From: Mariprofundus sp. NF
GTDB taxonomy: Bacteria; Pseudomonadota; Zetaproteobacteria; Mariprofundales; Mariprofundaceae
Length of the DNA: 64,000 nucleotides
NCBI RefSeq assembly: GCF_013387455.1
Contig: NZ_VWNC01000005.1
Location: 124,001 to 188,000, forward strand
Direction of reading: 5' to 3'
Shown: piece after piece, positions 1 to 64,000 of the stretch
How the letters are laid out: the number at the start of each line of letters is the position of its first letter
How positions within the stretch are numbered: the stretch's first letter is position 1
The notes under the pieces: generated by a model
Database searches by the model: none
What the model saw: only the letters and a program-made list of their open reading frames with translations
What the model was told of the DNA's origin: nothing
Made by a program: the position numbers and the translations under genes

Positions 1-137
1 CAATATATGATGAATCAATAAAAAATAGTGATCCAGAACCGTTTTTGAAGTTCCTCAAGAACTGGTGGCTGCACCATATCAATGAGGAGGACAGGGCTTA
101 TGCCAGATATCTGGAAATCAACGGTAAGTTGCCGTGA
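1..137 (+). CDS. Bacteriohemerythrin, C-terminal end (partial)
   Basis: This is the 3' end of a gene that begins before the window; the open frame starts at base 3 and ends at a TGA at 135-137. The last 44 residues include FLKNWWLHHINEED followed by RAYARYLE. They match the C-terminal helix of bacteriohemerythrins, where the H-I-x-x-x-D spacing supplies a His and an Asp ligand to the di-iron O2-binding centre. Such proteins bind O2 in the cytoplasm as carriers or sensors. Only this tail is visible, so other fused domains cannot be excluded. The next gene, 194 bases downstream on the same strand, is a large hybrid kinase. Confidence 0.7.
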   Translation, partial: IYDESIKNSDPEPFLKFLKNWWLHHINEEDRAYARYLEINGKLP

Positions 138-331
138 TACTGTGTTACTTTCTAAATTTACCCTCTCTTACACGTTTGTTCGGAAGCCATCCTAATAATG
201 GCAGTTATGGCAGCAGTAATGACAGCTTAAATCGATCGGGTTGAACATATGGTTGCTATGGCTTATTCTTTAGTTAAATAGTCGGGTATTTGGTGGGAGT
301 GATCCGGTTTGTGAGAAGCAGAGGAGAGTGA

Positions 332-3300
332 ATGGAAAAGTCAGCCTCCAGTGAAAGCGCGACCAAACTGAATGGTGGTTTGGTGAATGCACTCAAACGC
401 TTGTTGGGTCTGCAGAGCTCTGAGCTGCTGCTGCTTGTTCTGGCACTTTCACTCATTCTGGCTGCGACTTTTGGTGCCATCCACATTATTAAAATCGGCT
501 ATGATCAGAGGGTTAGTAGTGAGCTGACAACACTTCTGAACAGTACGGATGAATCGATTCACCTCTGGAGTCGCGACAGGAAAGCGGTGGCTGAAAACCT
601 TGCCCTGGATGACGATATCCTTGCCGCCACGAAGACGCTATTGCAGTTGCCAACAGATCAACAGTCGCTGATTGAATCACCTGCTCAAGAGACTGTACGA
701 CGACTCTTTCGAGGCTTTCTGAAGGGCGGTAATTTGCGTGGTTTTTTTATCCTCGATTCCAACAATATTAGCCTTGCATCTTCCAGAGATATTAACGTGG
801 GTGTCGAAAACCTGCTAACCAGACAGCCGGATACATTGAAAAAAATGTGGCGTGGTGAAGTGGTCATGAGTCGGGTGCAGCGATCGGATGTGCCAATGCT
901 AGAGCAGCAGGCGATTGAGACCGGCACACGCGACCTGAACATGTTTGTCGGCGCTCCGATTCGTGATGCAGACGGTAAGGTTATTGCTCTGTTAACCCTG
1001 CGTATCGATCCGAACGAAACACTGTTTGCGCTACTGCATCAGGCGAGGTTGGGAAAAACTGGTGAAGCCTATATTTTCGACCAACAGGGGTTGATGCTTA
1101 GCCCGAGCCGTTTCAGGAAAGATCTGATCAGTCTGGGGCTGATCAATCCGGCCGAATCGAGTGTTTCAAAGGTCTATATTCGTGATAACAGCTCGGCTAG
1201 TTCTAAGCGGCTGAATCGTATGGCATCCAGTGCTGTGCAGGGCGAAGAGCGTGTCGATCTCTCCGGTTATCCGGATTACCGCGGCATTCCGGTTGTCGGT
1301 GCATGGAAATGGGAGAAGGAGCTGGAGCTGGGGCTTGCTGTCGAACAGGATTTCGATGAGGCATATACTATCTATTTCACCATTCGCAGCCTGCTGATTT
1401 TTGCAGCAGCTGTAGCCTTCTTTGCCATACTGATGCTGGCCATCTCCTTCGGAAGGGGGCGCAGGGAGATTCGGGAGACCCAGAGCCGACTTGCTGCGGT
1501 AGTTCAACATACTGTGGACAGTATTATCGTCATTAATGACAAAGGAATCATCGAGAGCGCCAATCCGGCCGTAGAGAAGGTATTCGGTTATGCTCCTGCC
1601 GAGCTGGTTGGCAGCAATGTGAGCATGCTGATGCCAGAGCCCTATCAGGGTGCACACGATGGCTATATCTCCCGGTTTATGGAGACCGGAGAGGCGCATG
1701 TGATCGGCATTGGCCGCGAGGTTGAGGCACAGCGCGCCGATGGCTCACTGTTTTCTGCGGAGTTGACGATCAGTCGGTTTGAACTGGACTCCGGAACCCA
1801 CTTTGCCGGCACGCTGCGTGATCTGACTCTACGTAAAGAGGCCGAGGCAGAGCTAGAGGAGGAGCGAAGGTTCAGCGAGCGGGTGTTGAACTCATTAGCA
1901 TCCCATGTCGCGGTTCTGGATGATCGTGGTGAAATCGTCTTTGTGAATGATTCATGGCGTCGATTTGCGCATGAGAACGGCATGCCGGAAGGTCTAGAGC
2001 CGGAAGGCATGAACTACCTCTCTGCGACAAAACAGGCGATCGGTAAGCATGCTGAAAATGCAGACGAAGTAGCACTGCACCTTACAGCTATGCTGGAAGG
2101 AAATCATTCCACCTTCACGATCGAATACCCTTGTCATGCACCGGATCAGAAAAGGTGGTTTCAGATGCTGGCCAGCCGTTTTGAATCCCGTGGTAAGCAG
2201 ATGGTTGTCACTGCCCATACCGATATCACCGAGCGACGTTTAGCAGAAGAGCAGCTTCGCGCTGAGAAAGATGCTACAGAGGAGTTAAACAGAGCCTTGT
2301 CGGCCACCCAGTTGGCCCTGGTACGCAGTGGCATCGGAGAATTCTGGGTGGATGCAGGAACTGGCAAACTATTAAAGGTGAATGAACGATTCTGTGAATA
2401 TCTTGGATACACATCTGAAGAGCTGTACGCGTTGCCAGTTGAAGCCTGGGCCCCTGAATATCCTAAAGAAGCGTATGTTGAGGCAGTTGATGCTTTGCGA
2501 GAAAGCGGCGGGGGCCGACTGGAGTTATTACATCAGGCGAAGGATGGAACAACCATTCCTGTGGAGGTCATTATTGAATATGCACCTGCCCGGGATAAGC
2601 ATGAGGGTGACAAACTGATCTGTTTCAGTATCGATATCACTGAACGCAAGCGCATCGAAGAAGAACTGCGCATGAAATCACTGGTGGCGGCGGAGACCGA
2701 TAACGGCGTAGTGGTTACCGGGCTGGATCAGAAGATCAAATGGGTGAATCCCGGTTTTACTGTGATTACAGGTTACACATTCGATGAGGTGGTGGGCCGG
2801 AAACCGGGAGAGTTCCTGCAGGGGCCGGAAACGGAGAAAGAGGCTATTGCTCTCCTCGGTGCTGCCATAAAAAACAGAGAACGGGTCCAAACGGATATCA
2901 CCAACTACGGCAAGGATGGTAACCCCTATATTCTGCATATTGAAATCATGCCGATACGCGATGAGTCGGGCGAGGTGGTCGAATTCATTGCGCTTGAGAG
3001 TGATGTCACCGAGAAGCGACAGGCAGAGAAGCAGATCAGGCAGGCGAAAGAGCAGGCGGAAACTGCCAATCGGGCCAAATCATCATTCTTAGCCGCCATG
3101 AGCCATGAAATTCGCACACCTCTGAATGGTGTGGTGGGGACCATTGATCTTCTCAACCATACTCGGCTTGAATCCAACCAGAAAGAGATGGTCAGGACTG
3201 CGCGCGACTCATCTTTGACATTGATGGGAATCATTGACGATATTCTCGATTTTTCAAAGATCGAAGCCGGACGCCTTGAGCTTGATCAAGCGCCGCTGGA

Positions 3301-5029
3301 TTTACAGTCACTGGTAGAAGGTTGTGTGGAGTCGCTGCAGCCGTTGGCGGCGAAAAAGCATGTTGAACTGTTGGTTTTTTGTGATCCGGCTATCCCTGAA
3401 GTGATGGGTGATTCGGTGCGACTGCGGCAGATTCTTTTCAATTTGATCGGCAACGCCATCAAGTTTTCTGCCAACCTTGATGACAGGCAGGGACGGGTTG
3501 AGGTAAATGCTCTACTGGAGCCCCTTGACGGTGATGGATTGCATATCTCTCTGGAAGTGAAAGATAACGGTATCGGTATGAGTCCGCAGCAGCAGGAGAA
3601 ACTGTTTAAACCCTTCGTACAGGCTGATGTTTCGACAACACGCCGTTTTGGAGGCACTGGACTTGGGCTGGTGATTTCACGGCGACTGGCTGGGATGATG
3701 GGAGGAGAGATCGAGCTCCATAGCCAGCCAGATAAAGGTTCACTCTTTTCTGTCCGACTGAACATGCAGAAAGCATCAGGTCAAACGGTGGTTCCAGCAG
3801 GAGAGCTGAACGGGATACAGGTACTGATTCTCGAGCACAATCCTGAAACTGTCCGCATTATAGAGACCTATCTGCGTTATGCCGGTGCAGACATTACGCT
3901 GGCAACGTCTGCCGAAGTCGTTGATCGATTCAAGCTGCTTGTTGAGGATGGAGAAGAGGTGCTGCTTGTCATCGATAGTGAGCAGCAGGAGCGGGAGAAC
4001 CCATTGCACGAGATTCTGCGTGCACTGGCATCCGGCCTCAGAGAGGTTCGCTTCCTTAGCCTTGGTGCTGGTAGAAGACGTTATGTGCGCGCTTTAAATG
4101 AGGATACGGTGAGCATCGATATCAACGCTATGCGGCGTAACACGCTGATTAATGCAGTGGCATCTCTGGCTGGACGAGAATCGCTGGAAATCGGCAGTCA
4201 GGAGAACGATTACGAGCATATTGCAGCGCTACCAAGCATTGATGAGGCACGGGCAAGTGGTCGCTTGATCCTGGTGGCTGAAGATAATGAGACCAACCGC
4301 AATGTGCTTCGGATGCAGTTATCTCAACTTGGTTATGTGGCTGAGATGGCAGACAATGGCAGGGAGGCGTTGGAGATGTGGCGTAATGGAAGCTATGCCA
4401 TGTTGCTTACCGATTGTCATATGCCTGAAATGGATGGCTATGATCTGACTCGAGCAATCCGCCTCGAGGAGGAAGGAGAATCACATATTCCTGTTATTGC
4501 TATTACCGCTGATGCGCTAAAAGGTACGGAGGAGAAGTGCCTTGCTGCAGGTATGGACGGTTATTTGACCAAACCGATACAGTTAGAAGATTTCGCTCAG
4601 GCCATTAGTAACTGGATGCCGAATTCAAACAGCGTTGAAACAGCCAGAGTGGATGTGGCTGAGGAACCTGAGCGTGGAGAAGCTGTTGATGCCACAGTAT
4701 TGCCGAAACTGTTGGGTACAGGCGATCCCAAAACAGTTGCCGGATTTTACGCCAGTTTTTTATCCAGCAGTGAAGAGACGGTTGTGGAAATTGGCACAGC
4801 TTTTGCGAAGAAGAATGCTATGGAGACAGGCCAACTGGCACATAAACTGAAATCTTCAGCAAAAACAGTTGGGGCTTTGGCACTGGCAGACTGTTGTCTG
4901 GCCCTAGAGCAGGCAGGAAAGGCCGGTGATATGGATGGCATAGCAGATCAAATGGATGAGTTTCAGTTACTGTACCGGTCGGCCGCAGATTGGATTAAAA
5001 CGTACATGCGTGAGCATGGGGGCGCTTAG
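332..5029 (+). CDS. Membrane hybrid sensor histidine kinase (Cache-like, four PAS, HisKA, HATPase, pseudo-REC, REC, HPt)
   Basis: A 1565-residue phosphorelay kinase of BarA/ArcB style. A first membrane helix (about 32-55) and a second (about 351-371) enclose a Cache-like periplasmic sensor region. Four PAS domains follow (about 384-500, 515-640, 655-775, 785-905). The HisKA motif SHEIRTPLNG carries the phospho-accepting His925. An HATPase domain (about 1030-1150) has DNGIGM and GGTGLGL. A first receiver-like domain (about 1160-1285) reads ILEHN where the acidic pair should be and is probably a pseudo-receiver. The second receiver (about 1311-1425) has Asp1361 in TDCHMPEMDG. The HPt domain has His1504 in AHKLKSSA. 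The ATG at 332 follows GAGGAG by five bases. The stop abuts the start of the REC-EAL gene, which is the likely phosphorelay target. Confidence 0.93.
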   Translation: MEKSASSESATKLNGGLVNALKRLLGLQSSELLLLVLALSLILAATFGAIHIIKIGYDQRVSSELTTLLNSTDESIHLWSRDRKAVAENLALDDDILAATKTLLQLPTDQQSLIESPAQETVRRLFRGFLKGGNLRGFFILDSNNISLASSRDINVGVENLLTRQPDTLKKMWRGEVVMSRVQRSDVPMLEQQAIETGTRDLNMFVGAPIRDADGKVIALLTLRIDPNETLFALLHQARLGKTGEAYIFDQQGLMLSPSRFRKDLISLGLINPAESSVSKVYIRDNSSASSKRLNRMASSAVQGEERVDLSGYPDYRGIPVVGAWKWEKELELGLAVEQDFDEAYTIYFTIRSLLIFAAAVAFFAILMLAISFGRGRREIRETQSRLAAVVQHTVDSIIVINDKGIIESANPAVEKVFGYAPAELVGSNVSMLMPEPYQGAHDGYISRFMETGEAHVIGIGREVEAQRADGSLFSAELTISRFELDSGTHFAGTLRDLTLRKEAEAELEEERRFSERVLNSLASHVAVLDDRGEIVFVNDSWRRFAHENGMPEGLEPEGMNYLSATKQAIGKHAENADEVALHLTAMLEGNHSTFTIEYPCHAPDQKRWFQMLASRFESRGKQMVVTAHTDITERRLAEEQLRAEKDATEELNRALSATQLALVRSGIGEFWVDAGTGKLLKVNERFCEYLGYTSEELYALPVEAWAPEYPKEAYVEAVDALRESGGGRLELLHQAKDGTTIPVEVIIEYAPARDKHEGDKLICFSIDITERKRIEEELRMKSLVAAETDNGVVVTGLDQKIKWVNPGFTVITGYTFDEVVGRKPGEFLQGPETEKEAIALLGAAIKNRERVQTDITNYGKDGNPYILHIEIMPIRDESGEVVEFIALESDVTEKRQAEKQIRQAKEQAETANRAKSSFLAAMSHEIRTPLNGVVGTIDLLNHTRLESNQKEMVRTARDSSLTLMGIIDDILDFSKIEAGRLELDQAPLDLQSLVEGCVESLQPLAAKKHVELLVFCDPAIPEVMGDSVRLRQILFNLIGNAIKFSANLDDRQGRVEVNALLEPLDGDGLHISLEVKDNGIGMSPQQQEKLFKPFVQADVSTTRRFGGTGLGLVISRRLAGMMGGEIELHSQPDKGSLFSVRLNMQKASGQTVVPAGELNGIQVLILEHNPETVRIIETYLRYAGADITLATSAEVVDRFKLLVEDGEEVLLVIDSEQQERENPLHEILRALASGLREVRFLSLGAGRRRYVRALNEDTVSIDINAMRRNTLINAVASLAGRESLEIGSQENDYEHIAALPSIDEARASGRLILVAEDNETNRNVLRMQLSQLGYVAEMADNGREALEMWRNGSYAMLLTDCHMPEMDGYDLTRAIRLEEEGESHIPVIAITADALKGTEEKCLAAGMDGYLTKPIQLEDFAQAISNWMPNSNSVETARVDVAEEPERGEAVDATVLPKLLGTGDPKTVAGFYASFLSSSEETVVEIGTAFAKKNAMETGQLAHKLKSSAKTVGALALADCCLALEQAGKAGDMDGIADQMDEFQLLYRSAADWIKTYMREHGGA

Positions 5030-6253
5030 ATGAAATCAATGGTATCAGATCAATCCGTTTTGGTGGTCGATGATGAGCCTTTTGTGCTTGAAACAACCGC
5101 ATTCATGCTCAGGCGACTTGGTTTTAAAGCGGTATATACTGCCGAGCGTGCGCAGCAGGCAATAGAATATATCGATTCGGATGACTCATCTATTTCGCTG
5201 GTGTTATGTGATCTGAATATGCCCGACGTGGACGGTGTGGAGTTGCTGCGGATGTTTGCCGAACGCCGATTTGAAGGGGATATTGTACTTTTCAGTGGCG
5301 AGGATAAGCGCACACTTAAAATGGCGGAGAGTCTCGCCAAAGCCAGAAACCTTTCCGTTCTTGGTGCTGTGTCGAAACCGTTACAAGTGGCCGAACTTAG
5401 CCAACTGCTTACCAAACAGGGAAAGGTGGTTCTCCAGAAGAGACGTGCAGCTCCCCAGCTGGTTTCAAAAGAGCGGCTTGTTCGCGCCATTGAAAACGAA
5501 GAGTTAGAGCCCTGGTTCCAACCAAAGGTTGAAATCGGCAGCAAGCGGGTCGTAGGTGTTGAAGCACTGGTTCGCTGGCCCAACAGTGAGGAGGGGATGA
5601 TTTTCCCCGATGCATTTATTCCTGTTGCCGAGGAGCATGGTCTGATTGATGCACTCACCTTCCTGATGCTGAAAAAATCTGCTGCCATGCAGGCAGAGTG
5701 GCAAAAGCTTGGTTTAAACCTGAAAATTGCCGTCAACGTCTCGATGGATAGTCTCTACGATTTGAGCTTTCCTGAACGGGTTGCCAGCTATTTGAAGGAA
5801 CACCATGTTGATCCATCGTCATTTCAGCTTGAGGTGACCGAAAGCCGCTTGATGGAAGATCTGGTCACGCCTCTTGATAACCTCCTGCGCTTGCGTCTGA
5901 AGAAAATTTCACTCTCCATTGATGATTTTGGTACTGGTCACTCCAACCTTGCCCAGCTGCGTGATCTGCCGTTCGATGAGCTTAAGCTGGATCGCAGCTT
6001 TGTGCAGGGCGCAGCGACTGATGAAAGGACGAGGGCTCTTCTGGAATCAAGTGTTGAGATCGCCAAAAAACTGGATATGGAGATTATCGTGGAAGGGGTT
6101 GAGACGTTAGAGGAGTGGCAACGCGTTGAGATTCTGGGGTGCGAAGTTGTCCAGGGCTATTTTGTTTCGCGTCCGCTTCCCGGGTCTGATATCCCAGCCT
6201 GGGTGGAGCAGTGGCCTGAGCAGTGTAAATCACTATTTTCTCGCGCTGCTTGA
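5030..6253 (+). CDS. REC-EAL response regulator, predicted c-di-GMP phosphodiesterase
   Basis: A 407-residue cytoplasmic protein with an N-terminal receiver (VVDDE near the start, phospho-acceptor Asp61 in CDLNMPDVDG) and a C-terminal EAL domain. The catalytic set looks intact: E178 in the EAL signature, the AVNVS asparagine, the LEVTES glutamate, the D298-D299 pair in DDFGTG, the LKLDRSF lysine, VEGVET and VQGYFVSRP. Hydrolysis of c-di-GMP to pGpG is therefore expected. The ATG follows the stop codon of the upstream hybrid kinase with no gap, so the two are probably translated together and the kinase HPt domain may phosphorylate this receiver. An in-frame ATG three codons downstream is an alternative start. 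Confidence 0.93.
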   Translation: MKSMVSDQSVLVVDDEPFVLETTAFMLRRLGFKAVYTAERAQQAIEYIDSDDSSISLVLCDLNMPDVDGVELLRMFAERRFEGDIVLFSGEDKRTLKMAESLAKARNLSVLGAVSKPLQVAELSQLLTKQGKVVLQKRRAAPQLVSKERLVRAIENEELEPWFQPKVEIGSKRVVGVEALVRWPNSEEGMIFPDAFIPVAEEHGLIDALTFLMLKKSAAMQAEWQKLGLNLKIAVNVSMDSLYDLSFPERVASYLKEHHVDPSSFQLEVTESRLMEDLVTPLDNLLRLRLKKISLSIDDFGTGHSNLAQLRDLPFDELKLDRSFVQGAATDERTRALLESSVEIAKKLDMEIIVEGVETLEEWQRVEILGCEVVQGYFVSRPLPGSDIPAWVEQWPEQCKSLFSRAA

Positions 6254-6424
6254 TAAACACCTCTAGGACGAGGCAATAGGGCTGTTCAATTTGTCATTGA
6301 GGATGTAATTCCGAGCTGAGGAGCCTACTCAGAAATTGGACTAATTTATTTCACCATCAAAACCACATTGGTATCAATTATGCTTAACCCTTTGTATCAT
6401 TTCTATCTGAATAGAGAGGTGTAG

Positions 6425-7384
6425 ATGCAGCATAAACCAGGATGGTTTTTGGCATTAACAGTGATGTTTTTGATGACGGCCTGTTCTCAGGAGCGTCCGC
6501 TCACGGTGGCGATGCATCCATGGCTGGGTTATCAGAGTATGCCACTGGCACAGCAGGAGGGGTGGATCAGTCGTGATCGGGTAACCTTGATTCATACCAA
6601 ATCCTCAACCTTTTCGATGCAGAAGATGAGCAGTGGCGAGGTCGATGCTGCTGCTTTGACACTTGATGAAGCCATACAGTTGCGTTCTCAAGGTGCAGAT
6701 GTTTCTGTTATTCTGATCTTTGATATCTCTTCCGGTGCTGATGTGGTGCTGGCCCGCTTTGAGATGGAAAAGCTGATAGCTCAATCAGAGATTACGATTG
6801 GCATCGAAAGTAATGCTCTGGGCACTCTCATGTTTGCCAAATTCATCGAAATTTCCGGTCTGGATCGCTCAAAATTCAGGATTATCAATGTGACAGCTGA
6901 TCAGCATGAATCCTTCTGGAAGCAGAAGGGTGCAGATATGCTGATCACCTATGAACCGATGGCATCGGCACTGATCAAAAAAGGAGCGATTCGAGTTACT
7001 GACACCCGCAGCATGGCAGATGCTGTTTTTGATGTGCTGGTTGTACGTAATGATGTAATGAAGAGTATGGATAGCGCACTGCTTCATCTGCTACAGGGGC
7101 ATTTCAAAGCGCTGCAGCATATTCATGGCAATCGAAACGATGCCTATTATCGGCTTGCTGCACTCACAGGGATGAGCAAAACAGAAGTGAGTGAATTTTA
7201 TAACGGCATGATTCTTCCCAATTTGGATTACAATGTTGAGCTGGCAGCAGGCTCTCCGGGTCGACTGCAGGATTACTCCGAGAGGCTGGGTCAGCTGCTG
7301 AAGCGGGAGGGTTTTTTAGTCTCCCATGACACCTCTGGACTGGTGAAGAGTGAATACCTTACCCGCCTGATGAGGAGAGAGTAG
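6425..7384 (+). CDS. Orphan solute-binding lipoprotein (NMT1/SsuA-like)
   Basis: A 319-residue periplasmic binding protein. The N-terminus is a lipoprotein signal with lipobox LMTAC, followed by VAMHPWLGYQSMPLAQQEGW. This resembles the first lobe of NMT1/THI5/SsuA proteins that bind thiamine precursors, taurine, nitrate or sulfonates; the ligand cannot be told from sequence. AGAGGTG lies just before the ATG. No ABC permease or ATPase is nearby. Its stop overlaps by one base the start of a sensor kinase gene whose own sensor domain is another binding-protein fold. I infer a sensory role rather than uptake. Confidence 0.85.
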   Translation: MQHKPGWFLALTVMFLMTACSQERPLTVAMHPWLGYQSMPLAQQEGWISRDRVTLIHTKSSTFSMQKMSSGEVDAAALTLDEAIQLRSQGADVSVILIFDISSGADVVLARFEMEKLIAQSEITIGIESNALGTLMFAKFIEISGLDRSKFRIINVTADQHESFWKQKGADMLITYEPMASALIKKGAIRVTDTRSMADAVFDVLVVRNDVMKSMDSALLHLLQGHFKALQHIHGNRNDAYYRLAALTGMSKTEVSEFYNGMILPNLDYNVELAAGSPGRLQDYSERLGQLLKREGFLVSHDTSGLVKSEYLTRLMRRE

Positions 7385-8721
7385 TGATTCGGCGTCTTTT
7401 ACTGTTGTTATTTTCGCTGTTGCTCTCTTCAACAGCATGGGCTGAGCACTATAAGGTCGGTATTCTTGCCTTCCAGCCGCGAGCAGAAGCGATGCAACGT
7501 TGGCAGCCATTAGCCGACTATCTACATCAACAGATTCCTGAGCATAGCTTTGAGGTACTTCCGCTTAATTACAGTGCGCTGGATCAAGCCATTAAAGAGC
7601 GCAAGATCGATTTTCTTCTCACCAATCCCGGCCACTATGTGCGCCTGCTGCACTACCATCTGGTGAATCGGGCGCTGGCCACGCAGGTGAACCGTATTGC
7701 AGGAGAAGAGGTGGCTGTGTTTGGTGGGGTGATATTCACGCTGGCTGAACGAAGTGATATCTCCAATCTACAGAGCCTTGCCGGCAGATCCATAGCTTCG
7801 GTTGATCAGGGGTCTCTGGGAGGCTTCCAGATGCAGGCCTATGCGTTGTATGAGGCAGGCATTGAAACAGATGAGCTGAAGATGTTATGGACGGAGATGC
7901 CGCATGACAGGGTGGTAGAGAAGGTGCTGCAGCGGGAAGCCGATGCAGGATTTGTACGGACAGGGGTGCTGGAACGGCTGATTCGCAATGGCACTGTCGA
8001 TGCCCGGCAGATCAAAATCATCAATCGTCAGAATCTGACTGGCTTTCCGCTTCATGCTTCTACGCATCTCTATCCCGAGTGGCCGTTTACAGCGCTATCT
8101 CATATGCAAGAGGGAGTCATCCGAGAAGTGACCGGTGCACTGTTGACCCTGCCGCATGACGGGCCTGTTGTGCAGCAGATGCGCCTGCACGGCTTTAACG
8201 TTGCTGCTGATTATGAACCTGTGCGCGATATTCTCAGGGACCTGCGACTGCCACCCTATACCGAGATACCCGGATATTACTGGAGTTATCTCTGGGAGGA
8301 TTATCGTTGGTATATTGTAACCGGAGCAGTTGTAATCGTTGTGATCCTGCTGCTTCTGGTGCTGCTGCGTCTGGCCAATAGAGGGCTGCAAGAGAGTGAA
8401 ACCCGCTACCGCACACTGGTGCAGAATATCCCGGGTGCAACCTACCGCTGTAACAATGACAGGGATTGGTCGATGAGCTTTATCAGCTCGGAGATTGAAT
8501 CAATCACCGGTTATGCAACTGCGGATTTCCTTAATAACAGCGTCAGGAGTTACGCCAGCATCATTCATCCTGATGATCAGGCAATGGTTAAACAGCGTGT
8601 GGCTGAAGGGATAGAAAAGTGTCAACCATATACGATGGAGTATCGAATTCTCAATAGCAGAGGCGAGATCCGTGGGTCTATGAGAAGGGGCAGGCGGTTT
8701 TTAATGATACCGGTGAGGTGA
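7384..8721 (+). CDS. Sensor histidine kinase, N-terminal part (PhnD-like sensor, membrane helix, PAS), frameshifted
   Basis: 445 residues from a GTG start preceded by GAGGAGAG. They comprise a signal peptide ending near TAWA, a PhnD-like phosphonate-binding fold (about 22-270; GILAFQPRAEAMQRW and FLLTNPGHYVRL), one membrane helix (about 309-331) and most of a PAS domain. The frame ends early at a TGA inside the PAS fold. After Arg430 (CGT at 8671-8673) the reading frame reads GSMRRGRRF. Adding one T there gives RWVYEKGQ, a normal PAS strand, and runs straight into the kinase frame at 8718. This is therefore the front half of one gene with a one-base loss, or a sequencing error. The upstream partner is the orphan binding lipoprotein. 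Confidence 0.85.
   Translation: MIRRLLLLLFSLLLSSTAWAEHYKVGILAFQPRAEAMQRWQPLADYLHQQIPEHSFEVLPLNYSALDQAIKERKIDFLLTNPGHYVRLLHYHLVNRALATQVNRIAGEEVAVFGGVIFTLAERSDISNLQSLAGRSIASVDQGSLGGFQMQAYALYEAGIETDELKMLWTEMPHDRVVEKVLQREADAGFVRTGVLERLIRNGTVDARQIKIINRQNLTGFPLHASTHLYPEWPFTALSHMQEGVIREVTGALLTLPHDGPVVQQMRLHGFNVAADYEPVRDILRDLRLPPYTEIPGYYWSYLWEDYRWYIVTGAVVIVVILLLLVLLRLANRGLQESETRYRTLVQNIPGATYRCNNDRDWSMSFISSEIESITGYATADFLNNSVRSYASIIHPDDQAMVKQRVAEGIEKCQPYTMEYRILNSRGEIRGSMRRGRRFLMIPVR
8673..8674 (+). other. Probable one-base deletion (frameshift) in the PhnD-type sensor kinase gene
   Basis: The two kinase halves lie in frames that differ by one base. Inserting a T between 8673 and 8674 joins them into one continuous protein of about 844 residues through a normal PAS C-terminal strand. 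The site is not a long homopolymer, and I see no slippery heptamer followed by a strong stem that would argue for programmed shifting. Confidence 0.75.
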
Positions 8722-9917
8722 AATGGCTTAACGGTACAATCATGGATCACACCAGAGAAAAAGAGCTGGAGGATGAACTGATCGAGGCGCGCAAGATGGC
8801 ATCTCTGGGAACCCTGGTGGGCGGCATTGCCCATGAATTTAACAACACACTGGCGGGTATGACCGGTCAGCTCTATCTGGCAAAAAAAGAGGTGCATGTT
8901 CCTGCTGTGACCAAGCGACTTGAAGCGATTGAAGGGCTCTCGTTTAAAGTGGCAGGCATGATTAAGCAGCTGCTCGCCTTTGCTCACAAAGACCTGGTTC
9001 AGATGCGCTCTGTCTCGCTCTCATCCTGTGTGAAAGAGGCGTTGAAGCTGAACAGTGTTGTCACACCTCCCAGGGCGATATTCAGACAGGATATCAGCAG
9101 TGACGAACTGATTGTCAGCGGTGATCAGGTGCAGCTGCAACAGGTCGTGATTAACCTGATTCGTAACGCCTGTGATGCTGTTGCAGGCAATGAGCATGGT
9201 GAGGTTTCTGTGCTGCTCGACTCTTTTGAAGCGGATGAAACATTTCTGGTGAGAAATGAAGATGTTGCAGCGCATGGTTTTGCGCATCTGGCTGTTTCAG
9301 ATAACGGTGTGGGTATTGCAATAGAAGATATGGATAAAGTGTTTGACCCGTTCTTTACCACCAAAGAGGTGGGAAAAGGTACCGGCCTTGGCCTCTCCAT
9401 GGTTTATGGTGCAGTGAAGGGGCATGGCGGCATCATTGAGATCAATAGTGAGTTGGGCGCTGGAACTCAGGTGCATATCTATATTCCTCTGCACGATGAG
9501 GAAGGCTCAGAAGCTGAACAGCAGCAAAGCACCGAGATCGTGCAGGGGGCTGGTGAGACGATTCTGCTGGTTGATGATAACCTGTCTTTTCTGGAGACCA
9601 ACAGGGATATTATTGCATCGATGAATTACCGTGTACTCACTGCTGACAACGGCGTGAAAGCGTGTGAGTTGTTCAGAGAGAAGCAGCATGAGATTGATCT
9701 GGTGATTACCGATCTGGTGATGCCGTTGATGGGGGGTGTTGAAGCAGCTGCAGTGTTCCGCTCTATTCAACCGGATGTGAAGATAATTTTTGCAACCGGT
9801 TATGATCGCAATGAATCACTGCTGCAGGGTGAGAAGATGAGTGGTGAAACGATCATCTTCAAGCCATTTGAGATTGAGAAGATGAGTGCAGTTATTCACC
9901 ATCAACTTCATCATTAA
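8718..9917 (+). CDS. Sensor histidine kinase, C-terminal part (HisKA, HATPase, REC)
   Basis: 399 residues read from a GTG that overlaps the stop of the upstream half by four bases (GTGA). It starts in the last PAS strand (VKWLNGTIMDHTREKELE). It then has a kinase core with phospho-accepting His39 in GGIAHEFNNTLAG, an ATP-binding domain with the N box IRNACDAV and GTGLGLSM, and a receiver with VDDN and Asp332 in TDLVMPLMGG. The core is closely similar to the end of the intact NMT1-type kinase at 18446-21799, so the two are paralogues. The overlap could permit coupled translation as a separate soluble kinase. However, the cut inside PAS makes a broken single gene more likely. Confidence 0.88.
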   Translation: MKWLNGTIMDHTREKELEDELIEARKMASLGTLVGGIAHEFNNTLAGMTGQLYLAKKEVHVPAVTKRLEAIEGLSFKVAGMIKQLLAFAHKDLVQMRSVSLSSCVKEALKLNSVVTPPRAIFRQDISSDELIVSGDQVQLQQVVINLIRNACDAVAGNEHGEVSVLLDSFEADETFLVRNEDVAAHGFAHLAVSDNGVGIAIEDMDKVFDPFFTTKEVGKGTGLGLSMVYGAVKGHGGIIEINSELGAGTQVHIYIPLHDEEGSEAEQQQSTEIVQGAGETILLVDDNLSFLETNRDIIASMNYRVLTADNGVKACELFREKQHEIDLVITDLVMPLMGGVEAAAVFRSIQPDVKIIFATGYDRNESLLQGEKMSGETIIFKPFEIEKMSAVIHHQLHH

Positions 9918-10072
9918 CCGGGTGGCTGGTTCTGCAGAAGTGATGACTGTAGATATGACAGCTTTACTTCGGCTTACTTTGGGCCAACAATTTCACTTCC
10001 TGGGAAGGAATATTCTACATAGGGGATAAGGGTGCTTATTTAAGCCCTTAATATGGTGGGTAGAGCACAATT

Positions 10073-10711
10073 GTGAGTAATCCGAAATTTAATAGCGAAG
10101 ATTTTCAGGGCGCTCCTGAAATCAGTGTAAAGAAAGGCAGCTGCCTGATCTACAGGGGTGAGGCGAGCCAGAAGATCGCATACTTTATTGTCTCCGGCAG
10201 TGTGGAGGTGAAAACCGAGTGTGTGGATGGAACCCAGCTTCTGCTCTATAAACTTGGCGCAGGTGAGCTGTTTGGTGAGCTGGTATTTATGGGTGTCACT
10301 GAGCGCACCGCCAGTGTCTATGCGGTTGAAAATGCAACGCTGATCAAGATCAATGAAAACAGCTGGCAGAAGTGCATGCAGAACCCGGCGTTTCTTAAAA
10401 AGGTGTATGATATTCTTCTGCATCGTTTTATTGAGACCACCGAAGTGGTCAATCGCCTTGGTCAGTCGACAGTGCTGCACCGGCTCTGCATCTACCTGGT
10501 ATCACTGCCTGAATGGCGTCAGAGTGATGCTGATGTTATCCGTGTAACACTGCCATCCAATGCCAAGTTGGCGACGATGGTGAACTGTACGCGCGAGCGC
10601 ATGTCGGCGGTGATGCGTCACTTTTATAAATCCGGGGTTATTGAAAAGGTCGGTTCTGATGGTGAGGTTCTACTCTCCCATTCACGGCTGTTGGAGATGA
10701 CTACAGGTTAA
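10073..10711 (+). CDS. Crp/Fnr-family transcriptional regulator
   Basis: A 212-residue regulator with an N-terminal cyclic-nucleotide-binding-like beta barrel (about 15-130; GAGELFGELVFMG is the phosphate-cassette region) and a C-terminal winged helix (about 145-210; LATMVNCTRERMSAVMRHF is the recognition helix). It lacks the N-terminal cysteine cluster of true FNR, so it does not look like an iron-sulfur oxygen sensor. The cassette lacks the Arg-Ser pair of cAMP-binding Crp, so the ligand is unknown. The start is a GTG preceded by GGTGGGTAG. It follows the broken sensor kinase on the same strand and may act downstream of it, which is inference. Confidence 0.9.
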   Translation: MSNPKFNSEDFQGAPEISVKKGSCLIYRGEASQKIAYFIVSGSVEVKTECVDGTQLLLYKLGAGELFGELVFMGVTERTASVYAVENATLIKINENSWQKCMQNPAFLKKVYDILLHRFIETTEVVNRLGQSTVLHRLCIYLVSLPEWRQSDADVIRVTLPSNAKLATMVNCTRERMSAVMRHFYKSGVIEKVGSDGEVLLSHSRLLEMTTG

Positions 10712-10759
10712 TCTCTGCAGGCTTAAAGCTTCTGCACCGTCTTTTGTCTTCACATGGTC

Positions 10760-11116
10760 TCAATCTGATTGAACCGCGGTTGTTTTTTCTTTAATCGTTT
10801 TCAACAGCATTCCGGGGACAAATGGTTTCTCCAGAAAGATGGTCTCATGCGGAATATCTGCAGGTCGGGTGCTGGAGATCAGGATGCAAACGCACGGTTT
10901 CAGGTGTGATTTGATCTGTTTGATAAATTCAGAGCCACTCATGCCGGGCAGAGAGTGGTTGCAGACAATGGCTGTGACATGATGGTTACAGAGGAAATCC
11001 AGATCGTTAATAGCATCTTCAGCAGTTCTGTAGAGCATGCTGTTAGCTGAGATCTCCAGCAGGAGATCTTTCAGTGCATTGCCCAGATAAAAGTTGTTTT
11101 CAATGATAAGAACCAA
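10760..11116 (-). CDS. Stand-alone receiver-domain protein with Asn at the phosphorylation site
   Basis: 118 residues, just one CheY-like fold. The start must be the TTG at 11116, because a TAA lies five codons upstream in frame; AGGGGAAG supplies the ribosome-binding site. The usual acidic pair is replaced (IIENN). The phospho-acceptor position reads VCNHSLPGMSG, so Asn53 stands where Asp is expected, while Lys97 in LEKPF and the Ser81-Ser82 switch residues are kept. Canonical phosphorylation is therefore unlikely, and it may act as a constitutive or ligand-controlled pseudo-receiver. It is convergent with the Crp/Fnr gene. Confidence 0.8.
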   Translation of the reverse strand: MVLIIENNFYLGNALKDLLLEISANSMLYRTAEDAINDLDFLCNHHVTAIVCNHSLPGMSGSEFIKQIKSHLKPCVCILISSTRPADIPHETIFLEKPFVPGMLLKTIKEKTTAVQSD

Positions 11117-11176
11117 GCACGCTTCCCCTTAACATAACACAGGTTACTTTGTGCGGGGAAACATAGTTAATGGTGA

Positions 11177-11207
11177 TCAATAAAAGGTGTGAACTATTTT
11201 ACACCTT
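11177..11207 (-). terminator. Intrinsic terminator after hslR
   Basis: Read on the minus strand, AAGGTGT and ACACCTT form a perfect 7-bp stem around a 10-base loop, followed by TTTATTG. It sits 12 bases past the hslR stop, between hslR and the receiver gene, and suits termination of the yaeQ-hslR transcript. Confidence 0.55.
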
Positions 11208-11218
11208 GCAGTGGCGGT

Positions 11219-11599
11219 TTAATCCTCGCGTCTTACGAAGCGGATGATTTGACGACGGGCTTTTTTATCAGGGCGTTTCTTCGGGGCAGGGGCACTGGCG
11301 GCATCGAATCGATGCAATTCCCGCAGCCTCTCTCTGGCTTTCATACTCTCTTCGCTCTCTTCATAGAGCCCCTGCGCGATAGCAGCAGAGCCGCGTTTTT
11401 CTGCCAATCCGGTAATGGTGATAGTAAAACTCTCCTGACCGCGCACGATGGTCAGTTGATCGCCGCATGAAACCTGTCTAGAGGGTTTTAGACGTTCTCC
11501 ATCCATATGTACATGGCCACCACTGACCATCTCGGTTGCCAGCGTTCTGGTTTTAAAGAAGCGGGCGGCCCAGAGCCATTTGTCGATACGCACAGCCAT
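11219..11599 (-). CDS. hslR: Hsp15-like S4-domain RNA-binding protein
   Basis: A 126-residue basic protein of the Hsp15 family, which binds free 50S subunits carrying nascent chains and helps recycle stalled ribosomes after heat shock. The N-terminal S4 fold is clear: MAVRIDKWLWAARFFKTR, then VSGGHVHMDGERLKPS. The C-terminal tail is rich in Lys and Arg (KKRPDKKARRQ), as expected. It lies 13 bases downstream of yaeQ on the same strand and is probably co-transcribed with it. Confidence 0.92.
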   Translation of the reverse strand: MAVRIDKWLWAARFFKTRTLATEMVSGGHVHMDGERLKPSRQVSCGDQLTIVRGQESFTITITGLAEKRGSAAIAQGLYEESEESMKARERLRELHRFDAASAPAPKKRPDKKARRQIIRFVRRED

Positions 11600-11612
11600 T
11601 TGTTGTTTAACT

Positions 11613-12149
11613 CTACTTGGTGGTGGTGAGCGTCACTTCCAGTGAGCGCTCTCCATCAGAGATCAGGGTGATGCCATCCTGTATGGTGAACTGCAGCTGC
11701 ATGGTTCTCTGGCTGAAGGCTGCCAGAGCTGTCATGGTGGCATCATCAACACTGATAATGCTCAGGTTATCAAAGCGTTGCAGCTTGCCCTTGAACTTAT
11801 CCCACCAGGCCTGGGCACTGTTGCGGTTGTAGGTGTAGATAATCACCCGATCAGCACGGCCACAGGCGCGGCGAATACGTTTTTCATCAGGCTGACCAAG
11901 ATCGATCCAGAGCTCAATCTCATCACTGAGACTTTTCTGCCACAGGTCCGGTTCATCTTCTGTGCTCAGACCTTTGGTGAAGCTGAGAGAGTCACTGGCA
12001 TTGAGGGCAAAGGTGAGGATGCGCAACATCATGCGCTCATCATTCTCGGAGGGGTGACGGGCGATGGTCAGGGCATGATCGTTGTAATAGTTGCGATCCA
12101 TGTCGGTAATCTGCAGTTCAGCTTTGAATATAGTCGATTTAATGGCCAT
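11613..12149 (-). CDS. yaeQ: YaeQ family protein
   Basis: 178 residues starting MAIKSTIFKAELQI, the standard N-terminus of YaeQ (about 180 residues), so the ATG at 12149 was chosen over an in-frame start 66 bases upstream. Other family features are HALTIARHPSENDERMMLRIL, LWIDLGQPDEKRIRRACGRAD and a C-terminal beta-rich part. YaeQ has a PD-(D/E)XK-like fold of unclear function and was once linked to suppression of an rfaH defect. The gene diverges from prfB and leads the hslR operon. Confidence 0.93.
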   Translation of the reverse strand: MAIKSTIFKAELQITDMDRNYYNDHALTIARHPSENDERMMLRILTFALNASDSLSFTKGLSTEDEPDLWQKSLSDEIELWIDLGQPDEKRIRRACGRADRVIIYTYNRNSAQAWWDKFKGKLQRFDNLSIISVDDATMTALAAFSQRTMQLQFTIQDGITLISDGERSLEVTLTTTK

Positions 12150-12318
12150 GGCGGCTTCTAGGCCAGATATCGGCTTTGAGCAAGCGCTGAAGTCGTGCTT
12201 TGCCCGGTTTTTCAAATAGAGTGGCTAAAAGATGGGTTGTTTGTTGCATGGGAGTTGATTTGAGACGGTGATTATGTACCTTCCACCTCCTTTGATAAGT
12301 GAGTTTTTTTGGAGTTAA

Positions 12319-13447
12319 ATGATGGGCATTGAAGATCAGATTGCAGGATTCAGAACGCGGGCGGAAGATTACAGCAACCGTCTGGATGCCATGCGGAGGT
12401 CACTTTGACGTTGAAACCAAAGAAGAGGACCTGCGCGAGTTAAACGCACGCATTGAAGACCCGACCCTCTGGGATAATGCCGAGGAGGCGCAGCGACTGA
12501 TGCAGGAGCGTGCGCGTGTTGAAAAGGTGATTAACGAGTATAAAAAAGCCGTTGATGAACTCGATGATGCCTCCACCCTGTTTGAGATGGGTAACGATGA
12601 GGGAGATCGTGACTCTCAGATTGAAGCCGTTGAGATGCTCGATGAGGTGCGGCCGCAGATTGAGACGCTTGAGCTGGCTCAGATGCTTGGTGGTGAGACC
12701 GATGCTGAATCAGCCTTTCTCGATATCAACTCCGGTTCAGGTGGTACCGAGGCTCAGGACTGGGCTGAGATGCTGCTGCGCATGTATCTGCGCTGGGCAG
12801 AGCGTAAAGGTTTCAAAACAGAGCTGATGGAGTGTACTGCCGGTGAAGAGGCGGGCATCAAATCGGCCACCGTATCCATTAAAGGGGAGTACGCCTACGG
12901 TTATCTCAAGGCTGAGATCGGTGTGCATCGTCTGGTACGTAAGTCACCTTATGATTCCGGCAATCGCCGCCACACCTCTTTCTCATCTGTATTTGCATTC
13001 CCGGATATTGATCGTGAGATCGATATTGATATCGATCCCTCCGATGTGCGTATCGATACCTACCGTGCCAGTGGCGCCGGTGGTCAGCATGTTAATAAAA
13101 CCGACTCGGCTGTTCGCCTGACCCATACTCCGACAGGTATTGTTGTGCAGTGTCAGAATGACCGCTCTCAGCATAAAAATAAGGCAGCTGCATGGAAGAT
13201 GCTGCAGGCACGCCTCTATGAGCGTGAGATTGAGCTGCGTAACTCCGAGAAGCAGGCACTGGAAGATACCAAGACCGATATCGGTTGGGGGCATCAGATT
13301 CGCTCTTATGTGCTGGATCAGTCGCGCATCAAGGATCTGCGTACCGGTATGGAAACCGGCAACACACAGGCCTTTCTCGATGGTGATATCGATGCCTTTA
13401 TACAAGCTGAGCTGATGGGCATTCGCAGGGGTGATGGCAGTGAATAA
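12319..13447 (+). CDS. prfB: Peptide chain release factor 2, made by programmed +1 frameshift
   Basis: RF2 releases peptides at UGA and UAA. The gene is in two frames: 12319-12405 (29 codons) ends CTT then an in-frame TGA at 12406-12408, and translation resumes in +1 at GAC 12407 and runs to 13447, giving about 375 residues. This is the classical prfB autoregulatory site. The catalytic GGQ lies at about residues 254-256 in SGAGGQHVNKTDSAVRL. The codon-recognition tripeptide, normally SPF, reads SPY at about 209-211. GGAG at 12311 sits seven bases before the second ATG (12322) and four before the first, so 12322 may be the true start. The frame read without the shift would lack the normal N-terminal helix. 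Confidence 0.95.
12395..12409 (+). promoter_or_regulatory. prfB recoding site (internal Shine-Dalgarno, CUU UGA C)
   Basis: GGAGG (12395-12399), a three-base spacer TCA, the slippery codon CTT (12403-12405) and TGA followed by C reproduce the known RF2 +1 frameshift signal. When RF2 is scarce, UGA decoding is slow and the ribosome slips from CUU to UUU, so RF2 controls its own synthesis. Confidence 0.95.
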
Positions 13448-13535
13448 GATCCACTGCTGAGCTTTGCTGTTTTAATGGCATGGCCTATGCTCTAAGCTGT
13501 AGCCAACGGGCAACTGGAGAAGGCTGAGTCATGTT

Positions 13536-14597
13536 ATGAATGAACACGATAAAATGTTGAAAATAGTCATCCAGAATCTGGAGCATGAGCTGCCTGCTGT
13601 GCACCGTTCATCGATTGAACAGGTAGCCAGAGTCATTCTCGGTGAAGATGTTGAGAGTTCAATGGGCAGTCTGGCTGTCTCGCTGCTGCAATCCAATGTC
13701 TCTGTGGGTCATATTCTCTCCGCGCTGCTACGCTGTGAATGGCTGAGCGTGCAGCATCTGATTGAAACAAGCGATCCGGAAAACATTAAACAGCAGGTCA
13801 AACAATTTTCTGATTGTGTGGATCATTTCAATATTCTACAGACAGCTATTATTGATGCCGCTGACCAGCGCTGGCAGGGCGCGCTTGATAAAGAGGTAAA
13901 ACTCAGGGTGATCGCTGAGCTCAGAAGGCTCTGGAGAGTGAGTGGAGAGGTGCTTCTGCACAACTACTTTGATGAGATCCCGGTATCCGCCAGAGTTGAT
14001 TTCAAAGAGTATAAGAAAGGTTTTCTCTGGGTCTCGATGACCCGGGACCTTGTTACCATGTTTGCAGCCGCCCCCGATCTGAGAACCGCCTATATCACCA
14101 GTCCGGATCGTGTTCACAGCCTGATTGTTCGCGGGGTAAATAAAGGCGATGATAAAATTATGCTGGAGATTACCGGTGTAGAGGTGAGCCTGAGAGAGCG
14201 CAGAAGAGACGTGCGTGTTAAACTGCATCAGCAACTTCCGATTACTCTGATCCATCAGGGTCGGGCGATTGAAGGGACTATTGAAGATATATCCTGCACA
14301 GGAATCGGGGTGAAATTTCCTGATGATGGTGTTTCACTACTGCATAATCAGAAGGTGGAGTGTCACTTTGCACTGGGCAAAGAGGTGTTGAAAGGTAGTG
14401 ATGCGACGATCTGCTGGTCCATGGAGATCAATTCAGAGTTTCGGGTAGGCATTCAATTTAAACCGATGAGCATTAAACGGGAGACCATCTACAGGTTTAT
14501 CTTTGTTCAGGAGCAGGCGATTATCGGTCGTCTGAGAAAACTGGAGAGGCCGTCATGGATGAAAGACCCGATCGAGCTACGTGATCCGGAAGAATAA
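13536..14597 (+). CDS. PilZ-domain protein, predicted c-di-GMP effector
   Basis: 353 residues. The C-terminal PilZ domain (about 218-330) has both c-di-GMP contacts: R223-x3-R227 in RERRRDVRV and D251-x-S-x-x-G256 in DISCTG. The N-terminal two thirds are largely helical and match no domain I can name; residues 150-215 could be a YcgR-N-like barrel. There is no signal peptide or membrane helix, so it is cytoplasmic. Its target is not shown; the REC-EAL protein and the pilus ATPases in the window are plausible functional partners. Transcription ends at a strong hairpin shared with typA. Confidence 0.88.
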   Translation: MNEHDKMLKIVIQNLEHELPAVHRSSIEQVARVILGEDVESSMGSLAVSLLQSNVSVGHILSALLRCEWLSVQHLIETSDPENIKQQVKQFSDCVDHFNILQTAIIDAADQRWQGALDKEVKLRVIAELRRLWRVSGEVLLHNYFDEIPVSARVDFKEYKKGFLWVSMTRDLVTMFAAAPDLRTAYITSPDRVHSLIVRGVNKGDDKIMLEITGVEVSLRERRRDVRVKLHQQLPITLIHQGRAIEGTIEDISCTGIGVKFPDDGVSLLHNQKVECHFALGKEVLKGSDATICWSMEINSEFRVGIQFKPMSIKRETIYRFIFVQEQAIIGRLRKLERPSWMKDPIELRDPEE

Positions 14598-14628
14598 AAA
14601 AAAGGCGTCTCAATGAGACGCCTTTTTT
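14595..14628. terminator. Bidirectional intrinsic terminator between the PilZ gene and typA
   Basis: GGCGTCTC and GAGACGCC form a perfect 8-bp stem with an AAT loop (14604-14622). It is preceded by a run of A (14595-14603) and followed by six T, so it works on both strands for the two convergent genes. Confidence 0.93.
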
Positions 14629-14645
14629 GTTGTTTGTGGAACTAT

Positions 14646-16463
14646 TTATGAAGCACGTGGTGTTGCACGTTTGCGCTCATTCTCTTTCAGGTGACGCTTA
14701 CGCAGTCGAATCGATTTCGGCGTGATCTCTACAAGCTCATCATCAGCAATAAACTCGATAGCGCGTTCCAGGCTCAGGTTCAAAGGTGGAACCAGATCAA
14801 TGGACTCATCTTTACCCGATGCACGTACGTTGGTTAGCTTTTTCTCTTTAATCGGATTCACTGTCATGTCTGAATCGCGGCTGTTGATGCCGATGATCAT
14901 GCCTTCATACAGCTTCTGACCGGAACCGATAAACATCTTGCCGCGCTCCTGCAGTTTCCATAGAGCAAAGGCAACAGACTCTCCATTCTCCATAGAGATC
15001 AGAACACCGTTGGTGCGACCTGGCAGAGGTCCGACATATGGGCCATAGTCATGGAATACATGGTGCATAATGCCTGTACCGCGGGTGTCAGTAAGGAACT
15101 CTGAGGTGTAACCGATCAGGCTGCGGGTAGGGGACATGAATTCGATGCGGGTACAGCCATCTGCATTGGTCTCCATCGAGGTCATCTCTGCGCCACGTTT
15201 ACCCAACTTTTCAATTACTGAACCCTGATACTCGGATTCAACATCAACAGTTACATGCTCGTATGGCTCCTGTTTGTTGCCATCAACGGTGCGAATAATC
15301 ACGGTTGGACGTGACACTGCCATTTCAAAACCTTCACGACGCATGGTCTCCAGAAGGATGCCGATATGCAGCTCACCACGGCCTGAAATCTTGTAAACAT
15401 CAGCAGAGTCGGTCTCTTCAACACGCATCGCTACGTTGGTACGAATCTCGCGCATCAGACGGTCACGAATCTGGCGTGTAGTGATCAACTTGCCTTCGGT
15501 ACCTGCCAGCGGTGAATTATTAACATGCAGCTCCATGGAGAGTGTTGGCTCATCCACGTGCATTACCGGTAGTGCAATTGGATTCTCTTTGCTGGCAATG
15601 GTTTCACCGATGTTGGTATGTTCGATACCGGCAACAGCGATGATATCACCAGCCTGCGCTTCCTTAATCTCGATACGGTTGAGGCCAAGGAAGCCAAGTA
15701 GCTTGGTGACCTTGAAATCTTCTTTCGAGGAGTCGGCGTGAACAACTGTGATCGTTTCTCCGGTTTTGACGCGACCGTTGGCGATACGGCCAATCACGAT
15801 ACGACCGATATACTCATCCCAGTCCAGCGTGGTGACCAGCATCTGCAGTGGTGCATCCGGGTCACCCTCAGGCTCCTGAACATGCTCGATGATGGTGTCA
15901 AACAGGCAGATCAGGTTGTCGGACTCTTCATTGAGATTCATCATGCCGTAACCGTTTTTGGCAGAAGCATAAACAACAGGGAAATCCAACTGCTCATCGG
16001 TAGCGCCAAGTGAGGCAAACAGGTCAAAGGTGAGGTCAACAACGGCATCCGGATCAGAACCTTCACGGTCAATCTTGTTGATCACAACAATCGGCTTCAG
16101 GCCAAGAGCGAGTGCTTTAGAGGTTACAAATTTGGTCTGTGGCATAGGGCCTTCGCGGGCATCAACCAGCAATACCACACCATCAACCATGTTCAGGACA
16201 CGTTCAACTTCGCCGCCGAAATCCGCATGGCCAGGGGTGTCGATAATGTTGATGAGGGTGTCACCGTAGCGGATAGCGGTGTTCTTGGCGGTGATGGTAA
16301 TGCCACGCTCTTTCTCAAGGTCATTGGAGTCCATCACACAGGTCTCCATGTCAGCACGGAGAGAGTCCATGGTACCGGATTGTTTCAGCAGTTCATCAAC
16401 CAGAGTAGTTTTGCCATGGTCAACGTGGGCGATGATGGCGATATTGCGAAGTTTGCGAGACAT
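14646..16463 (-). CDS. typA: Ribosome-associated GTPase TypA/BipA
   Basis: 605 residues, the full length of BipA, an EF-G-like translational GTPase that helps 50S assembly and adaptation to cold and stress. The N-terminus has the G1 motif [10 protein letters not shown], switch region [11 protein letters not shown]3 [12 protein letters not shown] and G4 NKID. Domain II, the EF-G-like domains III and V and the BipA-specific C-terminal domain (from about 480, [16 protein letters not shown]) follow in order. The C-terminus is basic ([11 protein letters not shown]). It is monocistronic in appearance and ends at the shared terminator. Confidence 0.97.
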
Positions 16464-16540
16464 GTGGTGTACCTCTAATCTAAAGTGGCGCGCATAGTAG
16501 CGTTTAACACCATATATGGAAGTTAATAATTGTCTTAGGC

Positions 16541-16990
16541 TTATTTAATGCTTGCCCTGTTTCTCTGTTGATAGGCCTCTTCGGAGATCAGTGATTCAAC
16601 CTCTGCTCTGATTGGATCGATCTCTAACCATTGAAGTGCTTCATCCATAGAGCGGAAGACACGTGATTCATCACGAATGTTTGATGCAACCGCCGCATAC
16701 ATATTAGCAAGTCCGTAGATGAGATCGCTCGTTGCAACAATAGCACCTCTGCCGCCTATAACTCTTGAATTACCCTCTTCCAACTCTGCTGAATGAAGCA
16801 CAGCACTACCGGTGAGCTCACTGACATCGGTGAGAAAGCGACAATCGGCCAGTTCACGCACGCCTTTGATGTGGTTGTAATCGCGATTCATCTCCACAAC
16901 ATGTGTTGTCAGTTCGCTATTGGTCAGTTTGCCGTAGATCAATGTGAGGACAAAATTCTCAGCCTCAAAATAGATGCGCTCAATCGCCAT
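16541..16990 (-). CDS. Uncharacterised STAS/SpoIIAA-like protein
   Basis: 149 residues, soluble. The pattern of short strands and helices (IERIYFEAENFVLTLIYG, VRELADCRFLTDVSEL, then a helical end with MDEALQWLEID) resembles small STAS/SpoIIAA-like proteins of about 120-150 residues whose ligands and partners are unknown. I do not recognise a specific family. The gene starts three bases after the map stop on the same strand, so the two are likely co-transcribed. Confidence 0.75.
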   Translation of the reverse strand: MAIERIYFEAENFVLTLIYGKLTNSELTTHVVEMNRDYNHIKGVRELADCRFLTDVSELTGSAVLHSAELEEGNSRVIGGRGAIVATSDLIYGLANMYAAVASNIRDESRVFRSMDEALQWLEIDPIRAEVESLISEEAYQQRNRASIK

Positions 16991-16993
16991 CTG

Positions 16994-17746
16994 TTATTCG
17001 GATGGAACGGTGAGGATTTCGACACCGGTTTCGGTGACAACCATGGTATGTTCAAACTGTGCGGAGAGTGATTTGTCGCGGGTCACCACAGTCCAGTTAT
17101 CACCCAGTAGTTTCACCGCTGCACGCCCCATATTTACCATCGGTTCAATGGTGAAAACCATGCCGGGTTTAAGTATCAGACCATCGCCTTTCCTGCCGTA
17201 GTGCAGCACCTGCGGATCTTCATGGAAACCGCGACCGATGCCGTGGCCGCAGTATTCGCGTACCACCGTACACTTCTCACCCTCAACGTAACTCTGGATA
17301 GCATGGCCGATATCGCCAAGTGTGGCACCGGGTTTGACCACTTCGATACCGACCTCCAGTGCCTGACGCGCTACCTCAACTACCTTTTTTGCCCTGATCT
17401 TCGGTGTGCCGACAAAGAATGTTTTACTGTTATCACCGTGCCAGCCGTTGATGATGCTGGTGACATCGACATTGATGATGTCGCCATCGTTAAGTGTTTT
17501 GTTGCCAGGGATACCGTGACAGACGACATGGTTTACCGAGGTACAGACCGATTTTGGAAAACCGTGATAGTTCAACGGGGCAGGGATAGCGCCGGCTTTG
17601 ATGGTGAAATCATGAACAAGCTCATTGATCTCATCGGTGGTGATGCCGGGTTTAATATAGGGCTCGATCATCACCAGCGTATCCGCTGCATGACGACATG
17701 CAGGCCTCATCGCCTCGATATCTGCTGCCGTTTTAATCTGAACCAT
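16994..17746 (-). CDS. map: Type I methionine aminopeptidase
   Basis: 250 residues, typical of bacterial MetAP-I, which removes the initiator methionine from new proteins. The metal-binding residues of the pita-bread fold are present in order: Asp in INVDVTSI, Asp in HGDNSKTF, His in GHGIGRGFHEDP, Glu in FTIEPM and Glu near the C-terminus in FEHTMVVTE. It starts MVQIKTAADIEAMR. It diverges from sixA across about 125 bases in which I see no convincing promoter. Confidence 0.97.
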   Translation of the reverse strand: MVQIKTAADIEAMRPACRHAADTLVMIEPYIKPGITTDEINELVHDFTIKAGAIPAPLNYHGFPKSVCTSVNHVVCHGIPGNKTLNDGDIINVDVTSIINGWHGDNSKTFFVGTPKIRAKKVVEVARQALEVGIEVVKPGATLGDIGHAIQSYVEGEKCTVVREYCGHGIGRGFHEDPQVLHYGRKGDGLILKPGMVFTIEPMVNMGRAAVKLLGDNWTVVTRDKSLSAQFEHTMVVTETGVEILTVPSE

Positions 17747-17872
17747 GCTTTCTCCAAACTCTGTTAGTCAGGAGGCGCTGAACAGGTGATTCAGAGCATC
17801 CCTTGATTAGGCCCGCTACTATGGCGTAATCTGGTGGCAAGGTCATCTCTCTTTGGTCATTTGGAGGTATCA

Positions 17873-18343
17873 ATGCGGCTCTATCTTGTTCAGCATGGTT
17901 TGGCGAAGGATGAAAGTGAGGACGCAGCACGTCCGCTCTCCGATCAGGGCAGGGAGGATGTGACCCGCACAGCCGGATTCTTGAGCCTGTTTGAGAAACC
18001 GAGACCTGCCAAAATCCTGCACAGCGGCAAATTGCGTGCCCAGCAGACCGCCGAGATGTTTGCTGAGGCGTGGGGTGGATTATCAGTTGAACAGGCGCTC
18101 GATCTTGCGCCCATGGATGATCCATCCACCTGGTCAGCCCATCTCGCCTCCATGAACAGTGATGTGATGTTGGTGGGTCATCTGCCGCACATCCAGCGCC
18201 TGGCTGGCCTGCTTGTTACTGGCGATGTGAATCGCGAAGCCATCCATTTTCGCAACGGCGGTGTCCTCTGCCTCGAAAAACGAGAACAGGGCTGGAGTGT
18301 TCTCTGGCAGATTAATCCCACGCTCTTTTATGGTGAGAGTTAA
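17873..18343 (+). CDS. sixA: Phosphohistidine phosphatase SixA-like
   Basis: 156 residues of the histidine phosphatase superfamily. The ATG at 17873 follows GGAGGT by four bases and begins MRLYLVQHGLAKDE. The catalytic core is QHG instead of the RHG of E. coli SixA, a change I recall from many SixA-like proteins. The second His lies in VGHLPHIQRL, and SGKLRAQQTAEM carries a substrate-binding Arg. SixA removes phosphate from HPt histidines, so the HPt of the hybrid kinase at 332-5029 is a conceivable substrate. The next gene is another hybrid kinase. Confidence 0.88.
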   Translation: MRLYLVQHGLAKDESEDAARPLSDQGREDVTRTAGFLSLFEKPRPAKILHSGKLRAQQTAEMFAEAWGGLSVEQALDLAPMDDPSTWSAHLASMNSDVMLVGHLPHIQRLAGLLVTGDVNREAIHFRNGGVLCLEKREQGWSVLWQINPTLFYGES

Positions 18344-18400
18344 CTGGTTAGCAATGGTGCAGTGCCAGGCCACTTTATTCTGTGTGATTGGCTCTGTTTT

Positions 18401-18409
18401 TGCTAGAAT
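18401..18409 (+). promoter_or_regulatory. Extended -10 promoter for the NMT1-type kinase gene
   Basis: TGCTAGAAT is a good extended -10 element (TGn plus TAGAAT), placed about 37 bases before the GTG start. No clear -35 box is visible, as is common with extended -10 promoters. Confidence 0.45.
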
Positions 18410-18445
18410 AGTAACAGCGTCCAAAATGTTACCAGGAGGGTTCTT

Positions 18446-21400
18446 GTGAAGAGTCGTAGAACGATACACAGAATCCTCTATGCTCTTATTACGCTTCTCT
18501 TCTCTTTTCCTGTTGCACAAGCTGAACCGGTGACGCTGCAGCTGAAATGGAAACACCAGTTCCAGTTTGCCGGTTTTTACATGGCGCTGGAGAAGGGTTA
18601 TTACAGCGATGCCGGTTTTGATGTTGAAATCAGGGACGTTGAGATGGGTAAAACTGCGGTGAGTCAGCTGCTGAATGGTCAGGCTGATTATGCTGTAGTA
18701 GACCCCGGAGTGCTTCTCGCACGGGCGAGCGGTGCACCGGTCAAAGTGCTAGCGGCCATCTTCCAGCACTCCCCACTGACCCTGATCGTCAGAAAAGATT
18801 CCGGCATCCACAGTTTTTCTGATTTGCGTGGTAAACGGATCATGCTGGTGCCGGGACTTAATGCCGATATCGATGCAGCACTGGGGGCGGCAGGCATCTC
18901 CGGCGGTGACTTTATCCGACAGGATACAAGCTTTGATGTTCGCGATCTGGTTCATGGTAAAACGGATGCCTTTGCAGGATATGAGACGGATCAACCCTAT
19001 CAGCTCGAAGAGATGGGTATAGCCTATCGCATCCTTCACCCCAGAGATCAGGATATCGATTTTTATGGTGATGTGCTGGTTACAACGGAGCAGAACATTG
19101 CTGATCACCCGGAGAGAGTGAAAGCACTTACCGATGCATCGATTCGTGGCTGGGAGTATGCGCTTAAACATATCGATGAAACCATCGATCTGATTCAAAA
19201 AAAATATAATTCGCAGAATCTGTCGCGCAGGCAGCTGAAATTTGAAGCACTCAAAACCAGAGAGATGATCGAGAGTGATGTGGTGCAGATCGGTTATATG
19301 CGAACTCAGCGCTGGGATGATATTGCTAGCATCTATAAGAAGCAGGGACTGTTGCCTGTAGGTTTTGTTGCATCAGAAGCCATCTATCAACCCGAGTCAG
19401 GATTTGTTGATGTTCTCCTAGAGCACCGATGGCAGTTTGGAATTACATTCCTTCTCGCTCTTTCTCTGCTGCTCTTTTTATTAGTTATAACCTTGCGCAG
19501 GGTGGTTGCGGCCAGAACAGCCAGTCTGCAGGAGAGTGAAGAGCAGCTTCGCCTTGCTCTCGCCGCTGCCAATCAGGCCTGGTTTGATGTCAATGTTCAG
19601 AGCGGTGAAGTGAAAGTGAGCCCTGAATATGCTCTTCTGCTTGGCTATGATCCGGATGAGTTCGAGACCTCGCTACAGAACTGGATGGATCATGTGCACC
19701 CGGATGATCATGATCGGGTATTAACAGCATTTCAGGCCTGCCTTGCTTCTTCAGGGCCGATGACGCTTGAGTACAGACGAGAGAAAAAGTCTGAAGGGTG
19801 GGCGTGGATTCAGTCTGTCGGTGAGGTCATCGAACGGGATGAGAATCAGAAGCCGCTACGCATGATCGGTATCCACAGGGATATCACGGGGCGAAAACAG
19901 GCGGCAGAACTGCTGGAGTCGAGTGAGAAAAAACATCGTCTGCTGTTCGAAGGATCAGAAAATGCGATTATTGTTGCTGCTGAAGAGGGCACCATTATCG
20001 ACTGTAATCCGGCCGCTGAGGCCCTTTTCGGAAGATCCAAATCTGAGCTTATCGGCATGCATCAAAGAGAGTTGCATCCACCTCATGAGAGGGAAGAGGA
20101 GTTCAGCACAACATTCAAAAAACACAGGAGTGCAATGGCAGGTAACGTTCTGGAGGCTGAGGTACTGAAGGCATCTGGAGAGATCAGGAAGGTTGAAATA
20201 AAAGCTAATATGTTCGAACTGGAAGGAAAAAAGTTGGTTCAGGGTGTTTTTGTTGATATCACGGAGCGAAAAAAAGCTGAGGAGGCGTTGCGCCAAAGTG
20301 AACAGAGCTTGAAACAAGCTCAGGCCACAGCCCATATCGGTAGCTGGATTTATGATATGGAGGGACGGATTAGCTGGTCGGAAGAACTGTACCTCATTTA
20401 CGGAGTTTCGCCGGCCACATTCACGCCGACTATAGGCGCGATTAACAGCCTGGTTCATCAGGATGACCTTGCAAGCAGGCAGGCATGGATCGAGAACTGC
20501 ATTGCAGGCAATGAGGTTGAGCCGTGCGAATTTCGCATTATCAGGCCCGATGGCGATACCCGGTATCTGCGCTGCGAGGGCAAACTGATCCGTGATAGCG
20601 AAGGGGATCCCGTCCATATGGCGGCAATATCCCAGGATGTTACTGAACATAAGCGTCTTGAAGAGCAGTTTCACCAGGCCCAGAAGATGGAGGCAATCGG
20701 TACACTGGTGGGGGGCATCGCGCACGACTTCAACAATATTCTGGCAGGCATCACCGGCAATCTCTATCTTGCCAAACAGCGTGTGCAGACCCAGCCAGAG
20801 GTGCTGCATAATCTCGATTCTGTTGAGTTACTCTCTTTCCGGGCAGCAGATCTGATCAGGCAACTGCTCACTTTCGCCCGTAAAGATCTGGTAGATATTA
20901 AACCTTTGCCATTTACACCCTTTATCAAGGAGACACTGAAGTTTTTACGTACGTCACTGCCTGAGAATATCAGAATGGATCAGCAGATCGGTTCGGATGT
21001 TTTGATGATCAATGGTGATGCGACGCAGCTGCATCAGGTGCTGATGAATCTGGTGAACAATGCCCGCGATGCTGTTGAGGGGATTGGTGATCCATCAATC
21101 ACTGTAAAACTCGAACGCTTTGAGCCCGATGATCTCTTTCTGGAGAAACACGACTATTTTAACCGCTGCGCTTATGCGCATATCACTGTTAAAGATAACG
21201 GCTCTGGTATACCTGATGACCAGCTTGCACACCTGTTTGAACCCTTCTTTACCACCAAACCTCAGGGTAAGGGAACCGGGCTTGGCCTGGCGATGGTGTT
21301 TGGCGCAATTAAGACCCATAAGGGATTTGTGGAGGTAGAGAGCCATGTTGGCAAAGGTTCGACCTTCCATGTTTATCTACCTCTGACTGAGATACTTCCG

Positions 21401-21799
21401 GAGCATGATTCAATCAGCGTAGAAGATGGGGTATGTAACGGCTCCGGTGAAACGATTCTGTTGGTAGATGATGAAATGAATATCATTGAGACAGGCAGAG
21501 AGGTGCTGGAGTCACTGGGTTATAATGTGCTAACGGGGCTCAATGGAGAGCAGGCATGTGAGATGTTTGAGCAGCATCGCAATGCGATTGATCTGTGCAT
21601 TTTTGATCTGGTGATGCCGGAGATGGGCGGCTATGAAGCTGCTGGAAAGATTCGTCAGATTGAGCCTCAGGTGAAAATCATCTTTGCTACAGGTTATGAT
21701 AAGAGCAGTCAGGTTGAGATGGAGAATGAAATCGTAATTGCCAAACCATTCTCTGTCGTGAAGCTCAGTCAGTTGATCAGAGAGCAGCTCGAAAGCTAA
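18446..21799 (+). CDS. Hybrid sensor histidine kinase with NMT1/THI5-like periplasmic sensor
   Basis: 1117 residues from a GTG start after CAGGAGGG. A signal peptide (to about 26, PVAQA) leads into an NMT1-like binding domain (LQLKWKHQFQFAGFYMALEK; about 27-310). A membrane helix (about 331-351) and three PAS domains (about 365-475, 490-600, 615-735) follow. His760 lies in GGIAHDFNNILAG, an ATPase domain has GTGLGLAM, and a C-terminal receiver has Asp1054 in FDLVMPEMGG. The periplasmic binding fold is built into the kinase, so ligand is sensed directly. THI5-like folds often bind pyrimidine or amine-type ligands; the real ligand is unknown. The kinase-receiver half is paralogous to the broken kinase at 7384-9917. 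Confidence 0.95.
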   Translation: MKSRRTIHRILYALITLLFSFPVAQAEPVTLQLKWKHQFQFAGFYMALEKGYYSDAGFDVEIRDVEMGKTAVSQLLNGQADYAVVDPGVLLARASGAPVKVLAAIFQHSPLTLIVRKDSGIHSFSDLRGKRIMLVPGLNADIDAALGAAGISGGDFIRQDTSFDVRDLVHGKTDAFAGYETDQPYQLEEMGIAYRILHPRDQDIDFYGDVLVTTEQNIADHPERVKALTDASIRGWEYALKHIDETIDLIQKKYNSQNLSRRQLKFEALKTREMIESDVVQIGYMRTQRWDDIASIYKKQGLLPVGFVASEAIYQPESGFVDVLLEHRWQFGITFLLALSLLLFLLVITLRRVVAARTASLQESEEQLRLALAAANQAWFDVNVQSGEVKVSPEYALLLGYDPDEFETSLQNWMDHVHPDDHDRVLTAFQACLASSGPMTLEYRREKKSEGWAWIQSVGEVIERDENQKPLRMIGIHRDITGRKQAAELLESSEKKHRLLFEGSENAIIVAAEEGTIIDCNPAAEALFGRSKSELIGMHQRELHPPHEREEEFSTTFKKHRSAMAGNVLEAEVLKASGEIRKVEIKANMFELEGKKLVQGVFVDITERKKAEEALRQSEQSLKQAQATAHIGSWIYDMEGRISWSEELYLIYGVSPATFTPTIGAINSLVHQDDLASRQAWIENCIAGNEVEPCEFRIIRPDGDTRYLRCEGKLIRDSEGDPVHMAAISQDVTEHKRLEEQFHQAQKMEAIGTLVGGIAHDFNNILAGITGNLYLAKQRVQTQPEVLHNLDSVELLSFRAADLIRQLLTFARKDLVDIKPLPFTPFIKETLKFLRTSLPENIRMDQQIGSDVLMINGDATQLHQVLMNLVNNARDAVEGIGDPSITVKLERFEPDDLFLEKHDYFNRCAYAHITVKDNGSGIPDDQLAHLFEPFFTTKPQGKGTGLGLAMVFGAIKTHKGFVEVESHVGKGSTFHVYLPLTEILPEHDSISVEDGVCNGSGETILLVDDEMNIIETGREVLESLGYNVLTGLNGEQACEMFEQHRNAIDLCIFDLVMPEMGGYEAAGKIRQIEPQVKIIFATGYDKSSQVEMENEIVIAKPFSVVKLSQLIREQLES

Positions 21800-21900
21800 C
21801 GCATATGCAATGGATTAGCGGGTGATTTCTAAGTTCGCTAAGAAAATTCGATCTGTATGGACTACAGTAAGGTCATCAAACTAAAGCGTGGAGGCTGTGG

Positions 21901-23127
21901 ATGCGATCTAAGAAGGTCTTTTTTGATAATGCGGATGGATTGAAACTTGCGGCTTATCTGGATCTGCCTATTGATGGCAAACCGCGCGCCTATGCGCTGT
22001 TTGCGCATGGCTTCACACTTACCAAGCATCTGAAAGCGACCACCCATATCAATCGGGCACTGGCAGCCAAAGGCATTGCGGTATTACGTTTTGATTTTAC
22101 GGGACTTGCCGAGAGTGAAGGCGATTTTGCCGATACCAACTTCTCATCCAATGTCAGCGATATTGTCGCTGCGGCACGTTTTCTTGAAACTGAATATCAG
22201 GCTCCGAAAATTCTTATTGGCCATTCGCTTGGTGGTGCAGCGATGTTTGTGGCAGCCCGAGATATTCCATCTGCCAAAGCGGTCTCCACCATCGGGGCTC
22301 CATGTGACCCTTCCCATATCGCCCATATCTTTGCCGGACATGAAGCGGAACTGGAGTCCAAAGGTGAGATGGAGTTATCGATTGGCGGGCGTAACTTCAC
22401 GCTGAAGAAACAGTTTCTGGATGATGTGCGGGAGGCGCAGACCTGTGCTGCCATTGGTGATCTGAAGCGGGCACTGCTGATCTTTCATTCACCTGTTGAT
22501 GAGATCGTTGATATCAAACATGCCCAGCGCATCTATGAATCGGCCCGCCATCCCAAAAGTTTTGTTACCCTGGATCGGGCTGATCACCTTTTAAGTCAGG
22601 AGTCTGATGCCCGTTATGTGGGAACCATGATTGCCACCTGGGCAGATAAATATGTGCCAGTGCGTGAGGTAGATTGGGATTCGGGTGCACATGAGGTGCG
22701 GGTGCGAACAGGCTCGAGTTACTACACCGAAATTAAATCCGGGGGCCATGGCTTGCTGGCCGATGAACCTGTGCGCCTTGGAGGCACGGATCGGGGCCCC
22801 ACCCCTTACGGCCTGCTTGTATCGGGTCTGGGGGCCTGTACAAGCATCACCCTGCGCATGTATGCCAATCGCAAGGGTTGGGATGTGCAGGAGATCAACG
22901 TCTATCTCAATCATGAGAAGGTGCATGCCAAGGATTGTGAAGATTGTCCTGATTCAACGCATAAGATTGATCATATTCAGCGGTTGATCGAGGTGGTCGG
23001 GGATCTGGATGAATCACAGCGAAAACGATTGCTGGAGATAGCCGATCACTGTCCGGTGCACAAAACGCTGCACGGCAAAATTCACATTACGACCGCATAT
23101 CTGAAATCAGGCGCCCCGGGTGAGTAA
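21901..23127 (+). CDS. Bifunctional alpha/beta hydrolase-OsmC fusion
   Basis: 408 residues in two parts. Residues 1-250 are an alpha/beta hydrolase with FAHGFTLTK, nucleophile Ser109 in GHSLGG, an acid in the VDEIVD loop and His229 in RADHLL. Residues 265-405 are an OsmC/Ohr-type domain with its two redox cysteines, Cys313 in GLGACTS and Cys384 in DHCPVHKTL, which reduce organic hydroperoxides. The same fusion occurs in many proteobacteria; I infer it deals with peroxidised esters or lipids. It stands alone on the plus strand and is convergent with the transglycosylase gene. Confidence 0.93.
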   Translation: MRSKKVFFDNADGLKLAAYLDLPIDGKPRAYALFAHGFTLTKHLKATTHINRALAAKGIAVLRFDFTGLAESEGDFADTNFSSNVSDIVAAARFLETEYQAPKILIGHSLGGAAMFVAARDIPSAKAVSTIGAPCDPSHIAHIFAGHEAELESKGEMELSIGGRNFTLKKQFLDDVREAQTCAAIGDLKRALLIFHSPVDEIVDIKHAQRIYESARHPKSFVTLDRADHLLSQESDARYVGTMIATWADKYVPVREVDWDSGAHEVRVRTGSSYYTEIKSGGHGLLADEPVRLGGTDRGPTPYGLLVSGLGACTSITLRMYANRKGWDVQEINVYLNHEKVHAKDCEDCPDSTHKIDHIQRLIEVVGDLDESQRKRLLEIADHCPVHKTLHGKIHITTAYLKSGAPGE

Positions 23128-23195
23128 GCGAAGATAGAAACCTGGTCGGCGACAACGTCTGGGATGCCGCGGTCATGCCTTACATGTCTTAAACG

Positions 23196-24392
23196 TTAAT
23201 TCAGAGCCACTTCAAGTGCTGATTTAGATTCACGCTTCACCAGTGGATTGTGTCCGGCATTGATCCGCTTCATCAGTTTGACTGGAATACGCAGACGTGA
23301 ACCGGCTGTCAGGCGATTGGAGATACCCGGATTATCTTTGCGCAGTGCATAGGTGGAGGTGTTAAAACGCCGGCTGATGCTCGCCAGGCTTTCACCCTTA
23401 GCCACTTTAATCGTCATGTAGTTGTTCGGCTCAGACGGGATCTGCTGCTTGAGTAGCTTCAGACGTACCTCGGAGATACGCAACTGCAGGGTCTGTGGCT
23501 TACCATCATAATACTGTTTGAGTTTAAGTTTGGGATTGAAACGGAAAATCTGATCTTTGGGCAGCTCTGCCAGTTCATGCAGGTGAGCAAGATCAACAGG
23601 GGTCTGCAGGGTGATGGTTTTGGTCCTGAATGGTTCAGGAAAGTGGATGGTTCCCTCCTCATGCAGCGCAATCAGACCAATGATATGGCGGATATAGGTT
23701 TTGGTGATAGGTGGCAGAGGCATTCTCTTGAGTCCATCTTCAGGCTGCCAGTGACGACGATCCAGACGACGCTGTACGGCAGTGGGGCCGAGGTGATAGG
23801 CGGCAAAGGCCATCGGCCAGTTACCAAAGCGGCGATACTGCTTGGTCAGGTAGCGGGCTGCGCCCTTGGTGCTGCTGCGGATATCACGACGGCCATCAAA
23901 ATAACGGTCACTTTTAACGCGCATATCATTTGCAGTTTCCGGCATTAGTTGCCAGAGGCCCGTGGCACCAACTGAGGAGATGACATAGGGGTTGTAGCTC
24001 GATTCTACCACCGGCACCATCTGCAGGGCACGTGGCGCTCCAACCTTATCCAGCGTTTCTAACATCGGCTGACGCACATAACGGGAGCGGGTGGCAACAC
24101 CGCGCCAGAAACGGCCATATTCACGCCATGCTTCTTTTTTGATCTTTTCGATATCCTGTTCGCTCAGGCCCGCCAGAAAAGGGTTACTCTGTCGGCGTTT
24201 GATATCCGCATCGATAAGGCTTTTAAGTTCATCCTGCTGCAGTTGATCAACCTCTTTGTCACTGCTCCAGAGGCTGGAGAAGGATGGCCACTCCGAGTTC
24301 AGGCTGAGCTGCTGACCCTGAGCACAGGAGATCAGTGTTAGTGAGGTGAGCACTATAAAAAGGCGGGATAGGGTTATCGGTAGAGTTCGCAT
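23196..24392 (-). CDS. MltD-like membrane-bound lytic transglycosylase with LysM domain
   Basis: 398 residues. The signal ends in the lipobox LISC (Cys23), so it is a lipoprotein. The SLT domain has the catalytic Glu130 in PVVESSYNP, then GATGLWQLMPETA and FAAYHLGPTAV. A LysM repeat near residues 328-375 (IKVAKGESLASISRRF) binds peptidoglycan. The enzyme cleaves the glycan backbone to give 1,6-anhydromuropeptides. The E. coli MltD homologue is longer with two LysM repeats. It is the last of a minus-strand row after malQ and the YjdF-like gene, with an 80-base gap. Confidence 0.92.
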   Translation of the reverse strand: MRTLPITLSRLFIVLTSLTLISCAQGQQLSLNSEWPSFSSLWSSDKEVDQLQQDELKSLIDADIKRRQSNPFLAGLSEQDIEKIKKEAWREYGRFWRGVATRSRYVRQPMLETLDKVGAPRALQMVPVVESSYNPYVISSVGATGLWQLMPETANDMRVKSDRYFDGRRDIRSSTKGAARYLTKQYRRFGNWPMAFAAYHLGPTAVQRRLDRRHWQPEDGLKRMPLPPITKTYIRHIIGLIALHEEGTIHFPEPFRTKTITLQTPVDLAHLHELAELPKDQIFRFNPKLKLKQYYDGKPQTLQLRISEVRLKLLKQQIPSEPNNYMTIKVAKGESLASISRRFNTSTYALRKDNPGISNRLTAGSRLRIPVKLMKRINAGHNPLVKRESKSALEVALN

Positions 24393-24472
24393 GAGCGAAC
24401 ATTATGGGCGTTATACCTTGAAAGAGTTGATCTGTGTCACGAAAAAAAGATAGGGGGAAGATCGCTTCCGGA

Positions 24473-25081
24473 TTACCTGTTCTGGTGTAGATCAGGGCGT
24501 GTGATATGGTAGATAAGCAGTGAGAATATCGCACCCAGTGTATCAGCCAGCATATCCTTCTGTGCATCCCAGATATCCCCCTGAGAGCCGAGAAACTCAA
24601 GACCGGCATCACCACCCTTAGCCACAGCATACCACCATTCGATAATCTCATAACCGGCAGCAATGCTCATAACAAAAAAGATACTGAAAACCATGGCCAG
24701 CTTCAGGCTGCAACATCTGTTACGCAGCAGCCATTCAGCCATGGCAAAAGCGTAAAAGCCGATGGAGAAGTGGCCGATGCGGTCAAAATGGTTGCGACCA
24801 TCACTGGATATTTGTGACAACCACTCAAATGGCACATGGGCAAAGGTGTAATGGCCACCAATGGTGTGCCAGAAGAGCCAGAAGGCCATCAGGGCGTAGG
24901 CGATATTACTGAAGCGGAACCAGCGGAATGTAGCTACCAGAGAGACGAAGATAAGCACAACAGGAATCACTTCAGCAATCCAGACATCGCGGGAGACCGG
25001 CTCTATAGCCAGGGCTAGAAAGAATATGCAGAAAACAGCAGCAACTGCGTGCGGGAAAAAGTGTCTGACGCTGCTGTTCAT
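24473..25081 (-). CDS. YjdF/DUF2238-type inner membrane protein
   Basis: 202 residues with about five to six hydrophobic helices. The family signature is readable: FWLFWHTIGGHYTFAHVPFEW, GRNHFDRIGHFSIGF, GYEIIEWWYAVAKG and GSQGDIWDAQKDMLADTLGA. The conserved His, Asp and Glu residues lie near membrane edges, but no activity is established for the family. The start is four bases after the malQ stop, so it should be translated from the malQ mRNA. Confidence 0.88.
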   Translation of the reverse strand: MNSSVRHFFPHAVAAVFCIFFLALAIEPVSRDVWIAEVIPVVLIFVSLVATFRWFRFSNIAYALMAFWLFWHTIGGHYTFAHVPFEWLSQISSDGRNHFDRIGHFSIGFYAFAMAEWLLRNRCCSLKLAMVFSIFFVMSIAAGYEIIEWWYAVAKGGDAGLEFLGSQGDIWDAQKDMLADTLGAIFSLLIYHITRPDLHQNR

Positions 25082-25085
25082 TGCT

Positions 25086-26564
25086 TTAGATGCGTTTATA
25101 GAGCCTGTTAAGCTGACGGCTCATCTTCCAGGTGCAGCAGCCAGCTTCAGGTATCTCCTGCAAGCGCCATGACCAGTTGTTATCCAGTGTGCCCGGCGTA
25201 TTGAACTTGGCTTCAGTGCCAAGCTCCAGCAGATCCTGCATCGGAATCACCGCTAGTTTTGCCACCGAAGCAAGTGCACACTCAATCAGTGCCCAAGGCA
25301 TATCTTCTGCTTTGGCATCGCCCAGCTCTGCAAGGACCCGTTTGCGTGTCTCTTTATCGGTGCCTGTAAACCAGCCCATGGTGGTGTCGTTATCATGGGT
25401 GCCGGTATAGACCACGCTGTTGATTTCATGGTTTTTTGGCAGATAGGGGTTGTCATCATCGCCGCCAAATGCGAACTGCAGAATTTTCATGCCCGGCAGG
25501 CCAAATTTCTGGCGCAGTGCTGTGACCTCATCGGTGATAATACCGAGATCCTCTGCAATCAGTGGCAGTTTACCCAGCTTATTCTGCAGCGTTTGCAGCA
25601 GCGCATCACCCGGTGCCTGGCGCCACTCACCGATAATGCCATCTTCACTCTCGGCCGGAATCACCCAGAAGGATTCAAGGGCACGAAAGTGGTCGATGCG
25701 CATCATATGCATGCGCTCAAGCTGCTGACGAACCCGTTCTGTCCACCAGCTGAAACCCTCTTTCTCTCTTGGTTCCCAACAGTAGAGCGGGTTTCCCCAA
25801 CGCTGACCGGTAGCAGAGAAGTAATCCGGTGGCACACCTGCGACTTCAGTGCAGAGCCCTTTACTGTTGACGGTGAAGTTTTCTCGACTCGCCCAGACAT
25901 CGGCAGAGTCATGGGCAACATAGATCGGCAGGTCGCCGAAAAGCTGAATCTCTTTTGATTCAGCATAGGCTTTAAGCTCATGCCATTGACAGTCAAACAG
26001 GTACTGCTCGAAGATCACCTGTTCAATCAGATCACGATGCTCATCTCTTGCTCGCTCAATCGCATCGGGATTGCGATCACGCAAATCGTTAGGCCACTGC
26101 CACCATGCACGATCCGTATAGAGTGATTTCAGTGCTGAGAAGAGTGCGAAATCCTCCAGCCAGTAGCTGTGCGCCTTGCGGAACTTCTCCAGATCATTTG
26201 CCAGCTTCGCATCCTTTGCAACCTGCTGCCAGAACACAGGTGCTGCCATCTCGCGGATTGCAGCATGCAGTTCAGCCGTGTCACAGCGCTGTATGGAGCA
26301 CTCGTCAAGCCAGCCGCGTTGAATGCATTCGCGCAGGTCGATGAAGTCCGGATTGCCGGCAAAAGAGGAGAGGGACTCATAAGGGGAGCCGTGACCATGC
26401 GTGGGGCCAAGTGGCAGAAACTGCCAGACAGTGAATCCCGCCTCATCGATACGATCAATAAACGTTTTAGCCTCAGGGCCGAGCACACCTTTATGAAAGG
26501 GGCCGGGCAGGGAGGTGATATGTAGTAGAACCGCCGACCTTCGACGATCAATCCATGAGTTCAT
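25086..26564 (-). CDS. malQ: 4-alpha-glucanotransferase (amylomaltase)
   Basis: 492 residues of GH77, the short bacterial amylomaltase form. It starts NSWIDRRRSAVLLHITSLPG and has FWQFLPLGPTHGHGSPYES, the catalytic Asp in MMRIDHFRALESFW, the acid in PLIAEDLGIITDEV and VYTGTHDNDTTMGW. It transfers alpha-1,4-glucan segments between malto-oligosaccharides and recycles short chains produced during glycogen turnover. It lies downstream of the GH57 and glgC genes on the same strand, with 74 bases between it and GH57 holding a short tandem repeat. Confidence 0.96.
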   Translation of the reverse strand: MNSWIDRRRSAVLLHITSLPGPFHKGVLGPEAKTFIDRIDEAGFTVWQFLPLGPTHGHGSPYESLSSFAGNPDFIDLRECIQRGWLDECSIQRCDTAELHAAIREMAAPVFWQQVAKDAKLANDLEKFRKAHSYWLEDFALFSALKSLYTDRAWWQWPNDLRDRNPDAIERARDEHRDLIEQVIFEQYLFDCQWHELKAYAESKEIQLFGDLPIYVAHDSADVWASRENFTVNSKGLCTEVAGVPPDYFSATGQRWGNPLYCWEPREKEGFSWWTERVRQQLERMHMMRIDHFRALESFWVIPAESEDGIIGEWRQAPGDALLQTLQNKLGKLPLIAEDLGIITDEVTALRQKFGLPGMKILQFAFGGDDDNPYLPKNHEINSVVYTGTHDNDTTMGWFTGTDKETRKRVLAELGDAKAEDMPWALIECALASVAKLAVIPMQDLLELGTEAKFNTPGTLDNNWSWRLQEIPEAGCCTWKMSRQLNRLYKRI

Positions 26565-26582
26565 GAAAGTTATTCCTTATTA

Positions 26583-26614
26583 GGTTTTAGCTATTAACGG
26601 TTTCAGCTATTAAC
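26583..26614. repeat. Two-copy 16-bp tandem repeat upstream of malQ
   Basis: GGTTTTAGCTATTAAC is followed directly by GGTTTCAGCTATTAAC, a single mismatch between units. It lies in the gap between the GH57 and malQ genes, about 20 bases before the malQ start. Confidence 0.8.
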
Positions 26615-26638
26615 GACCCGGTTTAGCAGAGTGCAGGC

Positions 26639-28336
26639 TTACGAATCAGCTCCGCCTCTGCGCATAGTGCCACCGCCTTCAGCTTCACCGCCACCCCGGG
26701 AGATATTCTCGCTAAGTGATGGTGGAACAGGTGAGCCGAGCAGTTGATGTAGTTTTTTGAGATGACGGCGATAGAGCTGATCGAAATCACGTACCACCGA
26801 ACCCGGATTATAGTCGCCGAACCACCAGCACCAGTCTGATCCTTCACAGATGCGCAGCTGCTCATTGGCAGCCTCCTGTTGTTCAGGGCTAAGCTGATCG
26901 ATATGGATGTCATAAGCCTTTTTAGCTTCAATCAGAAGTTCCCAACCGCGTGTTTTGGCATTGTCGCCAATCCATGTGGAGAGATTGCCGTAGACCCATG
27001 AGCCGGAGACCAGGTGCTCCAGTTTTTCTGTGGCTTTGTTGTTCTCCAGATAGTCGCTGAAGGTGGTTAGTTCATACTCATCATGCTCAATAATCGTCTG
27101 GTAGAGATTGGTCAGGAATGGAAGCGCATTTTCATGGTAGTGCTCCCATGCATTTTCACCATCCATAATGATAGAGACAACAGGTGCCTCCATACCCTTG
27201 GTGCGATGGCGGATATTGGCCAGTTCATGCATGAAGTTGTTGATCGCATCCTGCATGTTCCAGCGTGAATATTCGAAGCCGAGCAGGTCGGAGAGGCGGT
27301 CATCACGGAAGAAGCAGGTGATCTGCTCATCCTTCTCACCAATCAGCCATGGATGGTAGAGGTCGCGATTACCCTGCTGCTCACGCAGATTATATTTCAG
27401 AGAGTGGTGCAATACCGATTCACCGGTTGCGCACCACTGGAAACCTGATGCGCCGAGTAGTTTCAATGACGCTTCAGAGACGGCGCCCTCAGCTGGCCAA
27501 CAGCCGGCTGGTATATGACCAAACAGTTTCTCATGGCTGCTGCGGGCCAGAGCAATATGATCAAGTGCCCGCTCACGGCCACCCGGATAGGGTTCATTGG
27601 GAATCAATGCATCTTCAACCGTTTCCCGTGCTGTGTTGAAATCCAACATCAATGGCATGATGGGATGGGCGTAAGGGGTTGTGGTCAGCTCAATTTTACC
27701 CGCTTCAACCAGTCGACGGTGGGTGGCTGGAATATCAGAGAGCAGTGTGGTGATCAGAGAGAGCAGGTCACGGCGATCCTGATAGGAGAAATCACGTGCT
27801 TTTTCGATTAGACGACGGGCCACAAAATTGCGACTGCGAACGGTTTCACCCAGCCATGCCAGATGATACCAGGTCACCAGATCAGAGAAGAAGCTGTCAC
27901 CAAGATAGTTCAACCCTTCACTGTTTTTCGCATGCTCTGCCATATTCCAGAGACGAGAGTAGTCAGGGTAGCGATGCATGTTACGTTCATGGTTCAGACG
28001 GAAGCAGGCTTCAAGCAGGAAACTGCGTTCAGCCTCACTGTATTCTCCCGATTTGTGGGCCAGCGCGGCAAGCAGTGGATCATTCAGGCTTTTGGCGTCG
28101 CCATTGAGGAATTCGCGCAGATGTGCAGCGTAATCTTCAATCTGGGCAGTTAGTGATGGTACATAGTTGATAACCGCCTTGGCTCTGGGCAGCTGCGAGA
28201 GAATCTCAGCCATGTCTGTGTAGTCTTTCATGGCATGCAGGTAGACCCATGGCAGATGATAATTGCCTGTATCAGCCTCGCAATAAAATGGCTGGTGCAT
28301 GTGCCAGTAAAAGATGACCGATAACGGTTTACTCAT
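26639..28336 (-). CDS. GH57 family glycoside hydrolase (alpha-amylase / glucanotransferase type)
   Basis: 565 residues. The ATG at 28336 follows AGGAGGT and reads MSKPLSVIFYWHMHQPF, the GH57 opening motif with its His residues. The likely nucleophile is Glu283 in GCWPAEGAVSEAS and the acid/base Asp392 in IIMDGENAWEHY. GH57 covers amylases, 4-alpha-glucanotransferases and branching enzymes. The length fits the amylase-like group that often lies beside glgC. A true GH13 branching enzyme is present at 31595, so a role in glycogen trimming is more likely. The extreme C-terminus is Gly-rich and looks unstructured. Confidence 0.92.
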   Translation of the reverse strand: MSKPLSVIFYWHMHQPFYCEADTGNYHLPWVYLHAMKDYTDMAEILSQLPRAKAVINYVPSLTAQIEDYAAHLREFLNGDAKSLNDPLLAALAHKSGEYSEAERSFLLEACFRLNHERNMHRYPDYSRLWNMAEHAKNSEGLNYLGDSFFSDLVTWYHLAWLGETVRSRNFVARRLIEKARDFSYQDRRDLLSLITTLLSDIPATHRRLVEAGKIELTTTPYAHPIMPLMLDFNTARETVEDALIPNEPYPGGRERALDHIALARSSHEKLFGHIPAGCWPAEGAVSEASLKLLGASGFQWCATGESVLHHSLKYNLREQQGNRDLYHPWLIGEKDEQITCFFRDDRLSDLLGFEYSRWNMQDAINNFMHELANIRHRTKGMEAPVVSIIMDGENAWEHYHENALPFLTNLYQTIIEHDEYELTTFSDYLENNKATEKLEHLVSGSWVYGNLSTWIGDNAKTRGWELLIEAKKAYDIHIDQLSPEQQEAANEQLRICEGSDWCWWFGDYNPGSVVRDFDQLYRRHLKKLHQLLGSPVPPSLSENISRGGGEAEGGGTMRRGGADS

Positions 28337-28454
28337 GGGATACCTCCTGGATAGTGGTGGCTGCCCCTGCTTCATTGCAGGCTGCCAGATTCAGATTGCT
28401 TCCCATCTATCATTCGGGAAAATCGATCCGATGCCATACGTCCATGTATAGCTG

Positions 28455-28484
28455 ACTCAAGGCTGACATCAGTCAGCCCTGAGT
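28455..28484. repeat. Inverted repeat between glgC and the GH57 gene
   Basis: ACTCAAGGCTGAC and GTCAGCCCTGAGT form a 13-position stem with one mismatch around the loop ATCA. It lies 28 bases past the glgC stop and has no T run on either side, so it may be an mRNA processing or stabilising hairpin rather than an intrinsic terminator. Confidence 0.7.
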
Positions 28485-28511
28485 GGTTTCTATAGTGTTA
28501 AGCGGGGGATA

Positions 28512-29777
28512 CTACAGTTGATGAAGCCCTTGGCCTAGCATGTCCGGTGTAACAAGGACTACGCCACCATCAGATACTTCAAATAGTTCCGCATCTTTTT
28601 TGCTGTCAAAACCGATCTCCATGCCTTCTGGGATCACGGTTCCTTTATCGATAATGCACTTTCTGATTTTACAGTTACGACGGATCTCAACATCCGGCAA
28701 AATAACTGAATCCTCAACCTCTGAGTAGGAGTGAACACGTACATTGGAGAAGAGCACTGAACGGCGTACGGCAGAACCTGTAATCAGGCAGCCTCCGGAA
28801 ACGAGTGAATCCACTGCATAGCCACGGCGAGAATCCTCATCGAAGAAGAACTTGGCGGGTGGCAGCTGCTCCTGCTGTGTCCAGATCGGCCAGTTCTTAT
28901 CATACATATCCAGTTCAGGCTGTACGGTAACCAGATCCATGTTGGCTTCCCAGTATGCATCGAGTGTACCCACGTCACGCCAGTACTGTGGTGCGCCGGT
29001 GTTGGCATTCATGAATCGGAAGGCGAACACATTGGCGTCCTTAATGGCTTGCGGGATGATATCCTTGCCGAAATCGTGGCTGGAAGAGTCAAGTTGTGCA
29101 TCATCCAGCAGACGCTGACGCAGGAAGTCGGCTGAGAATACGTAGATGCCCATTGATGCCAGTGCCTTATCAGGTTTGTCGGCCATCGGTTTCGGGTTGG
29201 CCGGTTTTTCGGCAAACTCAGTGACGCGATGCTCGCCGTCGACGTCCATGACGCCGAATTCGGACGCCTCTTTCAGCGGCACAGGAATACAGCCAACAGT
29301 AATATCTGCGCCGGTTGCCGCATGGGCTGCAATCATTTTACCGTAATCCATCTTGTAGATATGATCGCCGGCAAGAATCAGTACATATTCCGGATCGTAG
29401 TGGCGAATAATGTCCAGATTCTGATAGATCGCATCGGCAGTGCCTTCATACCAGCCTTCACCGGTACGCTGCTGAGCAGAGAGCACTTCCATAAACTCAC
29501 CGAACTGACCGGAGAGGAATGACCAGCCCCGTTGCAGGTGGCGCTGTAGTGAGTGAGATTTATATTGGGTTAAGACTGAGATACGGCGTATGCCGGAGTT
29601 GATGCAGTTCGACATCGGGAAATCGATAATGCGGAACTTGCCTCCAAACGGCACAGCGGGCTTGGTTCGCCACTGTGTCAAATCTTTTAATCGTGATCCC
29701 TTACCGCCAGCCAATACCAGTGCAACTGTATTGGATGTAAGTTTACTGATGTTACGCTCCACCTGAGTCGAACTCAT
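28512..29777 (-). CDS. glgC: Glucose-1-phosphate adenylyltransferase
   Basis: 421 residues, close to E. coli GlgC (431). The ATG at 29777 follows GGGGGA and reads [13 protein letters not shown], so long in-frame sequence further upstream is not part of the protein. Key features are [15 protein letters not shown] (nucleotide binding), the [14 protein letters not shown] activator/catalytic region, [23 protein letters not shown] and a C-terminal left-handed beta helix ([23 protein letters not shown], in part). It makes ADP-glucose from glucose-1-phosphate and ATP, the committed step of glycogen synthesis. It diverges from pgm, which makes its substrate. Confidence 0.96.
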
Positions 29778-29809
29778 GAATACATCCCCCCATTCGGTTA
29801 ATGGGCTAA

Positions 29810-29818
29810 AGTATAGCA
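29810..29818 (-). promoter_or_regulatory. Extended -10 promoter for glgC
   Basis: On the minus strand TGCTATACT is a good extended -10 element about 33 bases before the glgC start, inside the 127-base divergent glgC-pgm region. The -35 region is weak. Confidence 0.45.
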
Positions 29819-29844
29819 TGAGTTTGCGCTTCTTGCATGCATAG

Positions 29845-31536
<1,692 letters not shown>

Positions 31537-31542
31537 TCCGAT

Positions 31543-31564
31543 CGTTCATTCGAACGGATTTTTT
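31543..31564 (+). terminator. Weak hairpin with T run between pgm and glgB
   Basis: CGTTC and GAACG form a short stem followed by GGATTTTTTG. It could partly terminate or attenuate read-through from pgm into glgB. The five-base stem is weak. Confidence 0.35.
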
Positions 31565-31594
31565 GAACGGATTAAACCGGAGTAGAGGAAACTT

Positions 31595-33781
31595 ATGAAG
31601 AAGCCGATTCTGTCACCTGAAGCCTGGGCTGTTGTAGAGGCGCGCAGTCACGATCCGTTTGCATGGTTGGGGCGTCACTACCATTCCGAAGGTGGAATAG
31701 TCATTCGCGCCAATAAACCGCAGGCAGAGAAGATGTGGCTTCTTCCTGAGGGTGATGGTGCGGTTGCTATGTCGCGTATCGAAGGAACTGATGTTTTCGA
31801 ATACCACTGGCCGGATGGTGATTTTGACTCCGCCTACAAACTGCGCATTGAGAATGGAGAGGGGCACACCTGGGATGAGCAGGATGTCTATCGCTTTTCG
31901 CCGATTCTGGGTGAGATGGATCTGCATCTGATCGGTGAGGGCAACCATTTCGAAAAGTATAAACTGATGGGTGCACATGTACGTGAGCATGAGGGTGTCT
32001 GGGGTGTCGGTTTTGCCGTCTGGGCGCCATCAGCGGATCGCGTCAGCGTGGTCGGTAACTTCAATCACTGGAACGGGCGCGAGCACCAGATGCGTATGCT
32101 TGGCTCTTCCGGCATCTGGGAGATATTTATTCCCGGCCTGCGCGAAGGCGAGGTCTATAAATTCGAGATCAGAGCCAAAAATGGTGATGTCTTCGAGAAA
32201 GCCGATCCCTATGCGCAGCAGATGGAGTTGCGTCCCAATACCGCCAGCGTGGTTCACTATCCCAAGGCCTACCATTGGGGTGATGACGAGTGGGTGAAGA
32301 ACAGGGCTGTAACTCAGGCTGCTGACAAACCGATGAATATCTATGAGGTGCATCCGGGTTCATGGCGCAGGGCGAGTGGTGAATACCTCAACTATCGTGA
32401 TATGGCACATCAGCTGGTGGAGTACTGTCAGTGGATGGGTTACACCCATATTGAACTGATGCCGATTACCGAGCACCCGTTTGATGGTTCCTGGGGTTAT
32501 CAGACCGTCGGTTATTTTGCACCGACCAGCCGTTTCGGCTCGCCTGATGATTTCCGCTATATGGTTGACTACTGTCATCAGCATGGCCTTGGCGTGTTCC
32601 TCGATTGGGTTCCTGCCCATTTCCCTAAAGATGCATTCGGTCTGGCCCGTTTTGATGGTACACCACTCTATGAACATGAAGACCCAAGGCTCGGTGAACA
32701 CAAGGATTGGGGTACCTATATCTTCAACTTCGGCCGTAATGAGGTGCGTAACTTCCTTATCGCTTCGGCCCTGTTCTGGCTTGATGAGTTTCATATCGAT
32801 GGTCTGCGCGTGGATGCTGTGGCATCGATGCTCTATCTCGATTACTCCCGTGAAGAGGGGGAGTGGGTACCTAATAAATATGGCGGCCGCGAGAATCTTG
32901 AGGCGGTTGAGTTCCTCAAACAGTTTAACCACCTTGTACACGAGCGTTTCCCCGGTGCAGTGACCATGGCTGAGGAGTCAACTTCATGGCCGATGGTGAG
33001 CCGTCCTACCTATCTGGGTGGTTTGGGCTTTACCATGAAATGGAATATGGGCTGGATGAATGACACGCTCTCCTACTATGAGACCGATCCGGTCTATCGC
33101 TCCTACGACCATCATGCGCTGACCTTCTCAATGGTTTACGCATTTACCGAGAACTTTATTCTACCCTTCTCACACGATGAAGTGGTGCACGGCAAGGGTT
33201 CAATGCCGCAGAAAATGCCGGGTGATGACTGGCAGAAATTTGCCAACCTGCGCCTGCTATCGGGTTATATGTATACCCATCCGGGCAAGAAGCTGCAGTT
33301 TATGGGGCTGGAGTTCGGGCAGTGGCCAGAGTGGGATTTCGATAGCTCGCTATCGTGGGATCAGGCTAATTTCATGCCACACCGTGGCCTGCAACTGATG
33401 CAGCGAGACATGAACCATCTTTATAAAGATGTGCCGGCACTGCATGAGGTTGATTTTGCCGATGGAGGCTTCCAGTGGGTTGACTGCAACGATGCTGAAA
33501 ACTCCACGCTCAGTTATCTTCGCCGCGATAAGAATGGCGGTATCGTCGTGGTTATTCTCAATCTTACCCCGGTTCCACGCCATGGTTATCGTCTGGGTGT
33601 CCCTAAACCGGGCCATTACAGCGAAATTCTCAATACCGATTCGAGCCTCTATGGTGGTGGTAACATCGGTAATGCCGGTGGTGTAGTCGCTGATGACCAT
33701 AGCTGGATGAATCAACCGCACTCCATCACGGTGACACTGCCGCCTCTCTCATGTGTCATTCTCAGGCCTGACAGCGAATAA
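31595..33781 (+). CDS. glgB: 1,4-alpha-glucan branching enzyme
   Basis: 728 residues, the size of E. coli GlgB. It has the N-terminal carbohydrate-binding part ([11 protein letters not shown]), a CBM48 region ([18 protein letters not shown]) and the GH13 barrel: [17 protein letters not shown], nucleophile Asp407 in [10 protein letters not shown], acid/base Glu460 in [10 protein letters not shown] and the transition-state Asp in [10 protein letters not shown]. It adds alpha-1,6 branches to linear glucan. It starts 58 bases after pgm and ends at a strong terminator, so pgm-glgB look like one unit. Confidence 0.97.
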
Positions 33782-33812
33782 GAGCAGAGTTAAAAAGAAG
33801 AAAAAACATTGC

Positions 33813-33847
33813 ATGGCCAGCCCCCTTGGGGCTGGCCATTTTATTTT
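33813..33847 (+). terminator. Intrinsic terminator after glgB
   Basis: ATGGCCAGCCCC pairs perfectly with GGGGCTGGCCAT over 12 bp around the loop CTT, followed by TTTTATTTT. A strong rho-independent terminator closing pgm-glgB. Confidence 0.93.
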
Positions 33848-33923
33848 AACGTCTCCCGATGCATTAGACGTATCTATAAACATGGTCTATACAAGTAGTA
33901 GATCATGTTTAGGGGGAGAAGAG

Positions 33924-34895
33924 ATGGACAGTGAGTTTCACTACTATATCACCGGTTTTCTGGCTGAGAGAGCCGGTTTCACGGAGAGCGAAGCAGCTAC
34001 CATCGCTTATGCATCGGACTATGTCGATTACAACTGCCAAGCCTATGAGATCAAAAAGAAGTGGGGTGATAGTGATGGTTACTGTAATGAAATCAGCCAG
34101 ACGATGGATATTAAAAAACCAAGGTCGGAACGCATTCATATCTATCCGCTTTTCCACTTTGTGCCGGGTGATCCGCATGCTGATTCTGCCAAACGTTGTG
34201 ATGGCAAGACTCACCCACTGAATACCACACCCAACAGTGCCAAGGCCAATATCATGATCGATGCAGCGTTGAGCGGCGAGATCACTGGCAGTGATGATAA
34301 ACAATTGCTTCACACCATTGGCATCGCAACACATGCCTATGTTGACACCTGGGCGCATCAAAATTTCATCGGGATCGAAGACGATTTCAATCAGATCGGC
34401 CGTGATCCCAAACCCAATATCGGTCATGCCGATGCCGGTTATTCGCCCGATATACCCTGTCTGATATGGGAGGATGAGCGACTGATTAATCCGCTGATTG
34501 ATAACCGAGAGCGATTTATAGAGGCGGGTATGGCCCTGTTTGGCAAGTATCTACAGTTTAATGAGCATCGGAAAATCGCCGCCCGCTGCACGGTTGCGCA
34601 GATGGAGGGTGAACTGGCTGACCTGCTGGGCTACTCATCCAAGGCAAGTTCGATGGAGCTGAATCGATTTAATCGTTATGGCCGTTATAAACAGAAGATC
34701 AGATTCCTTGAAGAATTTGATCCCGACAAGTGGTGGCATCAGGCGGTTCGCCACGAATCCAGCTCCTATTTCTGGAAAGTGCCAAAAGAGCAGACGCAGT
34801 GGTTTCTGTTTCAGGAGGCGGTGAAAAAGCATGTTTCTTTTACCCTTGAACTGATTAAGCCGGAGCTTGAGGCTGCAGGCATTGACGTGGGTTAA
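33924..34895 (+). CDS. DUF6765-type protein of unknown function
   Basis: 323 residues. The ATG at 33924 follows AGGGGGAGAAGAG and reads MDSEFHYYITGFLAERAGF; an upstream in-frame start would run through the glgB terminator and is rejected. The His and Asp residues in FHYY, ASDYVDYN, HTIGIATHAYVDTWAHQNF and HADAGY are arranged as in zinc-dependent phospholipase C-like or HD-like helical folds. I believe this is the DUF6765 family, whose function is unknown to me. There is no signal peptide. It stands alone between glgB and the acyltransferase gene. Confidence 0.75.
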   Translation: MDSEFHYYITGFLAERAGFTESEAATIAYASDYVDYNCQAYEIKKKWGDSDGYCNEISQTMDIKKPRSERIHIYPLFHFVPGDPHADSAKRCDGKTHPLNTTPNSAKANIMIDAALSGEITGSDDKQLLHTIGIATHAYVDTWAHQNFIGIEDDFNQIGRDPKPNIGHADAGYSPDIPCLIWEDERLINPLIDNRERFIEAGMALFGKYLQFNEHRKIAARCTVAQMEGELADLLGYSSKASSMELNRFNRYGRYKQKIRFLEEFDPDKWWHQAVRHESSSYFWKVPKEQTQWFLFQEAVKKHVSFTLELIKPELEAAGIDVG

Positions 34896-34980
34896 AGTTT
34901 TCAGACAGCAGTTACCTGATGATGGGGAGCTCTACCCGAGAGTCTAGGATTGTGTAGATTGAGCTGATGGAATATTGGCA

Positions 34981-35604
34981 ATGGCTCTAAAGGTAGACAA
35001 TCAGCGTGGTCCGAATCGTTTTCTGCGACTGCTGAATCGCCTCTTTTGCCGTGGCTGGCACAGGCTAACCAGCGTTGAGTACAAACTTCCCGATGGCCCG
35101 GTGATTCTGGTCAGTAACCATATCTGCGGTCTGGATCCGCTGTTGATTCAGGCATCGGTTAATCGTCCCATTGCCTTTCTGATGGCGCGTGAATATTACA
35201 TCAAGATGTCATGGTTGCGCTGGGGTTTTGATATGGTCGGTGCCATCCCTGTCTCTCCCGGTGGTGCCAATCGCCACGCCATTAAAGAGGCTGTTGCAGT
35301 GCTCAAAACGGGCAACGTGCTCTGCCTGTTTCCGGAAGGGGCGGCTAATCCACCCATTCCATTGCACAAAATTCTGCCGGGTGCAGCTTTGATCGCCCGT
35401 GCCAGTGGTGCTCCCATTGTTCCTTTCAGAGTATCGGGTGTCTGGCCCTTTGATCATATCCATCTGGGGCCATCATTTTATCGTCGTAGTCGGGCAAAGG
35501 TTGTGATGGGAGAGCCGCTCTACCTAAGCGATGATCAGCCGGGAAGAGAGGGGCTTCACAGTGACACAGCCCTGATCAGAGCAGCCATTAAGCATCTGAA
35601 GTGA
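34981..35604 (+). CDS. PlsC-like 1-acylglycerol-3-phosphate acyltransferase
   Basis: About 207 residues of the PlsC family, which adds the second acyl chain in phospholipid synthesis at the inner membrane. The catalytic motif is NHICGLDPL (NHx4D), motif III is LFPEGAANP in place of the usual FPEGTRS, and IVPFRVSGVWPF corresponds to motif IV. ATG at 34981 is preferred; a TTG two codons upstream in frame is possible. The non-standard motif III leaves the acceptor open; other lysolipids are conceivable. It is convergent with the pilus ATPase genes. Confidence 0.85.
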   Translation: MALKVDNQRGPNRFLRLLNRLFCRGWHRLTSVEYKLPDGPVILVSNHICGLDPLLIQASVNRPIAFLMAREYYIKMSWLRWGFDMVGAIPVSPGGANRHAIKEAVAVLKTGNVLCLFPEGAANPPIPLHKILPGAALIARASGAPIVPFRVSGVWPFDHIHLGPSFYRRSRAKVVMGEPLYLSDDQPGREGLHSDTALIRAAIKHLK

Positions 35605-35630
35605 ATGAAGCGGAGCGTGGTTTATTCGCT

Positions 35631-36722
35631 CTAATTGCGCCCAAGTCGAATTGCAAAATCCTCATGAAATACAGCATTTAACACTGCCTCATCATAGTTG
35701 ACGAGATCATCCTCAACCAGCTGTTGCAGGTGTTGATCAAAGCTCTGGCTGCCATAAAGTGAGTGCCCCTCTTCCATAGCACGAGGAATCTCACTCCAGT
35801 GATCCGGGTCGAGCATGAAATGTTTGATCACTGAATTCTTGACCATGATCTCCAGTGCGACGACACGTCCTTTGCCATCTCGGGTGGGTAGCAGCTTCTG
35901 CACGATGATAGCGCGCAGATTTTCAGCCAGACGTTCGCGAATGCCGACCTGCTCTTCACTGCCAAATGATGCCATCACCCGCTGCATGGTGCCGATGGCA
36001 GTGGTGGCGTGAACGGTGGCCATCACCAGATGCCCGGTTTCACTTGCCTGCAGTGCCAACTGAACCTCATCACGGCCACGCACTTCACCGGCCACGATAA
36101 TATTTGGCGTTTCGCGCATGGCATCAACCAGTCCCTGTTTATAGCTATCTACATCCATGCCGATCTCGCGCTGGCTGACGGTACCCTTAAAGCGGGTGCT
36201 GTAGCGGAATTCGATGGGGTCCTCAAGGGTGACTGCATGTACCGGGCGCTGCTGGATCATATGATTGAGCATGGCGGCAAGGGATGTGCTTTTACCCGAT
36301 CCCGTGGCACCAGCCATCAGGATAAGCCCGTTACGGTAGTGGGTGATCTCTTCGATCACCGGCGGTAGGCGCAGCTCATCAAAGCCTGGAATCTGCTGTG
36401 GAATAAGGCGTGCAACGATGCCGAAATTATTATTGGTGCGCAGCACATGCATGCGGAAATGCGAGGCATCTTTAAGGCTGTAGTGGAAGTCGAGACTGTT
36501 CAGGGTTTCAATGTCAGGGCGCTTGGGCAGAAAGCGGGTGAGATGTTCGATCATGGCAATGACCTGTTCGCGAGGGGCCTCTGGAACCTTCTCTTCCGGG
36601 ATGGTGACAAGCTCACCTGCAATGCGCATGCGCACACGGTCATTGGTGCGAACGATCAGATCTGATGCACCATTCTTGTTGGCGATGAGCAGCAGATCAT
36701 CAATCAGTTGTCTGCTCTCCAT
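35631..36722 (-). CDS. PilT-family ATPase, divergent third copy
   Basis: 363 residues of the type IV pilus retraction ATPase superfamily. Walker A is GATGSGKSTSLAAML, the Asp box TLEDPIEFRY, the Walker B region IIVAGEVRGRDEVQLAL and the His box GHLVMATVHA. It differs from the two genes upstream in its N-terminal domain (MESRQLIDDLLLIANKNGASD) and has RGRDE where PilT has RDLET, so it is probably a specialised or accessory motor. Its start overlaps the PilU stop by one base, so the genes are translationally coupled. Confidence 0.9.
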   Translation of the reverse strand: MESRQLIDDLLLIANKNGASDLIVRTNDRVRMRIAGELVTIPEEKVPEAPREQVIAMIEHLTRFLPKRPDIETLNSLDFHYSLKDASHFRMHVLRTNNNFGIVARLIPQQIPGFDELRLPPVIEEITHYRNGLILMAGATGSGKSTSLAAMLNHMIQQRPVHAVTLEDPIEFRYSTRFKGTVSQREIGMDVDSYKQGLVDAMRETPNIIVAGEVRGRDEVQLALQASETGHLVMATVHATTAIGTMQRVMASFGSEEQVGIRERLAENLRAIIVQKLLPTRDGKGRVVALEIMVKNSVIKHFMLDPDHWSEIPRAMEEGHSLYGSQSFDQHLQQLVEDDLVNYDEAVLNAVFHEDFAIRLGRN

Positions 36723-37870
36723 TAGATACTTAGTTCGCCTGAGCTTCCTGAATTCTCGATCAAGTCTGCTGCACCACCACCCTGATCCTCCAGATCCACC
36801 ATCTTGATCTGCAGACGCAGGTTATTCACCGAATCAGCCTGACGCAGCGCTTCATCTTCGGTGATGAAACCCTCCATCCAGAGCTGCAGTAGATGCTGAT
36901 CAAAGGTCTGCATGCCGTAGTTTTTACCGCCAGCCATCGACTCTTTGATCTCTGAAATCTCCCATTTACCAATCAGATCAGAGATGCGAGGCGTATTGAT
37001 GAGGATCTCAATGGCAGGCAGACGTTTATCATCCGGTGTTTTGACCAGTCGCTGGGAGAGAATCGATTTCAGGTTCAGGGCAAGATTCAGGCAGACCTGA
37101 GGATGCAGCTCTTCAGGGAAGAAGTTGATGATGCGCTCCAGCGCCTGGTTGGCATTATTGGCGTGCAGCGTGGCCATGCAGAGGTGGCCGGTCTCAGAGA
37201 ATTCGAGTGCATGCTCCATGGTTTCACGATCACGAATCTCACCGATCAGGATCACATCAGGAGCCTGTCTGAGTGTGTTTTTCAGCGCTTTTTGATACTC
37301 CAGCGTGTCGGTGCCGACCTCGCGCTGGGTGATGACACACTTTTTATGCTCATGCACAAACTCGATCGGATCTTCAATGGAGATAATGTGACCGGCCTGA
37401 TTGCTGTTGCGCCAGTCGATCATGGCGGCGAGTGAGGTCGATTTACCCGAGCCAGTGGCACCGACCATCAGTACAAGTCCACGTGGCGACATGGAGATAT
37501 CTTTAAATACTTCTGGCAGTCCCAATTGATCGATGGTGGGCACTACTGTTTTAATCTTGCGGATCACCATGCCGACATGGCCACGCTGGCGGAAGATGTT
37601 GACGCGAAAGCGACCGATATCAGGGAAAGCGAGGGCCAGATTCATCTCATACTCGGCGGCAAATGCGGCACGCTGACGTTCACTCATCGAGGAGGTGGCC
37701 AACCGTTCACACTGCAGAGCAGTCAGCGGTGGCTGTTTCATCGGATAAACCACGCCATTGATGCGGTAGGAGGGGGGCATGCCTGCGGTCAGGTAGAGAT
37801 CGGAGGCGTCACGCTTTTCCATCACCATCAGTAACTGCTTGATCGATAGTTGTGCTTCAGGTGCGTTCAT
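36722..37870 (-). CDS. pilU: Type IV pilus twitching ATPase PilU
   Basis: 382 residues. The N-terminus KRDASDLYLTAGMPPSYRING and the long C-terminal extension (past residue 345, ending in Gly- and Ser-rich residues) are PilU-like. Walker A is GATGSGKSTSLAAM, the Asp box SIEDPIEFVHEHK, Walker B VILIGEIRDRETMEHAL, and the His box HLCMATLHANNANQ. PilU assists PilT in forceful pilus retraction. It lies 61 bases downstream of pilT and overlaps the third ATPase gene by one base. Confidence 0.93.
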   Translation of the reverse strand: MNAPEAQLSIKQLLMVMEKRDASDLYLTAGMPPSYRINGVVYPMKQPPLTALQCERLATSSMSERQRAAFAAEYEMNLALAFPDIGRFRVNIFRQRGHVGMVIRKIKTVVPTIDQLGLPEVFKDISMSPRGLVLMVGATGSGKSTSLAAMIDWRNSNQAGHIISIEDPIEFVHEHKKCVITQREVGTDTLEYQKALKNTLRQAPDVILIGEIRDRETMEHALEFSETGHLCMATLHANNANQALERIINFFPEELHPQVCLNLALNLKSILSQRLVKTPDDKRLPAIEILINTPRISDLIGKWEISEIKESMAGGKNYGMQTFDQHLLQLWMEGFITEDEALRQADSVNNLRLQIKMVDLEDQGGGAADLIENSGSSGELSI

Positions 37871-37931
37871 GAATCGGCTCCATTATCTGTATATTCAATA
37901 GTGTTTAAACTTGCTGGCAGGGAGGTCAAAA

Positions 37932-38984
37932 CTAAACGGCTCCACCACCAAAGAGTTTCTTGTTGGCGGCTTTTTCAAGCGCTGCCTGCTGGGTTATTTT
38001 TCTGCTTTTCACCAGCATCTGCAGATTGGAATCGAGCGTCTGCATGCCATCTCGCTGGCCTGTCTGCATCACTGAAACCATCTGGGGAATTTTGTTTTCG
38101 CGGATGAGATTGCGGATGGCCGGCGTGCCGATCATGATCTCATGGGCTGCGACACGACCATTACCATCTGCTGTTTTAAGCAGTGTCTGTGAGATCACAG
38201 CGCGAATGGATTCAGAAAGCATGGAGCGCACCATCTCCTTCTCTGCAGCAGGGAAGACATCAATGATACGGTCGATGGTTTTAGGTGCTGATGAGGTGTG
38301 CAGGGTGCCGAACACCATGTGTCCGGTTTCAGCAGCGGTGAGGGCAAGGCGAATGGTCTCCAGATCACGAAGCTCACCAACCAGCACCACATCGGGATCT
38401 TCACGCAGGGCGCTGCGTAGTGCATTCTCAAAGGAGCGGGTATGTGGGCCAAGCTCACGTTGTGAGATCAGTGAGTTTTTGGATTTGTGTACAAACTCAA
38501 TCGGGTCTTCGATGGTGAGAATATGGCCGCGTTCACTCTCATTGCGGTGATCAATCATCGCCGCAAGGGTGGTGGATTTACCTGAACCTGTGGGGCCGGT
38601 GACCAGGCAGATGCCGCGTGGGGTCATGGCGATCTCTTTGAAAACTTCAGGGCACTTCAGATTCTCAAGGGTCAGAACTTCACTGGGAATCACACGGAAC
38701 ACCGCACCCATGCCACGCCGCTGCTCAAATACATTAACACGGAAACGGGCGATATCACCGAGCGCAAATGAGAAGTCGAGCTCAAGATGCTCTTCAAAGG
38801 CCTTGCGTTGGGCATCACTCATGATGTCATAGACCATGGCCTGAACATCACGTTTATCAACCGGTGGCATTTTGATGCGTGTCATGTCGCCATGAATACG
38901 GATCATCGGTGGTTCGCCGGATGAGAGGTGCAGGTCCGAAGCGTTATTTTTTACAGTAAAGGCAAGTAGTTCCGATACTTCCAT
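37932..38984 (-). CDS. pilT: Type IV pilus retraction ATPase PilT
   Basis: 350 residues, the canonical PilT size. It reads NNASDLHLSSGEPPMIRIHGD, Walker A GPTGSGKSTTLAAMID, Asp box TIEDPIEFVHKSKNS, Walker B VVLVGELRDLETIRLAL, His box GHMVFGTLHTSSA and a C-terminal segment like the AIRNLIRE retraction motif of PilT. It powers pilus depolymerisation at the inner membrane. It heads the three-gene pilT-pilU-ATPase operon, with GGAGGGATC before the ATG and a promoter-like site 43 to 71 bases upstream. Confidence 0.96.
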   Translation of the reverse strand: MEVSELLAFTVKNNASDLHLSSGEPPMIRIHGDMTRIKMPPVDKRDVQAMVYDIMSDAQRKAFEEHLELDFSFALGDIARFRVNVFEQRRGMGAVFRVIPSEVLTLENLKCPEVFKEIAMTPRGICLVTGPTGSGKSTTLAAMIDHRNESERGHILTIEDPIEFVHKSKNSLISQRELGPHTRSFENALRSALREDPDVVLVGELRDLETIRLALTAAETGHMVFGTLHTSSAPKTIDRIIDVFPAAEKEMVRSMLSESIRAVISQTLLKTADGNGRVAAHEIMIGTPAIRNLIRENKIPQMVSVMQTGQRDGMQTLDSNLQMLVKSRKITQQAALEKAANKKLFGGGAV

Positions 38985-39026
38985 GATCCCTCCAAAGGTG
39001 CTTAAGCCGGCAGAACCGTTTAGCAG

Positions 39027-39055
39027 AGCATAAGAGTCTTCTCCTCTGCTAGCAA
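39027..39055 (-). promoter_or_regulatory. Sigma70-type promoter for pilT
   Basis: On the minus strand TTGCTA (39055-39050) and TATGCT (39032-39027) are 17 bases apart, and pilT starts 43 bases further on. TAGCAGAG and CTCTGCTA (39021-39051) form an 8-bp dyad that overlaps both boxes and could be an operator. Confidence 0.5.
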
Positions 39056-39076
39056 GTTCTGAAAGGCAAGATAAGG

Positions 39077-39098
39077 CTGTTTTTCAGATGAAAAACAG
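39077..39098. repeat. 22-bp palindrome upstream of pilT
   Basis: CTGTTTTTCA and TGAAAAACAG are perfect complements separated by GA. It lies about 22 bases before the -35 box of the predicted pilT promoter, so it may bind a dimeric regulator. Confidence 0.7.
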
Positions 39099-39214
39099 AC
39101 GCAAGATTGTTGCCACTTTGAGGGTTTGATGATTGTTGTGGTGAAGGGAGAAGAGGGGGATGTAAGCGTTGTGTCAGTAATTGGATCAAAAATTGGATCA
39201 GAGAAGGGGGGGGT

Positions 39215-39254
39215 GGATGAACCTGATAAGCTGGTCTGCCTGTCAGGTTCATCC
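39215..39254. repeat. 12-bp perfect stem with 16-base loop
   Basis: GGATGAACCTGA (39215-39226) and TCAGGTTCATCC (39243-39254) are exact reverse complements. The loop is pyrimidine- and G-rich. No T run follows on the plus strand, so it is not an obvious terminator. Confidence 0.75.
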
Positions 39255-39307
39255 GGGGAGCTGGATTGTGGCTGGCGCTGAGAGATCAGGCCTTGCCAGT
39301 TTAATAA

Positions 39308-39467
39308 GGATGCTCTGAAAACTCAGAGTATCCGTGCAGGCTACGGATGGCCTGCCAAAATCATGCATGGTAAATGCTTGATTTTGTGAGCAAAGGAAAA
39401 ACCACGCTTTTGCCTTTGCGTAGTGAAAGACTACATGGACGTAGTTTTTCACTGTTTCGAAAGCGTG
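39308..39467 (+). repeat. Chain of four stem-loops, candidate structured RNA
   Basis: Stem 1 (39308-39333) pairs GGATGCTCTGA with TCAGAGTATCC, with one G-U pair. Stem 2 (39336-39355) pairs GCAGGC with GCCTGC. Stem 3 (39356-39386) is CAAAATCATGCAT with AATGCTTGATTTTG, with one mismatch. Stem 4 is nested: CACGCTTT/AAAGCGTG outside (39403-39410, 39460-39467) and AGTGAAAGACTAC/GTAGTTTTTCACT inside (39422-39453), with one G-U pair. Both wobble pairs are G-U if the plus strand is transcribed and A-C if the minus strand is, which favours a plus-strand RNA. No known RNA family is recognised. Confidence 0.5.
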
Positions 39468-39474
39468 AGGAGGG

Positions 39475-39633
39475 TTACATGCTCTGACCAAGTAGTAGGA
39501 AGATAGTCAGGGCGGCCAGGCCGGTTGGCACCAGCAGGGCAATTTTCACTGTGTCGCGATATTTTTCAGGAATGAAAGCCAGGGCTTCGTGTTTGTGGGT
39601 GTTGTGGTAGTGCATGTGCATCGCTGTAGGCAT
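39475..39633 (-). CDS. Small His-rich single-pass membrane protein (52 residues)
   Basis: A short frame with a good ribosome-binding site (AAGGAG, seven bases before the ATG at 39633) encodes 52 residues. The N-terminus is MPTAMHMHYHNTHKHEAL, with six His in the first 15 residues, then FIPEKYRDTVK. One hydrophobic helix follows (about 31-49, IALLVPTGLAALTIFLLLG), and it ends QSM. The layout suggests a cytoplasmic or periplasmic metal- or haem-binding tail on a membrane anchor, like small subunits of respiratory or transport complexes. I do not recognise the family. It has no gene neighbour within 300 bases that could indicate a partner. Confidence 0.65.
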   Translation of the reverse strand: MPTAMHMHYHNTHKHEALAFIPEKYRDTVKIALLVPTGLAALTIFLLLGQSM

Positions 39634-39981
39634 ATCGGTCTCCTTGTTTCGCTAACTTAACAAGGCCAACTTTCTGCGTAGATGAGCGCTCTATCTGTGG
39701 GGCAGGTCACAAAGGAGACAAGGTGGGTGGGTTTGGTACATAGGCTCGATTTGGTGTGAGAAAACGATGTTGTGTTTTTAGAAAAAGGTTGGAGTTAAGG
39801 CTAGATAGAAGCGCACAGCGCTTCTTCCTATCGTGCTCATAAAAGTATAAGGGATGTCTGTTAATGCGAGATAGCAATGATGAATCATTGCTTCCTATCG
39901 CGGAATTCAAACATTATTAATCTTCATTTTTTATTTTCACTAGCGCGCAACTTTTGAATTATTAATTCTAAAGTTGCTTGC
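39634..39981. other. 348-base intergenic region between the small membrane protein and tRNA-Leu
   Basis: No gene is seen. It holds the leader of the small membrane protein, two related stem-loop repeats (39803-39833 and 39866-39902) and a 13-position hairpin (39948-39976) six bases past the tRNA 3' end. The last has 12 paired positions and an AT-rich loop and may help tRNA 3' processing or termination, though no T run follows. Confidence 0.65.
39803..39902. repeat. Two related stem-loop elements with different stems and shared flanks
   Basis: Element 1 (39803-39833) is GATAG, stem AGAAGCGC/GCGCTTCT, then TCCTATCG. Element 2 (39866-39902) is GATAG, stem AGCAATGAT/ATCATTGCT, then TCCTATCG. The flanks GATAG and CTTCCTATCG are shared, while the inner stems differ in sequence yet stay perfectly paired. 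Confidence 0.65.
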
Positions 39982-40068
39982 TGGTACCTGAGGCCGGAGT
40001 CGAACCGGCACGCCTGTGAAGGCACGGGATTTTGAATCCCGGGTGTCTACCAATTCCACCACTCAGGC
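39982..40068 (-). tRNA. tRNA-Leu (anticodon CAA)
   Basis: 87 bases including an encoded CCA. The acceptor stem is GCCTGAG with CTCAGGT, the anticodon stem CGGGA with TCCCG around TTCAAAA (anticodon CAA, reads UUG), a long class II variable arm is present, and the T loop reads GGTTCGACTCC. It reads on the minus strand. Confidence 0.96.
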
Positions 40069-40101
40069 ATTGCAATTGTGAACTTGTCGGAGACGGCGCG
40101 A

Positions 40102-40130
40102 AGCATTGTCATCTCTTATGAAAGTGTCAA
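40102..40130 (-). promoter_or_regulatory. Promoter of tRNA-Leu
   Basis: On the minus strand a perfect TTGACA (40130-40125) is 17 bases from AATGCT (40107-40102). A GC-rich discriminator (CGCGCC) follows, typical of stringently controlled tRNA promoters, and the tRNA begins about 34 bases after the -10 box. Confidence 0.55.
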
Positions 40131-40217
40131 GCTGCAGAGCAGGGGTTTGCTCGCAGCTTGCAATCCTTTTTAAACCCGCAAGGATAATGCGGATACATCT
40201 GGATCGGGGGAGTAGGC

Positions 40218-41465
40218 ATGGGTGGAGTCCAACAGTTTGACATTGTCATTGTCGGTGGTGGTGCTGTCGGTGCTACCTTGGCACTACAGCTTGATCAGTT
40301 GAATTACCGTGTTGCTATCATCGAACGCTTCAAACCAGCCTTTAGCTCTTCAAACCCGGAACGGGTGATCGCCCTGAACTATGGTTCCAGATCTCATCTG
40401 GACGCTCTGGGCATCTGGCCGGGTGTAGCTGAACTGGGCGTTGGCAATATCAGGCATATTGTTGTCACTGAACCGGGTAACCGTGGTCGGGTTGATCTTG
40501 ATGCTGCTGACGGTTCTTCTTTTGCACCGGCTATGCAGGAACTCGGTTATGTCGTGGAGATGGGGCTGTTACTCAAGCCGATCTATGAACTTCTGGAAAA
40601 TTCATCAGTCGAGCTGTTTTGTGGAGCCACACTCAACGCCTATACCATCAATCAGAATGATGTTGATATTACGCTGCGTATGGGTGACCAACAAACTGAA
40701 GACCAACAAACCGTGTTAAAGGCATCGCTGCTGGTGGCTGCTGATGGCACCCATAGCCAGATTCGTCAGATGGCAGGCATTGGCCTGAACGGCTGGGATT
40801 ATAATCGCTTTGGCCTGGTTGCATCGGTAACGTGTGAGCATGGGCATAACGACACGGCCCATGAATGTTTTAGAAAATCCGGCCCGCTGGCGTTTTTACC
40901 GTTGGCAGACGGACGTTATTCCATTGTCTGGGCTGCGGCTCCGGCAGAGGCATCGCAACTTCTTGCCATGAGTGATGAAGCATTTATCTCGGCACTTCAG
41001 CGTGCAGCAGGCCAAACGACCATGGATCGTATCGGCGCGATAACAGCTACCTCACCACGTGCTACTTATCCTCTGGAGCTCTCCATCGCCAAACAGTTTG
41101 TCAATCCGCGTTTGGCACTGGTAGGCAATGCGGCCCACACCATTCATCCGGTAGCAGGGCAGGGTATGAATCTCGGTTTCAGGGATGTTGAGGATCTGGT
41201 GACTATGCTGGATGGTGAACTGGCCCATAGTGATCCGGGCCAGCCAATTATTCTGCAGGGGTATGCCGAGAAACGGCGTGCGGATGTGCTGGCTGTTGCA
41301 GGGTTTACAGAATCGATGTCACACATTTTTGGTAGTGAAGTTCCAGGTGCAAAATGGTTGCGTGGTTTGGGGCTGGAGAAACTTCCGGCAGCGCCTAGCC
41401 TCTCCTCGCTGCTGCTCAGACAGGCATCAGGCATAGGGCAGATGCAGTTACCGGGAGATAGATAA
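40218..41465 (+). CDS. UbiH/UbiF-family FAD-dependent hydroxylase (first copy)
   Basis: 415 residues of the flavoprotein aromatic hydroxylases that add ring hydroxyls during ubiquinone synthesis. The dinucleotide-binding fold is VIVGGGAVGATLAL, the middle motif is VAADGTHSQIRQMAG, and the second FAD motif is ALVGNAAHTIHPVAGQGMNLGFRD. Its end overlaps the next UbiH-like gene by one base (TAATG). Which ring position it hydroxylates (UbiH, UbiF, UbiI or UbiL type) cannot be told by eye. Confidence 0.9.
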   Translation: MGGVQQFDIVIVGGGAVGATLALQLDQLNYRVAIIERFKPAFSSSNPERVIALNYGSRSHLDALGIWPGVAELGVGNIRHIVVTEPGNRGRVDLDAADGSSFAPAMQELGYVVEMGLLLKPIYELLENSSVELFCGATLNAYTINQNDVDITLRMGDQQTEDQQTVLKASLLVAADGTHSQIRQMAGIGLNGWDYNRFGLVASVTCEHGHNDTAHECFRKSGPLAFLPLADGRYSIVWAAAPAEASQLLAMSDEAFISALQRAAGQTTMDRIGAITATSPRATYPLELSIAKQFVNPRLALVGNAAHTIHPVAGQGMNLGFRDVEDLVTMLDGELAHSDPGQPIILQGYAEKRRADVLAVAGFTESMSHIFGSEVPGAKWLRGLGLEKLPAAPSLSSLLLRQASGIGQMQLPGDR

Positions 41466-42679
41466 TGTCATCATCAATTCATGCCGATCACGCTGATCTG
41501 ATTATTGTTGGTGGTGGTATGGTGGGGCTTGGCCTTGCCTGTGCACTGCGTCATTCCGGGCTGCATATTATCATTGTTGAACGCGGTGAGCCGCCGGTTT
41601 TCAAATCACTGGATCGCGACTGCCGTGTCTCTGCCATTGTCATGGGCAATGTGAAAATTCTGCAGGGTTTGGGTGTTTGGGATTATCTCAAAAAAGATGC
41701 AGGGCCGATGCGCAGTATGCGTATCTGGGATAACCAGGAGCAGGGCGGTATCCGCTTTGAAGGCAGCGAAATTGGTGAAGAGGTGCTCGGTTATCTGATT
41801 GAGAACTCGGCCACGCAACGGGCGATGCATAAAGCGCTGCTGGAGAGCGATCATGTTGAGTTCTGTTCTCCGGCTGAGATAGCCAATATTGAATGGCTGG
41901 AAGAACATGTCGAAGTTAAACTGGCCGATGGCCGGCTGTTGACCACGCCGTTGGTTGTCGGTGCTGATGGCGGGCGTTCATGGGTGCGTCAGCAGGCTGG
42001 GATCGGTGTCTGGGAACGTGATTACAAACAGAAGGGTATTGTCGCTACAGTGCGTCCTGAACGCGGTCACAACGGCATTGCCTATCAGCGTTTTCTGCCC
42101 ACTGGGCCACTGGCGATGCTGCCGATGACCGACGGTCTCTGCTCGATTGTCTGGAGCGCTGAGCTCTCTGAAGCGGATCGGCTGATGGCTATGGATGAGA
42201 CCGCATTCCTTGATGCACTCAATCTCACATTCGGTCCGGTTTTGGGTCGCATCACTGAAGTGGGTGAGCGGGCAGCATTTCCGCTGATTGGCCGACTGGC
42301 CAAACACTTTGTGCGTGAGCGTGTGGCACTGGTTGGCGATGCGGCACACTGTATTCATCCACTGGCTGGTCTTGGTGTGAATCTGGGTCTGCGTGATGCG
42401 ATGGTGTTGGCGCAGGAGATCTCCGATGCCAAACGCTTTGATGAGGATTGGGGAGAGATGGATGTGTTGGAGCGTTACATGAAGCAGCGCATGCCTGATG
42501 TGCTCTCGGTGATGGGGTCGATGGAAGGCTTACATCAGATTTTTACCGGCACCATTCCCGGGCTGAAAGAGGTGCGGGGACTGGGTATGCGCCTGATGGG
42601 TAATTCCGGAGCAATTAAACAGCTTTTGATGCGCAACTCGACAGGGCTGTCGCTGCCTGTTCCTAAACAGATCAGTTAG
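41465..42679 (+). CDS. UbiH/UbiF-family FAD-dependent hydroxylase (second copy)
   Basis: 404 residues and a paralogue of the preceding protein. It has LIIVGGGMVGLGLACAL, VGADGGRSWVRQQAGIG and ALVGDAAHCIHPLAGLGVNLGLRD. The mid-region differs clearly (SLDRDCRVSAIVMGNVKIL), so the pair is not a recent duplication and probably hydroxylates two different ring positions. Translation is coupled to the first copy through the one-base overlap. A 100-bp palindrome begins five bases after its stop. Confidence 0.9.
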   Translation: MSSSIHADHADLIIVGGGMVGLGLACALRHSGLHIIIVERGEPPVFKSLDRDCRVSAIVMGNVKILQGLGVWDYLKKDAGPMRSMRIWDNQEQGGIRFEGSEIGEEVLGYLIENSATQRAMHKALLESDHVEFCSPAEIANIEWLEEHVEVKLADGRLLTTPLVVGADGGRSWVRQQAGIGVWERDYKQKGIVATVRPERGHNGIAYQRFLPTGPLAMLPMTDGLCSIVWSAELSEADRLMAMDETAFLDALNLTFGPVLGRITEVGERAAFPLIGRLAKHFVRERVALVGDAAHCIHPLAGLGVNLGLRDAMVLAQEISDAKRFDEDWGEMDVLERYMKQRMPDVLSVMGSMEGLHQIFTGTIPGLKEVRGLGMRLMGNSGAIKQLLMRNSTGLSLPVPKQIS

Positions 42680-42684
42680 GTGCC

Positions 42685-42784
42685 GGAGTGTCTCAGTTTG
42701 CGCGCTGCGGTGTTGTTTTTCGCTTATGTGCTTGTAGCACACTGCGCTCAAAACGTCTTGCATCGCATCAAACTGAACCACTCC
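42685..42784. repeat. 100-bp palindromic element
   Basis: The ends GGAGTG/CACTCC, then TCAGTTTG/CAAACTGA, pair perfectly, and the match continues inward with few interruptions to an apex TGTGCT-TGT-AGCACA (42725-42739). The whole segment can fold into one long hairpin. It lies five bases after the second UbiH-like stop and 30 bases before the exporter gene. It looks like a non-coding mobile palindrome (REP- or MITE-like) and could also stop transcription. Confidence 0.65.
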
Positions 42785-42814
42785 AATAGCTTTTCGGATT
42801 AACTGAGTTTTAAC

Positions 42815-43546
42815 ATGGATGAGCTGCAAAGCTGGCAATATGTTGCTACGGCACTGATATTTGTCTGGACCGGATTTGTGCGCTCCGGCCTCGGCTTTGG
42901 CGGTGCAGCCCTTGGTCTGCCACTGCTTCTTCTGGTGGTTGATGATGCGCTTATCTGGCTGCCGTTGATCGGTGTGCACCTGCTCTTCTTCTCATCCATT
43001 ACCCTTAGCTCCCGTTTCAATCATGTGAACTGGCACTATCTGAAAAAAGCCTTTGCCATCATGATTATACCGATGCTGATCGGGGTGTTCGGGCTGCTGA
43101 CACTGCCTTCGAAGTGGGTGGTGGTGTTTGTCTATCTCACTACACTTTTTTATGCCTTATGTTATCTCTTTAAATTTGAGATCAGCAGTCATAAACCCTG
43201 GGTGGATTTCTCACTGCTGATCAGTGGCGCTTATGCTGCAGGTGTCTCACTGATCGGTGCCCCATTGATTGTGGCGGTATTCACCCAGCATGTGGCTAAG
43301 GATCAGCTGCGTAATACGCTGTTTGTGCTCTGGTTTATGCTGGTGGTGATTAAACTCTCCGTGCTGCTCTGGGCAGATGTCGACTTCTGGTGGTTACACC
43401 ATCTCTGGCTGCTGCCGTGCGCAGCTATTGGCCATGTCATCGGCCTGAAAATGCACGACCACCTGATGGCTGGAGATGCCGCCACCTTCAAGCAGGCCAT
43501 TGGCGGAGCTTTGGTTCTGATCTGTATCGTCGGATTGTTGCGTTAA
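42815..43546 (+). CDS. TauE/SafE-family sulfite/anion exporter-like membrane protein
   Basis: 243 residues with about seven to eight hydrophobic helices. The first half carries the family pattern FVRSGLGFGGAALGLPLLLL and the second half repeats it as GAYAAGVSLIGAPLIVAVF. Members export sulfite, sulfoacetate or other small organosulfur anions across the inner membrane; the substrate here is unknown. The start is ATG at 42815. It stands apart from the ubi-like genes because of the palindrome. Confidence 0.85.
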   Translation: MDELQSWQYVATALIFVWTGFVRSGLGFGGAALGLPLLLLVVDDALIWLPLIGVHLLFFSSITLSSRFNHVNWHYLKKAFAIMIIPMLIGVFGLLTLPSKWVVVFVYLTTLFYALCYLFKFEISSHKPWVDFSLLISGAYAAGVSLIGAPLIVAVFTQHVAKDQLRNTLFVLWFMLVVIKLSVLLWADVDFWWLHHLWLLPCAAIGHVIGLKMHDHLMAGDAATFKQAIGGALVLICIVGLLR

Positions 43547-43623
43547 TTTGAGATTCACAGAAGGGTGCGCGCTTCTCATCAATAGTGATGAAGCTGACGT
43601 GTTAAAGATAGAAGAGGTAGTAA

Positions 43624-43896
43624 GTGGATATTGATCTGTGGCAAATGATGGGCTCACTGGCAGCACTGGCTTTTACCCTCGGTTTTGTGGATCAGCTTCG
43701 CATCACCTATAAAACGCGTGATGTGGATGGACTCTCCCGACTGCAGTGGATGGTGTTTGCTGCCGCATCGGCCACTTTCACCGCATACTACTCGCATCTG
43801 GATCAATGGCTGATGGTGGCTGTATCGGTTTTCGGTACAACGTGTTGCCTGCTGATACTGGTGATGATTTTCAAATATCATCGGGTAGATGGCTAG
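43624..43896 (+). CDS. SemiSWEET/PQ-loop small membrane protein
   Basis: 90 residues with three hydrophobic helices, the size of bacterial SemiSWEETs, which dimerise to form a sugar pathway. Features are GSLAALAFTLGFVDQL where the usual motif has a PQ pair (here VDQ), KTRDVDGLSRLQW, and WLMVAVSVFGTTCCLLILVMIF. It starts with GTG at 43624 after GAGGTAG. The loss of the Pro in the PQ position makes transport of sugar uncertain. ppiC begins 10 bases after its stop. Confidence 0.78.
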   Translation: MDIDLWQMMGSLAALAFTLGFVDQLRITYKTRDVDGLSRLQWMVFAAASATFTAYYSHLDQWLMVAVSVFGTTCCLLILVMIFKYHRVDG

Positions 43897-43905
43897 GGGA
43901 CGTGC

Positions 43906-44184
43906 ATGAAAAGTGCAATGGCGAAACATATTCTGGTCAAAACAAAGGATGAAGCTGAAAAGCTGAAACAGCGGCTGGCCAGGGGTGAAGATTTCGGCAA
44001 GCTGGCACGAAAGTATTCCACCTGCCCGTCAAAGAAGAGGGATGGTGATCTCGGTGAGATCTATCCGGGGCAGCTGGTTAAAACGATAGAGAGTGTCATC
44101 TTCAAACAGGCTCTGCTGAAAGTGCACGGACCGATCAAAACAAAGTTCGGCTATCATCTGGTGGTTGTCTATTTCAGAAATTAG
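43906..44184 (+). CDS. ppiC: Parvulin-type peptidyl-prolyl isomerase PpiC
   Basis: 92 residues, the same length as E. coli PpiC, a cytoplasmic stand-alone parvulin. It shows KHILVKTKDEAEKL, GEDFGKLARKYSTCPSKKRDGD, LGEIYPGQLVKTIE and a C-terminal TKFGYHLVVVYFRN. The active-site His pair and Cys are present. AGGGGA lies five bases before the ATG at 43906; a second ATG four codons later is a weaker choice. Confidence 0.94.
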   Translation: MKSAMAKHILVKTKDEAEKLKQRLARGEDFGKLARKYSTCPSKKRDGDLGEIYPGQLVKTIESVIFKQALLKVHGPIKTKFGYHLVVVYFRN

Positions 44185-44202
44185 CGTTAACAGCATCTGA
44201 CT

Positions 44203-44208
44203 TATAAT
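44203..44208 (+). promoter_or_regulatory. -10 box upstream of glcD
   Basis: A perfect TATAAT lies 57 bases before the glcD start, after the ppiC stop. The best -35 match, TTAGCG at 44181-44186 with 16-base spacing, is poor, so an activator may be needed. Confidence 0.4.
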
Positions 44209-44265
44209 TAACCGTTCATAATGTGGGGTGGACGAATGATCGACTCTGTTTCATGATATTGGGTT

Positions 44266-45729
44266 ATGGACGGGGAGAAAAAAGATAACTTAATAGAGCG
44301 GCTGGCTGGTTTTTTGCCTGCAACTTCTATTCTTGCCAGCCGTGAAGAGCTCGGCCCTTATGAGTGTGACGGGCTCTCTGTCTATCGCCAACTGCCTGCA
44401 CTGGTTGTACTGCCAGAGACGGTTGAACAGGTCGCTGCAACACTCAAGCTCTGCCATGCAGAAAAGGTCGAAGTGGTGGCCCGGGGTGCAGGCACAGGTT
44501 TATCAGGTGGTGCCATGCCACTTGCCGATGCAGTGGTGCTTTCGCTGGCCAAATTCAATCAGATTCTCTCGATTAATTCGGATAACCGGACCGCTGTCGT
44601 ACAGCCCGGTGTGCGTAACCTGGCAATCTCGCAGGCGGTTGATCATCTCGGTTTCTACTACGCTCCTGATCCAAGTTCCCAGATTGCATGTACCATTGGT
44701 GGTAATGTAGCCGAGAACTCTGGCGGGGTGCACTGCCTTAAATATGGGCTGACTGTACATAATGTGCAGGGGCTGAAGATGCTTAGCATGGAAGGTGAAC
44801 TGATCGAACTTGGCGGCGCAGCACTCGATACACCGGGTTATGATTTTCTCGCCCTGATGCACGGCTCGGAAGGGCTGCTCGGGGTGATTGTTGAGGTGAC
44901 TGTAAAATTGTTACCCAAGCCTGAAGTTGCACAGGTGGTGATGGCCGCCTTTGACGATATCGAAAAGGCTGGGCAGGGCGTTGCCGATATCATTGCGGCT
45001 GGCATCGTGCCGGCAGGACTGGAGATGATGGATCGCCTTGCGATTTCGGCGGCTGAGGCCTTTGCCCATGCAGGTTATCCCACCGATGCTGAAGCGATCC
45101 TGCTCTGTGAACTTGATGGCACACTTGAGGGGGTGGGCGATCATATTGCTGCTGTGCAGCAGGTTTTGCGTGAAGCTGGAGCCACAGCGATGAAAACCAG
45201 CGCCAATGAGGCGGAACGGCTGCAGTTATGGGCAGGGCGCAAGGCGGCGTTCCCGGCGGTGGGAAGACTTGCTCCTGACTACTACTGTATGGACGGCACC
45301 ATTCCTAAATCGGCACTGGCGAATGTGTTGCGCCGCATCGCCGAGTGGTCTGAGGAGTACAATTTGCCGGTTGCCAACGTATTCCATGCAGGTGACGGCA
45401 ATATGCATCCGTTAATCCTCTATGATGCCAACAAGCCGGGAGAGCTTGAGCGCACTGAAGAGTTTGGTGCAAAGATTCTGGAACTCTGCGTGGTCTCGGG
45501 CGGCAGCATCACCGGTGAACACGGTGTAGGCATGGAGAAGCTTGATTCGATGTGCGTGCAGTTTGGTGCGCTGGAGCTTGCCCAGTTCTTTGCTGTCAAA
45601 GATGCCTTCGATCCCGATCGTCTGCTTAATCCCGGTAAGGCGGTACCAACACTGCATCGCTGCGCCGAACTTGGCCGCATGCATGTCCACAACGGAGAGC
45701 TACCGCATCCGGAGCTGGAGCGTTTCTGA
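44266..45729 (+). CDS. glcD: Glycolate oxidase, FAD-binding catalytic subunit GlcD
   Basis: 487 residues of the FAD-linked oxidase family, near E. coli GlcD (499). The FAD-binding loop is VVARGAGTGLSGGAMP, with PDPSSQIACTIGGNVAENSGGVHCLKYG, in part, and the C-terminal domain has NVFHAGDGNMHP and GEHGVGMEK. The enzyme oxidises glycolate to glyoxylate and passes electrons through GlcE and GlcF to the quinone pool. It starts with ATG at 44266 and overlaps glcE by one base (TGATG), so the subunits are made together. Confidence 0.96.
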   Translation: MDGEKKDNLIERLAGFLPATSILASREELGPYECDGLSVYRQLPALVVLPETVEQVAATLKLCHAEKVEVVARGAGTGLSGGAMPLADAVVLSLAKFNQILSINSDNRTAVVQPGVRNLAISQAVDHLGFYYAPDPSSQIACTIGGNVAENSGGVHCLKYGLTVHNVQGLKMLSMEGELIELGGAALDTPGYDFLALMHGSEGLLGVIVEVTVKLLPKPEVAQVVMAAFDDIEKAGQGVADIIAAGIVPAGLEMMDRLAISAAEAFAHAGYPTDAEAILLCELDGTLEGVGDHIAAVQQVLREAGATAMKTSANEAERLQLWAGRKAAFPAVGRLAPDYYCMDGTIPKSALANVLRRIAEWSEEYNLPVANVFHAGDGNMHPLILYDANKPGELERTEEFGAKILELCVVSGGSITGEHGVGMEKLDSMCVQFGALELAQFFAVKDAFDPDRLLNPGKAVPTLHRCAELGRMHVHNGELPHPELERF

Positions 45730-46793
45730 TGAATGCTATTGAGGTCCGGCAGCAGATCGAACAAGCCTATAACGATTGTTCTCCACTCAATATTATTGGT
45801 GGCGGAACAAAGTCCTGGTACGGCCGCGAAGCTGTAGGTGAAGCGCTGAATGTTTCCGGTAATAGCGGCATTGTCTCCTACCAGCCGACAGAGTTGGTGA
45901 TTACCGCAGGCGCAGGCACAAAGCTTGCCGAGATTGCTGATGCTCTGGATGGGCATCGCCAACGGCTGCCATTCGATCCACCATACTTTGGTGATGATGC
46001 AACCCTCGGCGGCACGATTGCCTGCGGTTTCTCAGGGCCGCGCAGGCCTTATGCAGGGGCATGCCGCGATTTTGTACTCGGTTGCCGCATGGTCAATGGT
46101 AAGGGTGAGGAGATGCGCTTTGGTGGCGAGGTGATGAAGAATGTCGCCGGATTTGATCTCTCAAGGGTGATGGCCGGTAGCCTTGGTACACTCGGCGTGT
46201 TGCTTGAGGTTTCGCTGAAGGTGTTGCCGCACAGGCAGGCTGAACAGACCCTGGCGATCGAAGCTGACTATCAGCGTGCAATCGGTCTGATGAACCGCTG
46301 GGCAGGCACGCCACTGCCGGTCACGGCCATGGCTGCAGATGGTGAGCGGATCTATTTCCGAATCTGTGGCACTGAATCGGCAGTTAGAAAATCAGCTGGT
46401 CTGATCGGTGGAGAGATTTACGAGGATGGCCTGCAGCTCTGGAAAGATATTCGCGAGCATCAACTACCTTTTTTCGACGGTCCGCGACCACTATGGCGTC
46501 TCTCCGTGCCGTCAGATGCTGAACATCCGCTGCTTGCTGACGCAAAAGATGCAGACTGGTTTATCGGTTGGGGTGGAGCACAGCGCTGGTTGATCTCAGA
46601 TCTTCCTGCTGAGCAGATCTTTGCAGCTGCCTCTGCAGCCGGTGGCCATGCCACGCTATTTCGTGGCGGTGATCGAAGCGGGCAAGTGTTTGCACCACTG
46701 AGTGGCGGTCAGATGCTTCTGCAAAAGCGACTGAAAGCGGCGTTTGATCCTAAGGCGATCCTCAATCCCGGCCGTATGTACAGGGAAATATAG
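45729..46793 (+). CDS. glcE: Glycolate oxidase, FAD-binding subunit GlcE
   Basis: 354 residues, the usual GlcE size. It holds a second FAD_binding_4 domain with IIGGGTKSWYG, PFDPPYFGDDATLGGTIACG, in part, GPRRPYAGACRDFVLG and NVAGFDLSRVMAGSLGTLG. It lacks the longer catalytic C-terminal domain of GlcD. It lies between glcD and glcF, overlapping the first by one base and followed by the latter after 15 bases. Confidence 0.95.
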   Translation: MNAIEVRQQIEQAYNDCSPLNIIGGGTKSWYGREAVGEALNVSGNSGIVSYQPTELVITAGAGTKLAEIADALDGHRQRLPFDPPYFGDDATLGGTIACGFSGPRRPYAGACRDFVLGCRMVNGKGEEMRFGGEVMKNVAGFDLSRVMAGSLGTLGVLLEVSLKVLPHRQAEQTLAIEADYQRAIGLMNRWAGTPLPVTAMAADGERIYFRICGTESAVRKSAGLIGGEIYEDGLQLWKDIREHQLPFFDGPRPLWRLSVPSDAEHPLLADAKDADWFIGWGGAQRWLISDLPAEQIFAAASAAGGHATLFRGGDRSGQVFAPLSGGQMLLQKRLKAAFDPKAILNPGRMYREI

Positions 46794-46808
46794 TGAGCAG
46801 GTCCTAGG

Positions 46809-48044
46809 ATGCAGACGAAGATTCCAGCTGAGAAACTGGCCAGTGAAGCAGGTAGAGAGGCAGATCGTATTCTGCGCTCCTGCGTGCACTGTGGATTCTG
46901 CACCGCAACATGCCCGACCTACCAGCTGCTTGGCGATGAGTTGGACGGGCCACGCGGGCGCATCTACCTGATCAAGGAGATGCTGGAGAGCGGTAGCGTT
47001 ACCGACAAGACACGTGACCATCTTGATCGTTGTCTCACCTGTCGCAGCTGTGAATCGACCTGTCCATCCGGTGTTGAATATGCCCATCTTCTCGATATTG
47101 GTCGTGAACTGTGTGAGGCGGGAACTGAGCGACCAATGGGTGAGCGGCTTCACCGTAAAGCTATGGTGGCCCTGCTTCCCAATCGGGCTCGTTTTTCATT
47201 GTTGCTTAAGGGGGCATCTCTTATTAAACCACTGCTGCCAAAGCGGTTGAAAGCTTCGCTTCCATCTGTTTCTCAGACCCCGCTGAATTGGCCGCAGCTC
47301 AGGCATGAGCGCAAGGTGTTGTTGATCGAGGGGTGTGTGCAGCCGGTGCTTGATGCGGGCATCGACCGTGCTGCGGCTATTGTCCTGGATCGGGCAGGGA
47401 TTTCGGTGCAGCGCACAGGCATGGCCCAGTGTTGCGGGGCGCTGGAGCATCATCTGAATGCAACCGATGCCGCACATAAACGTATGCGTAGCAATATCGA
47501 CCACTGGTGGCCTTATCTTGAAGCAGGTGTAGAGGCGATCATTTCTACTGCAAGTGCCTGTGCCCTGCAGCTTAAAGAGTATGGCTACCTGCTGCGTAAC
47601 GATCCGGCATATGCAGAGAAGGCAAAGCAGATTTCAGCACTAACTGCTGATATTTCTGAATTGATAGCCAGGCAGGAACTGCCTGCAACAAATGGTGATG
47701 GTGAGAAAATCGCTTTCCACGCGTCATGTACGCTACAGCATGGCCAGAAGCTGAGCGGTGTTGTCGAGGCGATCCTTAGCAAAGCAGGCTATGAGCTTGT
47801 AGCTGTCAATAACAGCCACCTCTGCTGCGGTGCAGCTGGAACCTATACGCTACTGCAACCTGAGATTGGCGAGGCGCTGAGTATGAATAAAATAGAGTCA
47901 CTTGAGGCAGGGCAACCAGCTCGCATTGCCACGGCCAATATCGGCTGCATGAAACAGATAGAGGCTGGCAGCGAGATTCCGGTGGTACACTGGATTGAGT
48001 TGCTGGCTGAGTTGTACGAAAAACCACAAACAGATAGAGGGTGA
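46809..48044 (+). CDS. glcF: Glycolate oxidase, iron-sulfur subunit GlcF
   Basis: 411 residues. Two 4Fe-4S clusters are set by CVHCGFCTATCPTY and CLTCRSCESTCPSG. Two cysteine-rich CCG domains follow (QCCGALEHHL and LCCGAAGTY). The subunit is expected to pass electrons from the GlcDE flavins to quinone at the membrane. It completes a three-subunit glcDEF and is followed after 52 bases by a glyoxylate aminotransferase. Confidence 0.96.
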   Translation: MQTKIPAEKLASEAGREADRILRSCVHCGFCTATCPTYQLLGDELDGPRGRIYLIKEMLESGSVTDKTRDHLDRCLTCRSCESTCPSGVEYAHLLDIGRELCEAGTERPMGERLHRKAMVALLPNRARFSLLLKGASLIKPLLPKRLKASLPSVSQTPLNWPQLRHERKVLLIEGCVQPVLDAGIDRAAAIVLDRAGISVQRTGMAQCCGALEHHLNATDAAHKRMRSNIDHWWPYLEAGVEAIISTASACALQLKEYGYLLRNDPAYAEKAKQISALTADISELIARQELPATNGDGEKIAFHASCTLQHGQKLSGVVEAILSKAGYELVAVNNSHLCCGAAGTYTLLQPEIGEALSMNKIESLEAGQPARIATANIGCMKQIEAGSEIPVVHWIELLAELYEKPQTDRG

Positions 48045-48096
48045 TGCAGGCGAATATTTTTTCTAGTCTGTAGCCAGCCAAATAGAGAGGTAGAAC

Positions 48097-49272
48097 ATGA
48101 CAACATCATTTTATCCACCACAACGCACGCTGATGGGGCCCGGCCCTTCGGATGTAAATCCGCGAATATCCCAGGCGATGGCGAGGCCAACCATCGGCCA
48201 TCTCGATCCGATGTTTGTTGCTATGATGGATGAGATGAAGGAGTTGCTGCAGTACGCCTTCCAGACTGAGAATCAGTTGACCATTCCAGTCTCCGCACCC
48301 GGTTCTGCCGGCATGGAGACCTGCTTCGTCAATCTAGTCGAACCCGGTGATACAGTGATTGTCTGCCAGAACGGTGTTTTTGGTGGTCGCATGAAAGAGA
48401 ATGTCGAACGCTGTGGTGCTACTGCTGTGATGGTACAGGATGAGTGGGGCAGGGCGGTCGATGCCAACAAACTTGAAGATGCACTTAAAGGACATCCGGA
48501 GGCGAAGGTGGTTGCCTTCGTACATGCTGAAACTTCAACCGGCGCATCCTCGGATGTGAAAACACTCGTGGAGCTGGCACATCAATATGACTGCCTGACC
48601 ATCGTTGATACGGTCACCTCGCTCGGCGGTACCGAGCTGCGTGTCGATGCGTGGGGCGTGGATGCGATCTACTCCGGCACCCAGAAGTGTCTGTCCTGTG
48701 TTCCGGGCCTGTCGCCTGTTTCGTTTAATGAGCGCGCTATTGAGGTGATCAAAGGGCGTAAATCGCCGGTGCAGAGCTGGTTCCTCGATCTGAATCTGGT
48801 GATGGGTTACTGGGGGCAGGGTGCCAAGCGCGCTTACCACCATACCGCCCCGGTTAATACCCTCTATGCACTGCATGAGTCGCTGGTGATTCTGCAGGAG
48901 GAGGGGCTGGAGAACTCATGGACCAGACATCGCCTGCATCACAATGCACTGAAGGCAGGCCTTGAAGCGCTGGGGCTCTCATTTGTGGTGCCTGAGGCGG
49001 AGCGGCTGCCCCAACTTAATGCCGTAACTATTCCCGATGGTGTTGATGATGCCGCAGTGCGTGGTGCTCTGCTTAATGACTATAATCTTGAGATCGGGGC
49101 AGGGCTTGGGCCTATGGCAGGCACGGTATGGCGTATCGGACTGATGGGTTATGCCGCACGCAAGGATAATGTGCTGAAATGTCTGGCTGCACTTGATGAG
49201 GTGCTAGGCCGGGTAGATGCACCGGTGAACAATGGTGTTGCTGTAGCCGCAGCGCTGGCCGCGTACGAATAA
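48097..49272 (+). CDS. Serine/alanine-glyoxylate aminotransferase (PLP)
   Basis: 391 residues, class V aminotransferase. It has LMGPGPSDVNPRISQAM, the substrate region SAPGSAGMETCF, FVHAETSTGASSDV, DTVTSLGGTELRVDAWGVD, in part, and the Schiff-base Lys197 in SGTQKCLS. It converts glyoxylate and an amino donor (alanine or serine) to glycine. Its place directly after glcDEF makes glyoxylate the product of the preceding enzyme, so the four genes form a glycolate salvage unit. Donor choice cannot be judged here; phosphoserine or purine-linked relatives are less likely. Confidence 0.93.
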   Translation: MTTSFYPPQRTLMGPGPSDVNPRISQAMARPTIGHLDPMFVAMMDEMKELLQYAFQTENQLTIPVSAPGSAGMETCFVNLVEPGDTVIVCQNGVFGGRMKENVERCGATAVMVQDEWGRAVDANKLEDALKGHPEAKVVAFVHAETSTGASSDVKTLVELAHQYDCLTIVDTVTSLGGTELRVDAWGVDAIYSGTQKCLSCVPGLSPVSFNERAIEVIKGRKSPVQSWFLDLNLVMGYWGQGAKRAYHHTAPVNTLYALHESLVILQEEGLENSWTRHRLHHNALKAGLEALGLSFVVPEAERLPQLNAVTIPDGVDDAAVRGALLNDYNLEIGAGLGPMAGTVWRIGLMGYAARKDNVLKCLAALDEVLGRVDAPVNNGVAVAAALAAYE

Positions 49273-49279
49273 TAAAGAT

Positions 49280-49308
49280 ATGCCCGGGGTATATATTGCC
49301 CTGGGCAT
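49280..49308. terminator. Stem-loop between the aminotransferase and CNB genes
   Basis: ATGCCCGGGG and CCCTGGGCAT pair over ten positions with one G-U wobble around an AT-rich loop. On the minus strand it is followed by ATCTTTATTATT; on the plus strand only a weak T run follows. It lies between two convergent genes and probably serves at least one of them. Confidence 0.6.
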
Positions 49309-49339
49309 GCTTCAATATTGATTGGTTTTCAGTCCTGAA

Positions 49340-49747
49340 TTACCTGTCGTAAACCTTTTTCATAGCCGTATCACGCAGTAGCTTGGCAAACGCAGGGTAT
49401 TGGCTGCAAGCGGCATCAATGGTTTCAGTTGGAAACAGAATGGCCTCTACTTCACCAACGGCAATGACATCAGCTACAGGTGGGCTGATCTTTGACATTG
49501 ATACCTCACCGGCGGTATCACCAGCCTGCTGCCTGTCCACTTCGGTACCATTGGAGATCACTTTCACACTTCCCGAAATCAGCAGGAATAGCGATCTGTT
49601 TTCACCATTCTCTTCGATCAGTTTTTCATCGGAGCTGAATGTTGTAATGGTGCTGTGATCAGCCATCAGAGCTAAACCTTCGGCAGGCAGAGGGGCAAAA
49701 AGGGGGTTGCCCTTCATCAATGTTATAGTGTTTGCCGTATCAATCAT
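49340..49747 (-). CDS. Single cyclic-nucleotide-binding-like domain protein
   Basis: 135 residues, just one Crp-like beta barrel (about 10-125) without a DNA-binding domain: FAPLPAEGLALMADHS, IEENGENRSLFLLISGSVKV, QQAGDTAGEVSMSK. The phosphate cassette has no Arg or Ser of the cAMP-binding type, so nucleotide binding is doubtful. Such proteins often regulate partners by direct contact. CAGGGG precedes the ATG. It diverges from mutL over 165 bases. Confidence 0.8.
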   Translation of the reverse strand: MIDTANTITLMKGNPLFAPLPAEGLALMADHSTITTFSSDEKLIEENGENRSLFLLISGSVKVISNGTEVDRQQAGDTAGEVSMSKISPPVADVIAVGEVEAILFPTETIDAACSQYPAFAKLLRDTAMKKVYDR

Positions 49748-49912
49748 ATCAGACCCCTGTTTCAGAATCGCAACACTCTAGAGATCAATTAGGGATGTGC
49801 ACCTTTTGATTATGAAGGTGGATTGTTTGCATTAAAAAAAGCAGATTTGCGCTACTTCTACTATTAAGGAGCTCCATTATCACTGTTTGCCTCTCTCTCT
49901 CTGAGCTAGCTG

Positions 49913-51721
49913 ATGCCTGATCAACTGATACATATTCTTTCACCACAGGTGGCCAACCAGATCGCTGCCGGTGAAGTGGTGGAGCGTCCTGCCTCTGCAG
50001 TCAAAGAGCTGGTGGAGAACTCACTTGATTCCGGTGCCAGCAGAGTTGTTGTGCGCATCACTGGCGCAGGCAAAAAGTCGATTGTGATTGAGGATGACGG
50101 CTGTGGCATGAGTGCTGCGGATGCCGAACTGGCACTGCAGCGCCACGCCACCAGTAAAATTGAGAGCTCGGAAGATCTGCATCTGATCGCCAGCCACGGC
50201 TTTCGCGGAGAGGCGCTGCCTTCGATCGCTTCGGTTTCACGTTTTCGTATGCAGACGGCTCTGGCAGGCAGCAGTGAAGGGGTTGAGGTGCGCGTAGATG
50301 GTGGTGGCACTACCGAGGTGCGTCCGGCCCCGCCTCGCAAAGGCACCCGCATCGAGGTGCTTGATCTCTTTCTCAACACACCTGCACGGCTGAATTTTAT
50401 GCGCACCGACAAAACCGAGGATGCCGCGATTGTTGAGGTGTTCCGCTCACTGGCCCTGGCCAATCCATCGGTGGCCATGCTGCTGGAGCTTGATGGTCGC
50501 AAACGTTTTGATTTTTCACCACAGGATGAGCGATCGCGCGTGATGGCGATTCTGGGTGGTGATTTTGCCGACAATAGTATCGAGATGGCTATCGAACATG
50601 AGGGGATGCAGATCTCCGGCCATCTGGGTTTGCCGACATTCCACCATCGCGACTCCACGCGCATGCTGTTTATGGTCAATGGGCGTGTGATTCGCGACAA
50701 ACAACTACTGGCAGCCGTGCGTGCAGGTTACCGCGATGTGATGTTCCATGACCGCTATCCTGTGGCAGTGATCAGCATTGAGATCGACCCGGCGGATGTT
50801 GATGTCAATGTACATCCGGCCAAGCGCGAGGTGCGCTTCAGATCGCCGCAGGCTGTTCGGGCAGGGGTGATATCCTGCATTCGTGCCGCGATTGAACAGT
50901 TCGGAAAATCCGTTTCATCTACAACTACCGATCAGGCGATGCGTTCGATGCAGTATGGAGGGGGGGCAACAGGTGCAGCTTCTTCGGGTGGCGGTATGCC
51001 ACGTTTTGCATCCGGTGATTTCAGACCTCCATCATCGACATCAATGCCGAGAGATGTGCAATCCATGCTTTTCTCTTCTCCACGGGTTGCGGAACCTGCT
51101 TCGGAGTATGGCATGAATGGGCAGCCTGACTTGGGTCATCCGCTGGCCCAGATTCACCGCTGTTACATTCTGGCTCAGACCGAAGCGGGTGTGATCCTTG
51201 TTGATCAACATGCGGCACACGAGCGCATGACCTACGAAAAATTAAAGAAGCAGCTGGCGGGTAAAAAAGTATCCAGTCAGAAGCTGTTGACCCCTGAGTC
51301 ACTACAGACTGATGGAAAAACGGCGGCCTGGCTGCATGAACACGCCGAAGAGCTGCAACCCTTTGGTGTGGAGCTTGAGATTAGTGGTGATGAGCTGTTT
51401 CTGATTCGTGCTGTGCCAGCCATGCTGGTGCGCGAACCGGCTGTCGAACTGGTAGCCGAGCTTGTAGAGAGCATCATGCTGATCGGGGCTGACTCTGAAG
51501 CTGATGGTCGCGGACTGGGGCGCATTCTTGAGCGCTGGTTGGGTAATCGCGCCTGTAAAGGTTCAATTAAATCCGGTCGCCTGCTCTCCCATGAGGAGCA
51601 GGAGGCGCTGCTGCGCGAGATGGAGCTCACCCCCAATATCGCCCAGTGTAATCATGGTCGCCCCACCTATGTCAGTCTGTCGCTCAATGATCTGGATCGT
51701 CTGTTTGGAAGGAAAGAGTAG
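49913..51721 (+). CDS. mutL: DNA mismatch repair protein MutL, endonuclease type
   Basis: 602 residues. The N-terminal GHKL ATPase has AAGEVVERPASAVKELVENS, DDGCGMS and SHGFRGEAL. After a Ser- and Gly-rich linker (about 340-400) the C-terminal domain has DQHAAHERMTYE (Asp431 onward), matching the DQHA(x)2E(x)4E endonuclease motif, and the ACKGSIKSGR and CNHGRP zinc-site motifs (the latter usually CPHGRP). This form nicks DNA itself and occurs where MutH is absent. It overlaps the antiporter gene by one base. The start MPDQLIHILSPQVANQI is standard. Confidence 0.97.
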   Translation: MPDQLIHILSPQVANQIAAGEVVERPASAVKELVENSLDSGASRVVVRITGAGKKSIVIEDDGCGMSAADAELALQRHATSKIESSEDLHLIASHGFRGEALPSIASVSRFRMQTALAGSSEGVEVRVDGGGTTEVRPAPPRKGTRIEVLDLFLNTPARLNFMRTDKTEDAAIVEVFRSLALANPSVAMLLELDGRKRFDFSPQDERSRVMAILGGDFADNSIEMAIEHEGMQISGHLGLPTFHHRDSTRMLFMVNGRVIRDKQLLAAVRAGYRDVMFHDRYPVAVISIEIDPADVDVNVHPAKREVRFRSPQAVRAGVISCIRAAIEQFGKSVSSTTTDQAMRSMQYGGGATGAASSGGGMPRFASGDFRPPSSTSMPRDVQSMLFSSPRVAEPASEYGMNGQPDLGHPLAQIHRCYILAQTEAGVILVDQHAAHERMTYEKLKKQLAGKKVSSQKLLTPESLQTDGKTAAWLHEHAEELQPFGVELEISGDELFLIRAVPAMLVREPAVELVAELVESIMLIGADSEADGRGLGRILERWLGNRACKGSIKSGRLLSHEEQEALLREMELTPNIAQCNHGRPTYVSLSLNDLDRLFGRKE

Positions 51722-52881
51722 TGCATCTTGATCCGGTGATTCTGGTGATCACCATTGTGCTGTTTTTCTCCATGCTCATGGCTTATGTCGCGATGCGGGT
51801 GAAGTTACCGATTGTGGTCGCTTATATTCTTACCGGCATTGTTATCGGACCTTCCGGGTTTGCTGTGATTGAAGATCATGATCTGGTTACACGTATTGGT
51901 GAGATAGGTGTGATCATGCTGCTCTTTTTTGTCGGTATGGAGGTCTCTATTCCGCGCCTGATGCAGGGTTGGAAGGTGGCCTTTGTCGGCACCAATATTC
52001 AGATTATTATCAGTGTTGTTGCCTGTGTTGGCCTGGCTCTTATTTTTGATATGAGCTGGCAGCAGGGTGTGCTCTACGGTTTTATTATCAGCCTTTCCAG
52101 TACTGCCGTTGTTTTGAGGATGTTGCAGGACTCCGGAGAGCTGGAGCTGCCAATGGGGCAGAGTGCGCTGGGTGTATTGCTTGTTCAGGATATGGCGATC
52201 ATTCCGATGATGATCATCCTCAGTATGCTTGGCAGTGGTGATGATATCTCGGTTTCAGGCATTGCTGTGCAGGTGGCTGGTGGTGTTGCCATCCTTCTAT
52301 TTGTCTTCTGGCTGATGCGTAGTAATCGTTTTCATATACCTGAGGCGCTGTTGGGCAGTTATGAGCACCGGATGATGCTTGGCCTGCTCCTCTGTCTCGG
52401 TTCTGCTTCGCTGACCGGCTGGCTGGGCCTCTCTCCTGCATTGGGTGCTTTTCTGGCCGGGGTGCTGCTGGCTTCCTCAGATCAGTCCAAATGGGTGCAT
52501 GAACATCTAGGTCCGGTACAGGTCATATTTATGGCGATGTTTTTTCTCTCTGTCGGCATGCTTGTCGAGATCGAGGTGCTGCTGGCGCACTGGCAGTTGG
52601 TGCTGGGCGCCACACTGCTGGTCTTTATGTTTAATGCAGGTACTAATGTTTTTGTTATGAAGGCGCTGGGAGAAGATTGGGAGTCATCACTGATCACTGC
52701 CGGTCTGCTCAGTCAGATCGGAGAGTTCTCATTTCTGCTGGCTGCTGTCGGCATGCATGTGGCCTTGATCAATGAAGCCCAACACTCGATGACTGTGCTG
52801 GTGATTGCACTGACCCTAATGTTAAGCCCGTTATGGCTGTCGATCATTAAACGTTTTGCCCGAATGAGGGGTGTCATATGA
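51721..52881 (+). CDS. CPA2-family cation:proton antiporter (KefB-like membrane domain)
   Basis: 386 residues, about twelve hydrophobic helices, GTG start overlapping the mutL stop. It carries the CPA2 pattern VAYILTGIVIGPSGFAV, IGEIGVIMLLFFVGMEVS, LSSTAVVLRML and GAFLAGVLLASS. It ends after the transport domain and lacks the C-terminal TrkA-N (NAD-binding) domain of KefB and KefC, which are about 600 residues. It is predicted to exchange Na+ or K+ for protons. It splits the usual mutL-miaA pair. Confidence 0.92.
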   Translation: MHLDPVILVITIVLFFSMLMAYVAMRVKLPIVVAYILTGIVIGPSGFAVIEDHDLVTRIGEIGVIMLLFFVGMEVSIPRLMQGWKVAFVGTNIQIIISVVACVGLALIFDMSWQQGVLYGFIISLSSTAVVLRMLQDSGELELPMGQSALGVLLVQDMAIIPMMIILSMLGSGDDISVSGIAVQVAGGVAILLFVFWLMRSNRFHIPEALLGSYEHRMMLGLLLCLGSASLTGWLGLSPALGAFLAGVLLASSDQSKWVHEHLGPVQVIFMAMFFLSVGMLVEIEVLLAHWQLVLGATLLVFMFNAGTNVFVMKALGEDWESSLITAGLLSQIGEFSFLLAAVGMHVALINEAQHSMTVLVIALTLMLSPLWLSIIKRFARMRGVI

Positions 52882-52894
52882 AGGCGGTAAAACA

Positions 52895-53827
52895 TTGAAC
52901 AGAGCTAATGAAGTGAAATTGTCAGCCGTTGCATTGATGGGCGCTACAGCTACGGGTAAGTCGTCGCTGGCGCTTCAGGTGGCTAAAGCAGCGCAGAGCT
53001 CGATTATCTGTTGTGACTCGATGCAGCTCTATCGCGGGCTGGATATAGGCACAGCCAAACCAACTGCCGATGAGCGTAGTGAAGTAAGCCACTTTCTTGT
53101 CGATTGCTGTGAGTTGCCTGATCACTATTCGGCAGCACGCTGGGCCGAAGAGGCGCGGCTGAAAATCGCCAGCGAAAATGCGGCGGGGCGCATACCGCTG
53201 ATTGTCGGTGGTACAGGGCTCTATCTTAAAGCGCTGCTGGAAGGTTTTGCCGATATTCCTGATGAGAAGCCGGAGATACGTAAAAAGTTTGAGATGATGC
53301 ACTGGGTAGAGGGTGTTGAAGGATTGTATGGCTACCTGCAGCAGCATGATGCGGTGATGGCGGAGCGGCTGAAGGCCGGTGATAGCCAGCGTATTATGCG
53401 TGCCCTCTGTGTGCTGGAGAGTACGGGACGTTCACTGGCTGATTGGCAGGCAGAGGCCTCTGCTCAGGTGGTGGCGATCGACTGTCCGGTGTTTGTGCTT
53501 GATGTTGAGCGTGAGATTCTGCGCCAGCGTATTGCTGACCGTTTTCAGTTGATGATGGAGAAAGGCTGGCTGGACGAGGTTCGCTGGTTAGCAGGTTTGA
53601 ATCTTGTTGATACCCACCCTGCGATGCGGGCGGTGGGATACCGGCAGTTGCTTGATCATCTCAAGGGTGAATTGACGCTGGAGAAAGCGATCAGTGATGC
53701 TGTCACAGCCACACGGCGATATGCCAAGCGGCAGGTGACCTGGTTTAACCACCAGACACCTGATGCTCTGCATGGCAGTGCGGATCAGTTGCAAGAAAAA
53801 ATCATGGAGCAGCTACAGAATAGATGA
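52895..53827 (+). CDS. miaA: tRNA dimethylallyltransferase MiaA
   Basis: 310 residues from TTG at 52895, which follows AAGGCGG by seven bases; GTG at 52871 in the same frame is the longer choice but sits against its ribosome-binding site. It has P-loop GATATGKSSLA, CDSMQLYRGLDIGTAKPT, LIVGGTGLYLKALLEG and the C-terminal RRYAKRQVTWFN. It adds a dimethylallyl group to A37 of tRNAs that read codons starting with U, which would include tRNA-Leu(CAA) of this window. It overlaps none of the downstream genes; hflX follows 10 bases later and hfq is absent. Confidence 0.95.
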   Translation: MNRANEVKLSAVALMGATATGKSSLALQVAKAAQSSIICCDSMQLYRGLDIGTAKPTADERSEVSHFLVDCCELPDHYSAARWAEEARLKIASENAAGRIPLIVGGTGLYLKALLEGFADIPDEKPEIRKKFEMMHWVEGVEGLYGYLQQHDAVMAERLKAGDSQRIMRALCVLESTGRSLADWQAEASAQVVAIDCPVFVLDVEREILRQRIADRFQLMMEKGWLDEVRWLAGLNLVDTHPAMRAVGYRQLLDHLKGELTLEKAISDAVTATRRYAKRQVTWFNHQTPDALHGSADQLQEKIMEQLQNR

Positions 53828-53837
53828 GTGTTGAACG

Positions 53838-55142
53838 ATGAGTGTTGAGATGAACGATACCCAGCAGGCACCGGATGTTGCTATCTGTGTGCACCCGGAG
53901 CTAGCCAGTAGACGCATTGGTGATTACGCATGGAAGGCGCGTGCTGAAGAGTTTATCCGTCTTGTTGAGAGTAGTAGTTGTGAACTGGTGAACTCCTTTC
54001 GTTTTGGCGTGCGCAGGGCGATTCCCGGCACACTGCTCGGTTCAGGTCAGGTCGAAGAGATACGTCTGCAGGTTGAGATACATGAAGCTGTCGTGGTGTT
54101 TGTGGATCATCCGCTCTCACCGGTACAGCAGCGTAATCTGGAGAAGGCGTGGAATGCCAAGGTGGTGGATCGTACCGGTCTTATTCTGGAGATTTTCGCA
54201 TCACGGGCCCGCACCCGTGAAGGTGTATTGCAGGTGGAGCTGGCCAGCCTGAACTATCAGTTGGGACGACTGGTGCGCAGCTGGACCCATCTGGAGCGTC
54301 AGCGTGGTGGCTTTGGTTTTATGGGTGGTCCGGGTGAGCGTCAGATTGAGCTGGATCGGCGTATGATCCGGGTCAAGATCCGGTCACTGGAGAAGGATCT
54401 TGATAAGGTGCGTCAGATGCGTGCGACGCAGAGGGCAGGGCGGCTGAAGAAGGATATCCCCACCGTTGCACTGGTGGGTTATACCAATGCCGGAAAATCG
54501 ACACTTTTCAACTATTTGACCCAATCAGGTGTCTATGTCGCAGATCAGCTGTTTGCCACGCTTGATCCGACCTTGAGGCTGCTGGAGCTTCCCGGTGGCC
54601 TGCGGTTGATGCTCTCTGATACGGTGGGTTTTGTGCAGGAGCTGCCACATGAGCTGGTTGATGCCTTTCGTGCCACCCTTGAAGAGGTGATCGAGGCTGA
54701 TCTGATTCTGCATGTGCGTGATGCTGCTGATCCGATGCTGGCTGAACAGGCCAAGGTGGTTGATGAGACACTGGAGCAGCTTGGTCTGGTTGGCGATCTG
54801 GCGCCACCTATACTTGAGGTGATGAACAAAAAGGATCTGGCTCCCGGATTGCAGAGTTTTCGGGCAGAGACAGTGGCAGGCAGTCGCATCGCCCTCTCAG
54901 CTATTACCGGTGACGGGGTGGATGAGTTGATTGAGCTGCTCTCTGACTGGTTGAAACAGGAGATGCATGAGCTGCATCTGAAGTTTGATCTCTCTGATGG
55001 TCGCTCGCTCGCCTTCTGTTACCAGCACGGTTCCGTGCTCTCCAAATCCGTGGATGAGTCGGTCATTGATGTGGTGGTGCGCATGAATCCTGCTGATGCC
55101 GGGCGTCTTGTACTTGATGGAGAGCTGCACCGATTGCAGTAG
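53838..55142 (+). CDS. hflX: Ribosome-associated GTPase HflX
   Basis: 434 residues. The N-terminal HflX domain has GTLLGSGQVEEIRLQ and VVFVDHPLSPVQQRNLEK. A coiled-coil linker carries GFMGGPGERQIELDRR. The G domain has G1 GYTNAGKSTLFN, G3 DTVGFVQELPHELVDAF, in part, and G4 NKKD. HflX splits stalled 70S ribosomes under stress. The ATG at 53838 lies ten bases after miaA. Two short perfect hairpins follow its stop. Confidence 0.96.
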   Translation: MSVEMNDTQQAPDVAICVHPELASRRIGDYAWKARAEEFIRLVESSSCELVNSFRFGVRRAIPGTLLGSGQVEEIRLQVEIHEAVVVFVDHPLSPVQQRNLEKAWNAKVVDRTGLILEIFASRARTREGVLQVELASLNYQLGRLVRSWTHLERQRGGFGFMGGPGERQIELDRRMIRVKIRSLEKDLDKVRQMRATQRAGRLKKDIPTVALVGYTNAGKSTLFNYLTQSGVYVADQLFATLDPTLRLLELPGGLRLMLSDTVGFVQELPHELVDAFRATLEEVIEADLILHVRDAADPMLAEQAKVVDETLEQLGLVGDLAPPILEVMNKKDLAPGLQSFRAETVAGSRIALSAITGDGVDELIELLSDWLKQEMHELHLKFDLSDGRSLAFCYQHGSVLSKSVDESVIDVVVRMNPADAGRLVLDGELHRLQ

Positions 55143-55145
55143 CAA

Positions 55146-55182
55146 AATCGGCTCTACAGCCGATTGATCACATGAGTGATCA
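55146..55182. repeat. Two adjacent perfect hairpins after hflX
   Basis: AATCGGCT-CTAC-AGCCGATT (55146-55165) is followed by TGATCAC-ATGA-GTGATCA (55165-55182), sharing one base. Neither has a T run, so they are not clear intrinsic terminators; they may protect the hflX 3' end or bind a protein. Confidence 0.7.
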
Positions 55183-55200
55183 CATAGGTGGAAGTCGAAG

Positions 55201-55229
55201 GTGACGTAACAGCTTCGATTCGCCATAAT
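55201..55229 (+). promoter_or_regulatory. Sigma70-type promoter for glyA
   Basis: GTGACG (55201-55206) and CATAAT (55224-55229) are 17 bases apart, giving a predicted start near 55236 and an 80-base leader before glyA. Confidence 0.45.
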
Positions 55230-55235
55230 ACGCGC

Positions 55236-55295
55236 CCCGAATTCCTCATGAGTCGGGAGTAGCGTAAAAAGGGGTGTGATAACACTGCCTTTTTT
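55236..55295 (+). promoter_or_regulatory. glyA leader with hairpin and intrinsic terminator (attenuator candidate)
   Basis: CCCGA and TCGGG (55236-55257) form a first hairpin. AAAAAGGGGTGT then pairs with ACACTGCCTTTTT (55266-55295), 12 positions with one bulge, followed by more T. This terminator lies between the predicted promoter and the CAGGAG of glyA, so it can stop transcription before the gene. CCCC at 55235 could instead pair with GGGG at 55271 and break the terminator. Confidence 0.5.
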
Positions 55296-55315
55296 CTTAT
55301 TTTTCAGGAGTTTTC

Positions 55316-56575
55316 ATGTCCGATCGCAGTCAGTTTTTTAATGCCCCGCTTGCTGATACAGTGGTTAAAGATGCCATTGCAGCCGAGCTAGGTCGCCAGC
55401 AGCACACACTGGAGCTTATCGCCAGTGAGAATATTGTTTCCCGTGCCGTGATGGAGGCGCAGGGCTCTGTGATGACCAACAAATATGCCGAAGGTTATCC
55501 TGGACGTCGTTACTACGGTGGTTGCGAGCATGTTGACGTGGTTGAAGCCCTGGCGCAGCAGCGTGCCTGTGAGCTGTTTGGCGTGAAATATGCCAATGTG
55601 CAGCCGCATTCAGGTTCTCAGGCCAATATGGCTGTGTTTATGGGGCTGTTGAACCCCGGTGATACCATCATGGGTATGGATCTCTCTCACGGAGGTCACC
55701 TGACCCACGGTTCACCTGTAAACTTCTCCGGTCGCCTCTATGAGGTTGTCGCTTATGGTGTTCGCAAGGATAACGAACTGATCGATTACGATGTCATGGC
55801 GAAGATGGCAGAGGTTCAGCGCCCTAAGATGATCATCGGTGGCGCATCAGCATATGAGCGTGGTTTCGATTTTGCCCGTATGCGCGAAATTGCTGATTCC
55901 GTAGGTGCGATCCTGATGGTGGATATGGCGCATTATGCAGGCCTGATCGCTGCCGGTGTCTATCCGAGCCCGGTAGGTCATGCGCATGTGATTACCACCA
56001 CTACCCATAAAACCCTGCGTGGTCCACGCGGCGGCATGATTCTGACCGACGATGCGGAGATCTATAAAAAGATCAACTCGCGTATATTCCCCGGCATTCA
56101 GGGTGGTCCGTTGATGCATGTCATTGCTGCCAAGGCTGTGGCTTTTGGCGAAGCACTCGGTGAGCAGTTTAAAGCTGATCAGAAACAGGTGATCGCCAAT
56201 GCACGCGCACTGGCAGCAACCCTGACTGAGGGTGGCTTGCGTATTGTCTCCGGCGGTACCGATTGTCATATGTTCCGTGTTGACGTGCGTCCACAGGGGA
56301 TCACCGGCAAACAGGCTGAAGAGGCTCTGGAAGCGGCAGGCATTACCACCAACAAGAACACTATTCCGTTTGATCCTGCATCACCGTTTGTCACCTCCGG
56401 TATCCGTATCGGTGCTTCTGTGGTGACTGCCCGTGGTATGCTGGAAGCTGATGCAGCCCTGATTGGTGAGATGATTCTCAAGGTATTGAATGCACCCGAA
56501 GATGCAGCTGTACATGCAGCCGTATTTGAAGATGTGCGCAAACTGACTGACCGTTTTCCGATTTACGAAGATTAA
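55316..56575 (+). CDS. glyA: Serine hydroxymethyltransferase
   Basis: 419 residues, near E. coli GlyA (417). It has [19 protein letters not shown], in part, [15 protein letters not shown], the PLP-binding Lys in [12 protein letters not shown] and [17 protein letters not shown]. It interconverts serine and glycine with tetrahydrofolate and feeds one-carbon units. With the glyoxylate aminotransferase upstream in the window it could use glycine made from glycolate. Ribosome binding is by CAGGAG, and expression may be tuned by the terminator in its leader. Confidence 0.97.
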
Positions 56576-56606
56576 GAGATATCGTCGCTGTCAGTAGTTG
56601 ATCTGA

Positions 56607-57065
56607 ATGTATTGCCCTTATTGTGCCAATGATGATACCCGCGTGGTGGATTCTCGTGTCGTAGAAGATGGTGCCGCGGTGCGCCGCAGGCGTGAGTGTG
56701 AGTCATGCGGCAAACGCTTTTCCAGTTTTGAACGTGCCGAGCTCAAGCTGCCGCTGGTGGTGAAGAAGGATGGTGCACGACAGGCATTCAGTATCGGTAA
56801 AATTCATTCCGGTATGCAGAAGGCGCTGGAGAAACGGCCGGTTTCGGCTGAGGCGCTGGAGAAGGGTGTCAATGCGGTGCTGCGGGCGGTGCAGGAGCAG
56901 GGTGAGTCGGAGATTGCGGCTCAGAGCGTTGGTGATTTTGTCATGGAGCAGTTGCGCAGGCTTGATGGTGTGGCCTATGTGCGTTTTGCCTCTGTGTATA
57001 GAGAGTTTAAAGATGTGGATGATTTTCTGGCGGCGGTAAAAACCGTAGTTGGAAAGAAGGAGTAG
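56607..57065 (+). CDS. nrdR: Transcriptional repressor NrdR
   Basis: 152 residues. A zinc ribbon (CPYC and CESC, within the first 35 residues) is followed by an ATP-cone domain ([21 protein letters not shown], in part). NrdR senses ATP and dATP and represses ribonucleotide reductase genes at paired NrdR boxes. It starts [17 protein letters not shown] as in the family. It lies 31 bases after glyA and two bases before leuB, and is probably part of a longer transcript. Confidence 0.96.
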
Positions 57066-57067
57066 AG

Positions 57068-58150
57068 ATGTCTGTAAAGATTGCAGTGTTGCCCGGTGAT
57101 GGTATCGGAAAAGAGATCGTCGATGAGGCGTTGAAAGTCCTTGAGGTGCTTAACCGCAGCTTCGGCCTTGATGCCAGCTGGGAAGAGGGAACGATTGGTG
57201 GTGTCGGTTACGACGTGGCCGGTGATCCCTATCCGGAGGCAACCCAGAAGCTGGTCAAGGCATCGGATGCGGTACTGCTTGGTGCTGTAGGTGGCCCGAA
57301 ATGGGAACCACTGGACAAACCTCTGCGTCCTGAAGCCGGACTACTGCGCATTCGCGAAGATCTCGGTCTGTTTGCCAACTATCGTCCAGCCAAGGTGTTT
57401 GAGCAGTTGGTGAATGCTTCAACCCTTAAACCTGAAGTGATCAGCGGTGTTGATATTCTGGTGGTACGTGAACTGGTCTCCGGTATCTATTTCGGTCAGC
57501 CACGCGGCATTGAAGAGCTGCCCAACGGTGAAAAACGTGGCTTTAACACGCTTGCCTACAAAACCTCCGAGATTCAGCGCATCGCCCGCAAGGCTTTTGA
57601 GGCGGCACGCCTGCGCTCCAACCGGGTCTGCTCGATTGATAAGGCCAATGTGCTTGAAGCCACTGAATACTGGCGTGAAGTGGTGACTGAACTGCATGCT
57701 GCTGAGTATGCTGATGTCGAGCTCTCACACATGTATGTGGATAATGCTGCCATGCAGTTGATCCGCAATCCCAAGCAGTTTGATGTGATTGTAACGACCA
57801 ATATGTTTGGCGATATCCTCTCTGATGAGGCCTCCATGCTGACCGGCTCTATCGGTATGCTGCCATCGGCTTCGATTGGTGTGGAGTATGCCATGTATGA
57901 GCCGATTCATGGCTCTGCCCCTGATATCGCCGGCCAGAACAAAGCCAATCCGCTGGCAACGATTCTCTCAGTATCGATGATGTTACGTTTCTCATTGGAT
58001 CGCGCTGATCTGGCCGACAAGATTGAACAGGCGGTGGAGAATACCCTCAATGCAGGTGTGCGCACCATTGATCTTGCTGATGGTGGGGCATTTGTTAGCT
58101 GTTCCGGCATGGGTGATGCCGTATGTGAAGCACTGGAGGCTCTGGCGTGA
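57068..58150 (+). CDS. leuB: 3-isopropylmalate dehydrogenase
   Basis: 360 residues, the full size. It reads [38 protein letters not shown], in part, the substrate Arg and Tyr region [26 protein letters not shown] and [18 protein letters not shown]. It oxidises and decarboxylates 3-isopropylmalate in leucine synthesis with NAD+. leuCD are not in the window. Its stop overlaps the asd start by four bases (GTGA), so the two are coupled. Confidence 0.97.
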
Positions 58151-59184
58151 GCGAGCAATTTCTGCCGAAAAAAGATGAGGGATATGTTGTTGCAGTAGTC
58201 GGAGCAACCGGCGCGGTCGGTCAGACCATGCTGGAGATTCTTGCTGAGCGTAACTTCCCTGTAGATGAGCTCTTTCCGGTGGCATCCAGCCGCAGTGCCG
58301 GCTCTACCATTGAGTTCAAAGGTAAAGAGTACGTTGTTCAGGATCTGGAAACTTTTGATCCGAGCGGTGTCGATATTGCACTCTTCTCAGCAGGTGGTGG
58401 CACATCAAAAGAGCATGCGCCGCGTTTTGCAGCGGCTGGCTGTTATGTGATTGATAACTCCAGTGCCTGGCGCATGGATGAAGAGATCGCTCTGGTTGTG
58501 CCGGAGGTGAATCCGCATGCGCTGGAGATGGCGCGTGAGAACAAGATTATAGCCAATCCCAACTGCTCAACCATTCAGATGGTTGTAGCGCTGCAACCGC
58601 TGCATAGGGCAGTACCGATCAAACGTGTTGTGGTGACGACCTATCAGGCGGTTTCAGGTGCTGGCGGTAAAGCCATTGATGAGCTGGCCAAGCAGACCAT
58701 GCAGTTGCTCAGCAGCAAGAGCGCGGAAGTGAATGTTTTCCCTGCCCGCATCGCTTTTAATGTGATTCCACAGATCGATGTGTTTATGGACGATGGTTAC
58801 ACCAAAGAAGAGCGCAAAATGATGGATGAGACGGTGAAGATCATGGAATCTGAGATCGCCGTCACAGCAACGACGGTTCGTGTGCCTGTATTCTACGGCC
58901 ATTCGGAAGCGGTAAACATCACCTTTTCCGCTCCGATGGATGCCGAGAGGGCACGTCAACTGCTTGCCGATGCCGAAGGTATCTGTGTGGTTGATGATCC
59001 ATCTGCAGAGGACTATCCGATGCCGAGTGAGGCTGCCGGCACTGATCCGGTCTGGGTGGGCCGAATTCGTAACGATGATTCCTGTGCGAATTCTTTGCAT
59101 TTATGGGTTGTTGCCGATAATGTACGTAAAGGTGCGGCTCTAAATGCTGTACAGATAGCGGAAATTCTGATTCGTCACTCTTAG
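58147..59184 (+). CDS. asd: Aspartate-semialdehyde dehydrogenase
   Basis: 345 residues. The nucleotide fold is [18 protein letters not shown], the catalytic Cys lies in [14 protein letters not shown], and [18 protein letters not shown] and the catalytic His in [10 protein letters not shown] follow. It makes aspartate semialdehyde for lysine, diaminopimelate, threonine and methionine. The start is GTG. The order leuB-asd-fimV-truA is the one known from Pseudomonas. Confidence 0.97.
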
Positions 59185-59220
59185 GAGAATAGCTCCTGTG
59201 AGATGATGGAGGGGCGCAAA

Positions 59221-62200
59221 ATGATTCAAGTAAAGCATATCTTTCGGCTGGTCTGTTTGGCTGTTGCGCTACTGATGGCGGGTGGCGCATATGCCGCATC
59301 CCTTGAAAAGATTGAGGTTAACTCACGTCTGAGTGAACCGTTTTTTGCTGAAATCCCTCTTACACTGGATGCCAATGAACTGGTCTCCAAGCTGTATGTC
59401 GAAATTGCGGCAGCTTCTGATTACAAGATTTTCGAGGTTTACCGTGATCCTGAGCTCAGCGCTATTCGTGCTGATCTTGAGAGTGATGCCCGTGGTGTGC
59501 GTGTTAAGCTCACGTCACGCACCGCTATTAAAGCCCCGTTTTTTAATCTGATCATAAAAATCCGTCATGGTCGCGTGGCCAATTTCAAAAAATATCCAGT
59601 CTTCCTTGAGGCACCGAAAACTGTTGTTCAGGCTGCAGAGAAGCCGCCGGTTCCGACTGTTCATGAAGTAACACCGATGGACAGCTCTGTGACCGAACAG
59701 GCCTCAGTGGCTGCCACTGAAGTTGAAGCGGCACCGGCTGTTGCCGATGTTCAATATTTTGAAGGCTGGGCCAGAACCGCTCGTTACGGCCCGATTGTTC
59801 GTGGTGATATGCTCTCCACAGTTTCTCAGCGTCTGCGTGTTGATCAGCGATATACAATGTCGCAGGTGATGGCTGCTCTGTTTGAGAAGAACAGGTCTAA
59901 ATTTGATAAAGGTAATATGAACCTGCTGATGAAGGGTCGTTTCCTTGATGTGCCGACAGCAACTGAGGTTGAGTCAATTTCAGCCAAAGATGCATACAAG
60001 CTTTTTACCGAGCATGAAAAACAGTGGAAAGAGCTGAACAGGCAGCCACGTTATGCGGCAGAAGCAGAAGTTCAGCGTACCCGCTACTCCAAGCGTGTAC
60101 GTATGGGTGAACAGGCTGATGGTGTAGCCGCTGCACCGGTGGCAGTAGCCACTGCCGAGATTGCAGAGGAGAAAGCAGCCGATAGTGGTGACGGAACGAC
60201 TGCACAGGATGGTGCTGAATCAGGAATAGTTGATCAGCAGCCTGCGCTTGCGGTTGATGAGAGTGCTGCCAAAGCCATCGCTGAAACGACTGCGCTGCTG
60301 GCTGAACTGCAGAAACAGAATGAGCTGTTGCAGCAGAAGCTTGAGCAGAGCGAGCAGAGTATTGCTGCACTGAGTCAGAAGGTTGATCAGGCTGCTACGG
60401 CCGCATCTGATGCCAATGTGAAACGTTTGGAAATACTGATGGCCCGTATGCAGGGCGAACTTGAAAAAGCAAAGGCCCAAACCGCCGCCCAGCAGGATGC
60501 CGGTGCCATGGATTGGGTGATCTGGCTGCTGATTGCACTGGTGGTTGTTTTACTGATAGTGGTTGTGTTGCTGATGCGCAGAGAACCTGCTCACCCGTCT
60601 GCTGCAGTAGTTGAGCCTGAGATTGAAGAGAAAGCTTCTGTCGGAGAGCCGCAACAGGCCACAGCAAGCTTGGATATTGAGCCTGAAACAGCGCAACAGC
60701 CACCTGCTGAAACGAAACAGGATGAACCTGTTGCAGAAACGGCTGCTCAGAAAGCCGTTGATGCTGTTGAAGAAGAGTCCGACCTGTTTGATTCGATCGA
60801 CAATTTCCCTGATGAGTTAACCGATACCGACACGGCTGAAATGGTGCCGTTTGATTTCGGTTCAATGGAAGATGCTGATCCTAATGTTGACTACCTCTCT
60901 GAGGCGGATGTCTATATCCGTTATGGTATGGAAGATGAGGCACTGCAGCAGCTTGATCTGGCGCTGCGTTTGAACGGAGACAATTCGGATGCACATATCC
61001 GCAAGGCAGAGTTGCTGTTTGCCAAAGGTGACGCTGGACTCTTCAATCAGGCCAATATTGCTGCGCTGGCTGCGCTTAGCGGGGCCGGACTGGCAGCGTA
61101 TAAAACAGCGACAAGCTCGTTCTCAGCTCTGGCTGATGAGCCCGTGGTGGTTGAAGCCTCCGAGGCAGACCAGCTGCAGGGTGATGACGTCGAAATTGGC
61201 ACAACAGAAGAGGTTGAATCAGCAGATGGACCAACGCTCGATTATGATTTCTCAGGACTGGATGACCTTGATGACGATATAGCCAAGGCCGCTGCAGCTG
61301 CTCCGGAAGAAACAGGTGAATCCCAGAGTGCCGATGATAATGATTTTGCGGAGATGGACTGGTTGCATGATGCTTCCTTCGAGGATGAGGTTGAGGGTGC
61401 TGCGACCAATGAAGAAGATCTTGCCGGTCAAACCATTGCACTGACAGCTGCAGATGGTGAAACCCAGATGATCGACTCCATTCTGGACGATTTCGAAGCT
61501 GCAGAGTCAACGGGCATCTCTCTGGCTGATGATGAGATTAACAGTGAGCAGCCGCTGGGGCTTCTGCCTGATGATGAAGGAACACTGGATCTGGAAGCCA
61601 TAGGTGCAACGCAGGAGCTGGATAACCTGCTCAATGCCTTTACTGAAGAGGGCGATGAGGAGTCACCTGCTGAAACAGCATCGGATGAAGCTTCAGATAG
61701 TGAGAGTCTTGATTTTGAGCAGGAGGTAACTGCTACACAGCATCTGGACAGTCTACTTGGTGAATTCAGTGATGATGACGGCATGTTTGACGGTGAAGAG
61801 GAGATTATTCCAGCCACGGCTACTGAATCCTCTGAAGATGAGGAACAGTTTGGCGCGACCCAGCATCTGGATGTGCTGATGAGTGAATTTTCCGACAGCG
61901 ATGAGCAAATGAGCGGCGTTGATTTTGAAGCGCTGACTCCTGCTGCTGTTGAAGAAAAGGGCCCTGCAGAGGGTGAAGAAGACCCTGAAGCTACCCAGCA
62001 GCTTGATCACCTTCTTAGTGCATTCTCAAGCCTTGAGGATGAGACACCTGAAGCGAGTGAAGACCCCGGCGCTACCCAGCAGCTTGACCATCTGCTTGGC
62101 TCATTCGCAAATCAGGATGATGAGCCGACTGCCAGTGCCGTCCAGAGGCCAGCTTCATTCGCTACTCAGGAGAGTGATTCATCTGTTTCGAGTGAAGATC

Positions 62201-62427
62201 CGGGTGCTACCCAGCAGCTTGATCATCTGCTTGGCGAATTTTCCGCCTTTGGTGATGGAGAGTCTTCCGAGGATGATTTTGAGGGCCTCTCTTTTGATAA
62301 GGTTGATCATCTCAGTGAAGATACAGATGAGATCGAAGTGGATCACTGTGCAACACAGGAGCTTGATCATCTGCTCAGCGAGTTCGCTGATGACGACGAT
62401 GAGGATGATAAGGATAAAAGCGCCTGA
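59221..62427 (+). CDS. FimV-like polar hub protein with C-terminal ATQxLDxLL repeats
   Basis: 1068 residues from ATG at 59221, which follows GGAGGGG by six bases; two ATGs upstream (59203, 59206) lack a site. A signal peptide (GGAYA) precedes the FimV N-terminal domain (IEVNSRLSEPFFAEIPL), a LysM-like part (about 185-245, RGDMLSTVSQRL), a coiled coil (about 359-415) and one membrane helix (about 432-454). The cytoplasmic tail is very acidic, with a TPR-like pair (about 558-610) and eight ATQxLDxLL-type repeats between 747 and 1060. FimV organises the pole, type IV pili and cyclic-nucleotide signalling. Genes for pilus motors lie elsewhere in the window. Confidence 0.92.
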   Translation: MIQVKHIFRLVCLAVALLMAGGAYAASLEKIEVNSRLSEPFFAEIPLTLDANELVSKLYVEIAAASDYKIFEVYRDPELSAIRADLESDARGVRVKLTSRTAIKAPFFNLIIKIRHGRVANFKKYPVFLEAPKTVVQAAEKPPVPTVHEVTPMDSSVTEQASVAATEVEAAPAVADVQYFEGWARTARYGPIVRGDMLSTVSQRLRVDQRYTMSQVMAALFEKNRSKFDKGNMNLLMKGRFLDVPTATEVESISAKDAYKLFTEHEKQWKELNRQPRYAAEAEVQRTRYSKRVRMGEQADGVAAAPVAVATAEIAEEKAADSGDGTTAQDGAESGIVDQQPALAVDESAAKAIAETTALLAELQKQNELLQQKLEQSEQSIAALSQKVDQAATAASDANVKRLEILMARMQGELEKAKAQTAAQQDAGAMDWVIWLLIALVVVLLIVVVLLMRREPAHPSAAVVEPEIEEKASVGEPQQATASLDIEPETAQQPPAETKQDEPVAETAAQKAVDAVEEESDLFDSIDNFPDELTDTDTAEMVPFDFGSMEDADPNVDYLSEADVYIRYGMEDEALQQLDLALRLNGDNSDAHIRKAELLFAKGDAGLFNQANIAALAALSGAGLAAYKTATSSFSALADEPVVVEASEADQLQGDDVEIGTTEEVESADGPTLDYDFSGLDDLDDDIAKAAAAAPEETGESQSADDNDFAEMDWLHDASFEDEVEGAATNEEDLAGQTIALTAADGETQMIDSILDDFEAAESTGISLADDEINSEQPLGLLPDDEGTLDLEAIGATQELDNLLNAFTEEGDEESPAETASDEASDSESLDFEQEVTATQHLDSLLGEFSDDDGMFDGEEEIIPATATESSEDEEQFGATQHLDVLMSEFSDSDEQMSGVDFEALTPAAVEEKGPAEGEEDPEATQQLDHLLSAFSSLEDETPEASEDPGATQQLDHLLGSFANQDDEPTASAVQRPASFATQESDSSVSSEDPGATQQLDHLLGEFSAFGDGESSEDDFEGLSFDKVDHLSEDTDEIEVDHCATQELDHLLSEFADDDDEDDKDKSA
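61459..62400 (+). repeat. Eight-copy ATQxLDxLLxxF protein repeat in the FimV-like gene
   Basis: Repeats begin at residues 747 (ETQMIDSILDDF, degenerate), 795, 837, 878, 923, 950, 995 and 1043. The best copies read GATQQLDHLLGEF. They are separated by 27-48 residues of acidic linker. The units at 923, 950 and 995 keep nearly identical codons, suggesting recent expansion. Confidence 0.9.
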
Positions 62428-62452
62428 ATCAGATTTGAGGCGCACCTAAATT

Positions 62453-63169
62453 ATGGCTGATACCAGTCTGTTTTACACTCTGCATCCGATTACCCGCGTT
62501 CTGCTTGCTCTGGCTCTGCTTATGCTGGCCAGTACGACCACTTCAACTGCTTATGGACTGATAGTGCTGTTGATCGCATGCCTCTCTGTTCGCGCCATCG
62601 ATAAACAGTGGGACAGGGTAGGGCGCTCTTTCGGCTTGTTACGCTGGTTTATCATTCCGATTATTCTTCTTCACCTCTGCTTTTCACCCGGACAACTGAT
62701 GCTACCGGGATGGGCTCTACCTTTTACATGGGAGGGATTGCAGCTGGGTCTGCAGCTATCCGTGCATCTGGCAGCCCTGTTTTTTGCAGCGATTGTCATG
62801 TTTCTTGCACTCAGACGCAGTGAATGGATTCAGCTCTTACTGCTGTTGCCATTTTTCAGCAGCTCTGCCATCACCTATCTGGTGATGATGGCGCCACTGC
62901 GTTCAAGTGTTGGCGAGCTACTGCAGGCATTTCGAAGTCGCTGGCAGCTGCGCAGATCATGGCAGCAGCTGCCTGTTATGCTTGTATCGACCTTCAGCAC
63001 TGCCTTAGCCCTGGCAGAAGTGCAATCACAGCAGTTATGGTTACGCTGGCCCTCATCGGCTGACAGCCAGTTTCATGCAACCTCTCAGGCAGCTGCTTCC
63101 AGCCTGACTGTTAATCTGCTCTGCCTCTCTGTTGCTGTTTCTGGCCTGGGGGTTGCATGGCAGATGTAG
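62453..63169 (+). CDS. EcfT/CbiQ-like membrane protein
   Basis: 238 residues with about five hydrophobic helices. It opens LFYTLHPITRVLLALALLMLA, has a long cytoplasmic loop with RSSVGELLQAFRSRWQLRRSW, and then ALALAEVQSQQLWLRW. This resembles the transmembrane T component of energy-coupling-factor transporters, where the coupling helices carry Ala-Arg-Gly motifs; here the second motif reads LRW, so the match is weak. No S component or ATPase is close. It sits between fimV and truA and overlaps truA by 13 bases, so it is co-translated with it. Confidence 0.75.
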   Translation: MADTSLFYTLHPITRVLLALALLMLASTTTSTAYGLIVLLIACLSVRAIDKQWDRVGRSFGLLRWFIIPIILLHLCFSPGQLMLPGWALPFTWEGLQLGLQLSVHLAALFFAAIVMFLALRRSEWIQLLLLLPFFSSSAITYLVMMAPLRSSVGELLQAFRSRWQLRRSWQQLPVMLVSTFSTALALAEVQSQQLWLRWPSSADSQFHATSQAAASSLTVNLLCLSVAVSGLGVAWQM

Positions 63170-63957
63170 AGATACAGAAGCAACGCATCGCTATGGCAAT
63201 CGAGTTTGATGGCCGCGTGTTTCATGGTTGGCAGCAACAGGATAATGCCACTTCCGTGCAGGCTGAGCTGCAGGCCGCCCTATTGGCTGTAGAGGGTGAA
63301 ACTGTTGTGACGGTTGCTGCAGGCCGCACTGACAGCGGTGTGCATGCAGAAGCACTCCTGGTTCATGCTGATGTCTCATCAGCGCGCTGGCAGCGCTCTC
63401 ATCTGGCCTATCTGCATGGTCTCAACAGCAGGCTGCCGGATTCGATAAGGGTTGTCGGTGTACGTGCTGTTAAAGCAGATTTTCATGCCCGCTTTGATTG
63501 CCGGGGGCGAACCTATCGATATCTGATATCAAATCGCAATACGCTCTCTGCACTGCATCGCTGGCGCTACTTCTGGGTGCCCAGAGCGTTGAATCTGGAG
63601 GCGATGCAGGAGGCTGCTGCGCACTGTATTGGCAGGCATGATTTTTCATCGCTGCGTGCTTCCGGTTGTCAGGCCGCGCATGCCATTCGTACAATGAGCA
63701 AGGTGGATGTCAGTAGAGATGGTTTTGCTATCTCCATTGAGGTGGCTGGCGATGGTTTTCTCTATCATATGGTACGCAATCTGGTGGGTAATCTGGTCGA
63801 AGTAGGTCTTGGAAAACAGACGCCTGAGCAGTTTCGGGAGCTGTTGGCTCAGCAGGACAGGAGCAGAGGCGCTGCTACGGCACCTGCGCACGGGCTCTAT
63901 TTTATCGATGCCCTATATGATGATTTCAGCGCTTCTGATCTGATTGGTAAAAGCTAG
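63157..63957 (+). CDS. truA: tRNA pseudouridine synthase A
   Basis: 266 residues. The catalytic Asp lies in AAGRTDSGVHAEAL, and RIAMAIEFDGRVFHGWQQQ, ARFDCRGRTYRYLISN and GDGFLYHMVRNLVGNLVEVG, in part, mark the family. TruA makes pseudouridine at positions 38, 39 and 40 in the anticodon arm of many tRNAs. GGGGG four bases before the ATG at 63157 sets the start, inside the preceding gene. The stop is at 63955-63957, 43 bases before the window ends. Confidence 0.97.
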   Translation: MADVEIQKQRIAMAIEFDGRVFHGWQQQDNATSVQAELQAALLAVEGETVVTVAAGRTDSGVHAEALLVHADVSSARWQRSHLAYLHGLNSRLPDSIRVVGVRAVKADFHARFDCRGRTYRYLISNRNTLSALHRWRYFWVPRALNLEAMQEAAAHCIGRHDFSSLRASGCQAAHAIRTMSKVDVSRDGFAISIEVAGDGFLYHMVRNLVGNLVEVGLGKQTPEQFRELLAQQDRSRGAATAPAHGLYFIDALYDDFSASDLIGKS

Positions 63958-64000
63958 GAAAACGCTGATTTGTTGAGCAGCTCCCTAGATTTGGATTGCA

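Follow-up and report, generated by a model that had tools for sequence, protein, structure and literature searches.

Eight copies of a short, constrained helix motif in the acidic tail of a Mariprofundus FimV: a probable docking array

Results

The fimV locus and its product

The window analysed here is a stretch of 64,000 nucleotides from Mariprofundus sp. NF, an iron-oxidising marine member of the Zetaproteobacteria. The list of open reading frames and the Pfam matches give the gene order asd–fimV–truA. The fimV reading frame (59203..62427, + strand, as are all features below) encodes a polar landmark protein of the FimV/HubP family of 1074 amino acids, matched by FimV_N (PF25800, E 7.6e-16) and by FimV_core (TIGR03505, E 1.3e-15; 57 bits, above the cut-off of 43.45). 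The closest named genome, Mariprofundus sp. KV, is 78% identical over the best segment. The Ig-like FimV_N domain spans residues 33–138 (59299..59616) and FimV_core residues 202–275 (59806..60027), followed by a hydrophobic stretch, DWVIWLLIALVVVLLIVVVLLM (residues 437–458, 60511..60576), as the single transmembrane helix. A cytoplasmic TPR-like domain of five helices occupies residues 556–640 (60868..61122); it was modelled by AlphaFold2 with a pLDDT of 95–98 over most of its length and was matched weakly by TPR_14. In a Foldseek search with the modelled protein this ordered part led to TPR proteins, with a best E of 0.007 for the whole query, diluted by the tail. The rest of the protein, residues 641–1074 (61123..62424), is an acidic tail predicted to be disordered (pLDDT mostly below 60), as had been supposed from the sequence alone; D and E account for 30% of residues 741–1074, and K and R for 1.5%.

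The protein thus has the FimV_core/LysM-like periplasmic domain, the one transmembrane helix and the large acidic cytoplasmic region of the FimV/HubP family. The FimV C-terminal TPR (TIGR03504) was absent, even at E 10, while the same model scored above its cut-off in FimVs of five genomes from other classes. Judged by its core, the window protein belongs to the FimV/HubP family, minus one usual domain.

Between fimV and truA (62453–63169) lies a membrane protein that is distantly CbiQ/EcfT-like (TIGR02454, E 0.0008, far under the cut-off). It has a counterpart at the equivalent place in G017 (L138) and another after the fimV tail in G086 (L139). The genome of the window (G000) also encodes a second, shorter FimV paralogue of 578 amino acids (contig C12, L087, 1969–3705), in which FimV_core is present and the motif tail described below is absent. 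Second FimV copies of this kind are present in many Zetaproteobacteria.

Eight motif copies in the tail

In the tail, x-[AE]-T-Q-x-[LI]-D-x-[LI]-[LM]-x-x-F occurs eight times between residues 752 and 1061 (61456–62385). The copies start at residues 752, 801, 843, 884, 929, 956, 1001 and 1049, a spacing of 27–49 residues. The sequence-only reading had counted eight copies at intervals of 27–48 residues; the count and the lower bound stand, and the upper bound is corrected to 49. Copy 1, GETQMIDSILDDF (61456..61494), is the weakest. Copies 2, 3 and 4, GATQELDNLLNAF (61603..61641), TATQHLDSLLGEF (61729..61767) and GATQHLDVLMSEF (61852..61890), scored E 4.0e-8, 2.5e-8 and 9.3e-9 with a motif HMM, and copies 5, 6 and 7, EATQQLDHLLSAF (61987..62025), GATQQLDHLLGSF (62068..62106) and GATQQLDHLLGEF (62203..62241), scored E 4.3e-7, 1.1e-7 and 4.9e-8. 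Copy 8, CATQELDHLLSEF (62347..62385; E 1.2e-10), which reads DHCATQELDHLLSEFADDDD in its 20-residue context, stands at what appears to be the ancestral C-terminal position and has a class-wide counterpart.

Among 20,000 composition-matched shuffles of the tail, TQx[LI]Dxx[LM] occurred 0.0028 times on average and once at most, against eight times in the tail itself, which rules out a chance origin of the eight copies. At the DNA level, identity among copies 5–7 is 79–87%; for the remaining pairs it is 48–79%. The same eight copies were found in the nearest relatives, L010 and L039 (Mariprofundus sp. KV). A consensus from 101 distinct copies, taken from the genus and from genus g12, reads [DE]-x-G-A-T-Q-E-L-D-x-L-L-[SG]-E-F-[SAT]-[DE]. 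A 39-row motif alignment shows no variation at the F and at the second L of the motif, and almost none at the T and at the first L; these columns are the hydrophobic stripe and the T. Elsewhere in the genome the strict DNA pattern had one match only, antisense in a ribosomal-protein-L14-like gene, and this match is due to chance.

Predicted structure of the tail

An AlphaFold2 model of the window FimV, with 41 homologues in the alignment, placed short helices on copies 2, 4 (residues 887–896), 5, 6, 7 and 8 (residues 1052–1059); past the TPR-like domain and its immediate end, the model shows no further helix in the tail. Since the pLDDT of the motifs is only about 50–70, their helicity is a tendency. 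Modelling of the repeats as one globular domain had been named in advance as an outcome that would speak against docking sites; the short helices, each standing alone within a disordered tail, do not support such a domain. The silence of TIGR03504 up to E 10 likewise rules out that the motif is part of the FimV C-terminal TPR, from which it had been held to be distinct.

In seven zetaproteobacterial FimVs of four genera (L026, L027, L038, L083, L093, L099 and L100) the motif is followed by a helical, TPR-like C-terminal cap, which is predicted to be folded (pLDDT about 90) and is possibly a remnant or a replacement of the FimV C-terminal TPR. In AlphaFold2 monomer models of such capped homologues, made from shallow alignments, the motif is a separate helix with a pLDDT of about 60.

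These models bear on the idea that the motifs are self-association stickers, which would bind each other or the TPR-like domain of FimV and so drive its clustering or condensation. The tail has a sticker-and-spacer layout, and a TPR-like domain is at hand within the same protein; TPR domains often bind short peptides. However, in the window protein no motif is modelled against the TPR domain (pTM 0.34, with low confidence in the tail), nor is docking of the motif on the C-terminal cap predicted for the capped homologues; as all of these are monomer models from shallow alignments, the evidence is weak. We regard self-association as improbable.

Constraint on motifs and linkers

Comparison of the window FimV with that of the nearest species, G015 (79% protein identity), gave a dN/dS of 0.019 for the motifs, 0.296 for the linkers and 0.164 for the rest of the protein, with dS values of 0.71, 0.71 and 0.75, respectively. 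Because dS is equal in the three partitions, the conservation of the motifs cannot be put down to recent gene conversion or to a low mutation rate. The codon test pools all eight copies, and constraint on single copies is read from the near-identity of each. Random blocks of 12 tail codons reached the identity of the motifs in 2 of 2000 cases. Four further close pairs with measurable dS (L023/24, L018/19, L014/15 and L016/75) showed the same direction, and in L013/L014, where the linker dS is saturated, identity was 82% in the motifs vs 47% in the linkers. For L011/L012, which are more divergent, the motif was not clearly more conserved than random blocks (108 of 2000). Almost all indels fell in linkers. 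We conclude that the motif set is under strong constraint, and conserved motifs between indel-prone, drifting linkers look like the pattern of short linear interaction motifs in disordered regions.

The same data weigh on the view that the repeats are a neutral consequence of tandem duplications within an acidic tail of low complexity. Recent perfect tandem expansions in G001 and G008 are in its favour, as is the variation of HubP acidic repeat number between close species (PMC12918733). Against it stand the motif dN/dS of about 0.02, the retention of eight copies in identical order across 79% protein identity and the near-fixed C-terminal position throughout the class. The codon test refutes neutral drift for the window copies, and we consider drift a very improbable account of the repeats.

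Distribution and origin of the motif

The motif search suggested by the sequence-only reading was run on 23 congeners and on 399 Pseudomonadota, and well-scoring matches were confined to zetaproteobacterial FimV. Among the 23 genomes of the genus, all matches with E < 0.1 lay in FimV or in FimV-tail-like contig fragments (G017 C61, confirmed; G012 C17, by appearance). Among the 399 Pseudomonadota, all matches with E < 0.001 were zetaproteobacterial, in the FimVs of Mariprofundus, g12 and g3 and in a tail fragment of G086; weaker matches elsewhere (E 0.003–0.1) are at the chance level for so many genomes. Scored with a PSSM, 19 of 21 congeneric FimVs carry 2–13 copies and two carry none. Copies are lost or degenerate in the Mariprofundus genomes G004, G021 and G018, and the array is thus not indispensable.

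A looser pattern, LxxL[LMFI]xx[LFWI], was present near the C-terminus of 53 of 57 uncapped zetaproteobacterial FimVs (1.3 expected), 15–49 residues and mostly 20 residues from the end, and directly before the cap in all seven capped ones (0.3 expected). On this sequence comparison the motif predates the repeat array, with a single C-terminal copy nearly class-wide that Mariprofundus would have amplified to 2–13 copies. As the FimV tree unites the multi-copy FimVs, 19 congeneric sequences, in one supported group, one amplification in Mariprofundus followed by gains and losses appears to be the simplest account.

Copy number has expanded repeatedly, through nine 57-bp tandem units in G001 and 81-bp units in G008. 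The units in G001 (L021) are nearly perfect repeats of DATEELGSLLSGFAEDDQK, a motif variant with G for D, and are a very recent expansion. The FimV tail of L012 (G007) has a different 36-residue unit, DDELDWLHAAPFEDEAAETGEPEVETSQAEPASEADKQ, in three tandem copies upstream of LD-like motifs.

Search for a partner and the likeness to FliM

The motif HMM found the motif in no other protein of the 23 congeneric genomes, all well-scoring matches being FimV; with the motif confined to FimV, a shared ligand gives no hint of the partner. Nor was there any sign of the co-conserved partner that had been named as support for docking. PilT-family proteins are encoded in 74 of 78 genomes, and such near universality leaves them without discriminating power for a link to pili. 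The FlhF model also matches Ffh/FtsY, and none of its matches exceeded the cut-off.

The motifs could mimic the N-terminal EIDAL helix of FliM and recruit one of the proteins known to bind it (CheY, the MinD-type ATPase FlhG) or their relatives ParA/MinD. EIDAL binds CheY (PMC6946799), the FliM N-terminus binds FlhG (PMC12826062, PMC11236974), and HubP interacts with ParA1 and FlhG and, through ParC/ParP, with chemotaxis arrays (PMC8789113). The FliM N-terminus of this genome, ILAPEEIEALMAEV, aligns gap-free to ATQELDHLLSEF, and the ELDxLL of the FimV motif resembles the E-I-D-A-L core. The score is not distinctive, however: 0.06% of the 13-mers in window open reading frames reach the score of the FliM N-terminus to the motif consensus, a weak likeness, and the motif HMM does not pick up FliM. 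FliM was not detected in the draft genomes of g12 (two genomes, 80–87% complete) or of g10 (four genomes, 86–98% complete), and the FimVs of both genera keep the C-terminal motif, so that FlhG or flagellar CheY cannot be the only client. A solely flagellar partner is disfavoured on these grounds, and, going by the failure to detect FliM in drafts, the original partner was probably not flagellar. The FliM-negative Mariprofundus with readable tails, G017 and G018, have decayed copies and represent one clade at most; a flagellar link of the array within Mariprofundus is no more than a lead.

Tails of other polar hubs also bear on mimicry of FliM. Of 40 FimV/HubP proteins sampled from Gammaproteobacteria, eight had tails enriched in EIDALL-like motifs (p < 0.01); over all 40 the pattern occurred 67 times vs 10.8 in shuffled and 26 in reversed tails, counts inflated by tandem duplication. 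Over the other zetaproteobacterial tails the regular expression gave 47 matches vs 39 in reversed tails, hence no enrichment, and only the fixed C-terminal position is informative there. Taken together, mimicry of the FliM helix seems unlikely.

Repeated EIDALL-like units were seen in the gammaproteobacterial tails L177, L179, L181, L173, L174 and L192, for example IDALLASF, DPDDIDALLDNV (L181), DDDDIDALLASF (L177), DSDDIEAMLAESV and FDIDALISEQ. We would guess that these loci are Vibrio- or Shewanella-like. Such repeats may hint, as a hypothesis, at a wider docking code.

Discussion

We favour a reading of the FimV tail as an array for multivalent docking, and think it probably correct. The earlier proposal of a docking tail is supported in part, in that the tail is disordered, with isolated, constrained helices that lie outside the C-terminal TPR and are restricted to FimV; its co-conserved partner did not emerge. 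Docking, avidity and the polar location of the window protein are what we infer from the sequence and the models. FimV would be anchored at the pole through its periplasmic/LysM part and one transmembrane helix, presenting to the cytoplasm the TPR-like domain and then some 430 disordered acidic residues. Eight segments of this tail would fold, at least upon binding, into amphipathic helices, each with a T close to its N-cap, an acidic rim, and the residues L-L-(L/M)-F at positions i, i+3, i+4 and i+7 as a hydrophobic stripe. With one client copy per helix, a single FimV would make clients denser at the pole and their binding more avid. In the ancestor of the zetaproteobacterial FimVs a lone helix of this kind would have stood some 20 residues before the C-terminus, and it would have been amplified in Mariprofundus.

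For HubP, client binding is reported chiefly at the acidic cytosolic modules (PMC8789113), and the site bound by FlhF lies outside the C-terminal TPR (PMC11236974). As to the client class, our tentative guess is a polarity regulator independent of the flagellum, possibly an ATPase of the ParA/MinD type or a type IV pilus regulator resembling CheY. How the acidic regions of HubP/FimV choose their clients has been stated to be open (PMC12918733); a defined 12-residue motif, whose copy number varies naturally from 0 to 13 and whose single-copy ancestor is class-wide, brings that question to the level of a peptide. In the literature searched, FimV was not paired with Mariprofundus, and HubP and EIDAL were not connected in the two papers in which both occur.

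Comparison with known systems

The acidic repeats of HubP in Vibrio and Shewanella belong to the same family and are likewise cytoplasmic, acidic, disordered and variable in number (PMC12918733), and they are the main client-binding region of HubP (PMC8789113); the Mariprofundus unit differs in being a 12–13-residue amphipathic helix within variable linkers. The C-terminal TPR of Pseudomonas-type FimV (TIGR03504) is also a client-binding site at the FimV C-terminus, but it is a folded TPR with the signature KLDLARAYIDMGD and is absent from the window FimV. The FliM EIDAL is, like the motif, a short acidic amphipathic helix with an E-Φ-D-x-L-L core, and it recruits CheY and FlhG (PMC6946799, PMC12826062); it occurs just once, N-terminally, in a C-ring protein, and its similarity score to the FimV motif is low.

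The paxillin LD motif (LDxLLxxL) has the same form of consensus, as an amphipathic helix in several spaced copies along a disordered scaffold (PMC7703752); ATRELDELMASLSD may be set against ATQELDHLLSEFSD. An amphipathic helix in a disordered region is also what AlphaFold2 predicts for the FimV motif. A PDB-wide profile search with the motif, up to E 10, returned two sequences: paxillin LD4 ranked first, at E 0.18, the other was a Dicer chain, and both hits fall short of significance. Paxillin is a eukaryotic protein, common descent with the FimV motif is not shown, and the likeness to LD4 can only be convergence. LD motifs of the paxillin type bind a dedicated domain such as FAT, of which no counterpart was identified in the Mariprofundus bacterium. 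The Mariprofundus copies end in F, not L, whereas the single C-terminal copies of g3, g4 and g9 fit LDxLLxxL (LDNLLSDL, LDSLLSEL). It is conceivable, if doubtful, that the acidic tails of several proteobacterial polar hubs, Mariprofundus FimV and some Vibrio-, Shewanella- and Alteromonas-like HubPs among them, are arrays of one kind of docking helix (ELDxLL/DIDALL), which would bring ATPases of the ParA/MinD type or CheY-like regulators together at the pole by the logic of the FliM N-terminal helix, as a bacterial counterpart of the paxillin LD strip.
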